Below, in pieces: positions 1-64,000 of a DNA stretch of 64,000 nt. Source of the stretch: Paludibacteraceae bacterium (GTDB lineage Bacteria > Bacteroidota > Bacteroidia > Bacteroidales > Paludibacteraceae); the NCBI GenBank assembly GCA_017478725.1, contig JAFVDD010000025.1, forward strand, positions 1 to 64,000, given 5' to 3'. The notes beneath the pieces are model-generated. The model was not told where the DNA came from and made no database searches. It was given only the letters and a program-made list of their open reading frames with translations. Position 1 is the stretch's first letter. Each line of letters begins with the position of its first letter. A program made the translations under genes and the position numbers.

Positions 1-470
1 CCGAACTGCCCTCGCACCTCATGGTACAAGATTACCTGCTGGAGTCCGGCAGCCGATACAAAGCGACGCTCCATACCCACCCTATCGAACTGGTGGCTAT
101 GAGCCATCTGACGCATTTCAAGGACAGCGAGACGATGACCCACACCCTCTGGTCGATGATTCCCGAGACGCTGGCGTTTGCGCCGCTCGGCATCGGCTGG
201 GTGCCCTACGAGGTGCCCGGTTCGCTGGAGCTTGCCAAGGCTACGCTCGCCAAGATGCATGATTACGATGTAGCCATGTGGGAGAAACACGGTGTGTTCG
301 CCGTGGGGCAGGATATCATGGACGCGTTCGATCAGGTCGATGTGCTCAACAAGGCGGCGAACATCTACATGTGCGCCCGCAACATGGGCGGCGAACCCGA
401 AGGTCTGACCGACAAGGATATGAAGGACGTGCAGACCATCTTCTCTCTGCCCACCAAACGTCCCTGCTAA
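1..470 (+). CDS. rhaD: Rhamnulose-1-phosphate aldolase, C-terminal part
   Basis: The gene enters from the left edge; the frame is open from base 3 and about 155 C-terminal residues are present. RhaD is a class II zinc aldolase that splits L-rhamnulose-1-phosphate into dihydroxyacetone phosphate and L-lactaldehyde in the cytoplasm. The HTHP motif just inside the fragment matches the paired zinc-binding histidines of the family, and a later WEKHGVF matches the third metal histidine. The segment around AFAPLGIGWVPYEVPGS and the C-terminal AANIYMCARNMGG are typical of RhaD. It lies 11 bases before a rhamnose mutarotase gene, which supports the call. The N-terminal half and any upstream rha genes are outside the window. 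Confidence 0.92.
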   Translation, partial: ELPSHLMVQDYLLESGSRYKATLHTHPIELVAMSHLTHFKDSETMTHTLWSMIPETLAFAPLGIGWVPYEVPGSLELAKATLAKMHDYDVAMWEKHGVFAVGQDIMDAFDQVDVLNKAANIYMCARNMGGEPEGLTDKDMKDVQTIFSLPTKRPC

Positions 471-481
471 GCCACTGAGTT

Positions 482-796
482 ATGCAACGCGCAGCTTTTA
501 AGATGTTCCTCAAGCCGGGGATGAAGGACGAGTACAAACGTCGGCATGCCAACCTCTTTCCTGAGTTGCGCGCTCTGCTCTCCGAGAGCGGGGTGCGTAA
601 CTACAGCATTTATCTGGACGAAGAGACGAACACACTCTTTGCCTATCAGGAACTGGAAGGAGACGGCGGCAGTCAGGATCTTGGTGCCACGGAAGCCTGT
701 CAGCGTTGGTGGGCATACATGGCGGACATCATGGAGGTCAACCCCGACAACTCCCCCGTCAGTATTCCCCTTCCGGAGATGTTCCACATGGACTGA
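482..796 (+). CDS. rhaM: L-rhamnose mutarotase
   Basis: A 104-residue protein, the usual RhaM length. RhaM interconverts the alpha and beta anomers of L-rhamnose so that the isomerase receives its preferred form. Family motifs are clear: RRHANLFPEL near the N-terminus, YSIYLD in the middle, CQRWWAYM around residue 75 and NPDNSPVS near the end. The gene starts 11 bases after the rhaD stop, so the two are very probably co-transcribed. A strong terminator follows immediately, which makes this the last gene of the rhamnose operon. Confidence 0.95.
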   Translation: MQRAAFKMFLKPGMKDEYKRRHANLFPELRALLSESGVRNYSIYLDEETNTLFAYQELEGDGGSQDLGATEACQRWWAYMADIMEVNPDNSPVSIPLPEMFHMD

Positions 797-803
797 CATT
801 ATC

Positions 804-835
804 AAAAAAGACGCCCGAAAGCGTCTTTTTTTTTT
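804..835 (+). terminator. Rho-independent terminator of the rhamnose operon
   Basis: The arms GACGC and GCGTC, extended by A/T pairs to AAAAAAGACGC and GCGTCTTTTTT, enclose the loop CCGAAA. A run of about ten T follows. It begins eight bases after the rhaM stop. Confidence 0.93.
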
Positions 836-883
836 GCCATGTCGCCATGTCGTCATGTCGTCATGTCGCCATGTCGTCCTGTC
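836..883. repeat. Octamer tandem repeat, six units of GYCATGTC type
   Basis: Six consecutive 8-base units: GCCATGTC, GCCATGTC, GTCATGTC, GTCATGTC, GCCATGTC, GTCCTGTC. The same octamer family, also six units long, occurs at 49641-49688. Confidence 0.9.
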
Positions 884-894
884 GAGGCTTTCGG

Positions 895-922
895 CTTCTG
901 AAGGCTGATGGCTGAAGGCTGA
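895..922. repeat. Heptamer tandem repeat (AGGCTGA type)
   Basis: Units CTTCTGA, AGGCTGA, TGGCTGA, AGGCTGA with a partial fifth unit. On the other strand these read as TCAGCC-type heptamers, the same word family found in several other places in the window. Confidence 0.8.
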
Positions 923-928
923 AGGCTT

Positions 929-1288
929 TTACCCCTCATACGCTTCGCTCTCCAGCGCCCAGAGGTACTGGCGGAAGGTGGTGTAGGTGTTCTGCGCCTT
1001 GAACGCCGCCTGATCCTGCGGCAGCTTCGTCAGGTCTTTCATTCGCGTGTTGACCGCCTTGCTGACCGCAGCGAACTTGTTGCGGATCAGCTGCTCGTCC
1101 TGCGTCGGTTCGGTCGTGCGTTTGACCGCCTCACGCAGGTAGATGCGGTTGCAGTCTTTCGAGGTGGTGGGGGCTACGCGGTGCGTCGCCAGAAGCATCT
1201 TCGTGCAGCTGTGCTGACCGCTTTTGCCGGGTTTTGCCAATGCGCCGGATATATGGTCAATACCCGGACTCCATACAACTTTTGCCAT
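929..1288 (-). CDS. Small conserved-type protein, member of the local small-protein family
   Basis: A 119-residue protein of unknown function with no signal peptide or membrane segment. It begins MAKVVWSPGIDHISGAL and its C-terminal half carries DQAAFKAQNTYTTFRQY. This half resembles RATLEAGFKAQSKYTSLFAY in the neighbour at 1562-1882. The start resembles MGKVFFDPGIASVRGIL of the gene at 2452-2721. I infer that these small genes derive from one family expanded in tandem. From memory of Bacteroidota genomes, short proteins with such an N-terminus and an FKxQxxY segment are common and uncharacterised. The middle is rich in Lys and Thr, which would suit nucleic-acid or structural binding, but I see no defined domain. 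Confidence 0.65.
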   Translation of the reverse strand: MAKVVWSPGIDHISGALAKPGKSGQHSCTKMLLATHRVAPTTSKDCNRIYLREAVKRTTEPTQDEQLIRNKFAAVSKAVNTRMKDLTKLPQDQAAFKAQNTYTTFRQYLWALESEAYEG

Positions 1289-1313
1289 AATAGTTAGGGT
1301 TTGATTGGGGCTG

Positions 1314-1364
1314 TCAGCCGTCAGCTGTCAGAACAGAAAGCTGAAAGCCGAAAGCTGAAAGCTG
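1314..1364. repeat. Two adjacent heptamer tandem repeats
   Basis: TCAGCCG, TCAGCTG, TCAGAAC at 1314-1334 is followed by AAAGCTG, AAAGCCG, AAAGCTG, AAAGCTG at 1337-1364. Both tracts keep a strict 7-base period. They fill most of the gap between two small genes. Confidence 0.85.
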
Positions 1365-1383
1365 AATTCATAAATAATAAGGG

Positions 1384-1548
1384 TTAATAGATTTTCTTTG
1401 ACGCGTCGTAGGTCTCTACGGTTTTGGTCTGGATGACGACGGCGGTGTCGCCGCGCTGGACGTAGGAGCTCTCGGTCGTGATGCGCCGCGTCACGTTGCA
1501 ACTCGCCAGCACTATGCCGGCAAGCGCGAGAATAAGGATATTACGCAT
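1384..1548 (-). CDS. Very small putative lipoprotein, 54 residues
   Basis: A 54-residue frame starting MRNILILALAGIVLASCNV. The start has one positively charged residue, then a hydrophobic core and a lipobox LASC, so cleavage before Cys17 and lipidation are predicted. The mature part is only about 38 residues, polar, and ends SKKIY. It starts 13 bases after the stop of the upstream gene at 1562-1882 on the same strand. The clean lipoprotein signal in so short a frame is the main reason to accept it as a real gene. Its function is unknown. The high content of Thr, Val and charged residues resembles an extended surface peptide. Confidence 0.6.
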   Translation of the reverse strand: MRNILILALAGIVLASCNVTRRITTESSYVQRGDTAVVIQTKTVETYDASKKIY

Positions 1549-1561
1549 AACTGAAGGTTAT

Positions 1562-1882
1562 TTACGCAAAGTCCGGTTTCACATATTTCTTCGCTACTGC
1601 GTACGCAAAGAGCGAGGTGTACTTGCTCTGCGCTTTGAAACCCGCTTCCAGCGTGGCGCGCTCAGTAGGATCAGCCAGAGCGGTCTTGGCTGCCTGTGCC
1701 GCTGTTTTCAGGGCTGCCTGACACGCCAGCACCTTGGTGTCCTTGCTGGTCCGGACGGGGTTCAGCAGATCCACGCCCAGTTGCTCTTTTCCGCAGCTGC
1801 AACGCTTGAAATACAGCGTCTCCGAGCGGTTGAACTTGCCCATCACGCGGGCAAACATGCCATGAAGTGTAATCTTTGCCAT
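1562..1882 (-). CDS. Small conserved-type protein, paralogue of the 929-1288 product
   Basis: About 106 residues when started at the ATG giving MAKITLHGMFARVMGKF. A start 24 bases further upstream is also open but adds an unrelated N-terminus. The first 40 residues hold a segment YFKRCSCGKEQ with two close cysteines. The second half is an alanine-rich helix followed by RATLEAGFKAQSKYTSLFAY, shared in pattern with the 929-1288 product. The product has no signal peptide. It is the first gene downstream of a strong promoter at 2145-2177, behind a structured leader of roughly 250 bases. The function is not recognised. Confidence 0.65.
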   Translation of the reverse strand: MAKITLHGMFARVMGKFNRSETLYFKRCSCGKEQLGVDLLNPVRTSKDTKVLACQAALKTAAQAAKTALADPTERATLEAGFKAQSKYTSLFAYAVAKKYVKPDFA

Positions 1883-1910
1883 ATCGCGCGAACTATCCTC
1901 GTGCATTGAC

Positions 1911-1927
1911 TGACCGCTTTGCGGTCA
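1911..1927. repeat. Perfect short inverted repeat in the leader of the small-gene cluster
   Basis: TGACCGC and GCGGTCA are separated by TTT. It lies between the structured element at 2048-2147 and the gene start at 1882, in a stretch (1883-2217) with no convincing gene. A second short inverted repeat, CCTCTT/AAGAGG, lies at 1995-2014. Confidence 0.55.
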
Positions 1928-2047
1928 TTGGGGCACTCGGATGCTCTCGCTCTTCGGTCTGCAAAACTGCGTTTTACATCCCGAGGGGAAGAGCGCCTCT
2001 TAGCTCGCGAAGAGGAATTAAAGTGGTTTAGGTTTAATGATGTAAGG

Positions 2048-2147
2048 TGCACCGGATTTGAGACCTTCCTTTTTGGATGACCGGGACTGAGAAGGAAGCA
2101 ACAAACGCCCCTGTCATCCATTATCTTGTTTTCTCAAATCCGGTGCA
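2048..2147 (-). promoter_or_regulatory. Structured 5' leader with long nested inverted repeats
   Basis: A perfect 16-base inverted repeat has arms TGCACCGGATTTGAGA at 2048-2063 and its complement at 2132-2147. Inside it is a second pair, GGATGAC at 2078-2084 and GTCATCC at 2113-2119. A CTTCCT/AGGAAG pair lies inside that. The outer arm coincides with the predicted transcription start of the minus-strand promoter at 2145-2177, so the RNA would begin at the base of this stem. It could be a regulatory leader or a small structured RNA; no known riboswitch class is recognised. Confidence 0.55.
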
Positions 2148-2177
2148 AAATTACTGCTTTTTGTCCATACTGCCAAA
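2145..2177 (-). promoter_or_regulatory. Bacteroidota-type promoter for the small-gene cluster
   Basis: On the minus strand, TTTG (2174-2177) is followed by exactly 20 bases and then TAATTTTG (2146-2153). This matches the TTTG-N19-21-TAnnTTTG consensus of Bacteroidota primary promoters. Confidence 0.75.
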
Positions 2178-2217
2178 TATCCGCTTTCGCAGGTTTGTCT
2201 GTTGACAAAAAAACGTT

Positions 2218-2427
2218 TCAGGCAGTCAGATCATATCCCGCATAGACGGATAGCGACTCCGTTTCGGGATAGGTCAGGTAGTCGCGCTGGTAGATGGCGG
2301 TGTCGGTGAAACGGTGTTTTCTGCGCCAGCCGTAAACAAGGATGTTCAGTCCCCGCATCCCCACCGGAGCTCCGACATGCCGCTCCAGCACCTGCACCAG
2401 CTGTGTCTTCTTAAATCGCTGTGTCAT
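2218..2427 (-). CDS. Small hypothetical protein
   Basis: About 69 residues. I choose the ATG at 2427 because AAAGGAGA lies five bases upstream of it; an ATG seven codons earlier falls inside a heptamer repeat. The product starts MTQRFKKTQLVQVLERH and contains RGLNILVYGWRRKHRF, a basic segment that could contact nucleic acid. No signal peptide or known domain is seen. It belongs to the minus-strand strip of tiny genes and follows the 2452-2721 gene after 24 bases. Confidence 0.5.
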   Translation of the reverse strand: MTQRFKKTQLVQVLERHVGAPVGMRGLNILVYGWRRKHRFTDTAIYQRDYLTYPETESLSVYAGYDLTA

Positions 2428-2438
2428 GTGTCTCCTTT

Positions 2439-2459
2439 CACTTTTCACTTTTCAATTTT
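2439..2459. repeat. Heptamer tandem repeat (CACTTTT type)
   Basis: Units CACTTTT, CACTTTT, CAATTTT. It overlaps the end of one small gene and the upstream region of the next. Confidence 0.75.
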
Positions 2460-2721
2460 CCGGAAAATCTATTTCCAATTGCCCTTTCATCGTCCGTTCG
2501 ACATATTCGCGGTGGCGTTCTTTGCCGTAGGTGATGCCGAAAGCCGTCCTGTTGGCGGCCTCGGCTTCCGTAGGCGTGTGGCCGGAGCGGTCGGGACGCG
2601 CTTGCACGATATGCATCACGCCGCCGTCGCGTGCCGGGTAACGCCGCAGGTAATACGGGTCGGTGCCGATCAGAATACCGCGGACGGAGGCGATACCCGG
2701 GTCAAAAAATACTTTTCCCAT
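2452..2721 (-). CDS. Small conserved-type protein of the MxKVxxxPGI group
   Basis: An 89-residue protein starting MGKVFFDPGIASVRGIL, very like the start of the 929-1288 product. The middle reads RPDRSGHTPTEAEAANRTAF, with an Arg-rich, polar pattern. Several Bacteroidota small-protein families have a short beta-like N-terminus followed by an R-x-tpte-x-R-x-F segment, but I cannot assign a named one. The last residues lie on a heptamer repeat. The 106 bases upstream (2722-2827) contain a partial frame without an ATG that overlaps this start. Confidence 0.55.
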   Translation of the reverse strand: MGKVFFDPGIASVRGILIGTDPYYLRRYPARDGGVMHIVQARPDRSGHTPTEAEAANRTAFGITYGKERHREYVERTMKGQLEIDFPEN

Positions 2722-2827
2722 TCGCGTTCTGTGTTGGTCAGGGTGTACTTGGCCTTTCCTCCGCAGATGGTCGCGTGATGGTCATGTTTCAGACGCGAGC
2801 ATCACGGGATCATCTGCCGGGAACGAC

Positions 2828-3007
2828 TTAACCGCGACGGGGGAGCGACCCTTTGAGGGAGGAACCTTTGTGGAATGAGGTGCGTTTGTAGATAGTGCCG
2901 CGTTTGGTAGCAATGACCGTTTCTACTCTGCCGTCCGCCAGACGCTTCCGGCTGATAACCCCGGACATGGTGCGGAACGGGGATTCCAAGGTGAATCTAA
3001 GTGCCAT
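2828..3007 (-). CDS. Very small basic protein, 59 residues
   Basis: A 59-residue frame starting MALRFTLESPFRTMSGVIS and ending in TAA at 2828. It is strongly basic (many Arg and Lys, for example SRKRLADGR and TKRGTIYKR). Its start resembles MAKITLHGMFARVMGKF of the 1562-1882 product, in the pattern of a short hydrophobic strand, a Phe and then MG or MSG. It begins six bases after the stop of the gene at 3014-3355 and is probably part of the same transcript. The function is unknown; the basic character suggests binding to nucleic acid or phosphate. Confidence 0.5.
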   Translation of the reverse strand: MALRFTLESPFRTMSGVISRKRLADGRVETVIATKRGTIYKRTSFHKGSSLKGSLPRRG

Positions 3008-3013
3008 AATGGA

Positions 3014-3355
3014 TTAGTTTTTAATATAAATTACTTTATTCCCCGTCGGATTGGCCATTTGCCATCCGTCACGGGGTTCTGTAGTGTGATAGCGGGCGTA
3101 ATAGTCGGCATAGGAGAGCGTCCGGGGATGGGGCTTGGCCTGTTTTCTAAGCACCACATCCTCCATGGCAAAATAGGGGTTCGGGTTAATCCAAAGACCC
3201 TGCCGGAGAGCCTCACTGATAGTGTCATACACATACTGCCTGGTTGCTTCGTCATAGCCTGCCCATAGCCTTTCGCAGCCTCGCCGGCGGCGCTTGTACT
3301 CTCCTTGCGGATTGAGTAATGTCCACATACTGTAAAATGAATAATTCATAATCAT
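3014..3355 (-). CDS. Conserved Bacteroidota small protein of unknown function
   Basis: A 113-residue protein; a second ATG two codons in is an equally good start. Landmarks are an Arg-rich patch YKRRRRGCERLW near residue 20, NPYFAMED near 60, TLSYADYY near 80, and TTEPRDGWQMANPTGNKVI at the end. I recall the last segment, in the form TT-x2-DGW-x-M-x-NPTG-x-x-VIYIK, as a conserved tail in uncharacterised Bacteroidota proteins, often near accessory DNA. The RRRxCxRLW patch suggests nucleic-acid binding. No catalytic motif is seen. A hairpin with tandem ATGCC words lies just upstream. Confidence 0.6.
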   Translation of the reverse strand: MIMNYSFYSMWTLLNPQGEYKRRRRGCERLWAGYDEATRQYVYDTISEALRQGLWINPNPYFAMEDVVLRKQAKPHPRTLSYADYYARYHTTEPRDGWQMANPTGNKVIYIKN

Positions 3356-3363
3356 TACATTTT

Positions 3364-3421
3364 AGCCATGCCATGCCTCGCATGCATTGACATGACAATC
3401 TTGGCATGGCAAGGCATGGCT
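3364..3421. repeat. Inverted repeat rich in GCCATGCC words
   Basis: AGCCATGCC at 3364-3372 pairs with GGCATGGCT at 3413-3421. The flanks repeat CATGCC and GGCATGGC, so alternative pairings exist. On the plus strand a T-run follows, giving a terminator-like form, although no plus-strand gene ends here. Confidence 0.6.
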
Positions 3422-3489
3422 TTTTTCTTTGTTAATTTTCTTTTGCTTCTTTTCTTTTATCGGCTTTCTTTTTTTGCCGAACGCGAGTG

Positions 3490-3497
3490 CAAAGGTA
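3490..3497 (-). promoter_or_regulatory. Possible promoter -7 element for the 3014-3355 gene
   Basis: On the minus strand TACCTTTG matches the TAnnTTTG element. No TTTG is found at the expected spacing upstream, so support is partial. The leader would be about 130 bases and would include the inverted repeat at 3364-3421. Confidence 0.45.
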
Positions 3498-3555
3498 CGG
3501 TTTTTTCGCAAAATGGGCGACCACAAAATCGTGGGCGGAGAGTTTAACGTTACAT

Positions 3556-3597
3556 ACAACAAAAAAACGGGCGGCTGCATTTGCAGTCGCCCGTTGT
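3556..3597. terminator. Terminator of the toxin-antitoxin operon
   Basis: The stem CGGGCGGCTGCA/TGCAGTCGCCCG at 3568-3593 is extended by ACAAC/GTTGT on the flanks. On the minus strand it is followed by seven T (3561-3567), directly downstream of the higA-like gene. Confidence 0.85.
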
Positions 3598-3613
3598 ATT
3601 TAGCCTCGTCACA

Positions 3614-3919
3614 TTAGCAGAGTGCGACTCTGCCTACAGAGGGTATATCCAATGACACTTGTTGTCCTAAAGCTTTAAAAAGTTTACAAATAGATGCCAG
3701 CGTCAGATTCTTCCCGTTCTCCAGCCGGGAAATCTGCGCCTTTTGCACACCCACCATCTCACCTAATTGTTCCTGAGACAACGATTTGGCTTGGCGAGCT
3801 TTGCGAATTGCGTCACCTACAAGCATTAGTTCTACTTGCTCATCATACTCATTGCGCTCCGGGGTTCCTTTGATTCCGACGTGTTTGTCAATCATTTGTT
3901 CCTGCGTGTAAAATTCCAT
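3614..3919 (-). CDS. higA: HigA-type antitoxin, XRE-family HTH
   Basis: A 101-residue protein with an XRE/Cro helix-turn-helix over residues 33-90. ARQAKSLSQEQLGEMVGVQKAQISRLENGKN carries the recognition helix, and LASICKLFKALG follows. Antitoxins of this type neutralise the toxin by direct binding and repress their own promoter. It lies 14 bases after the toxin-like gene, with AGGAGG in the gap as a ribosome binding site, which fixes the start. Toxin-first order is typical of HigBA modules. A 10-base inverted repeat in the promoter at 4319-4346 is a likely operator for it. Confidence 0.85.
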   Translation of the reverse strand: MEFYTQEQMIDKHVGIKGTPERNEYDEQVELMLVGDAIRKARQAKSLSQEQLGEMVGVQKAQISRLENGKNLTLASICKLFKALGQQVSLDIPSVGRVALC

Positions 3920-3933
3920 ATTATTTCCTCCTC

Positions 3934-4281
3934 TTATTTCTGATTAAAATATATATCCCTTATGCTCTCCGCATGACGAATCTCTTGCGGGGGCGTTTTC
4001 TGTGATTTCTTAATAAACCCATGCGTTGCGATAACTAATGTCTCGCGCCCGTTCCTTTTGTCCCAGAATGCCAATAAACGGTATTGAATATTATCAAACA
4101 ATGTCCGGAACTCCCAAATGTCAGTATTTTCTAATTTCTTAAACAACTTGGGATCATTCGTATAGGATGCCTTCTGAATATTGTATAATATCTTTGCACG
4201 GACTTTGCTTGTCTGCGCTTCCAAAAAGGCATCGGCTTCTTCGGAATATAGAACTTCGAACTTGTAAATCTGTCCTACCAT
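3934..4281 (-). CDS. higB: HigB/RelE-superfamily toxin (phage Gp49-like)
   Basis: About 115 residues from the ATG giving MVGQIYKFEVLYSEEADAF. A TTG further upstream lies inside the promoter -7 box and cannot be used. The fold signature fits RelE/HigB: a first strand EVLYSEEADAFLE, then helices, then DIWEFRTLFDNIQYRLLAFWD with the basic strand, and IATHGFIKKSQKTPPQEI near the C-terminus. The GFxKKxxKTPxxEI tail is the standard mark of Gp49/HigB-like toxins, which cut mRNA at the ribosome. The transcript start lies about 25 bases upstream. Confidence 0.85.
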   Translation of the reverse strand: MVGQIYKFEVLYSEEADAFLEAQTSKVRAKILYNIQKASYTNDPKLFKKLENTDIWEFRTLFDNIQYRLLAFWDKRNGRETLVIATHGFIKKSQKTPPQEIRHAESIRDIYFNQK

Positions 4282-4308
4282 AGGGTTGCTTTTCTTCAGA
4301 ATCGGGTG

Positions 4309-4346
4309 CAAAGATACGAAAAAGTTTCCATATACCGAAACTTTTT
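4309..4346 (-). promoter_or_regulatory. higBA promoter with inverted-repeat operator
   Basis: TATCTTTG on the minus strand (4309-4316) is a clear -7 element, with TTTC near the -33 position. A perfect 10-base inverted repeat overlaps the spacer and the -33 region: AAAAAGTTTC at 4319-4328 and GAAACTTTTT at 4337-4346, eight bases apart. This is the expected place for binding by the antitoxin. Confidence 0.7.
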
Positions 4347-4401
4347 GAAGAAAAAAAATGATTTTTTGTGCGTTTTAATGGATTATTACTCATAAATGCT
4401 T

Positions 4402-4578
4402 TTATTTCATCTCCTCTTCCATCGACCGGTAGGCATTCCAGACGGTGCCTTTACTAACGCCGAAAGCCAATGACACGTGCCATTGGCTTTCATCGGGATG
4501 CTCCAGATGATAGGCGTATATCTCCATCCAGAGCGTATATTTCAAGGGAATTTCAAAATAGCGGAGGAGGATGCTCAA
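4402..4578 (-). CDS. Small HTH-like protein, start codon uncertain
   Basis: A minus-strand frame of 58 residues if started at TTG 4578. The frame stays open up to 4653 without any ATG or GTG. The protein reads LLRYFEIPLKYTLWMEIYAY, then HLEHPDESQWHVSLAFGV, then SKGTVWNAYRSMEEEMK. The part WHVSLAFGVSKGTVWNAYR looks like a helix-turn-helix. Two A-runs on the coding strand (seven at 4630-4636, eight nearby at 4591-4598) lie where frames change. A short frame from ATG 4622 ends in a TGA overlapping the TTG. So either TTG is used with translational coupling, or a base was gained or lost in an A-run. The function is unknown. Confidence 0.45.
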   Translation of the reverse strand: MSILLRYFEIPLKYTLWMEIYAYHLEHPDESQWHVSLAFGVSKGTVWNAYRSMEEEMK

Positions 4579-4662
4579 TTCTCCTTCCTGTTTTTTTTGA
4601 GCAGAAACTGATACTTGGTCATAGGGGTATTTTTTTCTGATAATCCGACATCGTTATACAAC

Positions 4663-4685
4663 AAAAAAAGTGCCCCGAAGGACAC
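4663..4685 (-). terminator. Terminator of PUL1
   Basis: On the minus strand the stem GTGTCC-TTCG-GGGCAC has a stable TTCG loop and one G-U pair. It is followed by seven T and lies about 40 bases after the last PUL1 gene. Confidence 0.85.
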
Positions 4686-4725
4686 TTTTCTGAAATTCAA
4701 TGATCCGGCAAAGCCGTTTCGCGGT

Positions 4726-5913
4726 TTAGCGCGCGAGTTTCATGGATGCAGCCCCTTGGCGTACGATATATACGCCATGTTTGAGCGAGGAAAGAGGCAG
4801 GTCATCATTGGTGGAGAGCACTTGTTGTCCGGCCACGGTGAGAACCTGAGTGGGTACATCGGCATGACGGATAACTCCGTTCTCACATAGGATACCACCC
4901 TCCTGTACGGACGTTAAAGCAGTCGTTTCTGATACCGTATATTTAAGATTCATGATACGGAATGCCTGATTTCCTGCCTTGTCTGTACGTTGAGCAGTGA
5001 ATACCAATTCTCCTGCCGGCACGTTTTTCTCCACCAATTTAGCACCGGTCGTTTCTGTAGAATCAGAGAACACACCGGTGTTTTCTCCGTTGATAAACAG
5101 ATAACGCGAGCCTTTGCCGCCATCACCTACATTGCAGAACTTCACTGTAATCTTTCCCGGTTTAGCTAATTTGAGCATCAGCCAGCTAACCTGGCAGGCA
5201 TCGCCATTGCGCACGGCGTTTTCGCCACAAAGCATGATATAACGTGCGTCAAACTGGCTGTAATTTGTAGTAATACCCTCAATGGTGGACATAAGAATAG
5301 TATCTGTTGCTACTGCTGGTGATACTTTGTCTGCTCCTGCCGACGCCTTGGTCCAGTCCCACGTCATATCATTACTTACTACCAATTGCTCGGGTTTCTC
5401 CTCTTCTTCGGGTTCTGTAGAACCGCCTTCATCGCTGACTACTACCAAACGACGCAGCATGACAGACTTGCCGCCATAGCGATAAATCTTGATGACTGTT
5501 TCGCCTGCAACATTCATTTGACCATCTTCTCCACCGACGGCAATAGCTAAAATACGCTCATCATTGTTAGCGGAACTGGCATCGCTGACTGTTTTGCCAC
5601 CAATAGCCACAATAGGACCATGCGTGGTGCCATCCGACTGACCTGTCCAGTGAAGATAAATGCTATCAGCTGAAGTTAGTGCAGCAGAGAGCGTAACTGT
5701 TACTGTATCTGTATTAGTTTTTAGACGGATGCCACCAGAGCGGAGTTCGAACGTACCGCTGAAAGCGATAGTTGTCGTACCGGATGTTTCCGAAGCAGGA
5801 ACAGAAGTATGGGTACTATTCTTCGGGAAAGTGTAGTCCACTACTGTAGTTGCCATAACTGCTGTACTGGTCATAGCCAAAAGCAGCGAAAGAATTGATT
5901 TAATTGTTTTCAT
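4726..5913 (-). CDS. Secreted protein with T9SS type A-like C-terminal domain
   Basis: A 395-residue protein with an N-terminal signal peptide (MKTIKSILSLLLAMTSTAVMA). Two beta-rich segments follow, about residues 22-160 and 180-330, joined by an acidic linker EPEEEEKPEQ. The last 60 residues, including VLTVAGQQVLSTNDDL and SLKHGVYIVRQG, have the pattern of type IX secretion sorting domains: a beta strand, a GQxV turn, L-x-x-GVYIV, and a final short strand. No catalytic motif is recognised, and a glycan-binding role is possible. It is the last gene of PUL1, 19 bases after the beta-helix gene, with a terminator downstream. The beta-sandwich segments have no assigned family. Confidence 0.7.
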   Translation of the reverse strand: MKTIKSILSLLLAMTSTAVMATTVVDYTFPKNSTHTSVPASETSGTTTIAFSGTFELRSGGIRLKTNTDTVTVTLSAALTSADSIYLHWTGQSDGTTHGPIVAIGGKTVSDASSANNDERILAIAVGGEDGQMNVAGETVIKIYRYGGKSVMLRRLVVVSDEGGSTEPEEEEKPEQLVVSNDMTWDWTKASAGADKVSPAVATDTILMSTIEGITTNYSQFDARYIMLCGENAVRNGDACQVSWLMLKLAKPGKITVKFCNVGDGGKGSRYLFINGENTGVFSDSTETTGAKLVEKNVPAGELVFTAQRTDKAGNQAFRIMNLKYTVSETTALTSVQEGGILCENGVIRHADVPTQVLTVAGQQVLSTNDDLPLSSLKHGVYIVRQGAASMKLAR

Positions 5914-5932
5914 GATAATGTATATTTATAAG

Positions 5933-7687
5933 TTAGAATTTCATAACGTTGATTGTACCGTCGGTATTGCGCATGACAGCAATGCAGATACCTTGTTTGC
6001 TGAAGTTGACGCGCTCGTTGGCGTTCACATGACGTGAAAGCAACAACTGTCCCTCCATATTATACACGCGCAACAGACCCTGCCTGTCATTGTTGAGGCA
6101 GATAGCGCCATCGGTGTATGTCATGCCTGAGGCGGAGACATTCTCGATTGCCTCGACATCGGGTATCTCGTCGTAGTTGACTGTGACAAAGCAGTCCTCG
6201 TTGACAGCGAAACTATAGGGATTATCCACATGGTGGGTACCATTGACCACCCATGACACAAATTCCTCATGGTTGGACGCAAGGGTAACTGTTTCGCCCT
6301 TCCGATATACATAGGATCCCATACCCGGCTCGGTAACTGAGAAATAATCATCGTCCACATCCACCACGTATGCAGGGAACTCGTATGCGCCGGAGAACAC
6401 CAAACGGCTCTCACGCGGCGTGCCGGTCTGATCGGTAGGATGATTGCCGAGAAACTCCTCTGCCAAATCCATCGGCATCGCTTTGAGTTGCTGCCAAAGA
6501 GCCGAGTCGATAGCAGCCTGAGCAGGCACACAAACGCCGTCAGCATTGGGTGCGGAAGTCAGCAGCGGCAGTTCGAGCCATTTGCGGTAGGTCACATCAT
6601 TGGAATTGACAGGATCGGTCTCTGCATCGTTGTGTTTGAGGCGATAGATGAGGTTGTAGCCGTTGGAAACCACGTATTTGCCTCCGCCGGCATTGAGGTC
6701 ACCGCAAAGAGCGTACGGCTCGTCCGGATCCTCCGTGATATGCGTATTCCCGCCGAATATATTGCCTGCAGCAGTAATGTTGTTGTTGGCTGCATAGACT
6801 GAATAAACAGTACCGGTATTCACTTCGTTGACGTTTCCTACGAAGGTGTTGAAGAACAAACGCACAGGCATGATACCTTTGCTGTCTTCGTGAATAATAA
6901 CGAGTCCGCTGCCGGTATTGGTGCTTTGGTCGCATTTGTTGCCCACGAACGTCGAGTTGCGGATATCCAGCACGGGGGCTTCGTTGTCGCGCAGCACCAC
7001 ATTGTCTTTGGTGCTCTTGACTGCAATCACCGCGCCGTTCTCGCCTGCATGGTTATCCTCAAACAGACAACGGTTGATATATACTGACGGAGCGTCCACG
7101 GCAATCGCGCCACCTTTGCGTTTGGTTTTGTTGCCACGGAACACACAATCGATGATCCACATCTTGCTCGAACTGGTCTCATTGCGGATAGCACCGGGCT
7201 GACGGTTGGAGTTATCCAGCATGTTCTCGTTGTTGAGGAATTGGCAACGGTCGAACGTAATGCGATACGAAAAGATATTCACCGCACCGCCTTGACCGGC
7301 TACCTCACTCTTGCCGTTCTCGAAAATGATGTTTTTGAACGTATTCTCCTGAAGCGACTCATTCTTGCTGGACGCATTGCCCAGAGTGACGATAGACGTC
7401 AGTTTCTGTCCGTCAAAATGAATAGGCTGTGCCAGATCAGAAGCATCTATCACAAGGCCGGTGTTGATGACGAGCGTGGTGTCGAACTTGATCGTTGCGC
7501 CGGAGAGACTGCTGTCGAAAGCGATGGTGTCACCGTCGTCGGCAGTGTTGACGTAATACTGCAGTGTGAAAGGAGCCGGATCAACGGCACGGCTACCCAC
7601 ATTGGCAGGATCAGTGACAGTCCATACCTTGGCTTGCAAGGAAAGACTCAGCAGCATAGTAGCTGCAAGGAGTAGTTGTTTTTTCAT
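5933..7687 (-). CDS. Secreted parallel beta-helix protein with Bacteroides-repeat and sorting domain
   Basis: A 584-residue protein with signal peptide MKKQLLLAATMLLSLSLQA. Residues 20-430 are repetitive strands such as TFKNIIFENGKSE, WIIDCVFRGNK and INRCLFEDNHAGENGA. These form a right-handed parallel beta-helix of the kind found in pectin-active enzymes and in Pmp-like surface proteins. Residues about 455-510 (YRKGETVTLASNHEEFVSWV) resemble the InlB B-repeat or Bacteroides repeat. The C-terminus (LLRVYNMEGQLLLSRHV) looks like a type IX sorting domain. No catalytic residue set could be placed, so it may be a lyase, a binder or an adhesin. It is the eighth gene of PUL1. Confidence 0.7.
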   Translation of the reverse strand: MKKQLLLAATMLLSLSLQAKVWTVTDPANVGSRAVDPAPFTLQYYVNTADDGDTIAFDSSLSGATIKFDTTLVINTGLVIDASDLAQPIHFDGQKLTSIVTLGNASSKNESLQENTFKNIIFENGKSEVAGQGGAVNIFSYRITFDRCQFLNNENMLDNSNRQPGAIRNETSSSKMWIIDCVFRGNKTKRKGGAIAVDAPSVYINRCLFEDNHAGENGAVIAVKSTKDNVVLRDNEAPVLDIRNSTFVGNKCDQSTNTGSGLVIIHEDSKGIMPVRLFFNTFVGNVNEVNTGTVYSVYAANNNITAAGNIFGGNTHITEDPDEPYALCGDLNAGGGKYVVSNGYNLIYRLKHNDAETDPVNSNDVTYRKWLELPLLTSAPNADGVCVPAQAAIDSALWQQLKAMPMDLAEEFLGNHPTDQTGTPRESRLVFSGAYEFPAYVVDVDDDYFSVTEPGMGSYVYRKGETVTLASNHEEFVSWVVNGTHHVDNPYSFAVNEDCFVTVNYDEIPDVEAIENVSASGMTYTDGAICLNNDRQGLLRVYNMEGQLLLSRHVNANERVNFSKQGICIAVMRNTDGTINVMKF

Positions 7688-7729
7688 AGGTCAAATGTTT
7701 TAAAAGTTAAACATGTTGGTAATACGTGT

Positions 7730-9868
7730 TTATTGTGTTATTTGTGCGTCATCGGTGAGTATGAGCGGGCGGCAATCGGGCTGCAGGGTTGTCCATTGCA
7801 CGTTGTCCAGCGTTATACCGCTTGCGTGGCGGATGTACAGCCCCGCGCAGTTGATACCGTTGTACATCAGGTTCTCTGGATATTTCTTATCCATTTCACC
7901 TATACGCCTGACAGTGACATCGCGTTTGGTAGCCCCTCCCGGCAACGTGATACGGATATTTTGCAGCAGGACGTTCTCTATTCTGCCCTGCTTGACCGAA
8001 GTGATCGCGGAAGGAGTGAGCCCTTCGGTGACAGCCTCCATACCGGAAATAGTAATATTCCTGATTTTCCCGACCGGCTGCGAGGGCCCTCCGTCGTAGA
8101 AATTGCGTCCGCGGTCAGCCAGACGGATGAAGACAGGCGACATGATTCCGCGCATGCGGATACGACTGACATGCACATCCTCAAGCGTGCCGCCGTCCGC
8201 TATCTCCAATGCAATGCCCGCCAAGGCACGGTGCGGACGAGGATACATCGTAGGGAAATCCGGACGCGTGAACACGCAGTCGGATATATGTATATCGCGG
8301 AAATCACCGTTGGTCTCTGTTCCGATCTTGACACTGTTGCAGTTGGCCGCGATACGGCACGAGCTGATGCGGATATCCTCGCAAACACCCTCGCTGTTGG
8401 TGGCTTTCATACAGATAGCATCGTCATCGGAGCGTATATCGCAATCGTAAATGCGCACGTGGCGGCAGCAGTCAATATCCAAACCATCGTTGTTGAAATT
8501 ATGATGGCTATCCACATGAATCCCCCGTACGGAGAGGTTCTCGCAGTTGAGGTATTGCTGCATCCATGCCGGTGAGTCAAGGAGGGTAATGTCATGTACG
8601 CGGATATTGCGGCAACTGACCATCCGGATGACATAGGGGCGGCGGCGTATGCTGAGCAATTCATCGTTTTTATCCGCGCGGAACGCCTCGTCGCCGCCTC
8701 TGCCGTCAATCGTTCCTTCGCCGGCGATAGACACATCGTGTTCGTTGGCCGCGTAGATCAGACACCGATTGGTGTAGCGGTTGGTGTGACTGACGTACGC
8801 CGGTGCTATCTCCGGATAGTCGGCCAAGTCGGTACTGCCGATTAGCCGGGCTCCTTTGACCAGATACAGTTGCACACCTGAGCGCAGCCTGACAGTGCCT
8901 GTCAGCCAGTCGCCCTCGGGTATGAGTACGCGGTACAGATGGCGTTCGGCAGCATCGTCGATAGCCTGCTGGATAGCCCCGGTACAGAGCGTCTTGCCGT
9001 CGCTGACGGCGCCGTAGTCGCGAATGTCAGCCGACGGATACAAGCCGAGCGAGCATAAGAAATCCTGTGTCTCCCTATCCGCAAGACGCTTATACTCATT
9101 GCTGAAACGTCCGTGTCCGCCACCCGGTACCGTAAAGAGTTTGTGCATAACACCATAGTGACGCAGAGTGTCGGCCAGCCATACCGATTCGCGATAGGGC
9201 ACCACTCTGTCACTGTCGCCATGGATAATGAGTGTGGGAGGCGTTTTCGCGCTGACATGCCAAAGCGGAGACATTTCACGGATGAATGCCGTATCCTGCA
9301 GACGATGCTTGCCGATCCATTTTTTAGGAGAAGACGAGAGCGGCAGATAATCCTGCACGTCGGCTACTCCGTATCTATCCACCACGGCAAAAACCTTGTC
9401 CGGCATCGTGTAGCCTCCCATGAGCGCGAGATGACCTCCGGCGGAGGCACCGGTAAGGATGATACGTGCCGTATCGATATTCAATTCCCGGGCATGACGG
9501 ATGACATAACGTATCATATCCTGCACATCCTCTACGGCGGCAGGTGCTATAGCTTGCGGGGTAAGCCGGTACTCCATATTAGCGACAGCCATGCCGCAAG
9601 CGAAATAGGGTTTCCAGCCGCCCTCCTGCTCTTTCTGGTTGTGGTCCCATCCTCCTCCGTGGATATTGATCACCAGCGGAGCCGGAGCGGTGGTTGCAGA
9701 CGGACAATAGAAATCGAAATAGCCCGTCCACGTGTCGGTTTGCTTGTAGGGTATGTCAAGCCGGCAGGTATAATCGTCCGGCACATGTACGCCGTACTGA
9801 TTAACAACCGCTTGCGCAGCCGTCAGCGGCGCGAGCAAAAGAAGGAATGTGTAGAATCTGAGTTGCAT
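7730..9868 (-). CDS. Two-domain enzyme: alpha/beta-hydrolase esterase fused to GH28 polygalacturonase-like domain
   Basis: About 712 residues from the ATG giving signal peptide MQLRFYTFLLLLAPLTAAQA. Longer starts run into the preceding gene. Residues 25-265 are an alpha/beta-hydrolase of the BD-FAE/acetyl-esterase type: oxyanion motif HGGGW near 73, nucleophile in GASAGG near 143, Asp in HGDSD, His in GGGHG. Residues from 278 on form a GH28 beta-helix: an entry motif IRDYGAVSDG, NNDGLDIDCC near 459, SDDDAICMK near 481 and NSVKIGTETNG. These supply the catalytic aspartates. The likely job is removing acetyl or other esters and cutting a pectic backbone in one polypeptide, in the periplasm or on the surface. 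It sits seven bases after the GH2 gene. Confidence 0.85.
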   Translation of the reverse strand: MQLRFYTFLLLLAPLTAAQAVVNQYGVHVPDDYTCRLDIPYKQTDTWTGYFDFYCPSATTAPAPLVINIHGGGWDHNQKEQEGGWKPYFACGMAVANMEYRLTPQAIAPAAVEDVQDMIRYVIRHARELNIDTARIILTGASAGGHLALMGGYTMPDKVFAVVDRYGVADVQDYLPLSSSPKKWIGKHRLQDTAFIREMSPLWHVSAKTPPTLIIHGDSDRVVPYRESVWLADTLRHYGVMHKLFTVPGGGHGRFSNEYKRLADRETQDFLCSLGLYPSADIRDYGAVSDGKTLCTGAIQQAIDDAAERHLYRVLIPEGDWLTGTVRLRSGVQLYLVKGARLIGSTDLADYPEIAPAYVSHTNRYTNRCLIYAANEHDVSIAGEGTIDGRGGDEAFRADKNDELLSIRRRPYVIRMVSCRNIRVHDITLLDSPAWMQQYLNCENLSVRGIHVDSHHNFNNDGLDIDCCRHVRIYDCDIRSDDDAICMKATNSEGVCEDIRISSCRIAANCNSVKIGTETNGDFRDIHISDCVFTRPDFPTMYPRPHRALAGIALEIADGGTLEDVHVSRIRMRGIMSPVFIRLADRGRNFYDGGPSQPVGKIRNITISGMEAVTEGLTPSAITSVKQGRIENVLLQNIRITLPGGATKRDVTVRRIGEMDKKYPENLMYNGINCAGLYIRHASGITLDNVQWTTLQPDCRPLILTDDAQITQ

Positions 9869-9875
9869 AACAGGA

Positions 9876-12764
9876 TCAATGGTCATATATTTTGAGGAAG
9901 GGTTTTTGCGGCGTGATAGCGGGCAAAGGGAGGAACAGCCTCCGGGCGGCGGTATTATCCGCCAGCGGAGTGACAAGGATTTGTCCTTGGGCATGTTTGG
10001 CCTGATGTGCTTTTTGCTGCACCATCATCCGGGACAACTTGGTGCCATAGGAAGAAAGGAGACGTGTGTCGGTGAGATACAACGCTCCGCCGATATTCTC
10101 CGCGCCGAGGTCAGATGTGGGAACGAGAGCCACGCCGTCGTTGGTGTCCGCACTATTGACCACAGCCGCTATCTGCACTTGCGCGCGGTTGCCTGTGAGG
10201 CGCATATCCTCCTTGTCTAGAAACCATATATCTGTTTCGTTGAGGGCGGATTTGTGCGGAGTGGACGAATAGGGTCCTTTGCCGAGCCAAGCGAACGTGT
10301 CGTAGCGCTCAGGCATACGGAGCGTCAGACCGAGTTCCAGGATAGTGCCGGAAGCGTGGCGGGAATGGATGTCATAGGCAATGCTGACTCCTCCTTCCAG
10401 GGACGGCTTCACGGTGATGAGTCCTTCGTAGTACTCCTCACCGTCCGTGTTCTGTCTGTGCCAGCGTGCATGAACGGTATATACCGCTTCGCTCCCTTCC
10501 CATTGCTGTCCGCATGACAGGATCTCCGGCGCGATGATATACGGCATCCAATAGGAATCCAGTTTGCGCCGCTGGATGAGATTGACGAGATTGATAGACG
10601 GTTTGCGCCCTACGCGAAGAAGGAGAGGCGAGCTCAGGAGCGTATCGCCCGTAGCGGACACGATGGTCAGCACGCCGTTTTGGAAGTAATGACGGCGACG
10701 CAGGTCAGACCCGGCTGAGCCCGTGGCCGTGATTTCTGACTTCTGACGGCTGATTTCTGACGGCTGAAGTCGTATGTTATGCTCATAGATAGTGTCACCT
10801 GCCGGAGAGGTAAAACAGAGATGAAGCAGCGGACAGGCCATGCCGGACAGCCGTTGGCTGATAGTGAGTGTCTCCTGCTGAGCCGGCAAAGCCCGCAGTC
10901 GCTTGATGCCGGACGCTACCGGTTCTCTGCCATCCGTGATACGCCAATGGCAGTGGAAATGTCTCAACGAAAGGAAATCATGACGGTTCTCCACGACAAA
11001 AGACAGTCGGGTTTTGCCTTTGCCGTCATGGTAAAGAAGGCTGTCCGTATCTACCCATATGGGGCTATAGAGTTTGCGCACTTGGAAATAATCCTCCTGA
11101 GGATAGCGGTTGGCAAACACGATGCCGTCCGTTCCTTTGTCGGTATAACTATCGTAATAAGTGGTCGAATCGAGCCACACTCCTTGCGGAATAGTATCCA
11201 GCCGGCATTCTTCTGCAGTCCGTGTCCGTCGGAGAGCCTGATCGGCCCATACCCATACCGAACCTCCGGCGATGCCGGCATGACGGCGGATCATCGCCTG
11301 CTGCGACTCCAGCGCATCAAACGCCAAACCGAGCGCATGCGCATATTCGGTGAGGATAATAGGTTTGCGGTGATAACCGGCCATCTCCTCTATCTTCTCC
11401 ACCGATTGGTAATGGAGCGCAAAAAGCGAGAGGGCCGACGTAGTCGAATCACGGAGAAAAGCATTGCTTACCTTGTATCCGGGTATGGTGCGCGGACGTG
11501 TGGGGTCGATATCACGCACGTGCTCGATGGTTTTCTCGACGATATAGGTATAGGGGTTCTCGTTCCCTACCGACCAAATGATAACTGACGGGTGGTTCTT
11601 GTTGAGCGAAACGGTAGCATCCGCCCGCTCGATGAGCCGCGGCAGATAGGCTGTGTCCGGCAAGTTGGAATCGCCATAACCGAACGGCACTTCGCACACC
11701 ACATACAGCCCCATCTCGTCGCACAAGCGGAAAAAGAGCGGCTGGAACGGATAGTGAGCCGTACGGATATAGTTGATATTCGCCTGCTTGACAAGGCGCA
11801 GATCTTCTCTAAGCACGTGCTCCGGAATAGCACGGCCGTACTCGGGGTGCAGTTCGTTCATACATACGCCCCGCAGCGTGAGCGGACGGTTGTTGAGCAG
11901 CAAGGTGTCTCCGGCTATGCGAATCTCACGTATGCCCACTTTCTCCACCCTGCGGTCCGTTGTTCCGTTGCCGTCCGTATATTCGATGGACAAGGTATAG
12001 AGATAGGGATCCTCAGCCGACCATAGACGGGGTTTGCGGATAGAGGCATGAAGGACCGTGTCGCCTTTGGCAACTACGTGTCCGCGGTGGTCACGAAGCC
12101 ATGTGCGGCACTGTCCGTCAGCCGGAAGCGGCGCATGGATGCGTGTGCGGCAATCTACCGTGGCACTGCCGTCGGAGTGCACCGTAGAGCGGAAAGTATA
12201 ATCGGCTATATGACGGTTCGGCCGCGTGAGGAGTGTCACATCGCGGAAGATTCCGGTCAGCGCCCAGCAGTCGTTGAGGTCGAAACGATAGGCATTGTCA
12301 CGGCTGCGCGTGCTTACGTCCATAGCGAGCGTATTATTACCGTCTTGAGCCAGAAAAGGCGTTATATCCCATTCCTTGCGGCAGAAAGCCGCAGCCCAGT
12401 AGCCTGCGTGATGGCCGTTGACGTACAAGTCATAGGCAAAAAGCACTCCGTCCGTACGCAGCACCAAGCGCTCGCCTTCTTTCATGGAGGGGGTAGCGAA
12501 ATGCGTGCGGTAGAGCCCGTGGCAAGCGCTGACCTCTCCGCCGTACTCCGGCTTCTTCTTGCCGGCAATCTCCCAGTTGCCCGGTACGGCGATATGATCC
12601 CACCGGCTGTCATCGTAGCCGGGGTGATAGAATACGGAAAGGCTGTCGGGCAGCGTCGGTGCGTCCACAAAGCAGAAACGCCATTCGCCGTTGAGCGATT
12701 GACCGGCAAAGCTTAATAATGCCCGGCTAAGAAACACTGTCAATATGTAAATCTTTTTTCTCAT
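9876..12764 (-). CDS. Glycoside hydrolase family 2, beta-galactosidase-like
   Basis: A 962-residue secreted enzyme starting MRKKIYILTVFLSRALLSFA. Domains in order: a GH2 sugar-binding domain (about 25-185), an Ig-like domain, a TIM barrel (about 290-570), further beta domains, and a Bgal_small-like C-terminal domain. The acid/base Glu lies in WSVGNEN near 400 and the nucleophile Glu in LTEYAHALG near 472. Family members are beta-galactosidases, beta-glucuronidases or related enzymes; in this PUL, removal of galactan side chains or terminal galactose from a pectic polymer is likely. A five-unit heptamer repeat inserts a low-complexity peptide (QPSEISRQKSEITATG) around residue 670, between domains. 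Confidence 0.9.
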   Translation of the reverse strand: MRKKIYILTVFLSRALLSFAGQSLNGEWRFCFVDAPTLPDSLSVFYHPGYDDSRWDHIAVPGNWEIAGKKKPEYGGEVSACHGLYRTHFATPSMKEGERLVLRTDGVLFAYDLYVNGHHAGYWAAAFCRKEWDITPFLAQDGNNTLAMDVSTRSRDNAYRFDLNDCWALTGIFRDVTLLTRPNRHIADYTFRSTVHSDGSATVDCRTRIHAPLPADGQCRTWLRDHRGHVVAKGDTVLHASIRKPRLWSAEDPYLYTLSIEYTDGNGTTDRRVEKVGIREIRIAGDTLLLNNRPLTLRGVCMNELHPEYGRAIPEHVLREDLRLVKQANINYIRTAHYPFQPLFFRLCDEMGLYVVCEVPFGYGDSNLPDTAYLPRLIERADATVSLNKNHPSVIIWSVGNENPYTYIVEKTIEHVRDIDPTRPRTIPGYKVSNAFLRDSTTSALSLFALHYQSVEKIEEMAGYHRKPIILTEYAHALGLAFDALESQQAMIRRHAGIAGGSVWVWADQALRRTRTAEECRLDTIPQGVWLDSTTYYDSYTDKGTDGIVFANRYPQEDYFQVRKLYSPIWVDTDSLLYHDGKGKTRLSFVVENRHDFLSLRHFHCHWRITDGREPVASGIKRLRALPAQQETLTISQRLSGMACPLLHLCFTSPAGDTIYEHNIRLQPSEISRQKSEITATGSAGSDLRRRHYFQNGVLTIVSATGDTLLSSPLLLRVGRKPSINLVNLIQRRKLDSYWMPYIIAPEILSCGQQWEGSEAVYTVHARWHRQNTDGEEYYEGLITVKPSLEGGVSIAYDIHSRHASGTILELGLTLRMPERYDTFAWLGKGPYSSTPHKSALNETDIWFLDKEDMRLTGNRAQVQIAAVVNSADTNDGVALVPTSDLGAENIGGALYLTDTRLLSSYGTKLSRMMVQQKAHQAKHAQGQILVTPLADNTAARRLFLPLPAITPQKPFLKIYDH
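10733..10767. repeat. Heptamer tandem repeat inside the GH2 gene
   Basis: Five units: TTTCTGA, CTTCTGA, CGGCTGA, TTTCTGA, CGGCTGA. On the coding strand they read as TCAGCCG and TCAGAAA words and encode SEISRQKSEI-type residues in frame. Confidence 0.85.
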
Positions 12765-12768
12765 AGTT

Positions 12769-14466
12769 TTATTCGTCGGTCTTTCGCCATCTCGGATCGC
12801 CGGCTGTAGTCCATGCTCCTTCTTCTCCGAACGTATAGTAGCCCTTGTCGCGATCAGGGAACAACCGGTCAGCCGAACAGGGGATAGATTCGAGCAACGT
12901 GGTGCCGGTAGAGATCAGTTTCTTGGACTCGGCCAGCATAAAAGTCCGGATGGGATTGGTGGCCACTCCTTGTACGAACTTGTCGCTCAGCAGGTCGGTG
13001 TGCATCTCGCCGAAAATACAATTGGTCAGTTCGACAGTGATATCCGTGGTAACGCCGGTGGCCTTGCAATCGAACACGTTCTTGACAGCCTCGGTGTTGG
13101 CGCCCCACCACTCGCCGGCTGAGACATGCTTGTATCCCATGCGGTCGAACGTGCAATTGGTGATGGTCATAGAGGGGTTGACATAACCGTCTATCGTTTC
13201 AAACACGCGTGCCTCGATGATGCCGCGAGCAAGATGATGGAACGTGGAATTGGTGATGGTATAGCGACGGCAATAGCCGTTTTTGTCGTTCTTGTTGGTG
13301 ATGCTGATGACCGACGGATAATTGTTGCGGTTGCGGCCCAGGTCAAAGCATACACAGTTATCTATCCGTATCTCCTCAAAACGCGCGCGGTACTTTTTGC
13401 CGGCACTGAGGTTCTCTACCAGTTCGACCACGCTGTTCGTATAGTTGCGCACAATACAATCCTCTATCAGCAGTGTGCCTACATTCACCTCCGGCGTCAA
13501 GCCCATGCTGCACGATACCAGTTTGCGGTTGGGTTCCTGGTCATGCTGCTCGGCACTGCCGCTCAGATGATAGCCGCTGAATTCGATGTGGCGCAACGTA
13601 CAGGCGCTGATGGTCAGCTCCGGTGCTTCCTGCTTGCCGCCCAGCAAGAGCGACTTGACATAAACCACCGGACGTTTCAGTCCGGGTTCGCCCATGAGCG
13701 TGAGAGGCTTGGGTATCACTATCTCCATCGAAGAGCAGTCATACACGCCTTGCTCCAACAGGATAGACGCACCCTCCGGAGCGGCATCGATAATAGAAGG
13801 CAGCGATGCAGACTCGTCTGGCCGGATACGTATCAGGTTGTCGGGCGGTACGGGCATGACGAACGAGGTGCGCCCGTGCGACGCTGTGCCTTGTCTCATC
13901 TCGGCGGTATAGTGCTTGCCCGGTTGCAGGTCCGTTATACGGATCCGCCGGGCCTTGAGCACATCGGAGGTCAGCGCTACCTCCGTGGCGGTCAGGTTGT
14001 CGTCGGTCAGGATGATACGGTCCGCCTTGACACTGCTGCGCCATGTGAGCAGAGCGGTCGTATAGGACAGCGAATCCGTGTTGACCGGATAGAATATCGA
14101 ATAGGCCGCAGCGGTCGAAGCATCGGCATAGAGGTACTTGCTGCACAGCGTCGAATCGGCTTTGGTAGCACGCAGACGCAGATAGTAGTGCCGGTTCTCT
14201 TCCAATCCGATAAACGTAACGCTCAACTTGTCGGCTGCCGTACGTACCACAGTGTCGATAGCGGCAAAATCTTGCGTCTGCGCCACATCTATCTGATAGC
14301 CCTCTGCGCCGATACTGGCTTTCCAGGAAGTCTGAAAACCGTCGTAATAGGTTGTGACCTTGAAATCAGTAGGCTTGAACAAACGCGGCTGCTCCGGCAC
14401 ACCCTGCTCCCGGCAGGCGGTCAGACAGCAGAGAAGAAAGACTGAATATACAAGAATCTTTTTCAT
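12769..14466 (-). CDS. PUL surface lipoprotein with Fn3-like modules and DUF4957/DUF5123-like beta-helix
   Basis: A 565-residue lipoprotein: signal MKKILVYSVFLLCCLTAC with lipobox LTAC and Cys18 as the lipid anchor. Residues 30-120 and 125-210 look like two fibronectin type III modules (YYDGFQTSWKASIGAEGYQI and PGKHYTAEM). From about 215 it becomes a pectate-lyase-like beta-helix (SLPSIIDAAPEGASILLEQGVY, LTLMGEPG, CTLRHIEFSGYHLSGS), matching the DUF4957/DUF5123 organisation common in pectin PULs. Such proteins sit on the outer surface beside SusC/SusD and bind glycan. It lies 25 bases after susD and four bases before the GH2 gene, in tight operon spacing. Catalysis is not evident. Confidence 0.8.
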   Translation of the reverse strand: MKKILVYSVFLLCCLTACREQGVPEQPRLFKPTDFKVTTYYDGFQTSWKASIGAEGYQIDVAQTQDFAAIDTVVRTAADKLSVTFIGLEENRHYYLRLRATKADSTLCSKYLYADASTAAAYSIFYPVNTDSLSYTTALLTWRSSVKADRIILTDDNLTATEVALTSDVLKARRIRITDLQPGKHYTAEMRQGTASHGRTSFVMPVPPDNLIRIRPDESASLPSIIDAAPEGASILLEQGVYDCSSMEIVIPKPLTLMGEPGLKRPVVYVKSLLLGGKQEAPELTISACTLRHIEFSGYHLSGSAEQHDQEPNRKLVSCSMGLTPEVNVGTLLIEDCIVRNYTNSVVELVENLSAGKKYRARFEEIRIDNCVCFDLGRNRNNYPSVISITNKNDKNGYCRRYTITNSTFHHLARGIIEARVFETIDGYVNPSMTITNCTFDRMGYKHVSAGEWWGANTEAVKNVFDCKATGVTTDITVELTNCIFGEMHTDLLSDKFVQGVATNPIRTFMLAESKKLISTGTTLLESIPCSADRLFPDRDKGYYTFGEEGAWTTAGDPRWRKTDE

Positions 14467-14491
14467 ATTAGCGTAGTTGATTGAGGTTGGT

Positions 14492-16324
14492 TTATTGCAA
14501 TCCGTAGTAGTTCTGCAGCTTGCCGCGGCTGTCAGTAATCACGTCTTTGTACAGCGGCAAGATATACACGAGCGGATCACGGCGTATATATTCGTCCTTA
14601 TACGATTTGACGAATGTGGTATTGAGCGAACCGTCTGAATTCTGGATACCGTCGCACCATTGCTGGCGCGTATAGCCCGCTGGGGTGGCATAGATAGTAT
14701 TGTCGAAATTTTTGATATCCAGCGTACCGTCAGGCAGGGTCTTGGTAAAGACAAACTGCGGATAGTCGCTGTTGTCGTACATATTGTTGAGCGAGCGTTT
14801 CATGCCGATAAGCTTGTCACGCAGCAGATTCCAGCGTATGAGGTCGTATTTGCGGATGTTCTCGCCGCAGAACTCCCATGCGCGCTCGTTGACGATGGCG
14901 TTGAAGAATTGTTTTTGCGAACCGAGACCGTCCACGTATGCGTCCACTTTGTCGGCGTGGTCTTCGGCTGCAAACGCCCTGCGGCGCACTTCCTTGAGCG
15001 CTTGGCGCGCATCATCGGTAGGACCGCCGTTCAGCTCGTTCTCCGTCTCGGCCAGCATCAACAAGGCATCGGTATAACGCAAAACCGGGAAATTGATACC
15101 CGAGCTGTATTGCACATTGGGACCCTGCTGAACCTTCATCCATAGTTTGTTCCATTTACCCACGTAGATGGTGCGCCAGGATGTGAATTTCTGCTCTATC
15201 TGGCCGGTGGTGTTGTTCCACTCCCATTTATAGGGCACGCAGGTCACATCTCTCCGCAGGTCTTTCTGGTCAAACGAGTGGAAATAGGGCAGCGTCACAT
15301 AGTACCATCCGCCGGATTTGCCGTAGGGGATATTGGTGCTGCCCTCTATGGTATGACCTATCACCACACCTACATTGCCGTTATACGACGTAGCGAAGGG
15401 GAACTCAAACAGCATGTCGTCGGAGGAAGGATAGATCTCCTGGCATTCGTTTTTGAACACGTCGGCGAACGACGAAGCCAGGGAATGATGATTTCCGTCC
15501 CGCAGTTTGCGGGCGTAGGTATTGGCTATACGGTAATACTCCTGATAATTGTCCGCGCGTTTCATCGTTCCGGGGAAAGAGGGGTCGTCGTAATTGGGAT
15601 AGAGCGCCCATCCTCCTCGCGTGAGAGCGATACGGGCAATGAGTGCCTGTACGGCGCCGCGGTTCATGCGCTCGCACGACTCCGGCAATTCGGAAGCGTA
15701 GAGCATAGCCGGTTCGGCGGCTATCAGATCCTTCAACAGGAAATCCAGGATCGTATCGCGGCTGGTAACCGGCTGATAGAAATCATCGTCGGCCTGCGTA
15801 CCCTGCGTGAGGAACGGCACGTCGCCCCAGTTGCGTACCAGATCGAGGTACAGCAAAGCGCGCAACGCTTTCGCCTCGCCTAAGAGTTGGCCTGCCATAG
15901 ATGGCTGGGCTGGATCGGACGCACGGTATGCCTCACTGTTGCTTATCCCTTTGATGCACTCGTTAGCCGTGTTGACAGCCGAGTAAATAGGTCCCCAGGA
16001 GAGCAGCACTTCGTTATTGGAGGTAGTGGAATAGTCCCATATGCCACGACGCGTGTTGTCGGTATTGGCATTGCATTGCCCGAACTCGATGTCGTTGTTA
16101 AAACCCATGATGAGCGTCACGTTTTGACCATACACCCTGTCTTCCGACATCTTGGAATAGATGCCGAATACGGCACGCTGCATGTCTCCTTCCGTAGCAA
16201 ACATCATGTCTTCCGTCAGGCGGGAGGGCGACTCGGTAGTCAGGAAGCCGTCACAGGCTGACAGGACGAACGCCGTACTGAGTAACAGCGTAAGGGAAAA
16301 AATATGAGTAGGATTTGCTTTCAT
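14492..16324 (-). CDS. SusD/RagB-family outer-membrane glycan-binding lipoprotein (PUL1)
   Basis: A 610-residue lipoprotein with signal MKANPTHIFSLTLLLSTAFVLSACDGF and Cys24 in the lipobox LSAC. N-terminal SusD motifs are present (FLTTESPSRLTEDMMF, MQRAVFGIYSK, AKALRALLYLDLVRNWGDVPF with its TPR-like helices). The C-terminal SusD domain is also clear (FPVLRYTDALLMLAETENEL, NAIVNERAWEFCGENIRKYDLIRW). SusD lids the SusC channel and delivers oligosaccharides to it. It follows susC after 42 bases on the same strand, the canonical order. Confidence 0.96.
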   Translation of the reverse strand: MKANPTHIFSLTLLLSTAFVLSACDGFLTTESPSRLTEDMMFATEGDMQRAVFGIYSKMSEDRVYGQNVTLIMGFNNDIEFGQCNANTDNTRRGIWDYSTTSNNEVLLSWGPIYSAVNTANECIKGISNSEAYRASDPAQPSMAGQLLGEAKALRALLYLDLVRNWGDVPFLTQGTQADDDFYQPVTSRDTILDFLLKDLIAAEPAMLYASELPESCERMNRGAVQALIARIALTRGGWALYPNYDDPSFPGTMKRADNYQEYYRIANTYARKLRDGNHHSLASSFADVFKNECQEIYPSSDDMLFEFPFATSYNGNVGVVIGHTIEGSTNIPYGKSGGWYYVTLPYFHSFDQKDLRRDVTCVPYKWEWNNTTGQIEQKFTSWRTIYVGKWNKLWMKVQQGPNVQYSSGINFPVLRYTDALLMLAETENELNGGPTDDARQALKEVRRRAFAAEDHADKVDAYVDGLGSQKQFFNAIVNERAWEFCGENIRKYDLIRWNLLRDKLIGMKRSLNNMYDNSDYPQFVFTKTLPDGTLDIKNFDNTIYATPAGYTRQQWCDGIQNSDGSLNTTFVKSYKDEYIRRDPLVYILPLYKDVITDSRGKLQNYYGLQ

Positions 16325-16366
16325 AATCGATAGTCTTTTTGTCCTTATTGATGCAATCGGAGCCGG

Positions 16367-19300
16367 TTAGAACGATGCGTTCAGTCCCACCGTGAAGGAG
16401 CGTGCCTTGGGGTAGGACGAGTAGTCAACTCCCGGCGTCAGCGGTGTGGCGGTACGGGTGTTGACCTCCGGATCGAAACCGGAGTATCTGGTCAGGCAGA
16501 ATACATTGTTGACCGTCGCGTAGATACGCAGATTGCTCATATGCATTTTTTTCAATACCTTGTCCGGCAATGTATAGCCGATAACGAGGTTGCTCAACCG
16601 CAGGAACGAACCGTCCTCGATAGCCCATGAGTGCAGCACAGGCACTTTCATGCCCGGATTCCAGAGGGTGGCATTTTGGTTGAGTTCGCGCAAGGCATCC
16701 GGGTCGGTCACCGGCTGGAAATTATCGTCTATATAGCGGAAACGATGGCTCGAATCAAAGGCCGCCAGCATGTTGTGGTAGTTCTTCTTCCATAGCGTAC
16801 TGAACTGTATATTATTGGCGTTATAAACCTGGTTGCCGTAGCTCCACGTGAAGAAAGCCGATATATCCACGCCGCGCATACGCGCATTGATATTGAAACC
16901 TCCGCTGCATTTAGGGGATGTATTGCCGATTACGGTCCGGTCGCCGTCCTTGGTGATAACGCCGTCGCCGTCCAGGTCTTTCAGCTTGAGCGTGCCCGGG
17001 TTAGGCATTCCCGGTGCCATATTGACCGACCAATGCGAATCCACTATGTTCTGGTCGTTGGCCACACCCTCTTTCAGTACCCATTTGCCATCCACTATAT
17101 CATAGTCATCCACGGTATAGAAACCGTCCGTGACATAGCCGTAGATCAGTCCGAGCGGTTCGCCTACTTTGAGAATATAGTCGTCCGACTCGCGTAACCC
17201 GGACGCCCAGTCGCTGCGATAGAACACCATATCGTTGTCCACCAGCTTGTCCACACGGTTCCTGTTGGCACCTATGTTCAGACCCACCGACAACGACCAG
17301 TCTTTCTTCTCTACTATCACCCCGTTGATGGTCAGTTCGACACCTCGGTTGGAGGTCTGACCGATATTCTTCTGTTGCTCGCTATAGCCGGTGCTTTCAG
17401 GGATGATCGATTGCAATAACAAATCCTTTGTGGTGTTCCAATAAACATCAAAATTGGCTGTCAGGCGGCTGCGGAACATCGCAAAATCAAATCCCGCATT
17501 GCGCGTGACGGTGGTTTCCCATTTCAAGTCCGGGTTGGAAAGCAGCGTGGACGAAGCCGTGTAATAGAGATTGGGATTATTCCCGAATCCTACGTACGGA
17601 CTGCTGATACTGCCTACGTACGTTTTCCGCCACAGGTCATCCTCTATGCGGTTATTACCTGCCGCGCCATAACTGACGCGCAGTTTGAGGTCGTCCAGCC
17701 ATTCCGCGCTTTTCATCCATTCTTCGCCCGACATACGCCATGCAAAAGCTCCGGACGGGAATACACCCCAGCGGTGACCCTTGGCAAACTTGCTGCTGCC
17801 GTCTGCACGTATAGTGAATGTGAATAGATACCTGTCCATCAGCGTATATTGCACCCTGCCGAAGAAAGACGCCAGACGGTTGTCCGGATTAACCAACGTG
17901 GTCGTATATTCCTGCGAACCGAACTGCATACGCGAGAAGGCCTCCTCCGGTTGCATATCCTCCGGCAGCAGTCGCGCGCGGCTGGTCACTTGTTGCTGCT
18001 TCTGGGACGTAGCCTCAAAGCCGATGACGGCATTGATAGCATGTATCTTTTTGATGGTCTGTTTGTAAGTAAGTGTATGGGCGGTACGCCACCGCGGTTT
18101 GCTTAGTGTGCTCAGTTCCGCTACCGGCAGACGACCGTTGCTGCGGCCTACCGTGGTGATAGGACCGTAGAAACGGCGCGTCTCCTGATTGGACATCAGG
18201 ATGCCGAACTCGCTCTTCCAGCTCAGCTGTTTGATAATCTTCCACGTGAGTGCCACATTGGCATTCAACTCAGTGCGACGGCGGCGTTTATAATCCTGGT
18301 CTATCAGCGTAATAGGGTCATACAACTCGCTTTGCAACTCGATATCCTCGTATTCCTCTTGCGACATAGAATAATCGTCGTTGGCATAACTGTTCTTCCC
18401 CAGCACGGGGCGGTAACTCACCGCATTCTTGATCTGAGTAGCCGAATTGCCCGACGTACCGGCTCCAAAAACGGTATTATGCGTATAGTAGGCCGACAAA
18501 TCCAGACGCAGACGGTTGAAAAAATCGTGGTTAAGCTTGAAATTGACGTTGTACCGCTCTTGCGACGAATTGCGCATCACCCCTTCTTCGTTCAGATAGG
18601 TAAAACTGGCATTAAACTTCGTTTTGTCGTTGCCTCCGTTGATGGCCACATTGTGCGAATGACCTATCGCCCAACGGCCGTACATCTCATCCTGGCTGTC
18701 ACGCGCAGGAATGAGTTGGTATATATCAAAGTCGTCCGTGTCGCCGAACATGGAAACGAAACTGGCCATCTCGCCGTTGTATTTCAGATGGTTCATCTCG
18801 TATTGCAGCTTGACATACTCGTACGAATCCAGCACATCGTATTTCCTCGTGATATGCTTGGTCTGGAAATAACCGTTGTAACTGACCGTCGTTCGACCCG
18901 CTTTGGCCGACTTGGTGGTGATGATCACAACGCCGTTGGCGCCACGCGCACCGTAGATAGCCGTCGCAGACGCATCCTTAAGAACGTCAATCGATTCGAT
19001 ATCCGAGGCGGATATATCCGATATGTTATCCATCGGAAAACCGTCCACTATATACAACGGGTTGTTGTCCTGCGTGATCGAACCGCCGCCGCGCACTTTG
19101 ATCTGCACCTCGGCATCCGGTGCGCCGTCGGTCACCAAGACCTGAACACCCGCCATTCGTCCCGCCAAAGCCGACTCAGTATTCGCTATCGGGATAGAAG
19201 ACAGCGCCTTGCCGCTCACCGACGAAACAGAACCCGTGAGATCGCGCTTCTGAACCGTCGTATAACCGATCACTACTACGTCTTCCAGCAGTTCCGAGTT

Positions 19301-19588
19301 CTCCGCCAAACGGACAGCGTAATGCGAACGCTTCTTCTCAATGAAGACCTCCTGCGTCTCCATTCCTACCATCGACACCACAATAATCCGGGCGTTGTCT
19401 GGTACGTTGAGGCTGAACCGGCCGTCTATATCGGTGACCGTCCCGGTCGTACTCTCCTTGACCAGCACCGTAGCGCCTGTCAGCGGTTCGCCTTCCGCAT
19501 CTGTCACAACACCGGTGATCGTCCTGCTCTCGGCGGATACAGCAAACGATGTAAGGGTCAACAGGACCCATAGGATGATTCTTTTCAT
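16367..19588 (-). CDS. SusC/RagA-family TonB-dependent transporter (PUL1)
   Basis: A 1073-residue outer-membrane receptor with signal MKRIILWVLLTLTSFAVSA. It has a carboxypeptidase-regulatory-like domain at 23-110 (RTITGVVTDAEGEPLTGATVLV), then a plug domain with VVVIGYTTVQKRDLTGSVSSV, ALAGRMAGVQV and ATAIYGARGANGVVIITTK. A 22-strand barrel follows, ending with FTVGLNASF, the terminal aromatic needed for outer-membrane insertion. It imports oligosaccharides using TonB energy together with the SusD partner. It is the third gene of PUL1, five bases after a beta-helix gene. Confidence 0.96.
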   Translation of the reverse strand: MKRIILWVLLTLTSFAVSAESRTITGVVTDAEGEPLTGATVLVKESTTGTVTDIDGRFSLNVPDNARIIVVSMVGMETQEVFIEKKRSHYAVRLAENSELLEDVVVIGYTTVQKRDLTGSVSSVSGKALSSIPIANTESALAGRMAGVQVLVTDGAPDAEVQIKVRGGGSITQDNNPLYIVDGFPMDNISDISASDIESIDVLKDASATAIYGARGANGVVIITTKSAKAGRTTVSYNGYFQTKHITRKYDVLDSYEYVKLQYEMNHLKYNGEMASFVSMFGDTDDFDIYQLIPARDSQDEMYGRWAIGHSHNVAINGGNDKTKFNASFTYLNEEGVMRNSSQERYNVNFKLNHDFFNRLRLDLSAYYTHNTVFGAGTSGNSATQIKNAVSYRPVLGKNSYANDDYSMSQEEYEDIELQSELYDPITLIDQDYKRRRRTELNANVALTWKIIKQLSWKSEFGILMSNQETRRFYGPITTVGRSNGRLPVAELSTLSKPRWRTAHTLTYKQTIKKIHAINAVIGFEATSQKQQQVTSRARLLPEDMQPEEAFSRMQFGSQEYTTTLVNPDNRLASFFGRVQYTLMDRYLFTFTIRADGSSKFAKGHRWGVFPSGAFAWRMSGEEWMKSAEWLDDLKLRVSYGAAGNNRIEDDLWRKTYVGSISSPYVGFGNNPNLYYTASSTLLSNPDLKWETTVTRNAGFDFAMFRSRLTANFDVYWNTTKDLLLQSIIPESTGYSEQQKNIGQTSNRGVELTINGVIVEKKDWSLSVGLNIGANRNRVDKLVDNDMVFYRSDWASGLRESDDYILKVGEPLGLIYGYVTDGFYTVDDYDIVDGKWVLKEGVANDQNIVDSHWSVNMAPGMPNPGTLKLKDLDGDGVITKDGDRTVIGNTSPKCSGGFNINARMRGVDISAFFTWSYGNQVYNANNIQFSTLWKKNYHNMLAAFDSSHRFRYIDDNFQPVTDPDALRELNQNATLWNPGMKVPVLHSWAIEDGSFLRLSNLVIGYTLPDKVLKKMHMSNLRIYATVNNVFCLTRYSGFDPEVNTRTATPLTPGVDYSSYPKARSFTVGLNASF

Positions 19589-19593
19589 GGCCG

Positions 19594-21885
19594 CTAAAGG
19601 ATGAATTTGTATCGCATGTGGTTCACTATCGCTATATAAACACCCGAACCCAGTCCGCTGACGTCCACCATCGTCACGCCGCCGGCAACAGGCGCTTGCA
19701 GCACACTCGTGCCCGCAGTGCTATAGACTGTCAGCAGTGCTTTGTCCGACGTCTCTACTCGCAGCTGCTTGCCGCACAGCGTTATGCCTGCTTGAGCAGG
19801 GGCGTCCAATCCAAGCTTCTCGTTGGGCTGCTCCGCATTGTCTGCCACTATGCTCACAGGAACAGACCAACCTCCGGCAAAACGGATAAAGAGGACGCCC
19901 TTCGGCAATCGTGCTACGCTGTCCGCTACATGCGCATGCAGGATGACAGTGGCCGCCCCTCCGGCTGCTAACAAAGCCGAGTCAGTCACATCCGTTTCAA
20001 ACCACTGCCGCATCTCGTTGTCCATACGCACAGCAAACGACAGGTCGGTATCGGCAGACGAACCAAGCGTGAGAGAAGCATAGCCTTGCGGATGAATACG
20101 CAATTGATATTTGTCCACCTCCACCGGCAACGGACGCTTGGGATAGAGCGTACTCTCACCCGTTTGGAAGGCACCCATGTCCGGGGCAGACTTAATAGAT
20201 ATACCCTCAAGGTATTGTCCCGCTCCAATGGCCGGGCTACCCTGCGTGAGAGTGAATACACGGTGGTCAATATCCGCAAACTTGGGATCACCTTTCACCG
20301 CATGCGTCTCGCTGTTAGGCGCCTGCACATATATCACCCCCTGACGGCCGCTGAGTTTGGAATTGTAGAGAAAATCGTAATCATAGCTGCAGTTGGGATG
20401 CGTGGCGTTTTCGTGGATACAGTTGCCTCCGTAATTGCTGTTTTTGACGGTGCAGCAAAGCATGTTGTTACGCGTGAAGCCCTGGAACATACCTTGGTTG
20501 CTGTCCGAGCCGTAACCTACCGTGGCGATACAACTGGCTGCCACATAAATAGTGTTACCCAGATAGTGTATCAGTCCTTTGGAATAAGTATCGCCACCTC
20601 CGTTTTTCATAGCCGCCCCGTGGTCGCGTTCCGAATCACCGAGGTCAGCAACTACGTTATCCATGATATAAGACGGTCCTGCCAGACAGGGCGCCGCACT
20701 CACTCCGCAGCGGTACTGCTCGATACGGTTGTCATACATACGGACATTCATCTGGCTGCCGTCCAGTTCGATTCCGTCGTCCTGACCAAAACCGAAATAA
20801 TTGCCGTATATATCCGTGTCGCGGTACCATCCGCCCAGCAGTTTGCCATTGTCCATTCCGCCACACGCGTCATGCAGGCGGCGTATATCCGAGCCTGCAA
20901 AATCATTGTAGCGCACCACTACACTTCCCGCGCTGCGCACATACATGGCATGCGGGCCTTGCGGATGCAAGAAACGGAAACTGGTGCCCGCGCCCGTACC
21001 GAAAAGGCGTGTGCCGTACCACGGGTTGGCAAAGCCGTTCTGGTCGTGAATATAGCAACGCTCTATCACGAAATTAAACCGCGTACGAGACTCGTCGTTG
21101 GCAGATGTGACGATACAGATCCCGGCATCATTGCGGATGAGTTCCTTCCGGTCGTCCAGATAGGTGGCATCGTAGTTCTTGTATTTGCTTGACGGATAGT
21201 TGGCAGCATCCGCCAGATAGACTTGGTCCACAGGCACCCTGCCCCATGCGGATATATCTGCGCCGATAATACGGATATTACGGCAACTCTCGTCGATACG
21301 TATGCCGTTGATGCGTCCGCCGGTTACGGTAAAGCCCTCCAAGATGAGGTATTCGCAGTTGGTGATAGTGATAGCATCGTCGGCCGAATTGCCCGCATTG
21401 ACCGGCACATCGCCCACCACTTTGATCCATTCGTCGGCCGTTCCGCGCATGGCATTGAGTGTAAGGGGCTGACCGGCCTTGTACGCGCCGAGCAGATGCA
21501 GTTTCAGGTTGCGTTTCACAGGCGGATTGCCGGTCCATGTGCGGAACGAAGCAGCCTGCACCTCCTGCCATATGCCGTCGTTCTTTTGCAATACACTCAC
21601 TTCGTAATCGGTATCTTCCGTCAGATGAAACAGCGATCCCCGGAACTGCTGCCTGCTTTCGTCATACACCGGACGAAAAGCCGTTTGCCATTCCTCCGTT
21701 CCGGCGGCACGGTAGCGTACACGCACCAAACTGTCCGTCGCCCAGGAAGGCGCAACCGTACAGGCAGCGTCAGGCGTGAAATAATAACTGCAGTTCTCGA
21801 ATGTAGGATATACCTCCAGCGTGGCAGCCGCAACCGATGCCGCCAGAGATGCAAGAAACACAAAGAAAGATATACGTTTTGTCAT
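19594..21885 (-). CDS. Secreted right-handed beta-helix protein with T9SS-type C-terminal domain
   Basis: A 763-residue protein with signal MTKRISFFVFLASLAASVAA. A short Ig-like N-terminal domain (YFTPDAACTVAPSWATDSLV) precedes a long parallel beta-helix (about 130-560), with runs such as FVIERCYIHDQNGF, VVVRYNDFAGSD, DIYGNYFGFGQDDGIELDGS and VRMYDNRIEQYRCGV. The C-terminus (LLTVYSTAGTSVLQAP, LGSGVYIAIV) has type IX sorting features. Its upstream neighbour is a paralogue and overlaps it by four bases (ATGA). The conserved DDGIELDG and NVRMYDNR segments hold acidic residues that could act catalytically, as in polysaccharide lyases or GH28-like enzymes. No family number can be given from sequence alone. 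Confidence 0.75.
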   Translation of the reverse strand: MTKRISFFVFLASLAASVAAATLEVYPTFENCSYYFTPDAACTVAPSWATDSLVRVRYRAAGTEEWQTAFRPVYDESRQQFRGSLFHLTEDTDYEVSVLQKNDGIWQEVQAASFRTWTGNPPVKRNLKLHLLGAYKAGQPLTLNAMRGTADEWIKVVGDVPVNAGNSADDAITITNCEYLILEGFTVTGGRINGIRIDESCRNIRIIGADISAWGRVPVDQVYLADAANYPSSKYKNYDATYLDDRKELIRNDAGICIVTSANDESRTRFNFVIERCYIHDQNGFANPWYGTRLFGTGAGTSFRFLHPQGPHAMYVRSAGSVVVRYNDFAGSDIRRLHDACGGMDNGKLLGGWYRDTDIYGNYFGFGQDDGIELDGSQMNVRMYDNRIEQYRCGVSAAPCLAGPSYIMDNVVADLGDSERDHGAAMKNGGGDTYSKGLIHYLGNTIYVAASCIATVGYGSDSNQGMFQGFTRNNMLCCTVKNSNYGGNCIHENATHPNCSYDYDFLYNSKLSGRQGVIYVQAPNSETHAVKGDPKFADIDHRVFTLTQGSPAIGAGQYLEGISIKSAPDMGAFQTGESTLYPKRPLPVEVDKYQLRIHPQGYASLTLGSSADTDLSFAVRMDNEMRQWFETDVTDSALLAAGGAATVILHAHVADSVARLPKGVLFIRFAGGWSVPVSIVADNAEQPNEKLGLDAPAQAGITLCGKQLRVETSDKALLTVYSTAGTSVLQAPVAGGVTMVDVSGLGSGVYIAIVNHMRYKFIL

Positions 21886-23852
21886 AATAGAGGAGTATTA
21901 ACTGTGATAGGAATAGAATAGCCGTTATCCAGACGGATGAACACCACTCCGTTGCGCCAATAGGGGACGTCGGCCGGTTTTTTCTTCAGTGTTACTGTCA
22001 GTTCGCTGTTGTCTGCCAGGCGTTGGGTACCGGTCGTAACATCCAGCCACGGCTGCATATCTTCGGCCATGCGGATGGTGTATTTCTCACATCCTGTCTG
22101 CCCCACCCGGACGGTAATCCTGTATTCGCGGTCATCCACCATAGTGACGCAGTATTTATCAGCCTCTAAATCCACAGGCCGCTGCGGGGTGAGTGAGGAT
22201 GCGCCTATTTCAAATGCACCGGCTGTAGGATGTTGCGTGCTGCTGAATCCGGGCAGGTACTCGCCTTTGGCGATATGCTTGTCGCGCCGGTCGAGCGTGA
22301 AGACAGCCTGCTGCATATTGGTGAACGCCGGCCGGCCATAGACGGCATGCTGCTCGGCGCCCTCATAAGCACGGACGGAACCACGGCTACTGAGGTTGCA
22401 TACGCTACCAAGGTAGTCGTAATCAAAATCGCAAGCCGGGTTCTCATGCGGATCATTGATGCAGTAGCCCTTGCGTTCGCTGCTGTTATCCGCGCGCAGG
22501 GAAAGAATAATATTGTTGCGCAGAGTGGCTACAAACAGTTCGCGGTTGGGATCCTTGCCATACCCTACTCCGGCCATTCCTCCGCCGGCATGGACGATTG
22601 TGTTATGAAAAAGATATTGACGCCCCGCAGTATAAGTGGTGCCGCCTCCGTTTTTGATGGCATTGCCGGTTTGCCCGAGCGAGTTCCCCATATTCCAAAT
22701 GAGATTGTTGAATATGTAACTTGGTCCGCGGCGGTTAGGAGCCGTGCTCACGCCGCAATATACCTGCTCCATACGATTGTCAAACATACGTACATTGCAC
22801 TGCCCTCCATCCAGTTCGATGGCATCGTCCTGACCGAACGCAATCATATTGCCGTATATATCCGCATCGTAAGCAAAACCGCCGTATTCATCTTTGTTTT
22901 GCCATGCCTCGATAGGATCGTTATAACGATGAGTCTGGCTTCCCACCAGGTCATTATACCGTATCACCACTCCGCCTTCCGCCTGCATCACATACACAGC
23001 ATTAGGTCCCTGAGGGTGCGAAAAGACATAGTTCTTGCCGGCATAATCACCTAACTCAACCACTCCGTTCCAGGTATTGGTTTTCCCATTGGGGTCATGT
23101 ATATAGGAACGCTCCAGTACAATATTGTGCGAACGGAAAATACACAAACCTGCATCGTTATTGATTTGCCTGCCTTCCTCATCCAAGTAGCGTCCGATAG
23201 AATCCTGAGACACAGGGGTGCGTCCCCAGTGACTGATATCACAATTACTGAAACGGATATCAGAGGCATGTTTCCCTGTTTTGACAGCATGCAGACGCCC
23301 TCCTGTAACGGTCAGCTTATCCAACAGAAGGTAACTGCAGTTGTCAATCAAGAGTGCCGCCTCTGCAGAAGCATCGGCATGAACAGGCCGGTCACACACA
23401 ATCCGTATCCACGCATCGGGCGTACCGTGGATTCCGTCCAAAATGACGGCTCCGTTTTTCTGCTTGCCTATACGGCTCAGTTGGAGTGTTTTTCCCACGT
23501 GGGGCTGATCAGTCCAAGTAGTGAAAGAAGCCGACAGCGTATCCCTGCCGATAATGGCACGAACATGATACTTGGTATTGGCCCGGAGGCGGACAATACT
23601 ACCTCTCCACTCATTTATAGATGAATCGAAATACGGCGTATAGGCATCAACCCGACAGGTGTCTCCTTCACTCACATATGACACGCTGCATCCGTCACTG
23701 CCTGCTGCTACTCCGCAGATATAATAACTGCAAGACTCGAATGTAGGAACAAGACGCAAAGTAGGATTATGGGCAGAGCCATGCTGCGCAACAAAACACA
23801 ATGTGCAAACAATGATGGAAGCGGATAAACGAATGTGAAAAGGTGTTTTCAT
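21882..23852 (-). CDS. Secreted right-handed beta-helix protein, first gene of PUL1
   Basis: A 656-residue paralogue of the next gene with the same order: a signal peptide (MKTPFHIRLSASIIVCTLCFVAQHGSA), a short N-terminal domain with CSYYICGVAAGSDGC, and a beta-helix with IVLERSYIHDPNGK, VVIRYNDLVGSQ, DIYGNMIAFGQDDAIELDGG and VRMFDNRMEQVYCGV. It lacks the sorting domain at its C-terminus and ends PITVNTPLL, so the two copies may differ in location. Its stop overlaps the start of the downstream copy, suggesting translational coupling. It has its own promoter upstream. The substrate is probably a pectic polymer, judged from context only. Confidence 0.75.
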   Translation of the reverse strand: MKTPFHIRLSASIIVCTLCFVAQHGSAHNPTLRLVPTFESCSYYICGVAAGSDGCSVSYVSEGDTCRVDAYTPYFDSSINEWRGSIVRLRANTKYHVRAIIGRDTLSASFTTWTDQPHVGKTLQLSRIGKQKNGAVILDGIHGTPDAWIRIVCDRPVHADASAEAALLIDNCSYLLLDKLTVTGGRLHAVKTGKHASDIRFSNCDISHWGRTPVSQDSIGRYLDEEGRQINNDAGLCIFRSHNIVLERSYIHDPNGKTNTWNGVVELGDYAGKNYVFSHPQGPNAVYVMQAEGGVVIRYNDLVGSQTHRYNDPIEAWQNKDEYGGFAYDADIYGNMIAFGQDDAIELDGGQCNVRMFDNRMEQVYCGVSTAPNRRGPSYIFNNLIWNMGNSLGQTGNAIKNGGGTTYTAGRQYLFHNTIVHAGGGMAGVGYGKDPNRELFVATLRNNIILSLRADNSSERKGYCINDPHENPACDFDYDYLGSVCNLSSRGSVRAYEGAEQHAVYGRPAFTNMQQAVFTLDRRDKHIAKGEYLPGFSSTQHPTAGAFEIGASSLTPQRPVDLEADKYCVTMVDDREYRITVRVGQTGCEKYTIRMAEDMQPWLDVTTGTQRLADNSELTVTLKKKPADVPYWRNGVVFIRLDNGYSIPITVNTPLL

Positions 23853-23896
23853 TTTAGACGGGAATATTTCTGTTTCACTCTGTGTGATTTCGGATG

Positions 23897-23928
23897 CAAA
23901 GTTAGTTTAAATTTATTTAACACGCAAG
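23897..23928 (-). promoter_or_regulatory. PUL1 promoter
   Basis: On the minus strand, CTTG (23925-23928), 20 bases, then TAACTTTG (23897-23904). The gap between this and the divergent regulator gene (23853-24152, 300 bases) otherwise shows only the second promoter at 24076-24107. Confidence 0.65.
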
Positions 23929-24075
23929 CATTTCGCGCAACGCAGACGCAAAAAGGACGCATCGATACAAGTGAAGCAGCTGGATATCAAATATTTAGAT
24001 GCAAAAGAGAACCTCAAAAAAGGACGTAGCAAGTCCCTGATTGCAAACTCAATATTGCAATTTTAGAACATTAAA

Positions 24076-24107
24076 TTTGGCTGTTTGAGATTTTTTGCGT
24101 ATCTTTG
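24076..24107 (+). promoter_or_regulatory. Promoter of the first DUF6377-like regulator
   Basis: TTTG at 24076-24079, exactly 20 bases, then TATCTTTG at 24100-24107, a full match to the Bacteroidota consensus. Confidence 0.85.
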
Positions 24108-24152
24108 CGGCAAAAATAGTACAATGCTCCCATGAACATTGGGATAAATAGT

Positions 24153-25691
24153 ATGAATAAGAACAAGTTATACACTGCCTTTTTGATAGCAGTTGCACTG
24201 GTGACGGGCAGTTGTCTGCAAGCGTCAACACATACCGTAGATTCCCTTCTACAAGTCTATCAAGGCGAATTAGAGCATGCGAATGTCTATATTGTCCGCC
24301 ACCAAGGGCGCATTGACAGTCTGCGTGCCCTACGGCCGATGATACCTGAAGTGCAACTGGCTATTGCCCGTGAATATCTGCATTTTCAAAGCGACTCGGC
24401 ACGTGCCTGGTACATCAGGTTGCAAGAGACACACAACGAATCTGTCCGTACACAAGCCTTCATTGAGTTGATTCAACTACTCTCTACCGCCGGATATTAT
24501 GCCAATGCTTTTGCTTTGATGGACGCCCCGGACAGGCCGTCTATCAGTAATCCGGAAGGTTACCGAAGAGCATGGGTGCTATACAGTGAGGCGGCATCCA
24601 CAGCCCTGATGCCGAACGCAGGTGTGGAACAATGGGAAAAACTCGCCGGACAATACTACGATTCGTTGCTCATCGCTTTAGAGAAGGACACTGTTAACCC
24701 GACTGAAAGCCGCCTTTGGTTAGGCATATACCGCGCTTCTGACGCGCAGGATTGGAATACCGCATTGGATTTAAGCAGACAACTGATCTCTCTGGCTACC
24801 CCTGACGAGCAGCAATACGCCATTCTCGCCAAGAAGCATGCCATACTCTATGAGAAAGCCGGCGATGCCGACCGGCGACTGGAATGGCTTATCCGTTCTG
24901 CAATCACCGATGTACGGTGCGGAATCACTGACAACGGCTCGTCACGACTGATTGCTAAAGACTGCTACGAGAGAGGCAACCTCGCGCTCGCCAACATCAT
25001 CAACGACTATACACTCACCAATGCCTCCTATTACAACGCCCCCACACGTTTTGTGCAGACTTATGCCATGGGACACGCTATCAATAATGAGTACGAACGG
25101 CTGCTGCATCGCTATTCCCTCAATCTGACGGTCGCATTGTCATCGCTCGCCATACTGCTTCTGATACTCGCCCTTACCACATTCTACATATTCGTCCAAT
25201 ACAGAGAACTGCATACCCTCAACGCCCGACTGCAAGCCACCAATATCCAACTCAAAGCGGCTAACCATATCAAGGAGCAGTATATCTGCCGATACCTGGA
25301 GGTGTATAGCGACTATATCCGACGCCTCACCTCCATGGCACGACGAGCCGGCGAGAAAAACCCCTCCGCTTTCATGGATCGGGAAATGCAAGCTTTCTAT
25401 CACTCCTTTGACGACACTTTCCTCTCACTGTACGGAAATTTTGTATCGCAATTCAATGCCTTGCTCAAACCGGAGGCGCGACTTACGCCCAAGTCCGGCG
25501 AACTGATGACCATAGAAATGCGTATCTTTGCGCTTATATTGCTCGGTATAGACAGCAGCACAAAGATTGCAGAACTGCTCTGTTATAGCCACAAGACTAT
25601 AAGCAATTACAGAACCAAAATAAAAAACAACGCATTAGGCAACCGTGACGACTTTGAGCGCCAAATCCGTTCGATGGCAACTATTTACTGA
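24153..25691 (+). CDS. Membrane-anchored HTH transcription regulator, DUF6377-like (PUL1-linked)
   Basis: 512 residues from the ATG giving signal MNKNKLYTAFLIAVALVTG; an ATG seven codons earlier is weaker. The periplasmic part (about 25-315) is helical with TPR-like pairs, for example LAIAREYLHFQSDSARAWY. One transmembrane helix (about 324-349) is followed by a coiled coil (ELHTLNARLQATNIQLKAAN). A cytoplasmic C-terminal LuxR-like helix-turn-helix lies near 450-500 (MRIFALILLGIDSSTKIAELLCYSHKTISNYRTKIK). The layout suggests a one-component membrane sensor that reads a periplasmic signal and binds DNA. It is divergent from PUL1 and has a close paralogue divergent from PUL2 at 49682-51211. Local regulation of PUL1 is inferred. 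Confidence 0.8.
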   Translation: MNKNKLYTAFLIAVALVTGSCLQASTHTVDSLLQVYQGELEHANVYIVRHQGRIDSLRALRPMIPEVQLAIAREYLHFQSDSARAWYIRLQETHNESVRTQAFIELIQLLSTAGYYANAFALMDAPDRPSISNPEGYRRAWVLYSEAASTALMPNAGVEQWEKLAGQYYDSLLIALEKDTVNPTESRLWLGIYRASDAQDWNTALDLSRQLISLATPDEQQYAILAKKHAILYEKAGDADRRLEWLIRSAITDVRCGITDNGSSRLIAKDCYERGNLALANIINDYTLTNASYYNAPTRFVQTYAMGHAINNEYERLLHRYSLNLTVALSSLAILLLILALTTFYIFVQYRELHTLNARLQATNIQLKAANHIKEQYICRYLEVYSDYIRRLTSMARRAGEKNPSAFMDREMQAFYHSFDDTFLSLYGNFVSQFNALLKPEARLTPKSGELMTIEMRIFALILLGIDSSTKIAELLCYSHKTISNYRTKIKNNALGNRDDFERQIRSMATIY

Positions 25692-25700
25692 AGGTGATCG

Positions 25701-25985
25701 TCACAGCGAGGAGGAGAGGGCGATTGAGGCCATGAGGTAAGGGATGGCGCCGAAAAGAACTCCCTTGCTCAGACGCCAGGTGTCGGTGGTATAAAAGACA
25801 AACATCAACGCCAGGTTGGGAAAGACGCTGACGAGCATCAGTTTGCTCAGCACCCCTCCCGCCTGCCAGTTGACCGCCTGAAGCACATACCAGAGGTTAT
25901 GGTTGTCGATATACCATAGTGCGAAAGCGGCGGGCAGGACAAGACCCAAGAGGAAACCTATCCAGTATCGGTCAAAGCGCCTCAT
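25701..25985 (-). CDS. Small integral membrane protein
   Basis: A 94-residue protein starting MRRFDRYWIGFLLGLVLPAAF. An upstream extension in the same frame runs through surE and is spurious. There are three likely membrane helices: about 7-25, 42-62 and 72-92. The start overlaps the surE stop by 14 bases, so the two are translationally coupled. It is the last gene of the rfbA-HTCS-glmM-surE operon and faces the regulator gene, whose stop is nine bases away. I do not recognise the family. Small three-helix proteins next to surE occur in other Bacteroidota, with unknown role. Confidence 0.7.
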   Translation of the reverse strand: MRRFDRYWIGFLLGLVLPAAFALWYIDNHNLWYVLQAVNWQAGGVLSKLMLVSVFPNLALMFVFYTTDTWRLSKGVLFGAIPYLMASIALSSSL

Positions 25986-26715
25986 AGCAGGTGAAATCAA
26001 TGGAACAGGGCGTGACGGACAGCTGCTGGTGGTCAATAGCCCAGAGGTCGGTATCCTCAGCCTGCGGTTCGTCGTTGACAAAGACGCCGGCGAGCTGATA
26101 TAAGGGTGAAGGGTCGTTGGGCGAAGGTTCCACAGGTTCCATCTCTTGCTCCCAATGGCATCGGCCCTGGCGCGTCCATCGTGTCCCCTCAATCTCTCCG
26201 ACAGGCGCGTTGATATTATAGCACATACGCGGGGCGAATCCTTCGTCCAGCAGGTGTTGCGTCACCTCTGCCAAGAGAGGCTGCAGCCAGTGCAGATCCA
26301 CATCCATCGCGTGGCTGTTGATCGACCATCCGATAGCGGGTATGTCATGCTCGGCGGCGCAGAAACAGGCGCCCATCGTGCCGGAATAGATCGTATTGAT
26401 ACCCACGTTGGTGCCATGGTTGATACCGCTGGCTACAAGGTCGATCGGCTCGTCCTTGAACAGCACATCGCGTGCCAGTTTGACACAATCGGCCGGGGTG
26501 CCGTTGGTGATATACACCTCCGCGCCGTTGAGGTCGCGTTCGTCTATCCGGCGCAGAAAAAGACCTTTGCCGGTCGTCAGGCAGGCGCCAAAACCGCTGC
26601 GCGGCCCGTCGGGGGCAACCACGGTCACTTTGCCGAGTTTGGTCATCTCGCGTGCCAGCAGACGGATACCCGCCGTGCCCCAACCGTCATCATTAACGAC
26701 AAGGATATTCATCAT
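25972..26715 (-). CDS. surE: 5'/3'-nucleotidase SurE
   Basis: A 247-residue metal-dependent phosphatase that removes phosphate from nucleoside monophosphates in the cytoplasm. The N-terminal metal site NDDG (LVVNDDGWGTAGI) is intact, with the rest of the family signature: VVAPDGPRSGFG, TNGTPADCVKLA and SGINHGTNVG with the SGTMGA segment. Length matches the family. It lies 16 bases after glmM and overlaps a small membrane-protein gene at its end. The first two codons are both ATG. Confidence 0.95.
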   Translation of the reverse strand: MMNILVVNDDGWGTAGIRLLAREMTKLGKVTVVAPDGPRSGFGACLTTGKGLFLRRIDERDLNGAEVYITNGTPADCVKLARDVLFKDEPIDLVASGINHGTNVGINTIYSGTMGACFCAAEHDIPAIGWSINSHAMDVDLHWLQPLLAEVTQHLLDEGFAPRMCYNINAPVGEIEGTRWTRQGRCHWEQEMEPVEPSPNDPSPLYQLAGVFVNDEPQAEDTDLWAIDHQQLSVTPCSIDFTCYEAL

Positions 26716-26731
26716 TTCGAAAAGCGATGGG

Positions 26732-28117
26732 TTAATGGTTAATGGTAGCGTGTACCACGTCGATCACTTTTTGTGCGAGGGCGTTGGCTTCGTTCATCGT
26801 AGCCGCCTCCGAATAGACGCGGATGATAGGCTCGGTGTTGCTCTTGCGCAGATGAACCCAGCCGTCGGCAAAGTCAATCTTCACGCCGTCGCGGTCGCTG
26901 ACGCGCTCGTTGCGGTATTGCTCTTTGACCGCCTCGAGGATATTGTCCACATTCATCTGCGGCGTGAGGTCGATACGGTTCTTGCTGATGCAGTATTCGG
27001 GCAGGGCTTTGCGAATCTCGCTCACGCGTTGGCCGCTGTGCGCCAGATGACTGAGGAAGAGCGCTACGCCCACCAGTGCGTCGCGGCCGTAATGGCACTC
27101 GGGATAGATGACTCCGCCGTTGCCCTCACCGCCGATAACGGCATGAGTGGCTTTCATCTCTGCCACCACGTTGACCTCTCCTACCGCCGATGCGCTGTAA
27201 GAACCTCCGTGTGCACGCGTCACATCGCTCAACGCACGGCTGGAGGACATATTGCTGACGGTGTTGCCGGGAGTGTGGCTCAGCACATAATCCGCCACAC
27301 TGACGAGTGTGTATTCCTCGCCGAACATCTCGCCGTTCTCGCAGACAAGTGCCAGACGATCGACATCAGGGTCAACCACAAAGCCCACATCCGCCTTGCC
27401 TTGCTTGAGGAGGTTGCTGATCTCCGTGAGGTGCTGCGGCAGCGGTTCGGGGTTGTGCGGGAAACGGCCGTCGGGAGTGCAGTTGAGTTCGATGATGTTT
27501 TTCACACCCAGGGCACGCAGCATAGCCGGTATAGCCAGTCCGCCGACGGAGTTGACACAGTCGATTGCCACGGTGAAACCGGCTTTCTCAATCGCCGCTT
27601 TGTCCACCAGCTTCAGTTTCAGCACCTGCTCCACGTGATAGGGCAGATAGTCCTTGCGGATCATTTGACCCAACTCATCCACTTCGGCAAACGAGAAATC
27701 CTCTTTCTCCGCAATCGCCAACACGCCTTTGCCCTCGGCGTCGTTGAGGAACTCGCCGTGCTCGTTGAGCAGCTTGAGTGCGTTCCATTGCTTGGGGTTA
27801 TGGCTGGCGGTGAGGATGATACCTCCTGCGGCATGCTCGCCGGTGACTGCCAGTTCGGTGGTAGGCGTGGTAGCCAAACCGATGTTCACTACATGATAGC
27901 CCATTCCCATGAGCGTACCGCACACAATGTGCTCTACCATCTCGCCGCTCAAGCGGGCGTCCCTGCCTACTACTATGGTGTTATTGCCGGGCAGAGCGGC
28001 ACGGCGCTGGGTGGCATAAGCCGCCGTGAAACGCACTATATCTACGGGATTCAATCCCTCTCCCACGCGTCCGCCTATCGTTCCGCGGATGCCGGAAATA
28101 CTTTTTACCAAACTCAT
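26732..28117 (-). CDS. glmM: Phosphoglucosamine mutase, alpha-D-phosphohexomutase family
   Basis: A 461-residue enzyme that converts glucosamine-6-phosphate to glucosamine-1-phosphate for peptidoglycan and LPS precursors. The catalytic phosphoserine loop is TASHNPKQWNALK (near residue 104). The metal loop is DPDVDRLAL, the sugar loop GGEGNGGVIYP, and the phosphate loop RKSNTEPIIRVY. Bacteroidota GlmM proteins are of this shape; phosphomannomutase activity cannot be excluded from sequence. The stop codon lies inside a short GGTTAAT heptamer repeat (26730-26743). It sits between a DUF4827 lipoprotein gene and surE. Confidence 0.88.
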   Translation of the reverse strand: MSLVKSISGIRGTIGGRVGEGLNPVDIVRFTAAYATQRRAALPGNNTIVVGRDARLSGEMVEHIVCGTLMGMGYHVVNIGLATTPTTELAVTGEHAAGGIILTASHNPKQWNALKLLNEHGEFLNDAEGKGVLAIAEKEDFSFAEVDELGQMIRKDYLPYHVEQVLKLKLVDKAAIEKAGFTVAIDCVNSVGGLAIPAMLRALGVKNIIELNCTPDGRFPHNPEPLPQHLTEISNLLKQGKADVGFVVDPDVDRLALVCENGEMFGEEYTLVSVADYVLSHTPGNTVSNMSSSRALSDVTRAHGGSYSASAVGEVNVVAEMKATHAVIGGEGNGGVIYPECHYGRDALVGVALFLSHLAHSGQRVSEIRKALPEYCISKNRIDLTPQMNVDNILEAVKEQYRNERVSDRDGVKIDFADGWVHLRKSNTEPIIRVYSEAATMNEANALAQKVIDVVHATINH

Positions 28118-28131
28118 ATTATTGTTGTGAT

Positions 28132-28701
28132 TTATTGCCGTTTGACTTTGATTTTCATGATATATCCGTAGGGCGTCACCGACATCTGGTCAGCGTTGAA
28201 GCCTTGCTTGCTCGGTACGATAATCTCGCATTGCGAATCCGGATACCTCATCAGCCTGACCGCCTCGTGCCACGCCACAGCCTCGCAATCGGCGGTATTG
28301 CTGTAATGAAACTGATAGGGGTACGCTTCGTCCAGCGTAGTCCAATAACTCAGCGTGTCCGCGTTCTCCGTGAGATCGAACTGCTTATACCGCACTACAA
28401 TCAGGTCGTTGGCGATGATGGACAGATCCTGGGTCTCGCCGTCCTCGTTCACCCATACGGAATCACCCCGGCTGATCAGATGAAAATAGAGGTTGTCGTA
28501 GCCGGGCACTTTGTAATAATCCTTTTCCCCCCATTCATCGTCGGCGGGCAAGGTTTTCAGAATCTTCAGATTATTGCGGCTGAGGTAGTTGGCAATGATT
28601 TTGTCTTCCTCCGCACGCAGCCGGGAATAGGTATTCGAGCTGCATCCGGCGCATACCATCGCCAGCACTGCCGATAACCATAAAATGTTACACTTTCTCA
28701 T
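28132..28701 (-). CDS. DUF4827-family lipoprotein
   Basis: A 189-residue lipoprotein with signal MRKCNILWLSAVLAMVCAGC and Cys20 as lipidation site. The mature protein starts SSNTYSRLRAEEDKIIANYLSRNN, then KDYYKVPGYDNLYFHLISRGDS. Together with SYWTTLDEAYPYQFHY and a final TPYGYIMKIKVKRQ, this fits the DUF4827 family, which is thought to adopt an FKBP-like fold. It follows the preceding gene with no gap (TAAATG) and precedes glmM by 14 bases, an arrangement I recall from other Bacteroidales. The molecular role is unknown. Confidence 0.75.
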   Translation of the reverse strand: MRKCNILWLSAVLAMVCAGCSSNTYSRLRAEEDKIIANYLSRNNLKILKTLPADDEWGEKDYYKVPGYDNLYFHLISRGDSVWVNEDGETQDLSIIANDLIVVRYKQFDLTENADTLSYWTTLDEAYPYQFHYSNTADCEAVAWHEAVRLMRYPDSQCEIIVPSKQGFNADQMSVTPYGYIMKIKVKRQ

Positions 28702-29232
28702 TTATAATATCTTCAAATCAATTAACACATTGGTGTAGGGCGGCACTCCGTCGCCTCCTGCGGCACCGAAAGCCATATACCAGGGAGCAGCCAGCAGGGC
28801 TTGCGCCCGGGGATGCAGATACACGACACAGTCGTCAACGGCAGGCGGCAACTCCATTTTGCCGATGCGGTACTGACGCTGTATATCCGCCAGGCGTTTT
28901 CCGTTCAGGTCATAGACCTCCATATGCACCACCCATTGCCCTTCGGGCAGGAGATGCGGCAGGGTATCATCCCCTTTGTCGCGCACGCACATCCAGGTAT
29001 GGTTGTCGTACAACGCAAACGCTTTCCCGCTTGCCTGCACGTATCTCACCAGCTCCTCGTCTGCCGCTTGGGCCAAGCGTAGGTTCAACTCCATCAGCGC
29101 CAGCTGCGTTGAATCGGGCGCAGGTTTCGCTCCCTTGCGAGTACTCGGCCGCTGGGGAGCCTGGGGCACACAGGCCGTCATGACAGCCGCAAGCACACAG
29201 CATCCTATCCGTATCCTCCCTCTCACTCTCAC
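28702..29232 (-). CDS. Putative lipoprotein of unknown function
   Basis: About 176 residues from a GTG at 29232, two bases after the HTCS stop. A longer in-frame extension overlaps the HTCS gene and is unlikely. The start VRVRGRIRIGCCVLAAVMTAC gives a basic stretch, a short hydrophobic core and a lipobox-like MTAC. The mature part has a helical N-terminus (LALMELNLRLAQAADEELVRYVQ). It then has KAFALYDNHTWMCV, a beta-rich middle (VVHMEVYDLNGKRLADIQ) and PYTNVLIDLKIL at the end. That ending resembles FKBP-like lipoproteins found next to DUF4827 genes, but I could not place a prolyl-isomerase active site. Confidence 0.6.
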   Translation of the reverse strand: MRVRGRIRIGCCVLAAVMTACVPQAPQRPSTRKGAKPAPDSTQLALMELNLRLAQAADEELVRYVQASGKAFALYDNHTWMCVRDKGDDTLPHLLPEGQWVVHMEVYDLNGKRLADIQRQYRIGKMELPPAVDDCVVYLHPRAQALLAAPWYMAFGAAGGDGVPPYTNVLIDLKIL

Positions 29233-29234
29233 TG

Positions 29235-32200
29235 TCAGCCTTTCTCCTGCATACAACGGCGGCGGTATTCGCTCGGAGTCATGCCGTAGGTAGCCTTGAA
29301 GCATTTGGCGAAATAGCGGGAGTCGTTCATGCCTACCATATAGGTGACCTCAGTGATGTTATACTGGCGGTCCTCCAGCAGTTGCGCAGCCCGTTTGATA
29401 CGCATCTCGCGGATGAACTCAACAGGACTGAGTCCCGTCATACTCTTCAGTTTGTTGAAGAACACGGTGCGTCCCATGCCCATCTCTTCCACTAGTTCTT
29501 CAACCGTCAGGGTATTGTTGTCCATCTGTTTGTCCATCACGTTCAGCAGTTTGGCAAGGAATGCGTCGCCGGGGAGCTGGTCATCCGTTTTCTGGGGCTC
29601 CAGACGCATAAGACGCTGGCGGTAACTCTGCTCCAGCTGCTCGCGCTGAATAATAATATTATGTACGCGTGCGCGCAGATACTCCGGCTCAAAGGGCTTG
29701 GTCACATAATCATCCGCACCTATCTGCATAGCCTCCAGACGGCTCTCGATGGCGGTTTTGGCTGTCAGCAGAATCACCGGTATATGGTCTATATCCGGAT
29801 TGGTTTTCACAAAGCGCGTCAGCTCCAAGCCGTCTGTCTTGGGCATCATCAGATCCGTGATAATCAAATCGAGCTGCGTTGTACGGATGATATCCTTCGC
29901 CTGCTCGCCGTCCTCCGCTGTTTTCACATGATAATCGCTGCTGAGGATGGATACCAGGAATTGCCGCATATCCTGATTGTCGTCCACCACAAGAATCGTA
30001 CGCAGGTTGTCCTGCTCTTTCTCCAACTGCTGCAGTTTGTCCTCCAGCGTCTGCCAGGGAGCACTGTTTCCGGTCATCGACATATCATCGGCTATGAACT
30101 CCACTTCCTGGCCGAAATGCTCCTTGCCGGTATGAAGCATGACGGTGAAAGTGGTGCCTTTGCCTACCTCGCTCTCCACGTCGATATGTCCGTGGTGCAG
30201 ATCCACCAGCTCCTTCACCAGGTTCAGCCCTATACCCGTACCGCCCATTACGTTGCTGCCCAGCTCGTTGTTGTTGTTGAAGCGTTCGAAGAGCACATTG
30301 CGTTTCTCCATAGGAATACCTATTCCTTCGTCCTCCACAGCCAGTGTGACGAAGCCCGGTTTGGAATCCAGGATCACACGGATAGCCTTGCCGGCAGGAG
30401 TGAATTTGAAGGCATTGCTCAGCAGGTTCCATACGATGGTATCCATACCTGCCCTGTCCACCCATACGGTAGTGTCACTGGCGCGGTTGTCAATGGTAAA
30501 CAGTATATGCTTGTCGTCGGCTTCCTTGCGGAAATTAGCTCCGGTCTCTTCTACCAGTTCGCTCAGCAGGGTCTTTTGCACCTTGAGTTTTTTCTTCTGG
30601 TTCTGAATCTTGCGGAACTCCAGCAGCTGGTTGACCATACGGAGCATACGGCGGCTGTTGCTCTCCACAATCTCCAGCTGGGTGCGTACACTCTGGCTGA
30701 TACGCTCGGTCTGCAATATATTCTCCACAGGCGCGATGATGAGCGTCAGAGGCGTGCGGAGCTCGTGGCTGATATTGGTAAAGAAGCGCAGTTTGATATC
30801 CGTAACCTGCTGCTCCACCTCCACTTTCCGGCGCAGGCGGTTGTAGGTTTGCACAATGTACACCCCGGCTACAATCAGTACGATGACACCCAGTATATAG
30901 AGCGCGATAGCCCACCATGCGAGCCATAACGGACGTTCCACGATAATGCACAACTGCTTTTCGTTGCCGGCGTCCATACCTTCGCGGTTGGAGGACCGCA
31001 CATGGAAAAGATATGTGCCGTAGGGCAGGTGGCTGTAGGTTACACGGCGCACATCCATAGCATGATTCCATTCATTGTCCACGCCGTCCATCTTATAGGT
31101 ATAAACGATCTTGTCGGCTCCTACGTAGTCCATCGCCGCATATTCGATAGTCAGGCTGGCGTCGTTACGGATAACCACCGTATCGCCTTCCAATTCTTCG
31201 TCCTGCGACACCACGCGGGTGATGCGCATAGGCGGAGAAGAGAGGGTGTGGGTCACGCGTGACGGATCCAATGCGCAGTAGCCTTCGTTGTAGCCGAACA
31301 GGATAGTGCCTTGTCTGGTACGCACAGCCTCAGCCTCGGTGAAATACGTATTGCGCAAACCGTCCAGCGCATCGTAGTAATACAGTTCGTAGGCCTCCAA
31401 GTCGAGCTGCGCTATATCGCTCTCGCTGGTGAACCAGAGGTTCTTGCCGTCGCCTGCCATGCTGAGGATAATATCATGATAGGTCTCCACGTGACGGATC
31501 TGGGGTTTGGATTCCTTGGGATCCAGCACATTCAGTCCGCCGCCGAACGTTCCTATCCACAGTTTGTTGCGGCTGTAATAGATAGCGCGGACATCATAAC
31601 TGGGGATGAGTTTGCTCTCCCGGGTGTCCATGTTGATGCGTAAAATACCTGTTGTTGTGCCGCACCAGATGATATTGTCCACTATCTCTATGTCGCGTAC
31701 TTTCATGCCTGCGCCTACTATCTCAGGCTTGCCCCAGAACCCTGTCCGCTCGTCCCAGCGCATGATGTTGACGCCACCTCCGTAGGTCGCCACGCACAAT
31801 GTACCGTCGGCGGCTTCCTCTATGTCGTACACATCCGGATGGTTAGTGGCAACGGTGCGTCCTGTAGCCGGCTCATACAAACCGCGTCCTTTGGCTCCGT
31901 AGAGCATGCCGTGGCGGGTATCCTTGGCAGTATAGACACTGCCCTCCGATTTGCGCAAGGGCGTCACTTTGCCGTCACGTGTCTGCGCAAATGCACGCAC
32001 CTCGCCGTTTTCCTTGGGAGAGTGGCGCATATCCACTATCTTATAGGGCGTCGGCTCCATGTTGATACAATCCACGCCTCCGTCATAGGTGGACACCCAC
32101 ATCAGCCCGTTGCGGTCGATATAGGCGGTGTGTATCATGTTGGTGATGTCGGTGAGCGGGTTGACCAGTTCGTCTCTCTTGTAGTCGTAATAACTCCATC

Positions 32201-32795
32201 CGCCTCCGGTAGGATTGACCCATGTACGGCCGTTGCTGTCTTCCAGAATAAAGAAGTGCTCACGCAACCGGCCTGCGTAGCGGCTGTCCAAAGGAGGCGT
32301 GAAGCGTTTCCATTGCCCGAACCGGTAGCGCATGATACCCGGCTGGTCGTCCGCCTGCCAGATCACGCCGTGTTGGTCCACCTTGGTGCGTTGCTCGCTT
32401 TCTTCGATTTTGGTCAGCAGTCCTAACGGCAGGTCGTCGTACCGCATTTCGCGGGTCACTTTGCGCGCTTTGTTCAGCATGTAGAAATGACCATCGTAGG
32501 TCATCCACCACAGTTGTTCTTCCTCGTCTTCGTAGATGATGTCCACGCGGTTGTTCACTTGTGCCTCTACTCCGTCGTTCATCGCTTTGAAGACCTCGAA
32601 AGTGTAGCCGTCGAAGCGGTTCAAACCGTCCCATGTGCCAAACCACATGAAGCCCTGCTTGTCCTGCAGGATGGCCATGACGGTGTTCTGGCTCATCCCG
32701 TCTTTGATAGAAAAATGCTGGATGACGTAATGCTCATGCGCTGTGGCGGCGAGCGTTGCAATGCACATCAGTGCACAGATGAATAACCGTTTCAT
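29235..32795 (-). CDS. Hybrid two-component system sensor-regulator (HTCS)
   Basis: A 1186-residue one-protein phosphorelay. Signal MKRLFICALMCIATLAATA is followed by periplasmic beta-propeller repeats (QDKQGFMWFGTWDGLNRFDG and similar reg_prop blades), a Y_Y_Y domain, and a membrane helix near 632. The cytoplasmic kinase has the H-box SHELRTPLTLI and ATP-site motifs NAFKFTPAGK, DEGIGIP and GGTGIGLNLVKELV. A receiver domain with phospho-Asp in LIITDLMMPK (near 982) and a C-terminal AraC helix-turn-helix (about 1085-1180, ending MTPSEYRRR) complete it. HTCS proteins bind glycan fragments and activate PUL genes. It lies 14 bases after rfbA and about 5 kb beyond the start of PUL1, so PUL1 is a plausible target but not proven. 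Confidence 0.93.
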   Translation of the reverse strand: MKRLFICALMCIATLAATAHEHYVIQHFSIKDGMSQNTVMAILQDKQGFMWFGTWDGLNRFDGYTFEVFKAMNDGVEAQVNNRVDIIYEDEEEQLWWMTYDGHFYMLNKARKVTREMRYDDLPLGLLTKIEESEQRTKVDQHGVIWQADDQPGIMRYRFGQWKRFTPPLDSRYAGRLREHFFILEDSNGRTWVNPTGGGWSYYDYKRDELVNPLTDITNMIHTAYIDRNGLMWVSTYDGGVDCINMEPTPYKIVDMRHSPKENGEVRAFAQTRDGKVTPLRKSEGSVYTAKDTRHGMLYGAKGRGLYEPATGRTVATNHPDVYDIEEAADGTLCVATYGGGVNIMRWDERTGFWGKPEIVGAGMKVRDIEIVDNIIWCGTTTGILRINMDTRESKLIPSYDVRAIYYSRNKLWIGTFGGGLNVLDPKESKPQIRHVETYHDIILSMAGDGKNLWFTSESDIAQLDLEAYELYYYDALDGLRNTYFTEAEAVRTRQGTILFGYNEGYCALDPSRVTHTLSSPPMRITRVVSQDEELEGDTVVIRNDASLTIEYAAMDYVGADKIVYTYKMDGVDNEWNHAMDVRRVTYSHLPYGTYLFHVRSSNREGMDAGNEKQLCIIVERPLWLAWWAIALYILGVIVLIVAGVYIVQTYNRLRRKVEVEQQVTDIKLRFFTNISHELRTPLTLIIAPVENILQTERISQSVRTQLEIVESNSRRMLRMVNQLLEFRKIQNQKKKLKVQKTLLSELVEETGANFRKEADDKHILFTIDNRASDTTVWVDRAGMDTIVWNLLSNAFKFTPAGKAIRVILDSKPGFVTLAVEDEGIGIPMEKRNVLFERFNNNNELGSNVMGGTGIGLNLVKELVDLHHGHIDVESEVGKGTTFTVMLHTGKEHFGQEVEFIADDMSMTGNSAPWQTLEDKLQQLEKEQDNLRTILVVDDNQDMRQFLVSILSSDYHVKTAEDGEQAKDIIRTTQLDLIITDLMMPKTDGLELTRFVKTNPDIDHIPVILLTAKTAIESRLEAMQIGADDYVTKPFEPEYLRARVHNIIIQREQLEQSYRQRLMRLEPQKTDDQLPGDAFLAKLLNVMDKQMDNNTLTVEELVEEMGMGRTVFFNKLKSMTGLSPVEFIREMRIKRAAQLLEDRQYNITEVTYMVGMNDSRYFAKCFKATYGMTPSEYRRRCMQEKG

Positions 32796-32808
32796 GGTAT
32801 GGATGTTT

Positions 32809-33714
32809 TTAATTGCCTTTTTCCGATAACCTTTCCAAATAGCGGCCGTAAGCCGTTTTCATCTCATGGCCGAGTGCTGCCAACTGCTCCCGGCTGATCC
32901 ATCCGTTGCGCCATGCTATTTCCTCTATGCAGCTGACGTAGAACCCTTGCCGGTTCTGAATGGTGGCGATGAAATTGCCTGCCTCTAAAAGGCTGTCGCA
33001 GTTGCCGGTGTCGAGCCATGCGAAACCGCGGCTGAAGAGTTTGACTTTGAGCGTGCCGTCCGCCAGATAGCTTTTGTTGAGGTCGGTGATCTCATATTCG
33101 CCGCGTGCGCTGGGTTTGAGAGCAGCGGCTTTGTCACAGACTTGCGCATCGTAGAAATAAAGTCCCGGTACGGCATAATGGCTCTTGGGATGCTCGGGTT
33201 TTTCCTCCAGACTCAACACGCGCAACTGATGGCTGACTTCTGACGGCTGAGGGCTTTCTTCAAACTCCACCACGCCGTAAGCGCGCGGATCCGCCACTTC
33301 GTAGCCGAAGATGCAGGCTCCGCCGTTCTGCTCTACGTCCTCCACTGCCTCCTTGAGCATGCGGCTGAAATGCTGGCCGTAGAACATATTGTCGCCCAAA
33401 ATCAGGCAGCCCGGCTCACCGTTGAGAAACTCCTTGCCCAACACAAACGCCTGCGCCAGACCGTTGGGCACCAGCTGCACTTTGTATTCCAGCCTCATAC
33501 CCAGACGGCTGCCGTCGCCTAACAGTTCCTCAAACATCGGCAAATCGCGCGGCGTAGAGATGACCAACACCTCGCGGATACCCGCCATCATGAGTGCCGA
33601 CAGCGGATAATAGATCATCGGCTTGTCGTAAACGGGCATGATTTGTTTGCTGATTGCCTTGCTTAACGGATACAGGCGTGTGGCACTGCCGCCTGCCAGA
33701 ATTATTCCTTTCAT
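32809..33714 (-). CDS. rfbA: Glucose-1-phosphate thymidylyltransferase
   Basis: About 301 residues from MKGIILAGGSATRLYPL; upstream in-frame codons overlap the promoter. It makes dTDP-glucose from glucose-1-phosphate and dTTP, the first step to dTDP-rhamnose. The nucleotide signature GGSATRLYPLSKAISKQIMPVYDKPMI is complete. ILGDNMFYG, KPEHPKSHYAVPGLYFYD and FAWLDTGNCDSLLEAG are typical of RfbA/RmlA. A four-unit heptamer repeat adds a short segment (PQPSEVSHQL) around residue 162, at a loop before the conserved VLSLEEKP. rfbB lies apart at 45286. It is the first gene of the operon that includes the HTCS. Confidence 0.95.
   Translation of the reverse strand: MKGIILAGGSATRLYPLSKAISKQIMPVYDKPMIYYPLSALMMAGIREVLVISTPRDLPMFEELLGDGSRLGMRLEYKVQLVPNGLAQAFVLGKEFLNGEPGCLILGDNMFYGQHFSRMLKEAVEDVEQNGGACIFGYEVADPRAYGVVEFEESPQPSEVSHQLRVLSLEEKPEHPKSHYAVPGLYFYDAQVCDKAAALKPSARGEYEITDLNKSYLADGTLKVKLFSRGFAWLDTGNCDSLLEAGNFIATIQNRQGFYVSCIEEIAWRNGWISREQLAALGHEMKTAYGRYLERLSEKGN
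33223..33250. repeat. Heptamer tandem repeat inside rfbA
   Basis: Units CAACTGA, TGGCTGA, CTTCTGA, CGGCTGA. On the coding strand these are TCAGCCG, TCAGAAG, TCAGCCA, TCAGTTG and they encode SEVSHQL-like residues. Confidence 0.85.
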
Positions 33715-33751
33715 AACCATGTAGATTTTTTGACTTTTAGTCAATTTGGCA

Positions 33752-33783
33752 CAAAAGTACAAAAAAAAAATCACACATGCAAA
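33752..33783 (-). promoter_or_regulatory. rfbA promoter
   Basis: TTTG (33780-33783), 20 bases, then TACTTTTG (33752-33759) on the minus strand. It starts the rfbA-HTCS-glmM-surE transcript. Confidence 0.85.
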
Positions 33784-33828
33784 TATATTCGCCAATTTTT
33801 ACACATTGCACATTTTTTTTCATAAAAT

Positions 33829-33860
33829 ATTGCATATATCATAAAAAAGCAGTACCTTTG
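33829..33860 (+). promoter_or_regulatory. Promoter of the rsmF-like gene
   Basis: ATTG at 33829-33832, 20 bases, then TACCTTTG at 33853-33860. The ATG is only ten bases after the -7 box, so the mRNA leader is almost absent. Confidence 0.75.
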
Positions 33861-33869
33861 CACCCGATT

Positions 33870-35222
33870 ATGTTGCCTGTTGATTTTATAGACAGTATGC
33901 GCCAGCAGATGGGTGCCGAGGCGGAGTTGTTGCTGCAAGCGCTGCAGACGGAGCCTGTGACCTCTATCCGTCTTAACTCCAAACTGGACGTGCTGACGTT
34001 TGATTGCGACACCGATGAGGTGCCGTGGCACGTGGACGGCTACTACCTGAGCGAGCGCCCGCAGTTCACGCTTGATCCCCTTTTCCACGCCGGGTGTTAT
34101 TACGTCCAGGAGGCCAGTTCGATGTTCATCCAGCAGGTTTTGGAGCAGTATCTCGACCCGTCGTCGGTGGTGCTGGATCTGTGTGCGGCGCCGGGCGGCA
34201 AATCCACGCTCATCAGCGAATACCTGGGTTCGGAAGGACTGTTGCTGAGCAACGAGGTGGTTCGCCAGCGCGTTTTTATCCTCTCCGAGAATATCCAGAA
34301 ATGGGGCAACGGCAATACGATAGTGACCCACAACACCCCTGCCGAATACGGCGAGCGGTGCACTAATCTGTTCGATTGTATCCTGGTGGACGCTCCGTGT
34401 TCGGGCGAGGGCATGTTCCGCAAAGACGAGCAGGCGCGCAGTGAGTGGAGCCCGGCTGCGGTACGCAAATGCGCCGAACGCCAGCGGGCTATACTGATGG
34501 ATGTATGGGATGCACTCAAGCCCGGAGGATTGATAATCTATTCCACCTGCACGTTCAACACCGAGGAGAACGAGAAAAACGTGGAGTGGATGGCGGAGAG
34601 TCTGGGCGCGGAGGTGTTGCCTGTAGAGTATGACAAGTCGTGGGGCATCACCGAGGGAACAGTAGGCTATCATTTCTATCCCCACCGCACCAAGGGCGAG
34701 GGGTTCTACCTCTGCGCACTGCGCAAGCATGACGAGGAATACAAGCCCTTCTCGCCTTCCGCCAGCCGCCATTCCTCCGTTCGTCCACTCACCACTACCA
34801 ATAACCAATACCTCGCCACTCTCCGCTCATGGCTGCAGCACCCGGACGACTGGGCTATCCGCTATACCGACCGGTTCGCCACGGCTTATCCGATGCGCTA
34901 CAAAGAGCTGATTGACAGCCTGTCCTCCAGCCTCACCTGTATCTCCACAGGCTTCGGGCTGGGAGAAGAACGGGGACGCACGATTGCGCCGCAACACAGC
35001 CTGAGCATGCTCAAGGATTTCCACAAAGAGGCTTTCCCCAATGTAGCGCTGACACGCGATCAGGCGCTGTCTTACCTGCGTACCGAGGCACTGAACCTCT
35101 CCGGCGCACCGCTTGGTCTGTTGCTCCTGACCTACGAGGGTGTCCCGCTCGGGTTTGCCAAGAATGTGGGAACGCGTCAGAACAACCTCTACCCGCACGA
35201 GTGGCGGATACGTCATTTATAA
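33870..35222 (+). CDS. rsmF: 16S rRNA (cytosine-C5)-methyltransferase, RsmF/NSUN type
   Basis: About 450 residues from MLPVDFIDSMRQQ; an ORF extension upstream overlaps the promoter. The core is an RsmF-like m5C methyltransferase: S-adenosylmethionine motif VVLDLCAAPGGKSTLI, then catalytic motifs VDAPCSGEGMFRKDE and IIYSTCTFNTEENE with two active cysteines. A C-terminal PUA-like segment (PLGLLLLTYEGVPLGFAKNVGTRQNNLYP) binds rRNA. Four heptamer units insert SSVRPLTTTNNQY near residue 308, in the linker between the two parts. A near-leaderless promoter precedes it. Confidence 0.9.
   Translation: MLPVDFIDSMRQQMGAEAELLLQALQTEPVTSIRLNSKLDVLTFDCDTDEVPWHVDGYYLSERPQFTLDPLFHAGCYYVQEASSMFIQQVLEQYLDPSSVVLDLCAAPGGKSTLISEYLGSEGLLLSNEVVRQRVFILSENIQKWGNGNTIVTHNTPAEYGERCTNLFDCILVDAPCSGEGMFRKDEQARSEWSPAAVRKCAERQRAILMDVWDALKPGGLIIYSTCTFNTEENEKNVEWMAESLGAEVLPVEYDKSWGITEGTVGYHFYPHRTKGEGFYLCALRKHDEEYKPFSPSASRHSSVRPLTTTNNQYLATLRSWLQHPDDWAIRYTDRFATAYPMRYKELIDSLSSSLTCISTGFGLGEERGRTIAPQHSLSMLKDFHKEAFPNVALTRDQALSYLRTEALNLSGAPLGLLLLTYEGVPLGFAKNVGTRQNNLYPHEWRIRHL
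34785..34812. repeat. Heptamer tandem repeat inside the rsmF-like gene
   Basis: Units CCACTCA, CCACTAC, CAATAAC, CAATACC with a 7-base period. They encode the Thr/Asn-rich PLTTTNNQY segment. Confidence 0.65.
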
Positions 35223-35252
35223 GCCTTTCGCCATTACTTTCGGCATTATTAC

Positions 35253-36167
35253 ATGAATCAATATTTGGAAATTTCCGGGGAAGTGCAAGAGGCACTTCGT
35301 TCGGGCAAACCTGTGGTAGCCCTCGAATCGACCATTATCAGCCACGGTATGCCGTATCCGCAGAATGTGGAGACGGCGTTACGCGTGGAGCAAACCATCC
35401 GCGATAACGGAGCCGTACCGGCTACTATCGCTATCATCGGCGGCAAACTGAAAGCCGGTTGCACCGCCGAGGAGATCGAGTATCTGGGCAAGAAAGGCCA
35501 AGCGGTCACCAAAGCCAGCCGCCGTGACCTGCCGGTACTGATAGCCCGCGGCGAGGACGGCGCTACTACTGTCACCACGACGATGATCATTGCCGCCATG
35601 GCGGGAATCAAGGTTTTTGCTACCGGCGGCATCGGCGGCGTCCACCGCGGCGCACAGCAGACTTTCGATATATCCGCCGATCTGGAGGAACTGGCCGAGA
35701 CGCCGGTGATGGTCATCTGCGCCGGAGCCAAATCTATACTGGACTTGGGTTTGACACTGGAATATCTGGAGACCAAGGGTGTGCCTGTCATCGGTTACGG
35801 CACCGACGAGCTGCCTGCTTTCTATACGCGCCACAGCGGCTTCGGAGTGGACTACCGCATTGACACGCCCGAAGAACTGGCGGCGGCTTTCCGTGCCAAA
35901 GAGGCGTGCGGACTCAAAGGCGGTATGCTGGTGACGAACCCCATCCCCGAGGAGTACTCGATGCCTGTGGAAGTGATCAATGCCGCTATCGACCAAGCCA
36001 TTGCCGAGGCAAACGAACAAGGTATTCACGGCAAAGCCTGTACGCCGTTCCTGTTGGCGAGGGTCAAGGACCTCACCGGCGGCGACAGCCTGGCGGCGAA
36101 CATCCAGCTGGTGCTCAACAACGCCCGGTTGGCTGCCCAGACAGCCAAGTGCCTGACACTTTCATAA
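35253..36167 (+). CDS. psuG: Pseudouridine-5'-phosphate glycosidase
   Basis: A 304-residue enzyme that splits pseudouridine 5'-phosphate into uracil and ribose-5-phosphate. The family signature is strong: [18 protein letters not shown] at the N-terminus, [58 protein letters not shown] with the catalytic lysine, and [10 protein letters not shown]. Length matches. It lies 30 bases after the rsmF-like gene on the same strand. No PsuK kinase or transporter is adjacent, so it may feed on pseudouridine from elsewhere in the cell. Confidence 0.95.
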
Positions 36168-36196
36168 ACCTCTCATTTTTAATAGTTTCAAAACAT

Positions 36197-36251
36197 CTTA
36201 TCGGGGGTATATCGGAAGAATATCGGAGGCACATCGGAGGCAAGTCGGGAT
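36197..36251. repeat. 11-base tandem repeat downstream of psuG
   Basis: Units TATATCGGAAG, AATATCGGAGG, CACATCGGAGG, CAAGTCGGGAT at 36208-36251, with a degenerate unit before them. CACATCGGAGG is also the unit of the repeat at 52800-52854. Confidence 0.85.
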
Positions 36252-36262
36252 ATTACACAACA

Positions 36263-36288
36263 AGCGGAGCGCCATTCAGCGCTCCGCT
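36263..36288. terminator. Hairpin between convergent genes
   Basis: AGCGGAGCGC and GCGCTCCGCT are perfect 10-base arms around the loop CATTCA. No long T-run follows on either side, so termination is plausible but not certain. It lies between psuG and the convergent leucine-rich-repeat gene. Confidence 0.65.
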
Positions 36289-36312
36289 TTCCGGTTTCAA
36301 CGGGAGGTGTGA

Positions 36313-37775
36313 TTAATGAATTTGCTGACCGGTGATGGTGTAAACTTTCTCCCCGCGAAGAATAAGAATCTGACCGTTGTAGAGAATCTTCTGAACTTTG
36401 GTACTCTGTACATCGTTAGTTGGTACATCCTCTATGCCTTGCTCTTCCGGTTCAACCCATTCTCCCTGAGTCGTGAAGGACTGTTCCGAGCCGTAGTAAT
36501 ACTGCTCTCCCACTTTGGCGTAAGCACGGTATTTATATACCGTTCCTGCATCGAGGCCGGTAAGGGTGGCATGCATACTTATGCCGCTTGTCTGTACAAA
36601 GAAATGCTCGCTGTTGACTACGATAGTGCCGTCTGTACGGCTTTCCGCCCAATATTCAAATCCTTGCTCCGTGAAATCCGCAGCGCCGGCTAATGCATAA
36701 CCGCTGATGGTGGCGGTTGTCTCTGTTACCGCAGTAGCAGTATAGGTGTAAAGTACAGGATCAAACTCCACAGCCACATCGCCGGTGAAAATGTACTGCC
36801 AGTCGCCGTAGTACATATTGCCTGCAGCCGACTGATAGAACGCGCGGTATTTGTAATAGACATCATCTCTCAGGTTCTTCAGTCGCCCTGCCATCTGACC
36901 GCTTGCCACAGGGCAATAGACTTTTGTGCCGCTCATATCTTCGGGCGCGTCATTGCGTTTGTACTCAAATCCGCAACTTACTTCCGCATCAGACATATTC
37001 GTTTCTGCAAGGAGAATAGCCGTAGTAGCCGAAACTGGTTTAGAGGGCTTGGTCGTCAGTTCAAGAGCAGTGGTGGTAAAGGACACATTGACCGTCTCCG
37101 TCTCGCCGGTGTTATATGTCAGCGCTATGGGAATATCTTTGTATTCACTCTCAGGCTCCAGGCTGATGTATTCCAATGTGTTGCCTGCCTGTTGCTCGCC
37201 ACCTTCGATGCCACAAAAGGTTATAACTTTATTTTCCACATCCAATGCATTGTAAATTAATGACATATGTATGCTCGTAGGATAATTATTGTCGGATTGC
37301 GCAGTTACAAGCTCTTTTATTGTATAATTTTTCCAATAATTTGCAGATTGGTATGTATCCGCACTTCCGCATGGAACGTATATAACCGCGCTGGAAACAA
37401 ATGCGTTGCCATTCAATGTTGGTGGTATGGATGAGTTAACGATTATCGTTTTAGCAGAATTATTAAAAGCGCCAACACCAATTTCCGTAACATTTTGGGG
37501 AAGAGAAATGACTTTGATATTCGAGCAATCCTGAAAAGCATACTTGCCTATAGTAGTTAATGATTCAGGAAAAGTTATGGTAATTAATCCTTTGCATCCC
37601 AGAAAAGAATATTGCTTTACAGCCCATTTGCCCGATATTACAAGATCTGTTATCTCTTCTCCATTTAGGTATATATGCTTAGCAGCGCGTAAAGGGTTAG
37701 AATATTCATCCACAAAGTTTATACTCAGCCATGCATCCAAATCAGAAATCTTAACCTTTTCTACGTTGTTGTTTC
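36313..37775 (-). CDS. BspA-like leucine-rich-repeat surface protein, 3' part after a frameshift
   Basis: The C-terminal half of a secreted protein whose 5' part is at 37761-39407. The first ATG in this frame is at 37740, but the frame is open back to the junction, and NNNVEKVKISDLDAWLSINF continues the repeat logic of the other half (compare ITDLAAWCSVN there). It holds two more LRR_5 repeats (LITITFPESLTTIGKYAFQDCS, IKVISLPQNVTEIGVGAF), then Fn3-like domains with EYWAESRTDGTIVV and YKYRAYAKVGEQYYYG. It ends in the tag VQKILYNGQILILRGEKVYTITGQ, shared with PUL2 proteins. A single missing base at 37775/37776 would restore one protein of about 1030 residues. Confidence 0.8.
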
Positions 37776-39407
37776 GTAAAAGGCATTACTGCCTATACTA
37801 TAAAGCGAAGGCGGAAATGTAACAGAGTCCACATTACATTGCGAGAAGACATAAGGATTAATACGCGTCACTCCACTGGGAATAACCAAATCATCTATCC
37901 TTTCTCCATTAACATATAACCGTGTAGGATGAGAGGACGACTCTTTATTATTGACATTCACACTACACCATGCCGCCAAATCGGTGATATGAGTAACTGG
38001 TTGAACCCCTTTAAACGCATCTTTGGTTATTTGGGTCACAGATGCGGGAATTATTATGGTATCTGCCTTTAGCGAACAAGTTAGTACATTTGTTTTATAT
38101 GCGTCGCTATATGCCAAATAGCCTTCTACAAATCCGTTTATACTTCTTGCGCCCCACGGTGAGCCAGTAGCTCTACCAGTATATTGTATGTTAAAAACAT
38201 TTTCAAAGGCATACTCTCCTATAGTTGTCACAGAATTAGGAATCGACACAGTTAAACTGCTGCAATGGTAAAAAGCATGCCTCCCTATAGTCGTAACAGA
38301 GTTGGGAATGGTCACAGTTTTGATACTTATACAATTTTGAAAAGCATAATCTTTTATCGACGTAACAGTGCTTGGAATGGCTAAATCTGTTTCTCTTTTT
38401 CCATTGATTAATAGAGAATAATCATGAAGGAAGGAACCATTACCATAGCTCCATACTATATTGCACCATGTGTATAAATCCAATATGTTAACGTTGTAGA
38501 TGTTGCAATATCTGTTATCCCTATTCGTAAAAGCTTTTTCTTCTATCGTCAAAATAGCTTCTTCATTAAATTGCTCTTGATTTTCATCTTCCGGAGATAT
38601 GCTATGTGCAAATGTGAGAGTGTCTATCTTGCAATCGCCAAAGGTATATGCTTTTACCGTTTTAACTGATTGAGGAATGACTACTTGACTTAATGCACCA
38701 GTAGAGCATCCTATCAATATCGTTTTTGCTTCATCTTCGTATACCAATGCTCCGTCAATAATCCCATTACGGCATTTGGCGCCAAAGTTACTCACCACCA
38801 CAGAACTATATATTCCTAGATTGCCACTATATTCAATATTCAAAATACCTTCAAAGGCATTGCTCCTTATTGTTTGTACAGAAGATGGAACATAAAGTGA
38901 TATTATACTGTAACATCTATAAAAAGCAAATTCTTCTATAGTACTCAATCCTTCCCGTAGGGTGATATGTGATAACTTTGAGCAGTCGCGGAAGGCTCCG
39001 GCACGGATGTATAATAGATTTCCATACACAGTGCATTTTTCGCATTCACTATATCCCTCTATTTCAACAGTTTCCAAGTGATCACAATTTTCGAATGCCA
39101 TCACTCCAATACGGGTAACGCTACTGGGAATCATTATATTCGTCAGACCAGAAACATTATAGAATGCTAGACTTCCAATACTGGTAACGCTATCGCCAAT
39201 CGTCACACTCGTAATAGAGTCACGCAAAGAATCCCAAGGCACAAGACCGGAATTTGACCAATCGGTCATTGCACCTGTTCCGCTGATTGTCAGTACACCA
39301 TCGGTTAAATCCCATGTAAGATTGTCGCCGCAAGTGCCACTTTCGGCGAATAGTGTTCCAATACCTGCCACTATGGCAAGCAAGATTGTAAAGAGTTTTT
39401 TTCTCAT
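37761..39407 (-). CDS. BspA-like leucine-rich-repeat surface protein, 5' part ending at a frameshift
   Basis: 548 residues with signal MRKKLFTILLAIVAGIGTLFA. It has many LRR_5 repeats of about 23 residues with the pattern SVTSIGSLAFYNVSGLTNIM and VTTIGRHAFYHCSSL. BspA-type proteins are surface adhesins that bind fibronectin or other host and environmental partners. The frame stops at TAG just after the repeat start SLYSIGSNAFYETTT, where the pattern requires NAFYGNNN. Adding one G after TAC would join the frames perfectly. The base composition is more AT-rich than the neighbours, which hints at transfer. It may be a pseudogene, a phase-variable gene or a sequencing slip. Confidence 0.85.
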   Translation of the reverse strand: MRKKLFTILLAIVAGIGTLFAESGTCGDNLTWDLTDGVLTISGTGAMTDWSNSGLVPWDSLRDSITSVTIGDSVTSIGSLAFYNVSGLTNIMIPSSVTRIGVMAFENCDHLETVEIEGYSECEKCTVYGNLLYIRAGAFRDCSKLSHITLREGLSTIEEFAFYRCYSIISLYVPSSVQTIRSNAFEGILNIEYSGNLGIYSSVVVSNFGAKCRNGIIDGALVYEDEAKTILIGCSTGALSQVVIPQSVKTVKAYTFGDCKIDTLTFAHSISPEDENQEQFNEEAILTIEEKAFTNRDNRYCNIYNVNILDLYTWCNIVWSYGNGSFLHDYSLLINGKRETDLAIPSTVTSIKDYAFQNCISIKTVTIPNSVTTIGRHAFYHCSSLTVSIPNSVTTIGEYAFENVFNIQYTGRATGSPWGARSINGFVEGYLAYSDAYKTNVLTCSLKADTIIIPASVTQITKDAFKGVQPVTHITDLAAWCSVNVNNKESSSHPTRLYVNGERIDDLVIPSGVTRINPYVFSQCNVDSVTFPPSLYSIGSNAFYETTT

Positions 39408-39503
39408 AATTGTTAGAATTTTAGATTGTTAATGAATAGTAGTAATTTAGTGTGGTCAAATACATATATACATACAAAAAGCGCAAGCTTTCGTTGGCTT
39501 CAT

Positions 39504-39641
39504 TTGATTTTCTGAGGATTCTGGACTACCTTATTAGTTCAAATAAATGCACGGAAAAACTCACGCTGACACGCGAGCGTGCATAAACCATGCTTGAACT
39601 AATAGTGATTTCTTGAAAGTGTCCAGTTTTCAGAAAATCAA
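39504..39641. repeat. Large nested imperfect palindrome
   Basis: Four pairs of arms nest in one structure: TTGATTTTCTGA 39504-39515 with 39630-39641, CTGGAC 39521-39526 with 39621-39626, TATTAGTTCAA 39532-39542 with 39594-39604, and CACGC 39562-39566 with 39577-39581. The gene-free stretch 39408-39744 (337 bases) holds little else. It could be a miniature mobile element remnant or a structured RNA. Confidence 0.6.
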
Positions 39642-39744
39642 GTTGGCTTATAACGCTTTATTTATGGCGCAACGCCTTGCACCTTATGTCTTTTTTTAAA
39701 TTTTCACCGCTTTTTTACGCTGTCGGTGCCAGCGGATGATAAGA

Positions 39745-39987
39745 TTATGCCGGTGTACCTATTTCGTACAGGTATTCAGGGGCAAAACCTATCTCATTAG
39801 ACCAATCAACAGAAAAAGGATCAAGTCTATACTGACGGAAATAATCCATATCTTGCAGCTTCTTGCAAATACCTTTTTGTGCTAATGGCCAGAAATCCAC
39901 AAGTTTAGTTGCACCATCACTAAACGATAGACGCAAGACATAATTGCGGATGTAGTCAGCACCGGTTACTTTCAAAATAGGATTCAT
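39745..39987 (-). CDS. DUF2442-domain protein
   Basis: An 80-residue protein. The sequence LKVTGADYIRNYVLRLSFSDGATKLVDFWPLAQKG and a C-terminal FSVDWSNEIGFAPEYLYEIG match the DUF2442 family, a small beta-rich domain of unknown biochemical role. A good ribosome binding site AGGAGG precedes the ATG. It lies 14 bases after the DUF4160 gene. The two domains are usual partners and the pair is often suggested to be a toxin-antitoxin-like module, but this is not settled. Confidence 0.85.
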   Translation of the reverse strand: MNPILKVTGADYIRNYVLRLSFSDGATKLVDFWPLAQKGICKKLQDMDYFRQYRLDPFSVDWSNEIGFAPEYLYEIGTPA

Positions 39988-40001
39988 AATGGCCTCCTTT
40001 C

Positions 40002-40259
40002 TTATTGTAATGGCGTTATTTTCATTGGCGCTTCGGATTTTCCTAATCTCTCCCAGTTTGCCAATAGTTCGTCTTGGTGCAAATCAAGCCACTCGTACAC
40101 TAAACGCAAAGCGCGACGGGGAAGTGAACCTGTAATTACACCATCTTTTATGGTAATGATAGCTTCGTAATCTTGGTACTTTACATGGAAATGAGGCGGA
40201 TTATGCTCACTCATGTACATATAGATGATTATTCCATAGAACGAACTTATTTCCGGCAT
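40002..40259 (-). CDS. DUF4160-domain protein
   Basis: An 85-residue protein with the DUF4160 signature: PEISSFYGIIIYMYMSEHNPPHFHVKYQDYEAII followed by GSLPRRALRLVYEWLDLHQDEL. The HNPPHFHV motif is characteristic. It is the first gene of a two-gene unit with DUF2442 and is driven by the promoter at 40288-40319. The family function is unknown; a toxin-like role has been proposed from gene association. Confidence 0.88.
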   Translation of the reverse strand: MPEISSFYGIIIYMYMSEHNPPHFHVKYQDYEAIITIKDGVITGSLPRRALRLVYEWLDLHQDELLANWERLGKSEAPMKITPLQ

Positions 40260-40287
40260 AATGATGAGTAGTTAGTATTTCACGCTG

Positions 40288-40319
40288 CAAAGGTACAACA
40301 AAAAAATGACACTTGCAAA
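40288..40319 (-). promoter_or_regulatory. Promoter of the DUF4160-DUF2442 pair
   Basis: TTTG (40316-40319), 20 bases, then TACCTTTG (40288-40295) on the minus strand. The -33 TTTG lies in the loop of the terminator hairpin of efp. Confidence 0.85.
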
Positions 40320-40337
40320 TTAAAGTGCCATTTTTTT
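40300..40337. terminator. Terminator of efp, shaped for both strands
   Basis: TGACACTT (40307-40314) pairs with AAGTGCCA (40323-40330), one G-U pair. It is flanked by an A-run and a T-run, so it can work in both directions. It would end the minus-strand efp transcript while its loop holds the -33 box of the next promoter. Confidence 0.75.
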
Positions 40338-40344
40338 CTAAATT

Positions 40345-40365
40345 CTGATAGCTGACAGCCGATCG
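40345..40365. repeat. Heptamer tandem repeat next to the efp stop codon
   Basis: CTGATAG, CTGACAG, CCGATCG; the repeat ends one base before the efp stop codon. Confidence 0.6.
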
Positions 40366-40366
40366 C

Positions 40367-40930
40367 TTAGCGTACGCGCTCGCAGTAGCTGCCGTCGCGG
40401 GTATCAACGCGTACGATCTCACCCTCGTTGATAAACAACGGAACGCGGATCTCGGCGCCGGTCTCCAGCGTAGCGGGTTTGAGCGTGTTGGTAGCGGTAT
40501 CGCCTTTCAAGCCCGGCTCGGTATAGGTGATCTGCAGCTCCACCTTGGTCGGCAGTTCGGCGAAGAGGATAGTATCGCTCGATGCGTCGGAAACCACCTC
40601 GCAGGTCATACCTTCCTTCAGGAAATCCACACCGGTGATGAGGTCATGGGCGATAGGCACTTGCTCGAAGGTCTCGTTGTTCATGAAGATATAGTCGGCA
40701 CCCTCCTTGTAGAGGAACTGATACGGACGGCGCTCTACGCGTACATCCTCCAGTTTCTCACCGATATTGAAGCGGCGCTCCAGCACGCGGCCGTCCACCA
40801 CATCTTTGAATTTAACACGCATAATCGTGTTGCCCTTGCCCGGCTTAACGTGCAGGAACTCGATTACGAAATACAGACGGCCGTCCATGCGGATACATAC
40901 GCCGTTTTTGATGTCTTGGCTATTAATCAT
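40367..40930 (-). CDS. efp: Translation elongation factor P
   Basis: A 187-residue protein, the normal EF-P length. EF-P enters the ribosome E site and relieves stalling at polyproline. The modified-tip loop is HVKPGKGNT with Lys32 as the tip residue. Other landmarks are MRVKFKDVVDGRVLERRF, YKEGADYIFMNNETFEQV and the C-terminal OB fold ending RVDTRDGSYCERVR. It has its own promoter and a terminator downstream. No lysyl or rhamnosyl modification enzyme is adjacent. Confidence 0.96.
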   Translation of the reverse strand: MINSQDIKNGVCIRMDGRLYFVIEFLHVKPGKGNTIMRVKFKDVVDGRVLERRFNIGEKLEDVRVERRPYQFLYKEGADYIFMNNETFEQVPIAHDLITGVDFLKEGMTCEVVSDASSDTILFAELPTKVELQITYTEPGLKGDTATNTLKPATLETGAEIRVPLFINEGEIVRVDTRDGSYCERVR

Positions 40931-40932
40931 AG

Positions 40933-40960
40933 AATTAAAAATTGAAAATTACGAATTAAG
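40933..40960. repeat. AT-rich heptamer tandem repeat upstream of efp
   Basis: AATTAAA, AATTGAA, AATTACG, AATTAAG, four units in the efp leader. Confidence 0.75.
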
Positions 40961-40976
40961 ATTTGCTTTTTCGCTG

Positions 40977-41008
40977 CAAAATTACAAATTTTCTTGCACA
41001 TATGCAAA
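40977..41008 (-). promoter_or_regulatory. efp promoter
   Basis: TTTG (41005-41008), 20 bases, then TAATTTTG (40977-40984) on the minus strand. It overlaps the divergent marC promoter. Confidence 0.85.
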
Positions 41009-41024
41009 TTTTTCACTAATTTTG
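40993..41024 (+). promoter_or_regulatory. marC promoter
   Basis: CTTG (40993-40996), 20 bases, then TAATTTTG (41017-41024). Confidence 0.75.
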
Positions 41025-41045
41025 TAGCCTGAAATTAGCAAATCT

Positions 41046-41657
41046 ATGGAAGCACTGCGTGATTTTTTCGGAGAGTTTGATATTTGGCAGGTTCTCTCGT
41101 CATTCATTTTCCTGATAGCCATCATCGACCCGTTCGGCAATATACCCGTTACTATTTCGATGGAGAAGAAGGGCGTCAAGATCTATCCCGGCCGTGTATG
41201 TATCGCCTCGCTGGTCATCTTGCTGGCGTTTCTCTTTATGGGCGAATGGATACTGAAGCTCTTCGGCGTACAGATCGAGTATTTCGCTATAGCCGGAGGA
41301 TTCGTGATTTTTCTCATGGCTCTGGAGATGATTCTGGATATCACTATCTTCCAGAACGACAAACTGGAGGGTGAAGTATCTGGCGGAGGATCTATCGTGC
41401 CGCTGGCTTTTCCTATGTATGCGGGTCCGGGAGCCTTCACCGCGCTGCTGGCCATCACTGCCGAATATAGCATCGGCAACCTCTGTATATCCCTGCTGCT
41501 GTGCATGCTGGTGCTTTACCTGGTATTGATCGGCACCAACTGGCTCACCAAATACCTGGGTCCCACGGCGCTGTATATCATCCGCAAGTTCTTCGGTATC
41601 ATCGTGCTGGCTATTGCCTGCAAACTGATGTTCGGCAATCTGGCGGCAGTGTTTTGA
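41046..41657 (+). CDS. marC: MarC-family integral membrane protein
   Basis: A 203-residue protein with six predicted membrane helices. IAIIDPFGNIPVTISM is the MarC family hallmark near the N-terminus. IAGGFVIFLMALEMI, VPLAFPMYAGPGAFTALLA and YIIRKFFGIIVLAIACK follow. MarC proteins are of unsettled transport function. It is the first gene of a plus-strand run with rpiB, divergent from efp. Confidence 0.92.
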   Translation: MEALRDFFGEFDIWQVLSSFIFLIAIIDPFGNIPVTISMEKKGVKIYPGRVCIASLVILLAFLFMGEWILKLFGVQIEYFAIAGGFVIFLMALEMILDITIFQNDKLEGEVSGGGSIVPLAFPMYAGPGAFTALLAITAEYSIGNLCISLLLCMLVLYLVLIGTNWLTKYLGPTALYIIRKFFGIIVLAIACKLMFGNLAAVF

Positions 41658-41676
41658 AGATTTGAAGATTTAAAAT
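41653..41676. repeat. Octamer tandem repeat at the end of marC
   Basis: TTTGAAGA twice, then a degenerate third unit TTTAAAAT. It starts in the stop codon region of marC. Confidence 0.55.
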
Positions 41677-41686
41677 TACACATTAT

Positions 41687-42136
41687 ATGAAATCGTTCAA
41701 TGAAATGACTATTGCGTTGGCAAGCGACCACGCAGGTTTTCCCCTCAAACAGAAAGTGCAGTTGTTTTTGGAGGATAATGGTGCACGTGTCAAAGACTTC
41801 GGTTGTTTCTCCGAGGAGAGTTGCGACTACCCCGATTTTGCCCATCCGTTGGCAGAAGCGGTGGAGAAAGGCGAGTATGAGTTCGGTATCATCCTCTGCT
41901 CTACGGGCAACGGCATTACTATGACCGCCAACAAGCATCAGGGCATACGCGCGGCGCTCTGCTGGGAGACCAAACTGGCGGAACTGGCACGTGCTCACAA
42001 CAACGCCAACGTACTCGGTCTGCCGGCTAATTTCATCTCTGCTCCCAAGGCGCTGGATATCGTGCGTACGTTCTTCCAAACAGATTTCGAAGGCGGTCGT
42101 CATGAGCGTCGCGTGGAGAAAATCGCGATTCATTAA
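41687..42136 (+). CDS. rpiB: Ribose-5-phosphate isomerase B
   Basis: A 149-residue enzyme interconverting ribose-5-phosphate and ribulose-5-phosphate. Motifs are complete: ALASDHAGFPLK at the start, DYPDFAHPLA, the active-site Cys in CSTGNGITMTANK, and RAHNNANVLGLPA near the end. The start giving MKSFNEMTIALASDHAGF is used; an internal ATG six codons on is also possible. Its last 35 bases overlap the radical SAM gene start. Confidence 0.95.
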   Translation: MKSFNEMTIALASDHAGFPLKQKVQLFLEDNGARVKDFGCFSEESCDYPDFAHPLAEAVEKGEYEFGIILCSTGNGITMTANKHQGIRAALCWETKLAELARAHNNANVLGLPANFISAPKALDIVRTFFQTDFEGGRHERRVEKIAIH

Positions 42137-43067
42137 TGCACTGCGGTGCTATGCCGGTTACGCACTGAGCCTTGGAGGCCACGTGCGTGTTTCGCATGGT
42201 CCGGTGTTCGTCAGCGTTGAGCCTGCATCGGTCTGCCAGCTTCATTGTCCCGAGTGTCCGGTAGCGTTCGGCGCAAACGGGAAAACAGCCTCCGCACCGA
42301 TGATGCCGGAGGAGGTATGGCAGCGGACTTTGGCGGAGATCAGCCCTTATGCGTTTACGGTGCAGTTCTATTTCCAAGGCGAACCGCTGCTCCACAAAGC
42401 CCTGCCTGAGATGATTCGTCAGGCGCATGCGGAAGGTCTGTACACGATTGTCTCCACGAATGCCCAGGCGCTGACACCCAACTTGGCGGAAGCCCTGGTG
42501 GGCGCAGGCCTCAGCCGCATCATCGTCTCGATGGACGGATTGACACAAGAGACGTATAGCACCTACCGCATCGGCGGCAGCCTGCAGCAATGCACGGATG
42601 CGTTGCGATACCTGCGCGCCGCCAAAGAACGCCGGAAAGCCCGTATCACGATTGAGCTGCAATGCCTGCGCCTGCGCACCAACGAGCATGAATGGGACGA
42701 ACTCAAACGAATGTACCGTACGCTGGGTGCCGACCGGCTGACACTCAAGACAGCACAGCTGTACAACTACGCCGACGGCCATCCGCTGATGCCTGCCGAC
42801 CTACGCTACAGCCGCTATATAAAAGGCAGCGATGGACACTACCACCGCAAGCCGCGGCGCAAAAAATGCCTGCGTGTATGGAGCGGATGCGTCATCACCA
42901 CAGAGGGAGAGGTGCTGCCCTGCTGCTACGACAAGGCGCACGCACACGCGTACGGAAACATAATGAACACACCCATACGCGAACTCTTTGCCAACGACAA
43001 GGCATCCGCTTTCCGGCGCCAAGCGTGGCAGGAACAACCGTCCATCTGCCGAGAATGTTGGAAATAA
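42102..43067 (+). CDS. Radical SAM protein with SPASM-like C-terminal domain
   Basis: About 321 residues from MSVAWRKSRFINAL; a longer in-frame start lies fully inside rpiB. The first Fe-S site is CQLHCPEC (C-x3-C-x2-C), at about residue 44. TIVSTNAQALTPNLAEALVGAG and IIVSMDGLTQETYSTYRIGG are radical SAM core strands. The SPASM part has CLRVWSGCVITTEGEVLPCCYD and a final CRECWK, giving auxiliary clusters. Substrate is unknown; relatives modify peptides or sulfatases, or act in cell-envelope steps. It overlaps rpiB by 35 bases, so expression is probably coupled. Confidence 0.85.
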   Translation: MSVAWRKSRFINALRCYAGYALSLGGHVRVSHGPVFVSVEPASVCQLHCPECPVAFGANGKTASAPMMPEEVWQRTLAEISPYAFTVQFYFQGEPLLHKALPEMIRQAHAEGLYTIVSTNAQALTPNLAEALVGAGLSRIIVSMDGLTQETYSTYRIGGSLQQCTDALRYLRAAKERRKARITIELQCLRLRTNEHEWDELKRMYRTLGADRLTLKTAQLYNYADGHPLMPADLRYSRYIKGSDGHYHRKPRRKKCLRVWSGCVITTEGEVLPCCYDKAHAHAYGNIMNTPIRELFANDKASAFRRQAWQEQPSICRECWK

Positions 43068-43115
43068 ACCGCCGCTATCGGCAGGATAACTACTAAACAC
43101 CGATTTTTCATAACA

Positions 43116-44498
43116 GTGAATATACTCGCTACTATATTTCTATCTATATCCCTTCTGACGGGCAATCCCATCACCGGCCAGGCGAACATGTCCGTGCTGG
43201 TGCAGAACCTCTCTACGGGCGAGGTGATTGACGACTACCGCTCCGGCTACGTGGTACCGCCTGCCTCGGTCATGAAACTGCTGACCACCGGCGCTGCCCT
43301 GCAGCTGCTGGGCGAGGACTACCGTTTTCCTACTACGATTGAGCATACTGGCACCGTCACGGACGGCGTGCTGCACGGCGACCTGTTTATCCGCGGCTGC
43401 TGCGACCCGAGTCTCGGCACCAAGGGCAAGCAGGCGTTTCTCTACCAGTGGATCAAAGCTGTCAAGGCGTACGGCATCCGCAGGATTGACGGCGCGGTCA
43501 TTGCCGACATGACGATGCTCGACGGCGAGGCGCAGAACCCCAACTGGCTCTGCGAGGACGCCGGCAACTACTATGCCCCGGGGATCTTCGCGCTCAATTA
43601 TTACGACAACACGATGAATATCGTCCTCCGCAGCGGTCCTGTAGGCACGCCGGCGGTAGTGATGAATACCGAGCCGCAGGTGGAGGACATCCGGTTCATC
43701 AATCATATCCGCTGCACCACCATCACGTACGACGGTGCTTTTGTCAGCGGACTGCCGTACAGCCACGAGCGCTACCTGACGGGCTGTGTGCCCAGCAACC
43801 TCGGTACGTTCGGCGTCAAGGGTGACCTGCCTAACCCGGGTCTGCTGCTGGCACGCCATTTCACGATGCGCCTGCGCGAACAGGGTATCGAGGTCAGCCG
43901 CGAAGCCGGCTACATAGCCGACCACAACCCGCTCACGCCGCCGCGCACCGTCGTCTATACCCATTACTCCGAGCCGCTGAGCGAACTCATCCGCGAGACG
44001 AACGTCAACTCCAACAACCTCTACGCCGAGTCGCTCTTCCGCTATCTGGGCACCAGATACGCTATTCCCGGCACGATACACAACAGCCAGGAGATGCTCC
44101 GCGACTATTGGCGCAGACGAGGCGTCAACGTACAGAACGCCATCATCAAAGACGGCTGCGGGCTGGCGCCCCAGGATGCGGTGAGCGCCAAGACTTTTGT
44201 ACAACTGCTGACGTATATGGTGCGCAGCCAGTACGCCGAAGCTTGGTACAACTCACTGCCCGTCAGCGGCGAGAGCGGTACGCTCAAGAGCCTCTGCGCA
44301 GGCACCGAACTGCAGGGACGTATCCACGCCAAGAGCGGCACAATAGCCGGAACCAAGAATTTCGCAGGCTACATCGACATGCCTAACGGCGACAGATGGG
44401 TGTTTGCCGTACTCGTCAACTCCGCTCCGGGCAAAGCCAAGAACATACAATCCGTTATCCAGCAATACCTGCTGGACCTGTACCGCGCCAACCGATAA
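43116..44498 (+). CDS. dacB: D-alanyl-D-alanine carboxypeptidase/endopeptidase, PBP4 (peptidase S13) family
   Basis: A 460-residue penicillin-binding protein with a GTG start and a short hydrophobic signal (MNILATIFLSISLLTG). It trims or cuts peptidoglycan cross-links in the periplasm. Active-site motifs in order are SVMK (PPASVMKLLTTG, near 51), SNN (NVNSNNLYAESLFRYLG, near 298) and KSG (IHAKSGTIAGTKNF, near 405). The large insert between SxxK and SxN is typical of class C type 4. It starts 48 bases after the radical SAM gene and is followed after two bases by birA. Confidence 0.93.
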   Translation: MNILATIFLSISLLTGNPITGQANMSVLVQNLSTGEVIDDYRSGYVVPPASVMKLLTTGAALQLLGEDYRFPTTIEHTGTVTDGVLHGDLFIRGCCDPSLGTKGKQAFLYQWIKAVKAYGIRRIDGAVIADMTMLDGEAQNPNWLCEDAGNYYAPGIFALNYYDNTMNIVLRSGPVGTPAVVMNTEPQVEDIRFINHIRCTTITYDGAFVSGLPYSHERYLTGCVPSNLGTFGVKGDLPNPGLLLARHFTMRLREQGIEVSREAGYIADHNPLTPPRTVVYTHYSEPLSELIRETNVNSNNLYAESLFRYLGTRYAIPGTIHNSQEMLRDYWRRRGVNVQNAIIKDGCGLAPQDAVSAKTFVQLLTYMVRSQYAEAWYNSLPVSGESGTLKSLCAGTELQGRIHAKSGTIAGTKNFAGYIDMPNGDRWVFAVLVNSAPGKAKNIQSVIQQYLLDLYRANR

Positions 44499-44500
44499 CG

Positions 44501-45259
44501 ATGTATATAGCCGAAACACATAGCACCAACACCCTTCTCAGGGAATTAATAGCGAGAGGCGAATGGCCGGAGGGGGAGAAGTATCTGCGTGCCGGTTATC
44601 AGACAGCAGGACGCGGACAGACCGGCAACGGATGGGAGAGCGAAGCGGGCAAGAACCTGTTGTGCTCCATACTCTTGCCGCCAAGCGAGAATCTGTTCGA
44701 CCTCAACATAATCATGAGTGTGGCGGTACACCGGCTGGTTTGTTGTGTGTACGGCTTGATTGCCGACGAAGAAGAGGTAACCATCAAGTGGCCGAACGAC
44801 ATCTATTTCAGGGATAAGAAAATCGCGGGTATTTTGATTGAAAATGCTATTGTGGGGAGTGAGGTGAGCTATTCGATAGCCGGAATAGGTATCAATATCA
44901 ATCAAACAACATGGCAGAGCGATGCGCCTAACCCCATCTCATGGGCACAGATAAGCGGAGAAGAGTATGAGCTGGACGCGGTGATGAACGTGTTGCTGGA
45001 GCAGATAGATGAGGTGCTCAAGATGCCGATAGAAGAAGTCCGCCGCTATTATCGCGCGCACCTCTATCGCCGCGAGGGCTACTGGCCGTTCGTGGAACGC
45101 GAAGTGAGTGTCACGCCTACGATGAACGCCGCCCAGCAAACGCAAGGGCAGTTTCTGGCACGCATCACGGACGTACTGCCTACAGGCGAGATAGTGTTAG
45201 AAGACCTACAAGGCAAACAACATACATATCATTTCAAACAAATACGATACGTACTATAA
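44501..45259 (+). CDS. birA: Biotin--[acetyl-CoA-carboxylase] ligase
   Basis: About 252 residues from MYIAETHSTNTLLRELI; further upstream is dacB. The ligase attaches biotin to its carrier protein. Key parts: THSTN, the biotin-binding loop QTAGRGQTGNGWES, KWPNDIYFRDKKIAGILIE with the catalytic lysine, and SIAGIGININQT. It lacks an N-terminal helix-turn-helix, so it is a plain ligase (class I) and not a repressor. The gene is two bases after dacB. Confidence 0.95.
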   Translation: MYIAETHSTNTLLRELIARGEWPEGEKYLRAGYQTAGRGQTGNGWESEAGKNLLCSILLPPSENLFDLNIIMSVAVHRLVCCVYGLIADEEEVTIKWPNDIYFRDKKIAGILIENAIVGSEVSYSIAGIGININQTTWQSDAPNPISWAQISGEEYELDAVMNVLLEQIDEVLKMPIEEVRRYYRAHLYRREGYWPFVEREVSVTPTMNAAQQTQGQFLARITDVLPTGEIVLEDLQGKQHTYHFKQIRYVL

Positions 45260-45260
45260 A

Positions 45261-45281
45261 TCTGAAATTTAAAATCTAAAA
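45261..45281. repeat. AT-rich heptamer tandem repeat between birA and rfbB
   Basis: TCTGAAA, TTTAAAA, TCTAAAA, filling the 26-base gap. Confidence 0.7.
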
Positions 45282-45285
45282 TAGT

Positions 45286-46419
45286 ATGCCAAGCATTATC
45301 ATCACCGGCGGCGCCGGATTTATCGGCAGCCATGTAGTCCGGCTCTTTGTGAACAAGTACCCCGACTACCGCATCATCAATGTGGACAAACTCACTTATG
45401 CCGGCAACCTCGCCAACCTCCGTGACATCGAGGACAAGCCCAACTACAGCTTTGTGCGTGCCGACATCTGCGATTTCGACACCATCTTCGCCCTCATGCA
45501 GGAGGAGCATGTCACCGGCGTCATCCATCTGGCGGCGGAGAGCCATGTGGACCGCTCGATCAAGGATCCTTTCACTTTTGCGCGCACCAACGTCATGGGC
45601 ACTCTCTCTATGCTCCAGGCTGCCAAACTCTACTGGGAGTCGCTGCCGGAGAAATTTGAGGGCAAGCGCTTCTATCATATCTCCACCGACGAGGTCTATG
45701 GCGCTCTCAGACTCACCCACCCCGAGGGTATCGAACCGCCGTTCACCACCAAAGCCTCATCGGCTGAGCACCACCTGGCGTACGGCGAGGATTTCTTCTA
45801 CGAGACTACCAAGTACAACCCCCACTCGCCCTACTCCGCCTCCAAGGCGTCGTCCGACCATTTCGTGCGTGCTTTCCACGACACCTACGGCTTGCCCACT
45901 ATCGTGACCAACTGCTCCAACAACTACGGTCCCTACCAGTTCCCCGAGAAACTGATTCCGCTCTTTATCAACAATATCCGCCACCGCAAGCCGCTGCCTG
46001 TCTATGGCAAGGGCGAGAACGTGCGCGACTGGCTTTACGTGGAGGACCACGCACGCGCCATCGACCTCATTTTCCATAAAGGTACCATCGCCGAAACCTA
46101 TAACATCGGCGGTTTCAACGAGTGGAAGAATATCGACATCATCAAAACGGTGATCAAGACCGTTGACCGCCTGCTCGGCCGTCCCGAAGGCGCCGACCTC
46201 GACCTCATCACCTTCGTCACCGACCGCGCCGGACACGACATGCGTTATGCTATCGACTCCAGCAAGCTGCAACGCGAGTTGGGCTGGGAGCCCTCGCTGC
46301 AGTTTGAGGAAGGTATCGAGCGCACCGTACGGTGGTATCTCGACAACCAGCCATGGCTGGACAACATCACCTCCGGCGACTACGAGAAATACTACGAGGA
46401 GATGTACAAAGGCAGATAA
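45286..46419 (+). CDS. rfbB: dTDP-glucose 4,6-dehydratase
   Basis: A 377-residue enzyme of the extended short-chain dehydrogenase family, second step in dTDP-rhamnose synthesis. NAD-binding GGAGFIGSHVVRLF lies at the start. AAESHVDRSI, the STDEVYG motif, YSASKASSDHFVRAF with catalytic Tyr and Lys, and NCSNNYGPYQFPEKLIP follow. Later segments are GKGENVRDWLYVEDHARAI and ETYNIGG. It stands apart from rfbA, with the terminator 46421-46454 behind it. The two would act together on dTDP-glucose made by rfbA. Confidence 0.97.
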   Translation: MPSIIITGGAGFIGSHVVRLFVNKYPDYRIINVDKLTYAGNLANLRDIEDKPNYSFVRADICDFDTIFALMQEEHVTGVIHLAAESHVDRSIKDPFTFARTNVMGTLSMLQAAKLYWESLPEKFEGKRFYHISTDEVYGALRLTHPEGIEPPFTTKASSAEHHLAYGEDFFYETTKYNPHSPYSASKASSDHFVRAFHDTYGLPTIVTNCSNNYGPYQFPEKLIPLFINNIRHRKPLPVYGKGENVRDWLYVEDHARAIDLIFHKGTIAETYNIGGFNEWKNIDIIKTVIKTVDRLLGRPEGADLDLITFVTDRAGHDMRYAIDSSKLQRELGWEPSLQFEEGIERTVRWYLDNQPWLDNITSGDYEKYYEEMYKGR

Positions 46420-46420
46420 C

Positions 46421-46454
46421 AAAAAAACGTCCGCGGATATGCGGACGCTTTTTT
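46421..46454. terminator. Bidirectional terminator between rfbB and rpsP
   Basis: The stem CGTCCGC/GCGGACG with loop GGATAT at 46428-46447 is flanked by a run of A and a run of T. It ends the plus-strand rfbB transcript and the minus-strand rpsP transcript. Confidence 0.93.
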
Positions 46455-46476
46455 GTTAATGGGGTGTGCGGCTGTA

Positions 46477-47040
46477 TCAAGCCTCAGCTTCCTCAGCGGG
46501 AGCTTCACCCTTAGCCTCTGCCTCAGCGGCGGCAGCCTCTTGAGCGGCCTCCTGAGCAGCAGCAGCCAACTCGGCAGCAGCGGCAGCGCGCTTCTCAGCG
46601 ATAGCAGCGGCTTTAGCCTTGTTGGTCTCAACCTCCTGAGCGAGGAGAGCTTTGGCAGCAGCAGCTTTCTTGTCTGCCTCAGCCTGGCTGATCTTGCCGG
46701 CTTTGGCATCCTTCTGTGCTTTCCAAGCGTCGAAACGACGCTGAGCCTCTTCCTGACTGAAGGCACCCTTGGCTACACCACCCTGGAGGTGCTTGCAAAG
46801 CAGTACACCCTCGTTGGAAAGGATAGTGCGAACGGTGTCGGTAGGCTGAGCACCTACGGTTACCCAATACAGTGCACGCTCGAAATTGAGGATCACTGCA
46901 GCAGGGTTGGTGTTGGGGTTGAACGAGCCGATACGCTCGATGTACTTGCCGTCACGCGGCGAACGGCTGTCTGCTACTACGATGTGGTAGAAAGCGTAGT
47001 CTTTGTGACCATGACGAGCCAAACGAAGCTTTGTTGCCAT
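46477..47040 (-). CDS. rpsP: 30S ribosomal protein S16 with long Ala/Glu-rich tail
   Basis: 187 residues from [18 protein letters not shown]; an upstream in-frame ATG gives an unrelated start and is ignored. The first 80 residues are standard S16 ([40 protein letters not shown]). The remaining 100 residues are rich in Ala, Lys and Glu and end APAEEAEA. Long S16 tails are, as I recall, usual in Bacteroidota. It has its own promoter at 47133-47164. Confidence 0.95.
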
Positions 47041-47132
47041 TTTAGACTTTAAGATTTGAGGACTGGGCAATTGCACGAATTGCAAGTCCGGTTAAACAAT
47101 AATTGTTGGTGCTTTTTACACGAAAAAGCGTG

Positions 47133-47164
47133 CAAAGGTACAACTTTTTTTTGATATGTGCAAA
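47133..47164 (-). promoter_or_regulatory. rpsP promoter
   Basis: TTTG (47161-47164), 20 bases, then TACCTTTG (47133-47140) on the minus strand. Confidence 0.85.
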
Positions 47165-47180
47165 CTTTTTTGTACTTTTG
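47150..47180 (+). promoter_or_regulatory. cca promoter
   Basis: TTTG (47150-47153), 19 bases, then TACTTTTG (47173-47180), overlapping the rpsP promoter. The ATG lies ten bases after the -7 box. Confidence 0.7.
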
Positions 47181-47190
47181 TACCCGATTT

Positions 47191-48654
47191 ATGGATTTTG
47201 AAGCAAAAATAGATACGCCCGAACTGCGATTAGTAGGGCAGTTAGCAGACGAAATGGGGCTGGAATGCTATGTCGTAGGCGGATGGGTGCGTGACCTCTT
47301 TCTTCACCGCCCGTCTAATGACATAGATGTGGTGGTAGTAGGTTCAGGCATTGCGATGGCAGAAGCTGTAGCAAAACGTCTGGGTAAAAGAACTCACCTC
47401 TCTGTTTTCAAGACCTACGGCACGGCTCAGGTCAAAAAAGGTGAGCTTGAGTTGGAATTCGTGGGTGCCCGCAAGGAGAGCTACACCCGCGACAGCCGCA
47501 ACCCTATCGTAGAGGACGGTACGCTGGATGATGACCTCCACCGCCGCGATTTCACCATCAATGCCATGGCTATCTGCCTCAACAAAGACGCATATGGTGA
47601 ATTAGTCGATTTATTCGATGGAATCGGGGATTTGGAGCAGTGTATCATCCGCACACCTCTGGATCCGGACATCACTTTCAGCGACGATCCGCTCCGGATG
47701 ATGCGGGCTATCCGGTTTGCCACGCAGCTGGGCTTCAACCTGGACGGCGAGACGTTTGACGCCATTGTGCGCAACCGCGAACGCATCTCTATTATCACGC
47801 GCGAGCGCATAGCCGACGAGCTGAACAAGATCATGCTCAGCCGCCGTCCGTCGGAGGGCTGGCTGCTGCTGGACAAGACCGGACTGCTGCCGCTCATCTT
47901 CCCCGAACTCGCCGCCCTCAAAGGCGTGGAGGTCAAGGAAGGTCGTGGACACAAGGATGTGTTCTACCACACGCTGAAGGTGCTGGACAATGTGGCGGAG
48001 TTACAGCAATCAGCCGTCAGCCATCAGCCATCAGCCGTCAGCCATCAGACGTCAGAGCGAGATACAGTTCTCTGGTTGCGCTGGGCGGCGCTGCTGCACG
48101 ATATAGGCAAGCCGCGCTCTAAGGCTTGGGACCCGCAGGCTGGGTGGACTTTCCGCAACCATAATTACATAGGCGCGAAAATGGTGCCGCGCATCTTCGC
48201 CAAGATGAAACTGCCGCTCAACGAGAAGATGGAGTACGTCAGAAAGATGGTGGACTTGCACATGCGTCCAATCAATCTGATAGAGGACACCGTGACCGAC
48301 TCCGCCGTAAGGCGGTTGCTGTTTGAGGCCGGCGATGACATAGAAGACCTGATGTTGCTTTGCGACGCCGACATCACCAGCCGCAACGAACAGAAAGTGG
48401 AGCGCTACCACCGGAACTACCGGCTGGTGCGGCAGAAAATGGTAGAACTGGAGGAGCGTGACCGTATCCGTAATTTCCAGCCGCCTGTGGACGGATTGGA
48501 GATCATGCAACTGCTTCACCTGGAGCCGTGCAGCACCGTAGGCGAACTGAAATCCGCCATCAAGGATGCTATCCTGGACGGCGTGATTCCCAATGAGCAT
48601 GAGGCAGCGAAAGCCTACCTGATGCAGTTGGCACAAGCGCGCGGGTTATGCTGA
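47191..48654 (+). CDS. cca: CCA tRNA nucleotidyltransferase (HD-domain type)
   Basis: 487 residues from MDFEAKIDTPELRLVG. It adds or repairs the CCA end of tRNA. The nucleotidyltransferase site is GGWVRDLFLHRPSNDIDVVV, with metal Asp residues in DID. RRDFTINAMA, DPLRMMRAIRFATQLGF and NRERISIITRERIADE complete the core. A C-terminal HD domain (LLHDIGKP, VDLHMRP) follows, as in bifunctional Cca. A seven-unit heptamer repeat adds two copies of SAVSHQP or SAVSHQT at residues 274-289, between the neck and the HD part. It shares its last nine bases with the convergent reductase gene. Confidence 0.95.
   Translation: MDFEAKIDTPELRLVGQLADEMGLECYVVGGWVRDLFLHRPSNDIDVVVVGSGIAMAEAVAKRLGKRTHLSVFKTYGTAQVKKGELELEFVGARKESYTRDSRNPIVEDGTLDDDLHRRDFTINAMAICLNKDAYGELVDLFDGIGDLEQCIIRTPLDPDITFSDDPLRMMRAIRFATQLGFNLDGETFDAIVRNRERISIITRERIADELNKIMLSRRPSEGWLLLDKTGLLPLIFPELAALKGVEVKEGRGHKDVFYHTLKVLDNVAELQQSAVSHQPSAVSHQTSERDTVLWLRWAALLHDIGKPRSKAWDPQAGWTFRNHNYIGAKMVPRIFAKMKLPLNEKMEYVRKMVDLHMRPINLIEDTVTDSAVRRLLFEAGDDIEDLMLLCDADITSRNEQKVERYHRNYRLVRQKMVELEERDRIRNFQPPVDGLEIMQLLHLEPCSTVGELKSAIKDAILDGVIPNEHEAAKAYLMQLAQARGLC
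48010..48058. repeat. Seven-unit heptamer tandem repeat inside cca
   Basis: Units TCAGCCG, TCAGCCA, TCAGCCA, TCAGCCG, TCAGCCA, TCAGACG, TCAGAGC, perfectly in phase, 49 bases. It is the longest example of this family in the window. It encodes two copies of a seven-residue peptide. Confidence 0.92.
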
Positions 48655-49617
48655 GGGCGAGACGGAGAGCGTCATCAGATTGCTCTCCAGCTGGGCTACC
48701 GAGCTGGCTCCTACCAGAACGGAGGTGACGCCCGGCCGGTCAAGAATCCACGCCAGAGCCTCCTGCGCAATCGTACGGCCGTTGGCACGCCCTTTGGCTT
48801 CGAGCTCGTGCAGACGTTCCAGCAACTGAGGTGTGCGTGCCCATGGGTGTAGGAAATGATCCTTCGCCATGCGGGAGTCCGATGGGATGCCTTCCAGATA
48901 GCGGTCGGTAAGCAATCCTTGCGCCAGAGGCGAATAGGCGATGAAACCGATGCCCTGCTCGCGGCAGAATTCCAAGATACCCTCTTCAATAGGTTTTTGA
49001 TGCAGCATATTGAGCCGCCCCTGATAGATCAGGAGTGGCGTTTGGGCATTGCGCAGGTACTCAACCGCCTGTTTCAGGGGTTCCAACGGCCAGTTGGAGA
49101 TACCGAGGTAGAGCGCCTTGCCCAAACGGACAATATCCACCATCGCCTGCAGGGTCTCTTCGAGAGGCGTATCCGGATCGTAGCGGTGGGAATAAAAGAG
49201 GTCCACATAATCCAGATGCATGCGCCTGAGCGACTGGTCCAGCGAAGCCATGAGGTACTTGCGGCTGCCGTGGTCGCCGTAAGGTCCGGGCCACATGTCG
49301 TAACCCGCCTTGGTAGAGAAGAACAGTTCGTCGCGGTAGGGGCGGAAATCATCATCCATGAGACGCCCCATGGTCACTTCGGCGGAGCCGTAGGGAGGGC
49401 CGTAGTTGTTGGCAAGGTCGAAATGGGTGATGCCGTGGTCGAAGGCATAATGAGTGATAGCGCGGCTGCGCTCGTAGGGGTCGTTGCCACCGAAATTATG
49501 CCAGAAGCCCAGGCTGACACGCGGCAGCAGCACGCCGCTCCTGCCGCAGCGGGCATAGAGGGTCTCTGCCTGCTCATACCGCCCTTCGGCGGCCAAATAA
49601 CGTTGCTGAATATCCAT
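48646..49617 (-). CDS. Aldo-keto reductase, L-glyceraldehyde-3-phosphate reductase (YghZ/Gpr) type
   Basis: About 323 residues from MDIQQRYLAAEGRYEQ; earlier codons lie in the octamer repeat. The catalytic tetrad is visible: Asp and Tyr in FDLANNYGPPYGSAE, Lys in FFSTKAGYDMW, His in LFYSHRYDPDTPLEET. PGPYGDHGSRKYLMASLDQSL and IAYSPLAQGLLTDRYLEGIP match the YghZ subgroup closely. The C-terminus ends at VLVGASSVAQLESNLMTLSVSPSA, roughly 20 residues short of family members I recall. Its 3' end overlaps the end of cca. The substrate may be a methylglyoxal-type aldehyde. Confidence 0.88.
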   Translation of the reverse strand: MDIQQRYLAAEGRYEQAETLYARCGRSGVLLPRVSLGFWHNFGGNDPYERSRAITHYAFDHGITHFDLANNYGPPYGSAEVTMGRLMDDDFRPYRDELFFSTKAGYDMWPGPYGDHGSRKYLMASLDQSLRRMHLDYVDLFYSHRYDPDTPLEETLQAMVDIVRLGKALYLGISNWPLEPLKQAVEYLRNAQTPLLIYQGRLNMLHQKPIEEGILEFCREQGIGFIAYSPLAQGLLTDRYLEGIPSDSRMAKDHFLHPWARTPQLLERLHELEAKGRANGRTIAQEALAWILDRPGVTSVLVGASSVAQLESNLMTLSVSPSA

Positions 49618-49640
49618 AAGAGATTTATAATTTATGAATC

Positions 49641-49688
49641 GCCATGTCGATATGTCGATATGTCGATATGTCGTCATGTCGCTATGTC
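49641..49688. repeat. Octamer tandem repeat, six units (GATATGTC type)
   Basis: GCCATGTC, GATATGTC three times, GTCATGTC, GCTATGTC, then two degenerate ATTCGCCC-like words up to about 49707. It lies between two minus-strand genes and covers the last codons of the regulator at 49682-51211. It is homologous to 836-883. Confidence 0.9.
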
Positions 49689-51211
49689 AACATTCGCCCA
49701 TTCGCCATTATCTGGATCTGCCGCTCGAAATCATCGCGGTTGCCGAGGGCGTTATTCTTGATCTTGACGCGGTAGTTGGAGATTGTATTGGGGCTGTAGC
49801 AAAGGAGCTGCGCTATCTTGGCTGAGCTGTCGATGCCCAGCAGGATAAGGGCGAAGATACGCATCTCGATGGTCAGACGCTCGCCGGGTTTGGGCGTAAG
49901 GCGCGCCTCCGGTTTGAGCAAGGCATTGAAATCCTCGACAAAAGTGCCGTAGAGGGAGAGGAAGGTGTCGTCGAAAGAGCGGTAGAAATTCTCCATCTCG
50001 CGGTCCATAAACGCCGATGGGTCTTTCTCTCCGGCGCGGCGCGCCATAGTAGTGAGGCGGCGGATATAATCGCTGTAAACCTCCAGATAGCGGCATATAT
50101 ACTGCTCCTTGACATGATTGGCGGCGTGGAGTTGCGAGTTGATGGCGGAGAGCTGGGCGTTGAGCGCAGAGAGTTTGCGGTTCTGGCGAACGGCAAAGAT
50201 GATAGAGAGCACCAATCCGAAGAGCATCACCGCCAATGCCGAAAGAGCGATGACGAGGGCGATGTTTCTGTTTTGCAGCAGCTGGTCATGCTCGTTGCCG
50301 ATAGTATGCCCCAAGGCGTAGGTCTGCACGTAGCGCGTCGGGGCGTTGAAGAAAGAGGCGTTGGTGAGCGTATAATTACTAATAATGTACGCGCGCGTGA
50401 GGTCGCCCTCATCATAGCAGTCTTCCGCTACTATCCATGAGGAGCCATTGTCGGTGATGCCGCAACGGACGTCCGCTATTGCCGACCGGACCAGCCACTC
50501 ACGGCGTTTGTTGCGGTTGCCTGCCTGCTCGTAGATCATTGCATGACCATAAGCGAGAATAGCGTATTGGTGTTGATTAGGCCCGACGCGCTGCAGCAGC
50601 TGACGGCTGGCATCAAGAGCTGCGGGCCAGTCGCTTTTGTCGGAAGCCTGATAGAGCGTCAGCCACAACCGGCTCTCGACAGGGTTGACCGTGTCATGCG
50701 CAAGCGCCACCAGGAGCGAGTCATAGTAACGGTGAGCCGTTTGCTGCAGATCCTGCATGTCGTAGGTAGGCAGCAAACCGGTAGTGGCGGCTTCGTTGTA
50801 GAGCAGCCAGATCGTTTTGTAGCCATCCACCGAATTCAGCGAAGGCGATTCGGGCATTTTGAGAATGTCGAACGCATTCGCATAATGCCCGGAGGCGGAG
50901 AGCAGTTGAATAAGACCTGTGAAAGCCTGCGTGCGCACGGGTTCGGACACATAACGCAGACGCATATACCACGCCAGAGCCGAGTCAGACTGGAAATGCT
51001 GGTACTCGCGTGCAATAGCGAGTTGGCGCTCCGGCGTCATGGGCACAAGGGCGCAGAGCGAGTCAATACGCGCCTGGTGGCGGCGGATATACACCTGCGA
51101 GCGCCCTATCTCGGCAGTATAGACATTGAGGAGCGAATCAAGGGTATTGGATGCCTGCAGGGTGCTAAAAGAGACAACGAACAGGCAGGCTGAAACGATT
51201 TTCTTGAGCAT
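49682..51211 (-). CDS. Membrane-anchored HTH transcription regulator, DUF6377-like (PUL2-linked)
   Basis: About 509 residues from MLKKIVSACLFVVSFSTLQA; a longer start overlaps the promoter. It is a close paralogue of the regulator at 24153-25691: the periplasmic helical region has LAIAREYQHFQSDSALAWY where the other has LAIAREYLHFQSDSARAWY. A membrane helix (near 320-345), a coiled coil and the C-terminal helix-turn-helix MRIFALILLGIDSSAKIAQLLCYSPNTISNYRVKIK are the same. The final residues MANGRMLT come from repeat DNA. It is transcribed away from PUL2, so a role in PUL2 control is inferred. Confidence 0.8.
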   Translation of the reverse strand: MLKKIVSACLFVVSFSTLQASNTLDSLLNVYTAEIGRSQVYIRRHQARIDSLCALVPMTPERQLAIAREYQHFQSDSALAWYMRLRYVSEPVRTQAFTGLIQLLSASGHYANAFDILKMPESPSLNSVDGYKTIWLLYNEAATTGLLPTYDMQDLQQTAHRYYDSLLVALAHDTVNPVESRLWLTLYQASDKSDWPAALDASRQLLQRVGPNQHQYAILAYGHAMIYEQAGNRNKRREWLVRSAIADVRCGITDNGSSWIVAEDCYDEGDLTRAYIISNYTLTNASFFNAPTRYVQTYALGHTIGNEHDQLLQNRNIALVIALSALAVMLFGLVLSIIFAVRQNRKLSALNAQLSAINSQLHAANHVKEQYICRYLEVYSDYIRRLTTMARRAGEKDPSAFMDREMENFYRSFDDTFLSLYGTFVEDFNALLKPEARLTPKPGERLTIEMRIFALILLGIDSSAKIAQLLCYSPNTISNYRVKIKNNALGNRDDFERQIQIMANGRMLT

Positions 51212-51238
51212 GGGTATATTGTTTTTCGGATTTGAGCA

Positions 51239-51270
51239 CAAAGGTACAAATATTCTTTGACATATGCAAA
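51239..51270 (-). promoter_or_regulatory. Promoter of the PUL2-linked regulator
   Basis: TTTG (51267-51270), 20 bases, then TACCTTTG (51239-51246) on the minus strand. Confidence 0.85.
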
Positions 51271-51419
51271 TAATTCCGCTAAAAAAGTGCAAAGTGCAGT
51301 TAGCAAAAGGGGTACTTTAGACGTACTTTTTTACACTCTCATTTTTGGTTAATATGCTGATTGTCAATATATATTATGGTACTTAAGCGTACTTTTGTGC
51401 CGTATAACATAAAATAATG

Positions 51420-51451
51420 TTTGCGCAGGTGAAAAAAATGTTGTAATTTTG
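51420..51451 (+). promoter_or_regulatory. PUL2 promoter
   Basis: TTTG (51420-51423), 20 bases, then TAATTTTG (51444-51451). A leader of about 190 bases follows before the first gene. The gap between regulator and PUL2 (51212-51642) holds only promoters, the C10 tract and a hairpin. Confidence 0.85.
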
Positions 51452-51511
51452 TCGTCGAAATCACACAAACAGTTGCCATGAATACGCAATTCACACATAA
51501 TCAAGGAATTA

Positions 51512-51521
51512 CCCCCCCCCC
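51512..51521 (+). repeat. Ten-base C homopolymer in the PUL2 leader
   Basis: A run of ten C in the transcribed leader, 121 bases before the first ATG. Such tracts are prone to slippage. No coding sequence crosses it. Confidence 0.7.
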
Positions 51522-51568
51522 ACAAAGGGTATAACCATTTCATTATCAGCAAGTTATACAGATTTATA

Positions 51569-51598
51569 TGCGATGCTTGACCCATGTCAGGCGTCGCA
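51569..51598 (+). promoter_or_regulatory. Hairpin in the PUL2 leader
   Basis: TGCGATGCTTGAC and GTCAGGCGTCGCA, 13-base arms with two G-U pairs, loop CCAT. No T-run follows. It lies 44 bases before the ATG and may affect translation or RNA stability. Confidence 0.6.
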
Positions 51599-51642
51599 TT
51601 GCTGTGTATAGATACACTATTAACCCATAAAACACAGTCATC

Positions 51643-52710
51643 ATGAAAAAAATCTTCTCTTTTGTTTTGATGCTTGCAGCGACTTTGACGCTTAGCGCCG
51701 CAGATTATTGCAGCGTAAGCATCAAGTCCGTACAGGAACACGACGCTACGGTGACGATGCGATTGGTAGCCGGCACTCTGTATGAGTTTTCGATTACCAC
51801 AGCGGACAACATTGTCAGTTTCAATGCAGCGGGTTCGAATTTCTATGCCGAGGTGAACGGCGTAGGAGGTTATCACCTCTCCGAACATCTGACACAGACC
51901 GGCAACACGTTGAGTGTACAGTTTGAATCCAATGTAAAGCCGAAGATCTATGCCAATGCGCTGTTTATTGTACTGGACGGCATTGGTGAGAACCAGTTTA
52001 ACATCCCTATGGATGCCGATTGGAACACTTGCGGCGATGCCAAGACTGACCCTGAGTTGGCATTGAACGCCACGGAAACAACATTGGATGCCAATGCGTC
52101 TGAGACTTTCCAGATTACGGCCACCCAAAAAGGCGATGGCGCTATCAGCTACGAGAGCAGCAACGCAGGCATTGCATCTGTAACCAACACCGGTTTGGTG
52201 ACTGCCGTAGGTCGCGGTACCGCCGTCATCTCAGTCAAGACTGCAGAGACCGACACCTACGCTTTGAGTATGAAAACACTGACCGTAACGGTGACCGGTG
52301 ATGTCAACTGGGAGGCTATTGAATGGCTGGCAGGAGGCAACGAGAAATACAAAGTGGTGACTGAGCCCGAGATCCCAAATAACTTCGGAGGAAAACACAT
52401 AGAGGGCGACAATCTTTGGATTGGTTTCCCGTCAGCCGTTTGGGGTGACAACTCGGGTATTGAGCATTCAGCCGTTGGCGCAGGCGTCAGTTTCCCGTTG
52501 AGCCAGTTCCCGAATGAATTCAATGATTTCAATTTCATTTGCGACGGTGTGACCTACAAGATCACCCTCTATTATGCGGACGGCACCAAAACAACCGCTA
52601 TCGAGCGCGTATATAATAATGAAACGCGCACGTGTAAGGTAGTTGAGGGCGGCAAGATCGTCATTGTAAAGGACGGCGTACGTTTCAATGTCCTTGGCGC
52701 TAAATTGTAA
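51643..52710 (+). CDS. Secreted Big2-domain protein, first gene of PUL2
   Basis: A 355-residue protein with signal MKKIFSFVLMLAATLTLSAA. The middle (about 145-225) is a Big2-type Ig-like domain with ETFQITATQKGDGAISYESS and GLVTAVGRGTAVISVKT. After it comes a segment NWEAIEWLAGG, EGDNLWIGFPSA, VGAGVSFPLSQF, which is duplicated in the next gene and is not a family I know. The C-terminus is KVVEGGKIVIVKDGVRFNVLG, the short tag shared with four other proteins. A role as a surface binding protein is inferred from place and make-up. Confidence 0.75.
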   Translation: MKKIFSFVLMLAATLTLSAADYCSVSIKSVQEHDATVTMRLVAGTLYEFSITTADNIVSFNAAGSNFYAEVNGVGGYHLSEHLTQTGNTLSVQFESNVKPKIYANALFIVLDGIGENQFNIPMDADWNTCGDAKTDPELALNATETTLDANASETFQITATQKGDGAISYESSNAGIASVTNTGLVTAVGRGTAVISVKTAETDTYALSMKTLTVTVTGDVNWEAIEWLAGGNEKYKVVTEPEIPNNFGGKHIEGDNLWIGFPSAVWGDNSGIEHSAVGAGVSFPLSQFPNEFNDFNFICDGVTYKITLYYADGTKTTAIERVYNNETRTCKVVEGGKIVIVKDGVRFNVLGAKL

Positions 52711-52740
52711 CGGGAATCAGGTTTGATATCGTTTACCGTC

Positions 52741-52854
52741 ACCGCCGACTCACCACCGACTCACCACAGACTCACCGCCGAGAGAGGTAACTCAGGAAGC
52801 ACATCGGAGGCACATCGGAGGCACATCGGAAGCGCATTGGAAGCGCATCGGGTG
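52741..52854. repeat. Two 11-base tandem repeat tracts downstream of the first PUL2 gene
   Basis: ACCGCCGACTC, ACCACCGACTC, ACCACAGACTC, ACCGCCGAGAG at 52741-52784. Then CACATCGGAGG twice, CACATCGGAAG, CGCATTGGAAG, CGCATCGGGTG at 52800-52854. The second word is the same as at 36230-36240. Confidence 0.9.
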
Positions 52855-52877
52855 AATATCGTATCATACCCACACCT

Positions 52878-52901
52878 ATAATATATATAAATATATATTA
52901 T
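52878..52901. repeat. AT palindrome
   Basis: 11-base arms ATAATATATAT and ATATATATTAT around AA. It lies in the 252-base gap before the next gene and may bind a regulator or end transcription weakly. No other signal was seen in that gap. Confidence 0.55.
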
Positions 52902-52962
52902 CCCGTGATTTTGAAAAATTCATACTTAAACAACTAAAATACTAACTAAAAATCTAACAGTT

Positions 52963-55900
52963 ATGAAGAAATTATCTTTCTTACTCGCATTATTATGCGC
53001 AAGTGTAATGAGCTGGGCGACGCAGTATTGCGCAGAACCATTAACCCTTAGTGGTGGTGCAGAAATCAAACTGACATGCGTTGCAGTTTCAGAAGGCAAC
53101 TATCAAATCATCATTGAAGGTACAAACCTCAATGGTTTAGGAGGTTCTTTCTATAATCCTGGAGCAAAGGACTTGCGCACAGCAATCACAAGTAGTACTG
53201 CTACAAAGATTGTTTGTGAGATTGCAGCAGAATCTGCTCCCACAGTGTATACTCCATTGTATGTATTGTGCCCCGGTGAGCAGAATATCAGTTGGCCGAA
53301 TGATATAGAATGGGGAACTTGCAGCGACGGAGACGAGAAGACTGCCTCTGAATTGGCTATCAACGCTACAGAGAAAACGTTGGATGCATCTGTACCGGAG
53401 ACCTTCCAGATTGAAACTACCACTGCTGCCGACTATGACGGCGCTATTACTTATGCTTCTAGTAAGGATGGTATCGCAACGGTTAGCGCAAGCGGTTTGG
53501 TAACCGCTGTCGGTCGTGGTACGGCTACTATCACTGTTACTGCTCCCGAGACGGAGAACTTTGCTGCTTCTACCAAGAAACTGACTGTAACCGTTACCGG
53601 TCCGATCAACTGGGAAGGTGTAGATTGGTTGACTAACAGTACACAATATAAGGTAGTTGTTGATCCCGAGATCGGCAGCCAGTTCGGTGGCATAAAGAAA
53701 GAAGATGACAATCTGTGGGTTGGTTTCCCGTCTGCTGCGTTTGGCGCTTGCTCGATTGAGTATTCAGCAATAGGTGCCGGTGTAAGTTTCCCGCTGAGCC
53801 AGTTCACGATGGATTATAACCAGTTCACAATGGTTTGCCAAGACGTAACTTATACTTTTGATGTTTATAACAAGGATGGGGAACTGACCGATTTGAGTGG
53901 CATTAACCTTGCTCTCAATAAGACAGCTAATGCCTGTATCAATGCCGCTACAGCAGGCACAAGCAATAATGGTAATATGGGCGACCGTTGGGCTTCGAAC
54001 GGCGCAAAACATTATGCAGCCGTAGGCAATGACGCAGAGGATTGGTGGTCAGTTGACTTGGGCGGATTCTACGAGATTGACAGTATCCGTATCTGGTTCG
54101 AGACAGCTGCTCCTACAGACTATGATTTGCTGATTTCGAATAACGGTGCTTCATGGACTGTAATTGGTACATATAATGCACAGCCTAAGACAGGTCAAGC
54201 CGCAACCGATGCCAATGTTTATACATTCTCGGAGAAAGTAGGTCGCTATGTGAAGATTTTTGCACGTCAAGGTTATGCTGATTTGGCTTATGGTTTCTCC
54301 ATGTGGGAGTTTGAGGTATATGGCAAACGCGGCACTGTAGAGGACGCCAATGCACCTGTATTGACTAAAGCCGAACTGAGCGGTGAACCGGAATGGAACC
54401 AAGTAAAGATTGCCGTAGCAGCCACCGATGAAGAAGATGGAACTGTGACCAGTTTCCATGTTGTGGATGCAACCAACGGTATTGACCAAGTATGCACGGC
54501 GGTGGATGGTATAATCACTGTGACCGGATTGACAGGAGAGACTACTTATAATTTCACTGTTACTGCTCTTGACGGCGCAGGCAATGAGTCCAATGCTATC
54601 GTTGTAGAGAATGTCACTACTCCTATTGATGATTCAGTACCTTTGGTAGCAGCAGCTGCTCCTGAAGCGCGTGACGCACAATGGTACCGCTCGTTGTATT
54701 CGGATACCTATACTACCGCATTGAAACATACATTCACTTTGCAGAACTGGGGATCTACCCAAGGTACAGAGAAAGTAGTTGAGGATAACCACTATCTGCT
54801 CTATGATATGAGTGCAGGCGGTACACAGGTAATCTGGGGTGAGAACTCGGAAAATGCAAATGCCATCGTCGCTAAAGACGAATATAGAGGATCCGGAACA
54901 GGTGTTGATGCCAGCAGCATGGAATACCTGCATATGGATGTATGGTCTAAGGTTGCGATCAGTGGTATCAAAGTGCTCGTTAACGACGACCACCTGCGTA
55001 CTATCAATCTGACAGGCGAAGGATGGCAGAGTATTGATATAGAACTGGCCAATCCTGTATCAGCCAATGTAAATCTTTCCAATGTACGTTGGTTCAAGAT
55101 TGTAGATATCAACGAACCCAACCGCCAGAAGATTGCATTTGACAATATCTATTTCTGGCGCAATGCAATTGATTCCGATACCGAGGCACCGACAGATGTA
55201 ACTGCTGAGTTTGCGGGATCTGACCTTTACACCATTACGCTGACTCTAAATGCAGAAGAGGATAATGATGATATCAATTACCTGGTACAACTGAGTGGCG
55301 TTGACAAAGCTACTGTTGCCGGCAAATCCGGTGTGGCACAGTCCGTTGTAATAAAAGGTTTGGAAGCAGGCACAGACTATACATTCTCGGTTATAGCTAA
55401 GGATGTAGTGGGTAACGCTGCTGAAGCAGTAGAGGTAAACGGTTCTACAAAGGCTCTGCCGGAAGCTGCTCCTGAGCCCGCTGCAACAGCTGCTAATGTG
55501 AAGTCTCTGTACTCCGATAAATACGAATCGATAGTTGCTATCAGCACTTATTGCCAAAACTGGTATGCTGCAACTACAGTTCACCAAATAATATTAGCGG
55601 AAGAAAACAACACTCTCTATTATGACGGACTGGATAATCCGAGTTCGTTCGGATGGGTTTTCCCCGCTGCTAATGCAGTAGGATTCCAGAAACTGCATAT
55701 GAGTATTTATCCCTTCAAAGCAGGTACGATTGAGATTTACCCTGTAATTCAACCGGAGAACCAGTTCCATAAAGTATCGCCTGCGCTCAATGCAAACGAA
55801 TGGAATGAAGTGGTGCTTGATTATACGGAGAATACATTTGCCGATTTCACTCAGCTTGGATTTACTAACTATGCCGGACTTGGAGCATTCTTCTTGGACA

Positions 55901-56052
55901 ACGTCTATTTCTTCAAAGATGAACCGGTTATTCCTTCTGCCATCGACAATACAAATGTTGGGTTGAAGGCCGTAAAACTCATTGAGAACGGACAATTGAT
56001 TATTATCAAGAATGGTATCCGCTACAATGTAGCAGGCCAGGTGGTTAAGTAA
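52963..56052 (+). CDS. Large secreted multi-domain glycan-binding protein
   Basis: A 1029-residue protein with signal MKKLSFLLALLCASVMSWA. It has an N-terminal beta domain, a Big2 domain (about 125-210), and the repeated segment INWEGVDWLT, EDDNLWVGFPSA, IGAGVSFPLSQF (about 215-290). An F5/8 type C (discoidin, CBM32-like) domain with NLALNKTANACINAATAG and DWWSVDLGGFYEIDSIRIW (about 320-465) follows. Then come Fn3 modules (EWNQVKIAVAATDEEDG and TYNFTVTALDGAGNESN), two further carbohydrate-binding-like beta domains (VRWFKIVDINEPNRQKIAFDNIYFW and GLGAFFLDNVYFFK), and the terminal tag KLIENGQLIIIKNGIRYNVAG. No catalytic domain is seen. It is the largest binder of PUL2. Confidence 0.82.
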   Translation: MKKLSFLLALLCASVMSWATQYCAEPLTLSGGAEIKLTCVAVSEGNYQIIIEGTNLNGLGGSFYNPGAKDLRTAITSSTATKIVCEIAAESAPTVYTPLYVLCPGEQNISWPNDIEWGTCSDGDEKTASELAINATEKTLDASVPETFQIETTTAADYDGAITYASSKDGIATVSASGLVTAVGRGTATITVTAPETENFAASTKKLTVTVTGPINWEGVDWLTNSTQYKVVVDPEIGSQFGGIKKEDDNLWVGFPSAAFGACSIEYSAIGAGVSFPLSQFTMDYNQFTMVCQDVTYTFDVYNKDGELTDLSGINLALNKTANACINAATAGTSNNGNMGDRWASNGAKHYAAVGNDAEDWWSVDLGGFYEIDSIRIWFETAAPTDYDLLISNNGASWTVIGTYNAQPKTGQAATDANVYTFSEKVGRYVKIFARQGYADLAYGFSMWEFEVYGKRGTVEDANAPVLTKAELSGEPEWNQVKIAVAATDEEDGTVTSFHVVDATNGIDQVCTAVDGIITVTGLTGETTYNFTVTALDGAGNESNAIVVENVTTPIDDSVPLVAAAAPEARDAQWYRSLYSDTYTTALKHTFTLQNWGSTQGTEKVVEDNHYLLYDMSAGGTQVIWGENSENANAIVAKDEYRGSGTGVDASSMEYLHMDVWSKVAISGIKVLVNDDHLRTINLTGEGWQSIDIELANPVSANVNLSNVRWFKIVDINEPNRQKIAFDNIYFWRNAIDSDTEAPTDVTAEFAGSDLYTITLTLNAEEDNDDINYLVQLSGVDKATVAGKSGVAQSVVIKGLEAGTDYTFSVIAKDVVGNAAEAVEVNGSTKALPEAAPEPAATAANVKSLYSDKYESIVAISTYCQNWYAATTVHQIILAEENNTLYYDGLDNPSSFGWVFPAANAVGFQKLHMSIYPFKAGTIEIYPVIQPENQFHKVSPALNANEWNEVVLDYTENTFADFTQLGFTNYAGLGAFFLDNVYFFKDEPVIPSAIDNTNVGLKAVKLIENGQLIIIKNGIRYNVAGQVVK

Positions 56053-56064
56053 TCACTCTATCGG

Positions 56065-56090
56065 GCATACGCCGTTGGTTCGGCGTATGC
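56065..56090 (+). promoter_or_regulatory. Intergenic hairpin with TTGGTT loop
   Basis: GCATACGCCG and CGGCGTATGC, perfect 10-base arms with loop TTGGTT, 12 bases after a stop codon. There is no T-run. It is the twin of 58519-58546. Confidence 0.75.
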
Positions 56091-56129
56091 TCTCTATTAT
56101 CTATTTACTAACATTAAATACTAACACGT

Positions 56130-57434
56130 ATGAAAAAGATTTCTACATTGTTAATTGTTCTCTGCGCAAGCCTGATGGCCTCCGCCGCAGATGCAGTTCC
56201 AAGCGGCGAATTGTTTGCAACGTATCAAAAACAAGGTGACACGTTTTACCGCGGCAACACAACCATAGACGAAGAAAATCCTGATGCGAAAGCCTTAGGC
56301 ATCAACTATTACATCGTTTCATGCGGCCAGACAATGCTTTTCCGGGCTGTTAACCCGAGCGAGGATATCAATTTTGGCGGTGCAGCATGGGAAGTACAAT
56401 TGCGCGTATATAACAGCACAGGCGGTTCGCAAAGCGAGGTGCAAGCTTGCAGTATCGTAGATCAGCATCATCATTTTACAGGAGACGGATGTCAGACGCA
56501 CTTCTCCGCTGTGACGGAAGATTTGCAGATTCATTTCTTCCTGAGTTCGAATATAGAGGGAGGCTATCGCCGAACCGAGACCATTGGTTTCAACCGCGCA
56601 TCTATCAATAACCCGATAGAAGATGCTATAGCCCCGACTATCAATCCGGAAGAAGTGATGATGACGGAAGAAGACGGAAAACTAATCTTCACTTTTGGCG
56701 ATGTGACGGCTGATGATGCGTATTTCTACTATGTGGGAGACAAAGATCATAGTATCGGCAATATTTCTTTGACCAATACCGTTACGATTGACAAACCCGC
56801 TGTAAAAGACGGAACGACTTATTCTTTCCAATGTTATGCAGTTGATTACAACGGAAATAAATCAGCGGGCAAAGCGTTCACACTGGAGATGCCGTTTGAC
56901 TCCGCCGTGGATTTGGCACATAACAGACCGTGTACAGCCGGTGCTGTGCAGAATGACAACACCGCTGACAAAGCGGTGAACGGCAATGCCGATAATTTCT
57001 GGACCAGCTTCGGTCAGGGAACGGCAGAGGACTGGTGGTGGAAAGTGGACTTGACCAATGCCTATGACATCACGGACATCATTGTACATTTCAATGACTG
57101 TTGGGGAGCCTATGGCATCTACAGCAGTCTTGACGACGCGGAATGGACCGCTGTGGTAGAAAACGAAACAGCCGAGAGCAACAGTACAAAAACCTATTCC
57201 TCCTTGCAGATTTCGGGACGCTATCTAAAAGTGGTCAGCTCTGTCAGCCAAATCGGCATTCGAGAATTTGAAGTATATGGCAGCGGTTTGGCAGATTTGC
57301 ATACCGCCATTGACCATGTTAACGGAGAAGGGGCGAATAGCGGATGGACGAAGGCGATTGAGAACGGGCAGGTGGTTATCATCCGTGACGGTGTACGCTA
57401 TACTATCTTAGGAACAAGATTGCAAATCTTATAA
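56130..57434 (+). CDS. Secreted F5/8 type C domain protein
   Basis: A 434-residue protein with signal MKKISTLLIVLCASLMASAA. The first half (about 20-155) is an unassigned beta domain with AAWEVQLRVYNSTGGSQ. An Fn3-like module follows (TVDKP..DGTTYSFQCYAVDYNGN, about 165-250). A discoidin domain covers about 255-390: DLAHNRPCTAGAVQND, DWWWKVDLTNAYDITDIIVHF, SGRYLKVVSSVSQIGIREFEV. It ends in the tag KAIENGQVVIIRDGVRYTILG. It is probably a surface protein that binds a sugar. It sits 77 bases after the large binder and 39 bases before the next gene. Confidence 0.82.
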   Translation: MKKISTLLIVLCASLMASAADAVPSGELFATYQKQGDTFYRGNTTIDEENPDAKALGINYYIVSCGQTMLFRAVNPSEDINFGGAAWEVQLRVYNSTGGSQSEVQACSIVDQHHHFTGDGCQTHFSAVTEDLQIHFFLSSNIEGGYRRTETIGFNRASINNPIEDAIAPTINPEEVMMTEEDGKLIFTFGDVTADDAYFYYVGDKDHSIGNISLTNTVTIDKPAVKDGTTYSFQCYAVDYNGNKSAGKAFTLEMPFDSAVDLAHNRPCTAGAVQNDNTADKAVNGNADNFWTSFGQGTAEDWWWKVDLTNAYDITDIIVHFNDCWGAYGIYSSLDDAEWTAVVENETAESNSTKTYSSLQISGRYLKVVSSVSQIGIREFEVYGSGLADLHTAIDHVNGEGANSGWTKAIENGQVVIIRDGVRYTILGTRLQIL

Positions 57435-57473
57435 ATCAACAAACACATTATTTAACTTTAATTTTTATTTATT

Positions 57474-58511
57474 ATGAAAAAATTTACTTTATCTGTATTG
57501 GCAACATTGGTTGCAAGTAGCATGTTTGCCGCAAACCCGTTTATTGAAACATGGTTTGCCAACACCGGTTGGGCACAAGAGACTGAGTCCAATCTGACCT
57601 ATGACGAAGAAACCCAAGTAGCTACCTTGGCTATTGCTGTGGACAAAAATGCGCAATGGCAGGCTCAGGTGAAATATCAAGGACCTGTTGCCAAGGCGGA
57701 CAAGTTCTATGATTTGACCATTAAGATGAAGGCCAATCATGCTGTGAATGGCATTACCGTGAAGTATCAGGACAATGCAGAGATGACTATCAAAAGCGAC
57801 ATCTCACTGTCGGCAGGCGAGGAACTGGTATATCAAGTTAAGGATGTTGAAGGTGTAGATGGCGGCAACGGTATTATGGTGTTTGATTTCGGTTATTCAA
57901 AAGCCGGCGATACGATACTGATTTACGGTATTGAGTTTAAGGAGAAAGAGGAGCGTACAGAGCCCGTTGACCCGAATCCGTACGAGGCTTGGTTTGGCGA
58001 TGCCAACTGGTCGCCGGAGACAGACTCCAAACTGGAGTATGATGAGGCAACCCAGAAAGCTACCGTAACCATCGCTCACGATAAGGACGGTCAGTGGAAA
58101 GCCCAAGTGAAATACAAAGGCCCGAAATGCAAAGCAGACAAGTTCTATGACCTGTCGCTCAAGATGAAAGCCAACAAGGCTGTTCCCGGTATCACCCTGA
58201 AATACCAGGACAATGCACAAATGGTTTATGAAGATCAAGCGATCGCATTGCAGGAGAACGTAGAATTTGCCTATTCCAAAACAGATATGCAAGGAATGAC
58301 AGGCAATGGCATACTGGTGCTTGACTTCGGCCATGCTACTGCCGGTACAGTGATCGAGATATACGAAGTACTGATTGTCGAGAAAGACAATGTAGAAGGC
58401 ATTGAGGATGTTAAAGCAGGCGTGAAGGCACAAAAGGTGATTGAGAACGGCCAGCTGATTATTCTCAAGAACGGAATCCGCTACAACGTAGCCGGACAGG
58501 AGGTTCATTAA
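57474..58511 (+). CDS. Secreted protein with two tandem carbohydrate-binding-like domains
   Basis: A 345-residue protein with signal MKKFTLSVLATLVASSMFAA. Two clearly repeated domains of about 140 residues follow. The first has WFANTGWAQETESNLTYDEE, WQAQVKYQGPVAKADKFYDL and MKANHAVNGITVKYQDNAEM. The second repeats this with WFGDANWSPETDSKLEYDEA, WKAQVKYKGPKCKADKFYDL and MKANKAVPGITLKYQDNAQM. The fold resembles CBM4/9-like jelly rolls. An acidic linker (EERTEPVDPNP) joins them. The tag KVIENGQLIILKNGIRYNVAG ends the protein. Confidence 0.8.
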   Translation: MKKFTLSVLATLVASSMFAANPFIETWFANTGWAQETESNLTYDEETQVATLAIAVDKNAQWQAQVKYQGPVAKADKFYDLTIKMKANHAVNGITVKYQDNAEMTIKSDISLSAGEELVYQVKDVEGVDGGNGIMVFDFGYSKAGDTILIYGIEFKEKEERTEPVDPNPYEAWFGDANWSPETDSKLEYDEATQKATVTIAHDKDGQWKAQVKYKGPKCKADKFYDLSLKMKANKAVPGITLKYQDNAQMVYEDQAIALQENVEFAYSKTDMQGMTGNGILVLDFGHATAGTVIEIYEVLIVEKDNVEGIEDVKAGVKAQKVIENGQLIILKNGIRYNVAGQEVH

Positions 58512-58518
58512 CCATTCA

Positions 58519-58546
58519 GGTATGAGCCGTTGGTTCGGCTCATGCC
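58519..58546 (+). promoter_or_regulatory. Intergenic hairpin with TTGGTT loop, before susC
   Basis: GGTATGAGCCG and CGGCTCATGCC, 11-base arms with one G-U pair, loop TTGGTT. It stands eight bases after a stop codon and 29 bases before the SusC ATG, with no T-run. Confidence 0.75.
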
Positions 58547-58574
58547 TTCTAAATTCACAACAAACAATACAACC

Positions 58575-61500
58575 ATGAAACAAAGAATCATTACAATCGC
58601 TATGCTGGCATGGATGGCGCTGGGTGCAATGGCCCAGACGCTGACTGTGACTGGCGTAGTGATGGCTCAGGACGAGCCGGATCCGGTGATTGGCGCCAAT
58701 GTGATGGTGAAGGGCTCGACAGTCGGTACAATCACCGATTTCGACGGCAATTTCTCCATTCAAGCCAAAGCAGGCGATGTACTGCAAGTATCGTTTATGG
58801 GCTACAAGCCGCAGGATGTGAAAGTGACCAACGCCGGCCCTATCCGTGTGACCTTAGAGCCGGACAATGTGCAGCTGCAGGAAGTAGTAGCCATCGGTTA
58901 CGGTACGATGAAAAAGAGCGATTTGACGGGTTCGGTAGCCAGTGTGAGCGCCGACGAGCTGATCAAAGCGCCTGTGTCCGGTTTGGACCAAGCGCTGCAG
59001 GGACGCGCAGCTGGTGTAACGGTAACGAGCGGCAGCGGTCAGCCGGGTGAGGCAGCCACCATCCGTATCCGCGGTATCGGTTCCGCTACCGGACAGAACG
59101 ACCCGTTGTATGTAGTGGACGGTGTGATCACAGGCGATATCAAATGGCTGTCGCCTACAGACATCAAATCCATGGAAATCCTCAAGGACGCATCCGCTGC
59201 CGCTATCTACGGTAGCCGTGGCGCCAATGGCGTCATCCTCATCACTACCAAATCAGGAGGAGAGGGCAAGATGAACATCTCGTTTGATGCATACTGGGGT
59301 TTCCAGAACCGCTGGAAGAAAATGGATGTACTCAAATCAAGAGATTTTGCAGATACCGAGCTCCGCATCCAGGCGATGCGTAACGGCGCAGAGGAGATAG
59401 CATACTATCAGCAGCACGGTTTCACCCCGTGGCTGAACATGTATAAACTCGGCAACGCCGATATTACCAAGATCAGTGAATACTACCCCATCAACTTTAA
59501 TTACGCCAACCAAGAGACGGACTGGCAAGACGAGGTATTCCGTGCCAATGCGTTTATGCATAATTACAACCTGTCGTTCGACGGCGGAAATGAGAAAGGT
59601 CACTATGCTCTCTCTGCTTCCTATTTCGGTCAAGAAGGAACCATCATCGGTAGTACCTACCGCCGCTTTACACTCCGTTTGAACTCCGACTACAAGGTAC
59701 GTGACTGGCTCAAGATAGGTGAGCATTTCTCTATCGTATCGTCCTATAGCCGTCTGGCAATGAATAACAGTTCGTCTGCCGGTGCGTCTATCATCTCCGG
59801 CGCATTGGCCATGTCGCCTTGGGATCCTGTGTATTATCCGCAAGGCTCTGTCAACAAGAACGGCAAGGACATCAGTGGATACTACTCCGCCGGTTCGAAC
59901 TTCAAGAACGTGACCAACCCCTATCAAATGGTGTATAACTACGAGCCTAACAGCCGTACGGAACGCGCCGTAGGAGATGTGTACCTGGAGATCACGCCGG
60001 TAAAGGGGCTCACTATCCGACCGTCTATCTCTGCCGATTATGCAGTGACCCGCGCACGCAATTTCGGCTGGCCGAACATCTACACCAGCTACAATGCGTC
60101 AGACAAAAACCATATTGACGCCAATATCAATCGCGGTTTGCAACTATTGGAAGAACTGACCGTTACTTATGCCCGTGAGATAGGGAAACATAATTTCTCG
60201 GTCATGGCGGGTCAGACGTGGTCGGAGTATAACTACTACGGCATCGGCGGTTCGGGTGCACAGATCCTCAACCCTATTCCGAGCAACTGGTATCTCAGTC
60301 GCGCCACAGAAGACCAGACCTATGCCTCGGATGATGTCAGCCGTACACGTCGTCTCTCTTTCCTCGGCCGTGCGTTCTACAACTACGACAGCCGTTATAT
60401 GGTGACTGTCAACTTCCGTGCAGACGCTTCGTCCAAGTTCACCAAGCAGCCATGGGGTTTCTTCCCCTCTGCAGCCGTAGCATGGCGGTTGAGCGAAGAG
60501 CCGTTCATACGTGACCAAGAGTTGGAGTGGCTGGACAATATCAAAATCCGCGCAGGCTTTGGCCAGGTAGGTAACGACGGTATTCAATCCAACTCATTCC
60601 AATACGCGATGGGGTCGTCGGTAAACGTGTTCTACGGCTATCCTTTTGGTCCTGAGCAGAACTCAGGAAACGCTACAGGCGGCGCAGCTCTGCTGACACT
60701 CGTGGATGAGGCCGGCAAATGGGAAACCAACCAGCAGTGGGATGCCGGTATCGACTTGGCATTCTGGAACGGCAAGCTGTCGGCTACTGTCGATTATTTC
60801 CGCCGCTCTACTTTGGATGCCATTCTCTATGTGAATGCGCCTGCGCAGGTAGGCAACCGCTATTCAATGGCACGCAACGTAGGAAACATTCTCAACGAAG
60901 GTGTGGAAATCACGTTGGGTCATGACAACCGGGTAGGAGAATTCCATTATAATATCGGTGCCAACGTTTCCTACCTGCATAACGAGCTGACCAAACTCAA
61001 CGGCGGCTCGCCGCTATGGGGCGATCGCACGAAGACAGACGAAGGTATGGCCTTGAACTCGTTCTGGGGGTATCAGTACGAAGGTATCTACCAGACAGAC
61101 GAAGAAGCGTTGGAGCAGCTCTACACCTACGATGCCAGTACGATTGGCGTACACGCCGGCGATGCACGGTATAAAGATGTGAACGGCGACGGCAAACTGG
61201 ATGAGAATGACAAGATGGTCATTGGCAACCCGTTCCCCAAACTGACGTTCGGTCTCAATTTCGGTGCAGACTTCTACGGCGTAGATGTCCAACTGTTCTT
61301 CCAAGGCGCAGCAGGCAATTCGATTTACAATGCGCAGCGCCAGATGTTGGAAGGCGACGGCAGCGGCTATGCGCTTGCCAGCTACATGAAAGACAATGTA
61401 TGGGTAGGCTATACGCCCGCCGTGCAGAATGCCATGATAGCTAACGGCGTGAATCCGTATGAGCTGGAGAACCGCAACGGTACGATTCCTAACCCGCTGG

Positions 61501-61766
61501 GCTCACCAACCAACACCGAGAACTCCACCCGATTCATCGAGGACGGCAGTTATCTGCGTTTGAAGAACGTACAGATAGGTTATACTTTCCCGCTCAAGTG
61601 GACCCAGAAATTCCGTTGTTCGCGTCTGCGCGTCTATGCTACGGCATCCAATCTGTTCACCATCACCGGCTACAAAGGCTATGACCCCGAAGTGGGAAGC
61701 GGCGTGGACTACGGAAACTATCCGCAAAGCCGTACATTCACCTTTGGTTTAAACGCAACATTCTAA
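58575..61766 (+). CDS. SusC/RagA-family TonB-dependent transporter (PUL2)
   Basis: 1063 residues from the ATG giving signal MKQRIITIAMLAWMALGAMA; the longer start lies in the hairpin. A carboxypeptidase-regulatory-like domain (TLTVTGVVMAQDEPDPVIGANVMV, about 22-100) precedes the plug (VVAIGYGTMKKSDLTGSVASV, ALQGRAAGVTV, AAAIYGSRGANGVILITTK). A long barrel follows, ending with FTFGLNATF. It takes up oligosaccharides captured by the SusD partner. The upstream genes of this locus are surface binding proteins rather than enzymes, so the depolymerising enzymes must lie to the right or elsewhere. Confidence 0.96.
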   Translation: MKQRIITIAMLAWMALGAMAQTLTVTGVVMAQDEPDPVIGANVMVKGSTVGTITDFDGNFSIQAKAGDVLQVSFMGYKPQDVKVTNAGPIRVTLEPDNVQLQEVVAIGYGTMKKSDLTGSVASVSADELIKAPVSGLDQALQGRAAGVTVTSGSGQPGEAATIRIRGIGSATGQNDPLYVVDGVITGDIKWLSPTDIKSMEILKDASAAAIYGSRGANGVILITTKSGGEGKMNISFDAYWGFQNRWKKMDVLKSRDFADTELRIQAMRNGAEEIAYYQQHGFTPWLNMYKLGNADITKISEYYPINFNYANQETDWQDEVFRANAFMHNYNLSFDGGNEKGHYALSASYFGQEGTIIGSTYRRFTLRLNSDYKVRDWLKIGEHFSIVSSYSRLAMNNSSSAGASIISGALAMSPWDPVYYPQGSVNKNGKDISGYYSAGSNFKNVTNPYQMVYNYEPNSRTERAVGDVYLEITPVKGLTIRPSISADYAVTRARNFGWPNIYTSYNASDKNHIDANINRGLQLLEELTVTYAREIGKHNFSVMAGQTWSEYNYYGIGGSGAQILNPIPSNWYLSRATEDQTYASDDVSRTRRLSFLGRAFYNYDSRYMVTVNFRADASSKFTKQPWGFFPSAAVAWRLSEEPFIRDQELEWLDNIKIRAGFGQVGNDGIQSNSFQYAMGSSVNVFYGYPFGPEQNSGNATGGAALLTLVDEAGKWETNQQWDAGIDLAFWNGKLSATVDYFRRSTLDAILYVNAPAQVGNRYSMARNVGNILNEGVEITLGHDNRVGEFHYNIGANVSYLHNELTKLNGGSPLWGDRTKTDEGMALNSFWGYQYEGIYQTDEEALEQLYTYDASTIGVHAGDARYKDVNGDGKLDENDKMVIGNPFPKLTFGLNFGADFYGVDVQLFFQGAAGNSIYNAQRQMLEGDGSGYALASYMKDNVWVGYTPAVQNAMIANGVNPYELENRNGTIPNPLGSPTNTENSTRFIEDGSYLRLKNVQIGYTFPLKWTQKFRCSRLRVYATASNLFTITGYKGYDPEVGSGVDYGNYPQSRTFTFGLNATF

Positions 61767-61778
61767 GGAGAAAGGAAT

Positions 61779-63407
61779 ATGAATATGAAAAAGTTTAAGT
61801 TTTTGTCTGTAATCTGTATTCTGTGTTCTGTCTTCTCTTTGACAGGATGTAAAGACTATCTGACTGAGATTGAACCGGGTACGACACTGTTGGAGGATTT
61901 CTATACCTCTACCGCTGCTGCCACGCAGAATGTCACAGGATGCTATGTTCCGCTCATGTGGGAATATAATAACACGTATTGCTCCGAATGGTTCATCGGC
62001 GATGTGGCATCCGATGACGCGCTCAAAGGCGGTGGCTCCACTACCGATATGGCGGACGCCTACGATATCGAGAACTGGCGTACTACTGACCAGAACTCGC
62101 TGCTGTTGCAGTTCTACCGTGCGCAGTTCCAAGGCATCGGCCGCTGCAACCTCGCGATGGACTATATCGAGAAGATGGAGGTGGGCATAGATGCGGACTT
62201 CACGGCTTCTATGAAAAACCGTCTGCTGGGCGAAGTACACTACCTGCGTGCATACTATTATTTCCGCTTGCTGCGCGTGTTCGGGGGAGTGCCTATGCCG
62301 CTCAAAGTGTTGCGTTCGTCTGACGACTGGGGTATGCCTCGTTCGTCCGTGGATGCTGTCTATACACAGATTCTCGCTGACCTTGAAATAGCAAACAAGA
62401 GCCTTTGGAAAAAGAGTGCTTATTCCGAGGCAGACCTCGGACGCGCCACGAAAGGCGCCGCACAAGCGATGCTGATGAAAGTGAACCTCTACATGGCATC
62501 CCCTTATTGGCAGAAACAAGGTGTAACGAAAGCTGCTGCCGACTGCTATGCTGATGCGAAAGCCTGGGGCGACTCGATTATCACTTCCGGCGAATATGAC
62601 CTCTGCCCGAACTACGAGGACAACTTCACAGTAGCCGGCGAGAACGGCATCGAGTCCGTCTTTGAGATCCAGTATGCAGAAGTAGCTTGGGGCGATTACG
62701 GAGAGGGATTCGGTTTCACAGCGGGTTCGTTCACCCAGATTCTCGTACGCAGCCGCAACAGCGAAGTAGGCGGCGGCTGGGGATTCAACCATCCGACGCA
62801 GAACCTCTACAACGAGTTTGAGGCAGGCGACCCGAGACGGGATGTGGCCATTTTAGTGCCTTCGACGGCTATTATACCTACCTATCAGGCACAGTCGGAC
62901 GAAACATATGCCGGCAACAACATGCTCAACAACAAATACGGCATGTACCGTGACCCGAGCGATATAGGCGGCGGTTACGGCAAATGGAGTCTGCACGCCA
63001 GCCGCGGTCCGCTCAACAACCGTCAGATCCGTTATGCCGATGTGCTGCTGATGTACGCGGAAGCATGCCTTGGCGCAGGCGATGCAGGAACAGCCAAGAC
63101 CTATATAGACAAAGTGCGCGCACGTGTAGGATTGGCCGGCGTAGCCGCTGCCGATGATGCCGCGCTGCGTCATGAGCGTCGCTGCGAGTTGGCGATGGAG
63201 GGACACCGGTGGTTCGACCTCGTACGCTGGGAAGGCGTAGCCGGAACAGGATTAAAGGCACATATGGATGCCTACAAAGCTACAGAAACAGCTGAGGCAC
63301 AAAGCTATATGCAGGAGTTTGTAGCCGGCAAACATGAGCTATTCCCTATCCCGCAAGAGGAGATGCAACTCAACCCGACTCAAATGGAACAAAACCCCGG
63401 ATATTAA
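61779..63407 (+). CDS. SusD/RagB-family outer-membrane glycan-binding lipoprotein (PUL2)
   Basis: A 542-residue lipoprotein; the signal MKKFKFLSVICILCSVFSLTGC has lipobox LTGC. SusD motifs are clear: YLTEIEPGTTLLEDFYT, GEVHYLRAYYYFRLLRVFGGVPMP, then RYADVLLMYAEACLGAGD, RRCELAMEGHRWFDLVRWEGV and FPIPQEEMQLNPTQMEQNPGY at the end. It follows susC after 12 bases; AGGAG lies upstream, and ATG codons at 61779 and 61785 are both usable. Confidence 0.96.
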   Translation: MNMKKFKFLSVICILCSVFSLTGCKDYLTEIEPGTTLLEDFYTSTAAATQNVTGCYVPLMWEYNNTYCSEWFIGDVASDDALKGGGSTTDMADAYDIENWRTTDQNSLLLQFYRAQFQGIGRCNLAMDYIEKMEVGIDADFTASMKNRLLGEVHYLRAYYYFRLLRVFGGVPMPLKVLRSSDDWGMPRSSVDAVYTQILADLEIANKSLWKKSAYSEADLGRATKGAAQAMLMKVNLYMASPYWQKQGVTKAAADCYADAKAWGDSIITSGEYDLCPNYEDNFTVAGENGIESVFEIQYAEVAWGDYGEGFGFTAGSFTQILVRSRNSEVGGGWGFNHPTQNLYNEFEAGDPRRDVAILVPSTAIIPTYQAQSDETYAGNNMLNNKYGMYRDPSDIGGGYGKWSLHASRGPLNNRQIRYADVLLMYAEACLGAGDAGTAKTYIDKVRARVGLAGVAAADDAALRHERRCELAMEGHRWFDLVRWEGVAGTGLKAHMDAYKATETAEAQSYMQEFVAGKHELFPIPQEEMQLNPTQMEQNPGY

Positions 63408-63410
63408 TGA

Positions 63411-63438
63411 ACAATTGACAATTAACAATTGATAATTA
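63411..63438. repeat. AT-rich heptamer tandem repeat after susD
   Basis: ACAATTG, ACAATTA, ACAATTG, ATAATTA, four units between susD and the next gene. Confidence 0.85.
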
Positions 63439-63459
63439 ACCTTTAAAACAACAATCATT

Positions 63460-64000
63460 ATGAAAGCAAACAAATTTTTTGCTGTAGCGCTGGCAGCGCT
63501 GACATTAGTAGGTTTCAATGCCTGCAATCAGAACAAGCCTGACACTCCCGACCAGGAGAAAGATTTGGCATTGGACAAGACCTCTATCTCTTTGGAAGTA
63601 GGTAGTGAAGAGGCCATCACAGCTACTATCGCTGTAGAGTGGGAGAGTTCAAACCCGCAGGCAGCTACCGTAACGCCTGCCAACGATGGACTGAGCGCCA
63701 AAGTAGTAGCAGTAGCTGAAGGCAGCGCAGTGATTACAGCCAAGAGCAAAGGCGGCCAAACCAAGACTTGCGTCGTAGCCGTTAAGAAAGCCGGCAGCCA
63801 AGGTGGCGAAGGCAAAACAATCGAGGCTAAACGTATTTGGCCTATCATTCTTGATGGTACCACCGCAGACGCTAATGCCAGCAAGATCGTTGCTGATTTC
63901 CGTCCGAATGACAATGAAAAAAATCTGTGGGTATGGGACGGAAGTTATAGCGGCGGTTCTGCAACGGGTGCTAATTTCTTCGGAAACACAGATGGTTATC
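63460..64000 (+). CDS. PUL2 surface lipoprotein with Big2-like domain, partial
   Basis: The gene runs off the right edge; 180 residues are visible. Signal MKANKFFAVALAALTLVGFNAC gives a lipobox FNAC and lipidation at Cys22. Residues 35-110 form a Big2-like domain (LDKTSISLEVGSEEAITATI, VWESSNP-type core, VVAVAEGSAVITAKSKGG). The next part (KRIWPIILDGTTADANASKI, NLWVWDGSYSGG, GANFFGNTDGY) looks like the start of a carbohydrate-binding domain. The place right after SusC/SusD is that of surface glycan-binding proteins (SusE/SusF or SGBP type). Confidence 0.85.
   Translation, partial: MKANKFFAVALAALTLVGFNACNQNKPDTPDQEKDLALDKTSISLEVGSEEAITATIAVEWESSNPQAATVTPANDGLSAKVVAVAEGSAVITAKSKGGQTKTCVVAVKKAGSQGGEGKTIEAKRIWPIILDGTTADANASKIVADFRPNDNEKNLWVWDGSYSGGSATGANFFGNTDGY

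Follow-up and report, generated by a model that had tools for sequence, protein, structure and literature searches.

Heptamer-unit repeats that occur at many loci per genome are known from cyanobacteria as STRR sequences. Several other described systems resemble the repeats reported here. Arrays of TAACTGA have been described in Beggiatoaceae, cyanobacteria and five Bacteroidetes genomes, with one set in a putative purC, and the mechanism of their mobility is given there as not known (MacGregor 2015, PMC4679880). G-rich heptamers have been reported from Xanthomonas and Nostoc (Rehm 2015, PMC4692102). Among palindromic elements, REPs with GTAG/CGTC tags are found inside genes for known proteins, including those of replication and repair (PMC3733652), Rickettsia palindromic elements lie in frame in metabolic genes (reviewed in PMC10969869), and MITEs overlapping genes have also been reported (PMC5896051). 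Heptamer arrays and in-gene palindromes of the REP and Rickettsia kinds are thus already known, and the initial annotation of the present locus, which knew of no description for Bacteroidota, had missed the TAACTGA arrays of the five Bacteroidetes genomes. Here, we describe a TCAGCCR array in the tRNA nucleotidyltransferase gene cca of a Paludibacteraceae bacterium, which belongs to a family of heptad repeats that is dispersed through the genome and has a TCAG core.

The cca array and other repeats in the window

The window is the whole stretch of DNA that was analysed, 64,000 nucleotides of a single contig, and contains the following features.

898..927, minus strand: intergenic array of GGCTGAW (reverse complement TCAGCCT/TCAGCCA), same family as the cca word
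1314..1366, plus strand: two-armed heptad hairpin, a TCAGCCG/TCAGCTG arm facing a GCTGAAA arm; fold z -2.72
10731..10767 (about), minus strand: degenerate in-frame array of TCAGCCG/TCAGAAA/TCAGAAG in a glycosyl hydrolase family 2 gene (9876-12764, minus)
33226..33250 (about), minus strand: degenerate in-frame array of TCAGCCG/TCAGAAG/TCAGCCA in a nucleotidyl transferase gene (32809-33795, minus)
47191..48654, plus strand: cca, tRNA nucleotidyltransferase, host of the array; ORF with Pfam matches PF01743, PF12627 and PF01966
48010..48058, plus strand: TCAGCCR array in cca, five exact and two decayed units, encoding SAVSHQPSAVSHQTSE in the HD domain

The cca reading frame runs from an ATG at 47191 to a stop codon ending at 48654 (the ORF listing begins at an upstream GTG, 47158), and Pfam recognizes a PolyA_pol head, an RNA-binding domain and an HD domain in the product. 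The array is 49 bases long, begins on a codon boundary and reads, in order, TCAGCCG, TCAGCCA, TCAGCCA, TCAGCCG, TCAGCCA, TCAGACG and TCAGAGC. The sequence agrees with the initial annotation that this heptamer tract is in frame and encodes two SAVSHQP/T copies (SAVSHQP-SAVSHQT), but seven units of TCAGCCR type in perfect phase had been claimed and only five are exact (ending in G, A, A, G and A), units 6 and 7 keeping only TCAG. Recent growth, which had been suggested from how clean the tract is, is not supported, and two of its units are decayed. The insert had also been assigned to the stretch that separates the core from the HD domain, whereas Pfam puts it inside the HD match (residues 257-398 of 487), ahead of the LLHDIGK helix. 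That a 7-base unit can remain in frame as a 7-residue unit per 21 bases, as had been proposed, follows from 7 being 1 modulo 3: every phase runs through one common set of seven codons and gives the same heptapeptide, and steps of 21 bases keep the frame. None of the seven codons is a stop on the sense strand of TCAGCCR, whereas the opposite strand has TGA in all three frames.

The word family had further been noted in gaps at 895 and 1314, where we locate it at 898-927 and 1314-1366, and in two other window genes, where it was found in degenerate form and in sense orientation in both (glycosyl hydrolase family 2 and nucleotidyl transferase). Counting 7-base tracts against chance, a check that had been suggested, reveals a large excess: the window has 5 perfect period-7 runs of at least 10 matches where 0.03 would be expected, and a 432-kb genome sample chosen around TCAGCCR arrays has 62 where 0.3 would be expected. 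Repeats of other periods are also present. Octamer arrays lie by gene ends at 836-884 and 49639-49693 of the window (CATGTCGT, of the ACATGACG class, and ATGTCGAT), the ACATGACG-class octamer forming 10 arrays in the 432-kb sample, and 11-mer arrays, partly with a common ATCGGAGGCAC, are found at 36199-36248 and 52739-52851.

The TCAGCCR family across the assembly

In the 2.16-Mb assembly the doublet TCAGCCRTCAGCCR has 65 matches (27 forward, 38 reverse) and the reversed-pattern control has 0. Every match was inspected in context, and the resulting 45 rows, one of them a duplicate from an overlapping stretch, represent 44 arrays, with 26 located in 23 ORFs (longest-ORF calls by a custom script) and 18 classed as intergenic, of which one lies where an implausible antisense ORF ends. 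Hence, the earlier view of a single insertion was too narrow, as TCAGCCR forms 26 arrays inside ORFs, the cca tract among them, and the presence of the word genome-wide rules out a single-gene contingency locus in cca. The intergenic share of 18/44 exceeds the share of bases outside ORFs (long ORFs make up 91%; binomial p about 1.5e-8 at 9%).

All in-ORF arrays (26/26) are in the stop-free sense orientation, which agrees with the stop-free sense and TGA-bearing antisense strands of the unit, and they are spread over codon phases 0/1/2 as 8/8/10. Each of the host ORFs has a Pfam match (23/23, from three batches of 10/10, 8/8 and 5/5). The hosts include SecA, NAD-dependent DNA ligase, a Mur ligase, a member of the RecF/SMC family, RecG and DXS, together with the dihydrodipicolinate synthase family and reductase, 3-dehydroquinate synthase, PdxA (its C-terminus being made up by the array), DHFR, RimP, Cca and others; the finer names MurE, RecF and DapA are our own reading. 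When the DHFR is aligned to the solved structure 8uvz, an 8-residue gap coincides with QPSAVSHE. At one pdxA-family gene (L155:9241-9294) a two-armed hairpin provides the final residues together with the stop codon.

Some of the copies take a hairpin form. The pattern TCAG-N3-TCAG, counted on both strands in 709 kb of the genome, occurs 351 times versus 31 in one third-order shuffle, and among opposite arrays no more than 60 bases apart there are 18 convergent pairs and 1 divergent pair. A CCR word is present in some arm of 13 of the 18 composites and in both arms of one, so the spacer bases seldom pair, and in some intergenic copies the two-armed form is a ladder of 5-bp TCAGC/GCTGA steps parted by 2x2 mismatches. 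Folded as DNA, six of the 18 composites are mostly built of steps of 4-5 bp that are interrupted by short mismatches (z -1.11 to -3.25); the cca array is one arm, and folded alone it gives a z of -0.26. Composites account for 7/18 intergenic arrays versus 2/26 of those in ORFs (Fisher p 0.02), and since the facing arm has TGA in sense, its rarity in ORFs would be accounted for. The remaining 24/26 in-ORF arrays have no facing arm. By the composite criterion the same is true of 11/18 intergenic arrays, and the hairpin and the array may therefore be separate things. The ends of the composites look ragged, with no fixed ends seen, and GTAG/CGTC words are present on either strand in 14/18, mostly inside the arms, where CGTC arises from the repeat unit itself (TCAGCCG-TCAG).

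Loop words in relatives and in other genomes

Close relatives were defined by Cca identity, and the best 80 of 435 were taken; these nearest relatives belong to Bacteroidales/Paludibacteraceae, appear to be metagenome-derived and come in many cases from ruminant guts. The 110 cca loci gave 87 distinct loops, own genome included, after three (L121, L128 and L130) were dropped for pattern mismatch and 20 duplicates were merged. The loop has 7 residues in 38 of the 87, 8 in one and more in 48, and among same-order Cca matches outside the genus 22/23 are shorter by 15-21 residues over the aligned span, with one longer by 10. The SAVSHQP block is hence absent from many relatives, the outcome that the initial annotation had anticipated. 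The inserts probably lie at the protein surface, judging from the alignments.

The longer Cca loops are filled with different words (by our own word classes): TCAGCCR, CAATSAC, TTGTCAA, AGTCRAA, CCAACAG, TGACGGG and ATGGTAA, in addition to an octamer (TKAACGAR), a 23-mer, palindromic CTCTCC..GAGAGG inserts and 11 left unclassed as 'other'. Runs of at least 8 matches are found in the 48 long loops at period 7 in 10 (0.24 expected), at period 8 in 4 (0 expected) and at period 14 in 11 (0.14 expected), and 30/48 have a run at any of periods 7, 8, 14, 15 and 16. On a cca DNA tree built without the loop columns, a quick tree with 29/84 inner branches open, the minimum is 38 changes in word state and 19 changes between insert and none, direction not given; the sister on this tree (L061, support 86) has a different loop word. 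Two pairs, L064/L090 and L037/L047, share identical repeat loops on cca genes that are placed apart in the tree, which may reflect recombination of cca segments or chimeric bins. Four DXS loops vary as well in 28 genomes, with inserts that look repeat-like by eye. Palindromic inserts of the CTCTCC..GAGAGG type are seen at L073 and L103 in cca and at L175, L177, L179 and L193 in DXS, where they occupy the loops that also take up the heptamers and encode peptides like LSPALSSREG / LSPTLPSREGG.

For 26 genomes the copies of four words were counted. Carriers of a word in the cca loop rank high for that word genome-wide (mean normalised rank 0.818 for 11 carriers, permutation p 5e-5; the carriers include G139, which has a variant loop), and the loop word tends to track the genome word, only loosely and with exceptions. 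CAATSAC is present 117 times in G136 and 92 times in G131, with 0 in this genome and only 3 in the carrier G139. AGTCRAA reaches 216 in G134, where it is most abundant and cca has another word, and 132 and 89 in G007 and G022, which do not have it in their cca. The TCAGCCR doublet is found in 44/101 genomes of the genus, six of them with 18 or more, and in none of the other 57; the closest genome on the cca tree has it twice. In the phylum as a whole 51/345 genomes have any match, and more than 3 are seen, apart from this genome, only in G318 (112) and G429 (75), so that inheritance throughout the phylum is rejected as the way in which the word spread. In the stretches inspected, the arrays of G318 (four stretches, including L287 and L288) were intergenic in four cases and in a doubtful reading frame in one, the single stretch of G429 (L289) has one intergenic array, that of G378 one close to where a doubtful ORF begins, and that of G160 one in sense inside an ORF.

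Repeats of period 7 extend beyond this word. Eight genome samples of about 200 kb have 14 to 42 period-7 runs each versus 0.13 expected, the sample from this genome (G000) having been taken between listed arrays and hence being TCAGCCR-depleted, and the other seven consisting of stretches in contig order on contigs reached via pattern or protein matches, match-rich in the case of G134. There is likewise an excess at period 8 and at period 11, for the latter in 8/8 genomes sampled, and G125 has more runs of period 11 (18) than of period 7 (14). Internal inserts of 5 residues or more number 125 among 299 orthologue pairs, and 24 of these have period-7 runs (control 1.6%); outside stretches chosen around arrays the figure is 11/80 (control 0.54%). 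By genome, the latter divide into 4/18 in G134, 3/12 in G135 and 4/50 elsewhere (G006 0/9, G125 1/22), so that 7 of the 11 come from G134 and G135. These figures suggest dispersed 7-base repeats, and not random small indels, as the source of some insertions in the conserved proteins of one bacterial group.

Origin of the arrays and comparison with known systems

The reading that we favour, and hold to be probable, is that of a dispersed heptad family that is copied by a DNA process, tuned by slippage and filtered to near-neutral loops, with words specific to each lineage. Copies would be made by template switching onto existing arrays, or by transposition of the hairpin by some enzyme, and would then lengthen or shorten by 7-base slippage. 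Selection would remove copies that break the frame, carry stops or fall in the protein core, and the survivors would be those in near-neutral loops. The amplified words differ between species, and tolerant loops such as those of Cca and DXS would hence be refilled with words active in that lineage. Against this reading, neither an exact empty site nor a target duplication was resolved, the ends look ragged, Y1_Tnp was not matched in this genome or in G088, G318 and G429, the link between loop word and genome word is loose, 11/18 intergenic arrays have no facing arm, and 7 of the 11 period-7 inserts outside stretches chosen around arrays come from G134 and G135. A further reading, which is rather unlikely, is a new class of minimal dispersed element: a heptad ladder hairpin, a single arm of which is translatable in all frames of one strand, that would spread by template copying and change its word between species, leaving the surface loops of essential enzymes as a record of the active word.

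Slippage in place, with arrays arising from chance units, a polymerase geometry that favours heptamers and shared words due to mutational bias, seems unlikely to be the whole explanation. It would fit the period-7 excess in all eight genomes sampled, with its companions at 8 and 11, the TCAGCCR variants, which are connected by single substitutions, and the majority of arrays that have no facing arm, and a polymerase-slippage proposal for heptamers is quoted in PMC4679880. Against it stand a single word at 44 loci with a reversed control of 0, 57/101 same-genus genomes without the doublet and only 2 in the nearest cca-tree relative, as well as convergent arms that outnumber divergent ones by 18 to 1, which slippage does not lead one to expect.

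We regard it as improbable that the repeats are of REP or MITE type and are moved by a transposase, known or of a known kind, despite the dispersed hairpins, facing arms and species-specific amplification, the CGTC within the unit TCAGCCG-TCAG and the CGTC-tagged REPs that PMC3733652 reports from Bacteroidetes, without a dedicated transposase and in known genes of several species. Y1_Tnp (PF01797) was matched in 9/28 genomes searched, 6 of them over the cut-off, and at E 1e-3 there was no match in this genome (84% complete) nor in the high-copy G088, G318 and G429, which leaves a REP transposase unsupported as the driver here. Fixed ends were likewise not seen, array length changes by 7-base units, and the reported CGTC stems of 8-9 bp with a 4-5 base loop are unlike the ladder: the six folded composites were mostly ladders and not single stems of this type.

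Heptapeptides selected for a function, for example as linkers or in regulation, are highly improbable: the same Cca and DXS loops are hit repeatedly, but the peptide changes with the word, which disfavours selection for its sequence, the three phases are used about equally and 38/87 Cca loops do without an insert. An assembly artefact of metagenome bins can practically be dismissed, even though the relatives appear metagenome-derived, given the sense orientation and open frame in 26/26 and the identical loop DNA in the separate bins L064 and L090.

A literature search, covering mostly titles and abstract openings and few subscription journals, gave no case in which one heptamer word takes the place of another in a given enzyme loop among related species, and no ladder hairpin of heptads. 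The Cca and DXS loops, followed over dozens of species, offer a natural readout of the spread of heptamer arrays, and repeat-filled loops can mislead indel-based phylogeny and annotation.

The arrays have the traits of the STRR/LSSR class, namely a head-to-tail 7-base unit above chance and the same word at many dispersed loci. With the Xanthomonas and Nostoc heptamers they share the heptamer unit and the many loci per genome, but those are described as G-rich, with four units preferred, and as under-represented in coding regions (PMC4692102). Like Rickettsia palindromic elements, they are palindromic dispersed DNA inserted in frame in unrelated conserved genes, although the Rickettsia elements are about 150 bp long with a conserved peptide (PMC10969869) and those here are about 14-75 bp of 7-base units. 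REPs resemble them in being short dispersed hairpins with common facing dimers and in-gene copies, the CGTC type occurring in Bacteroidetes without a dedicated transposase, but the CGTC families have a single 8-9 bp stem with the tag at one end (PMC3733652), in contrast to ladders and one-arm arrays. Compared with MITEs, facing arms are seen here, and the ends look ragged. The TAACTGA arrays are similar in being heptamer direct repeats with TCAG on one strand (TCAGTTA), a patchy distribution and ORF copies open one way. They differ in that, in the main genome treated in PMC4679880, most lie upstream of start codons and those in ORFs fall chiefly in hypothetical proteins or close to the ends of proteins, whereas 26/44 TCAGCCR arrays are in ORFs with a Pfam match and the same loops are filled with different words in related species.
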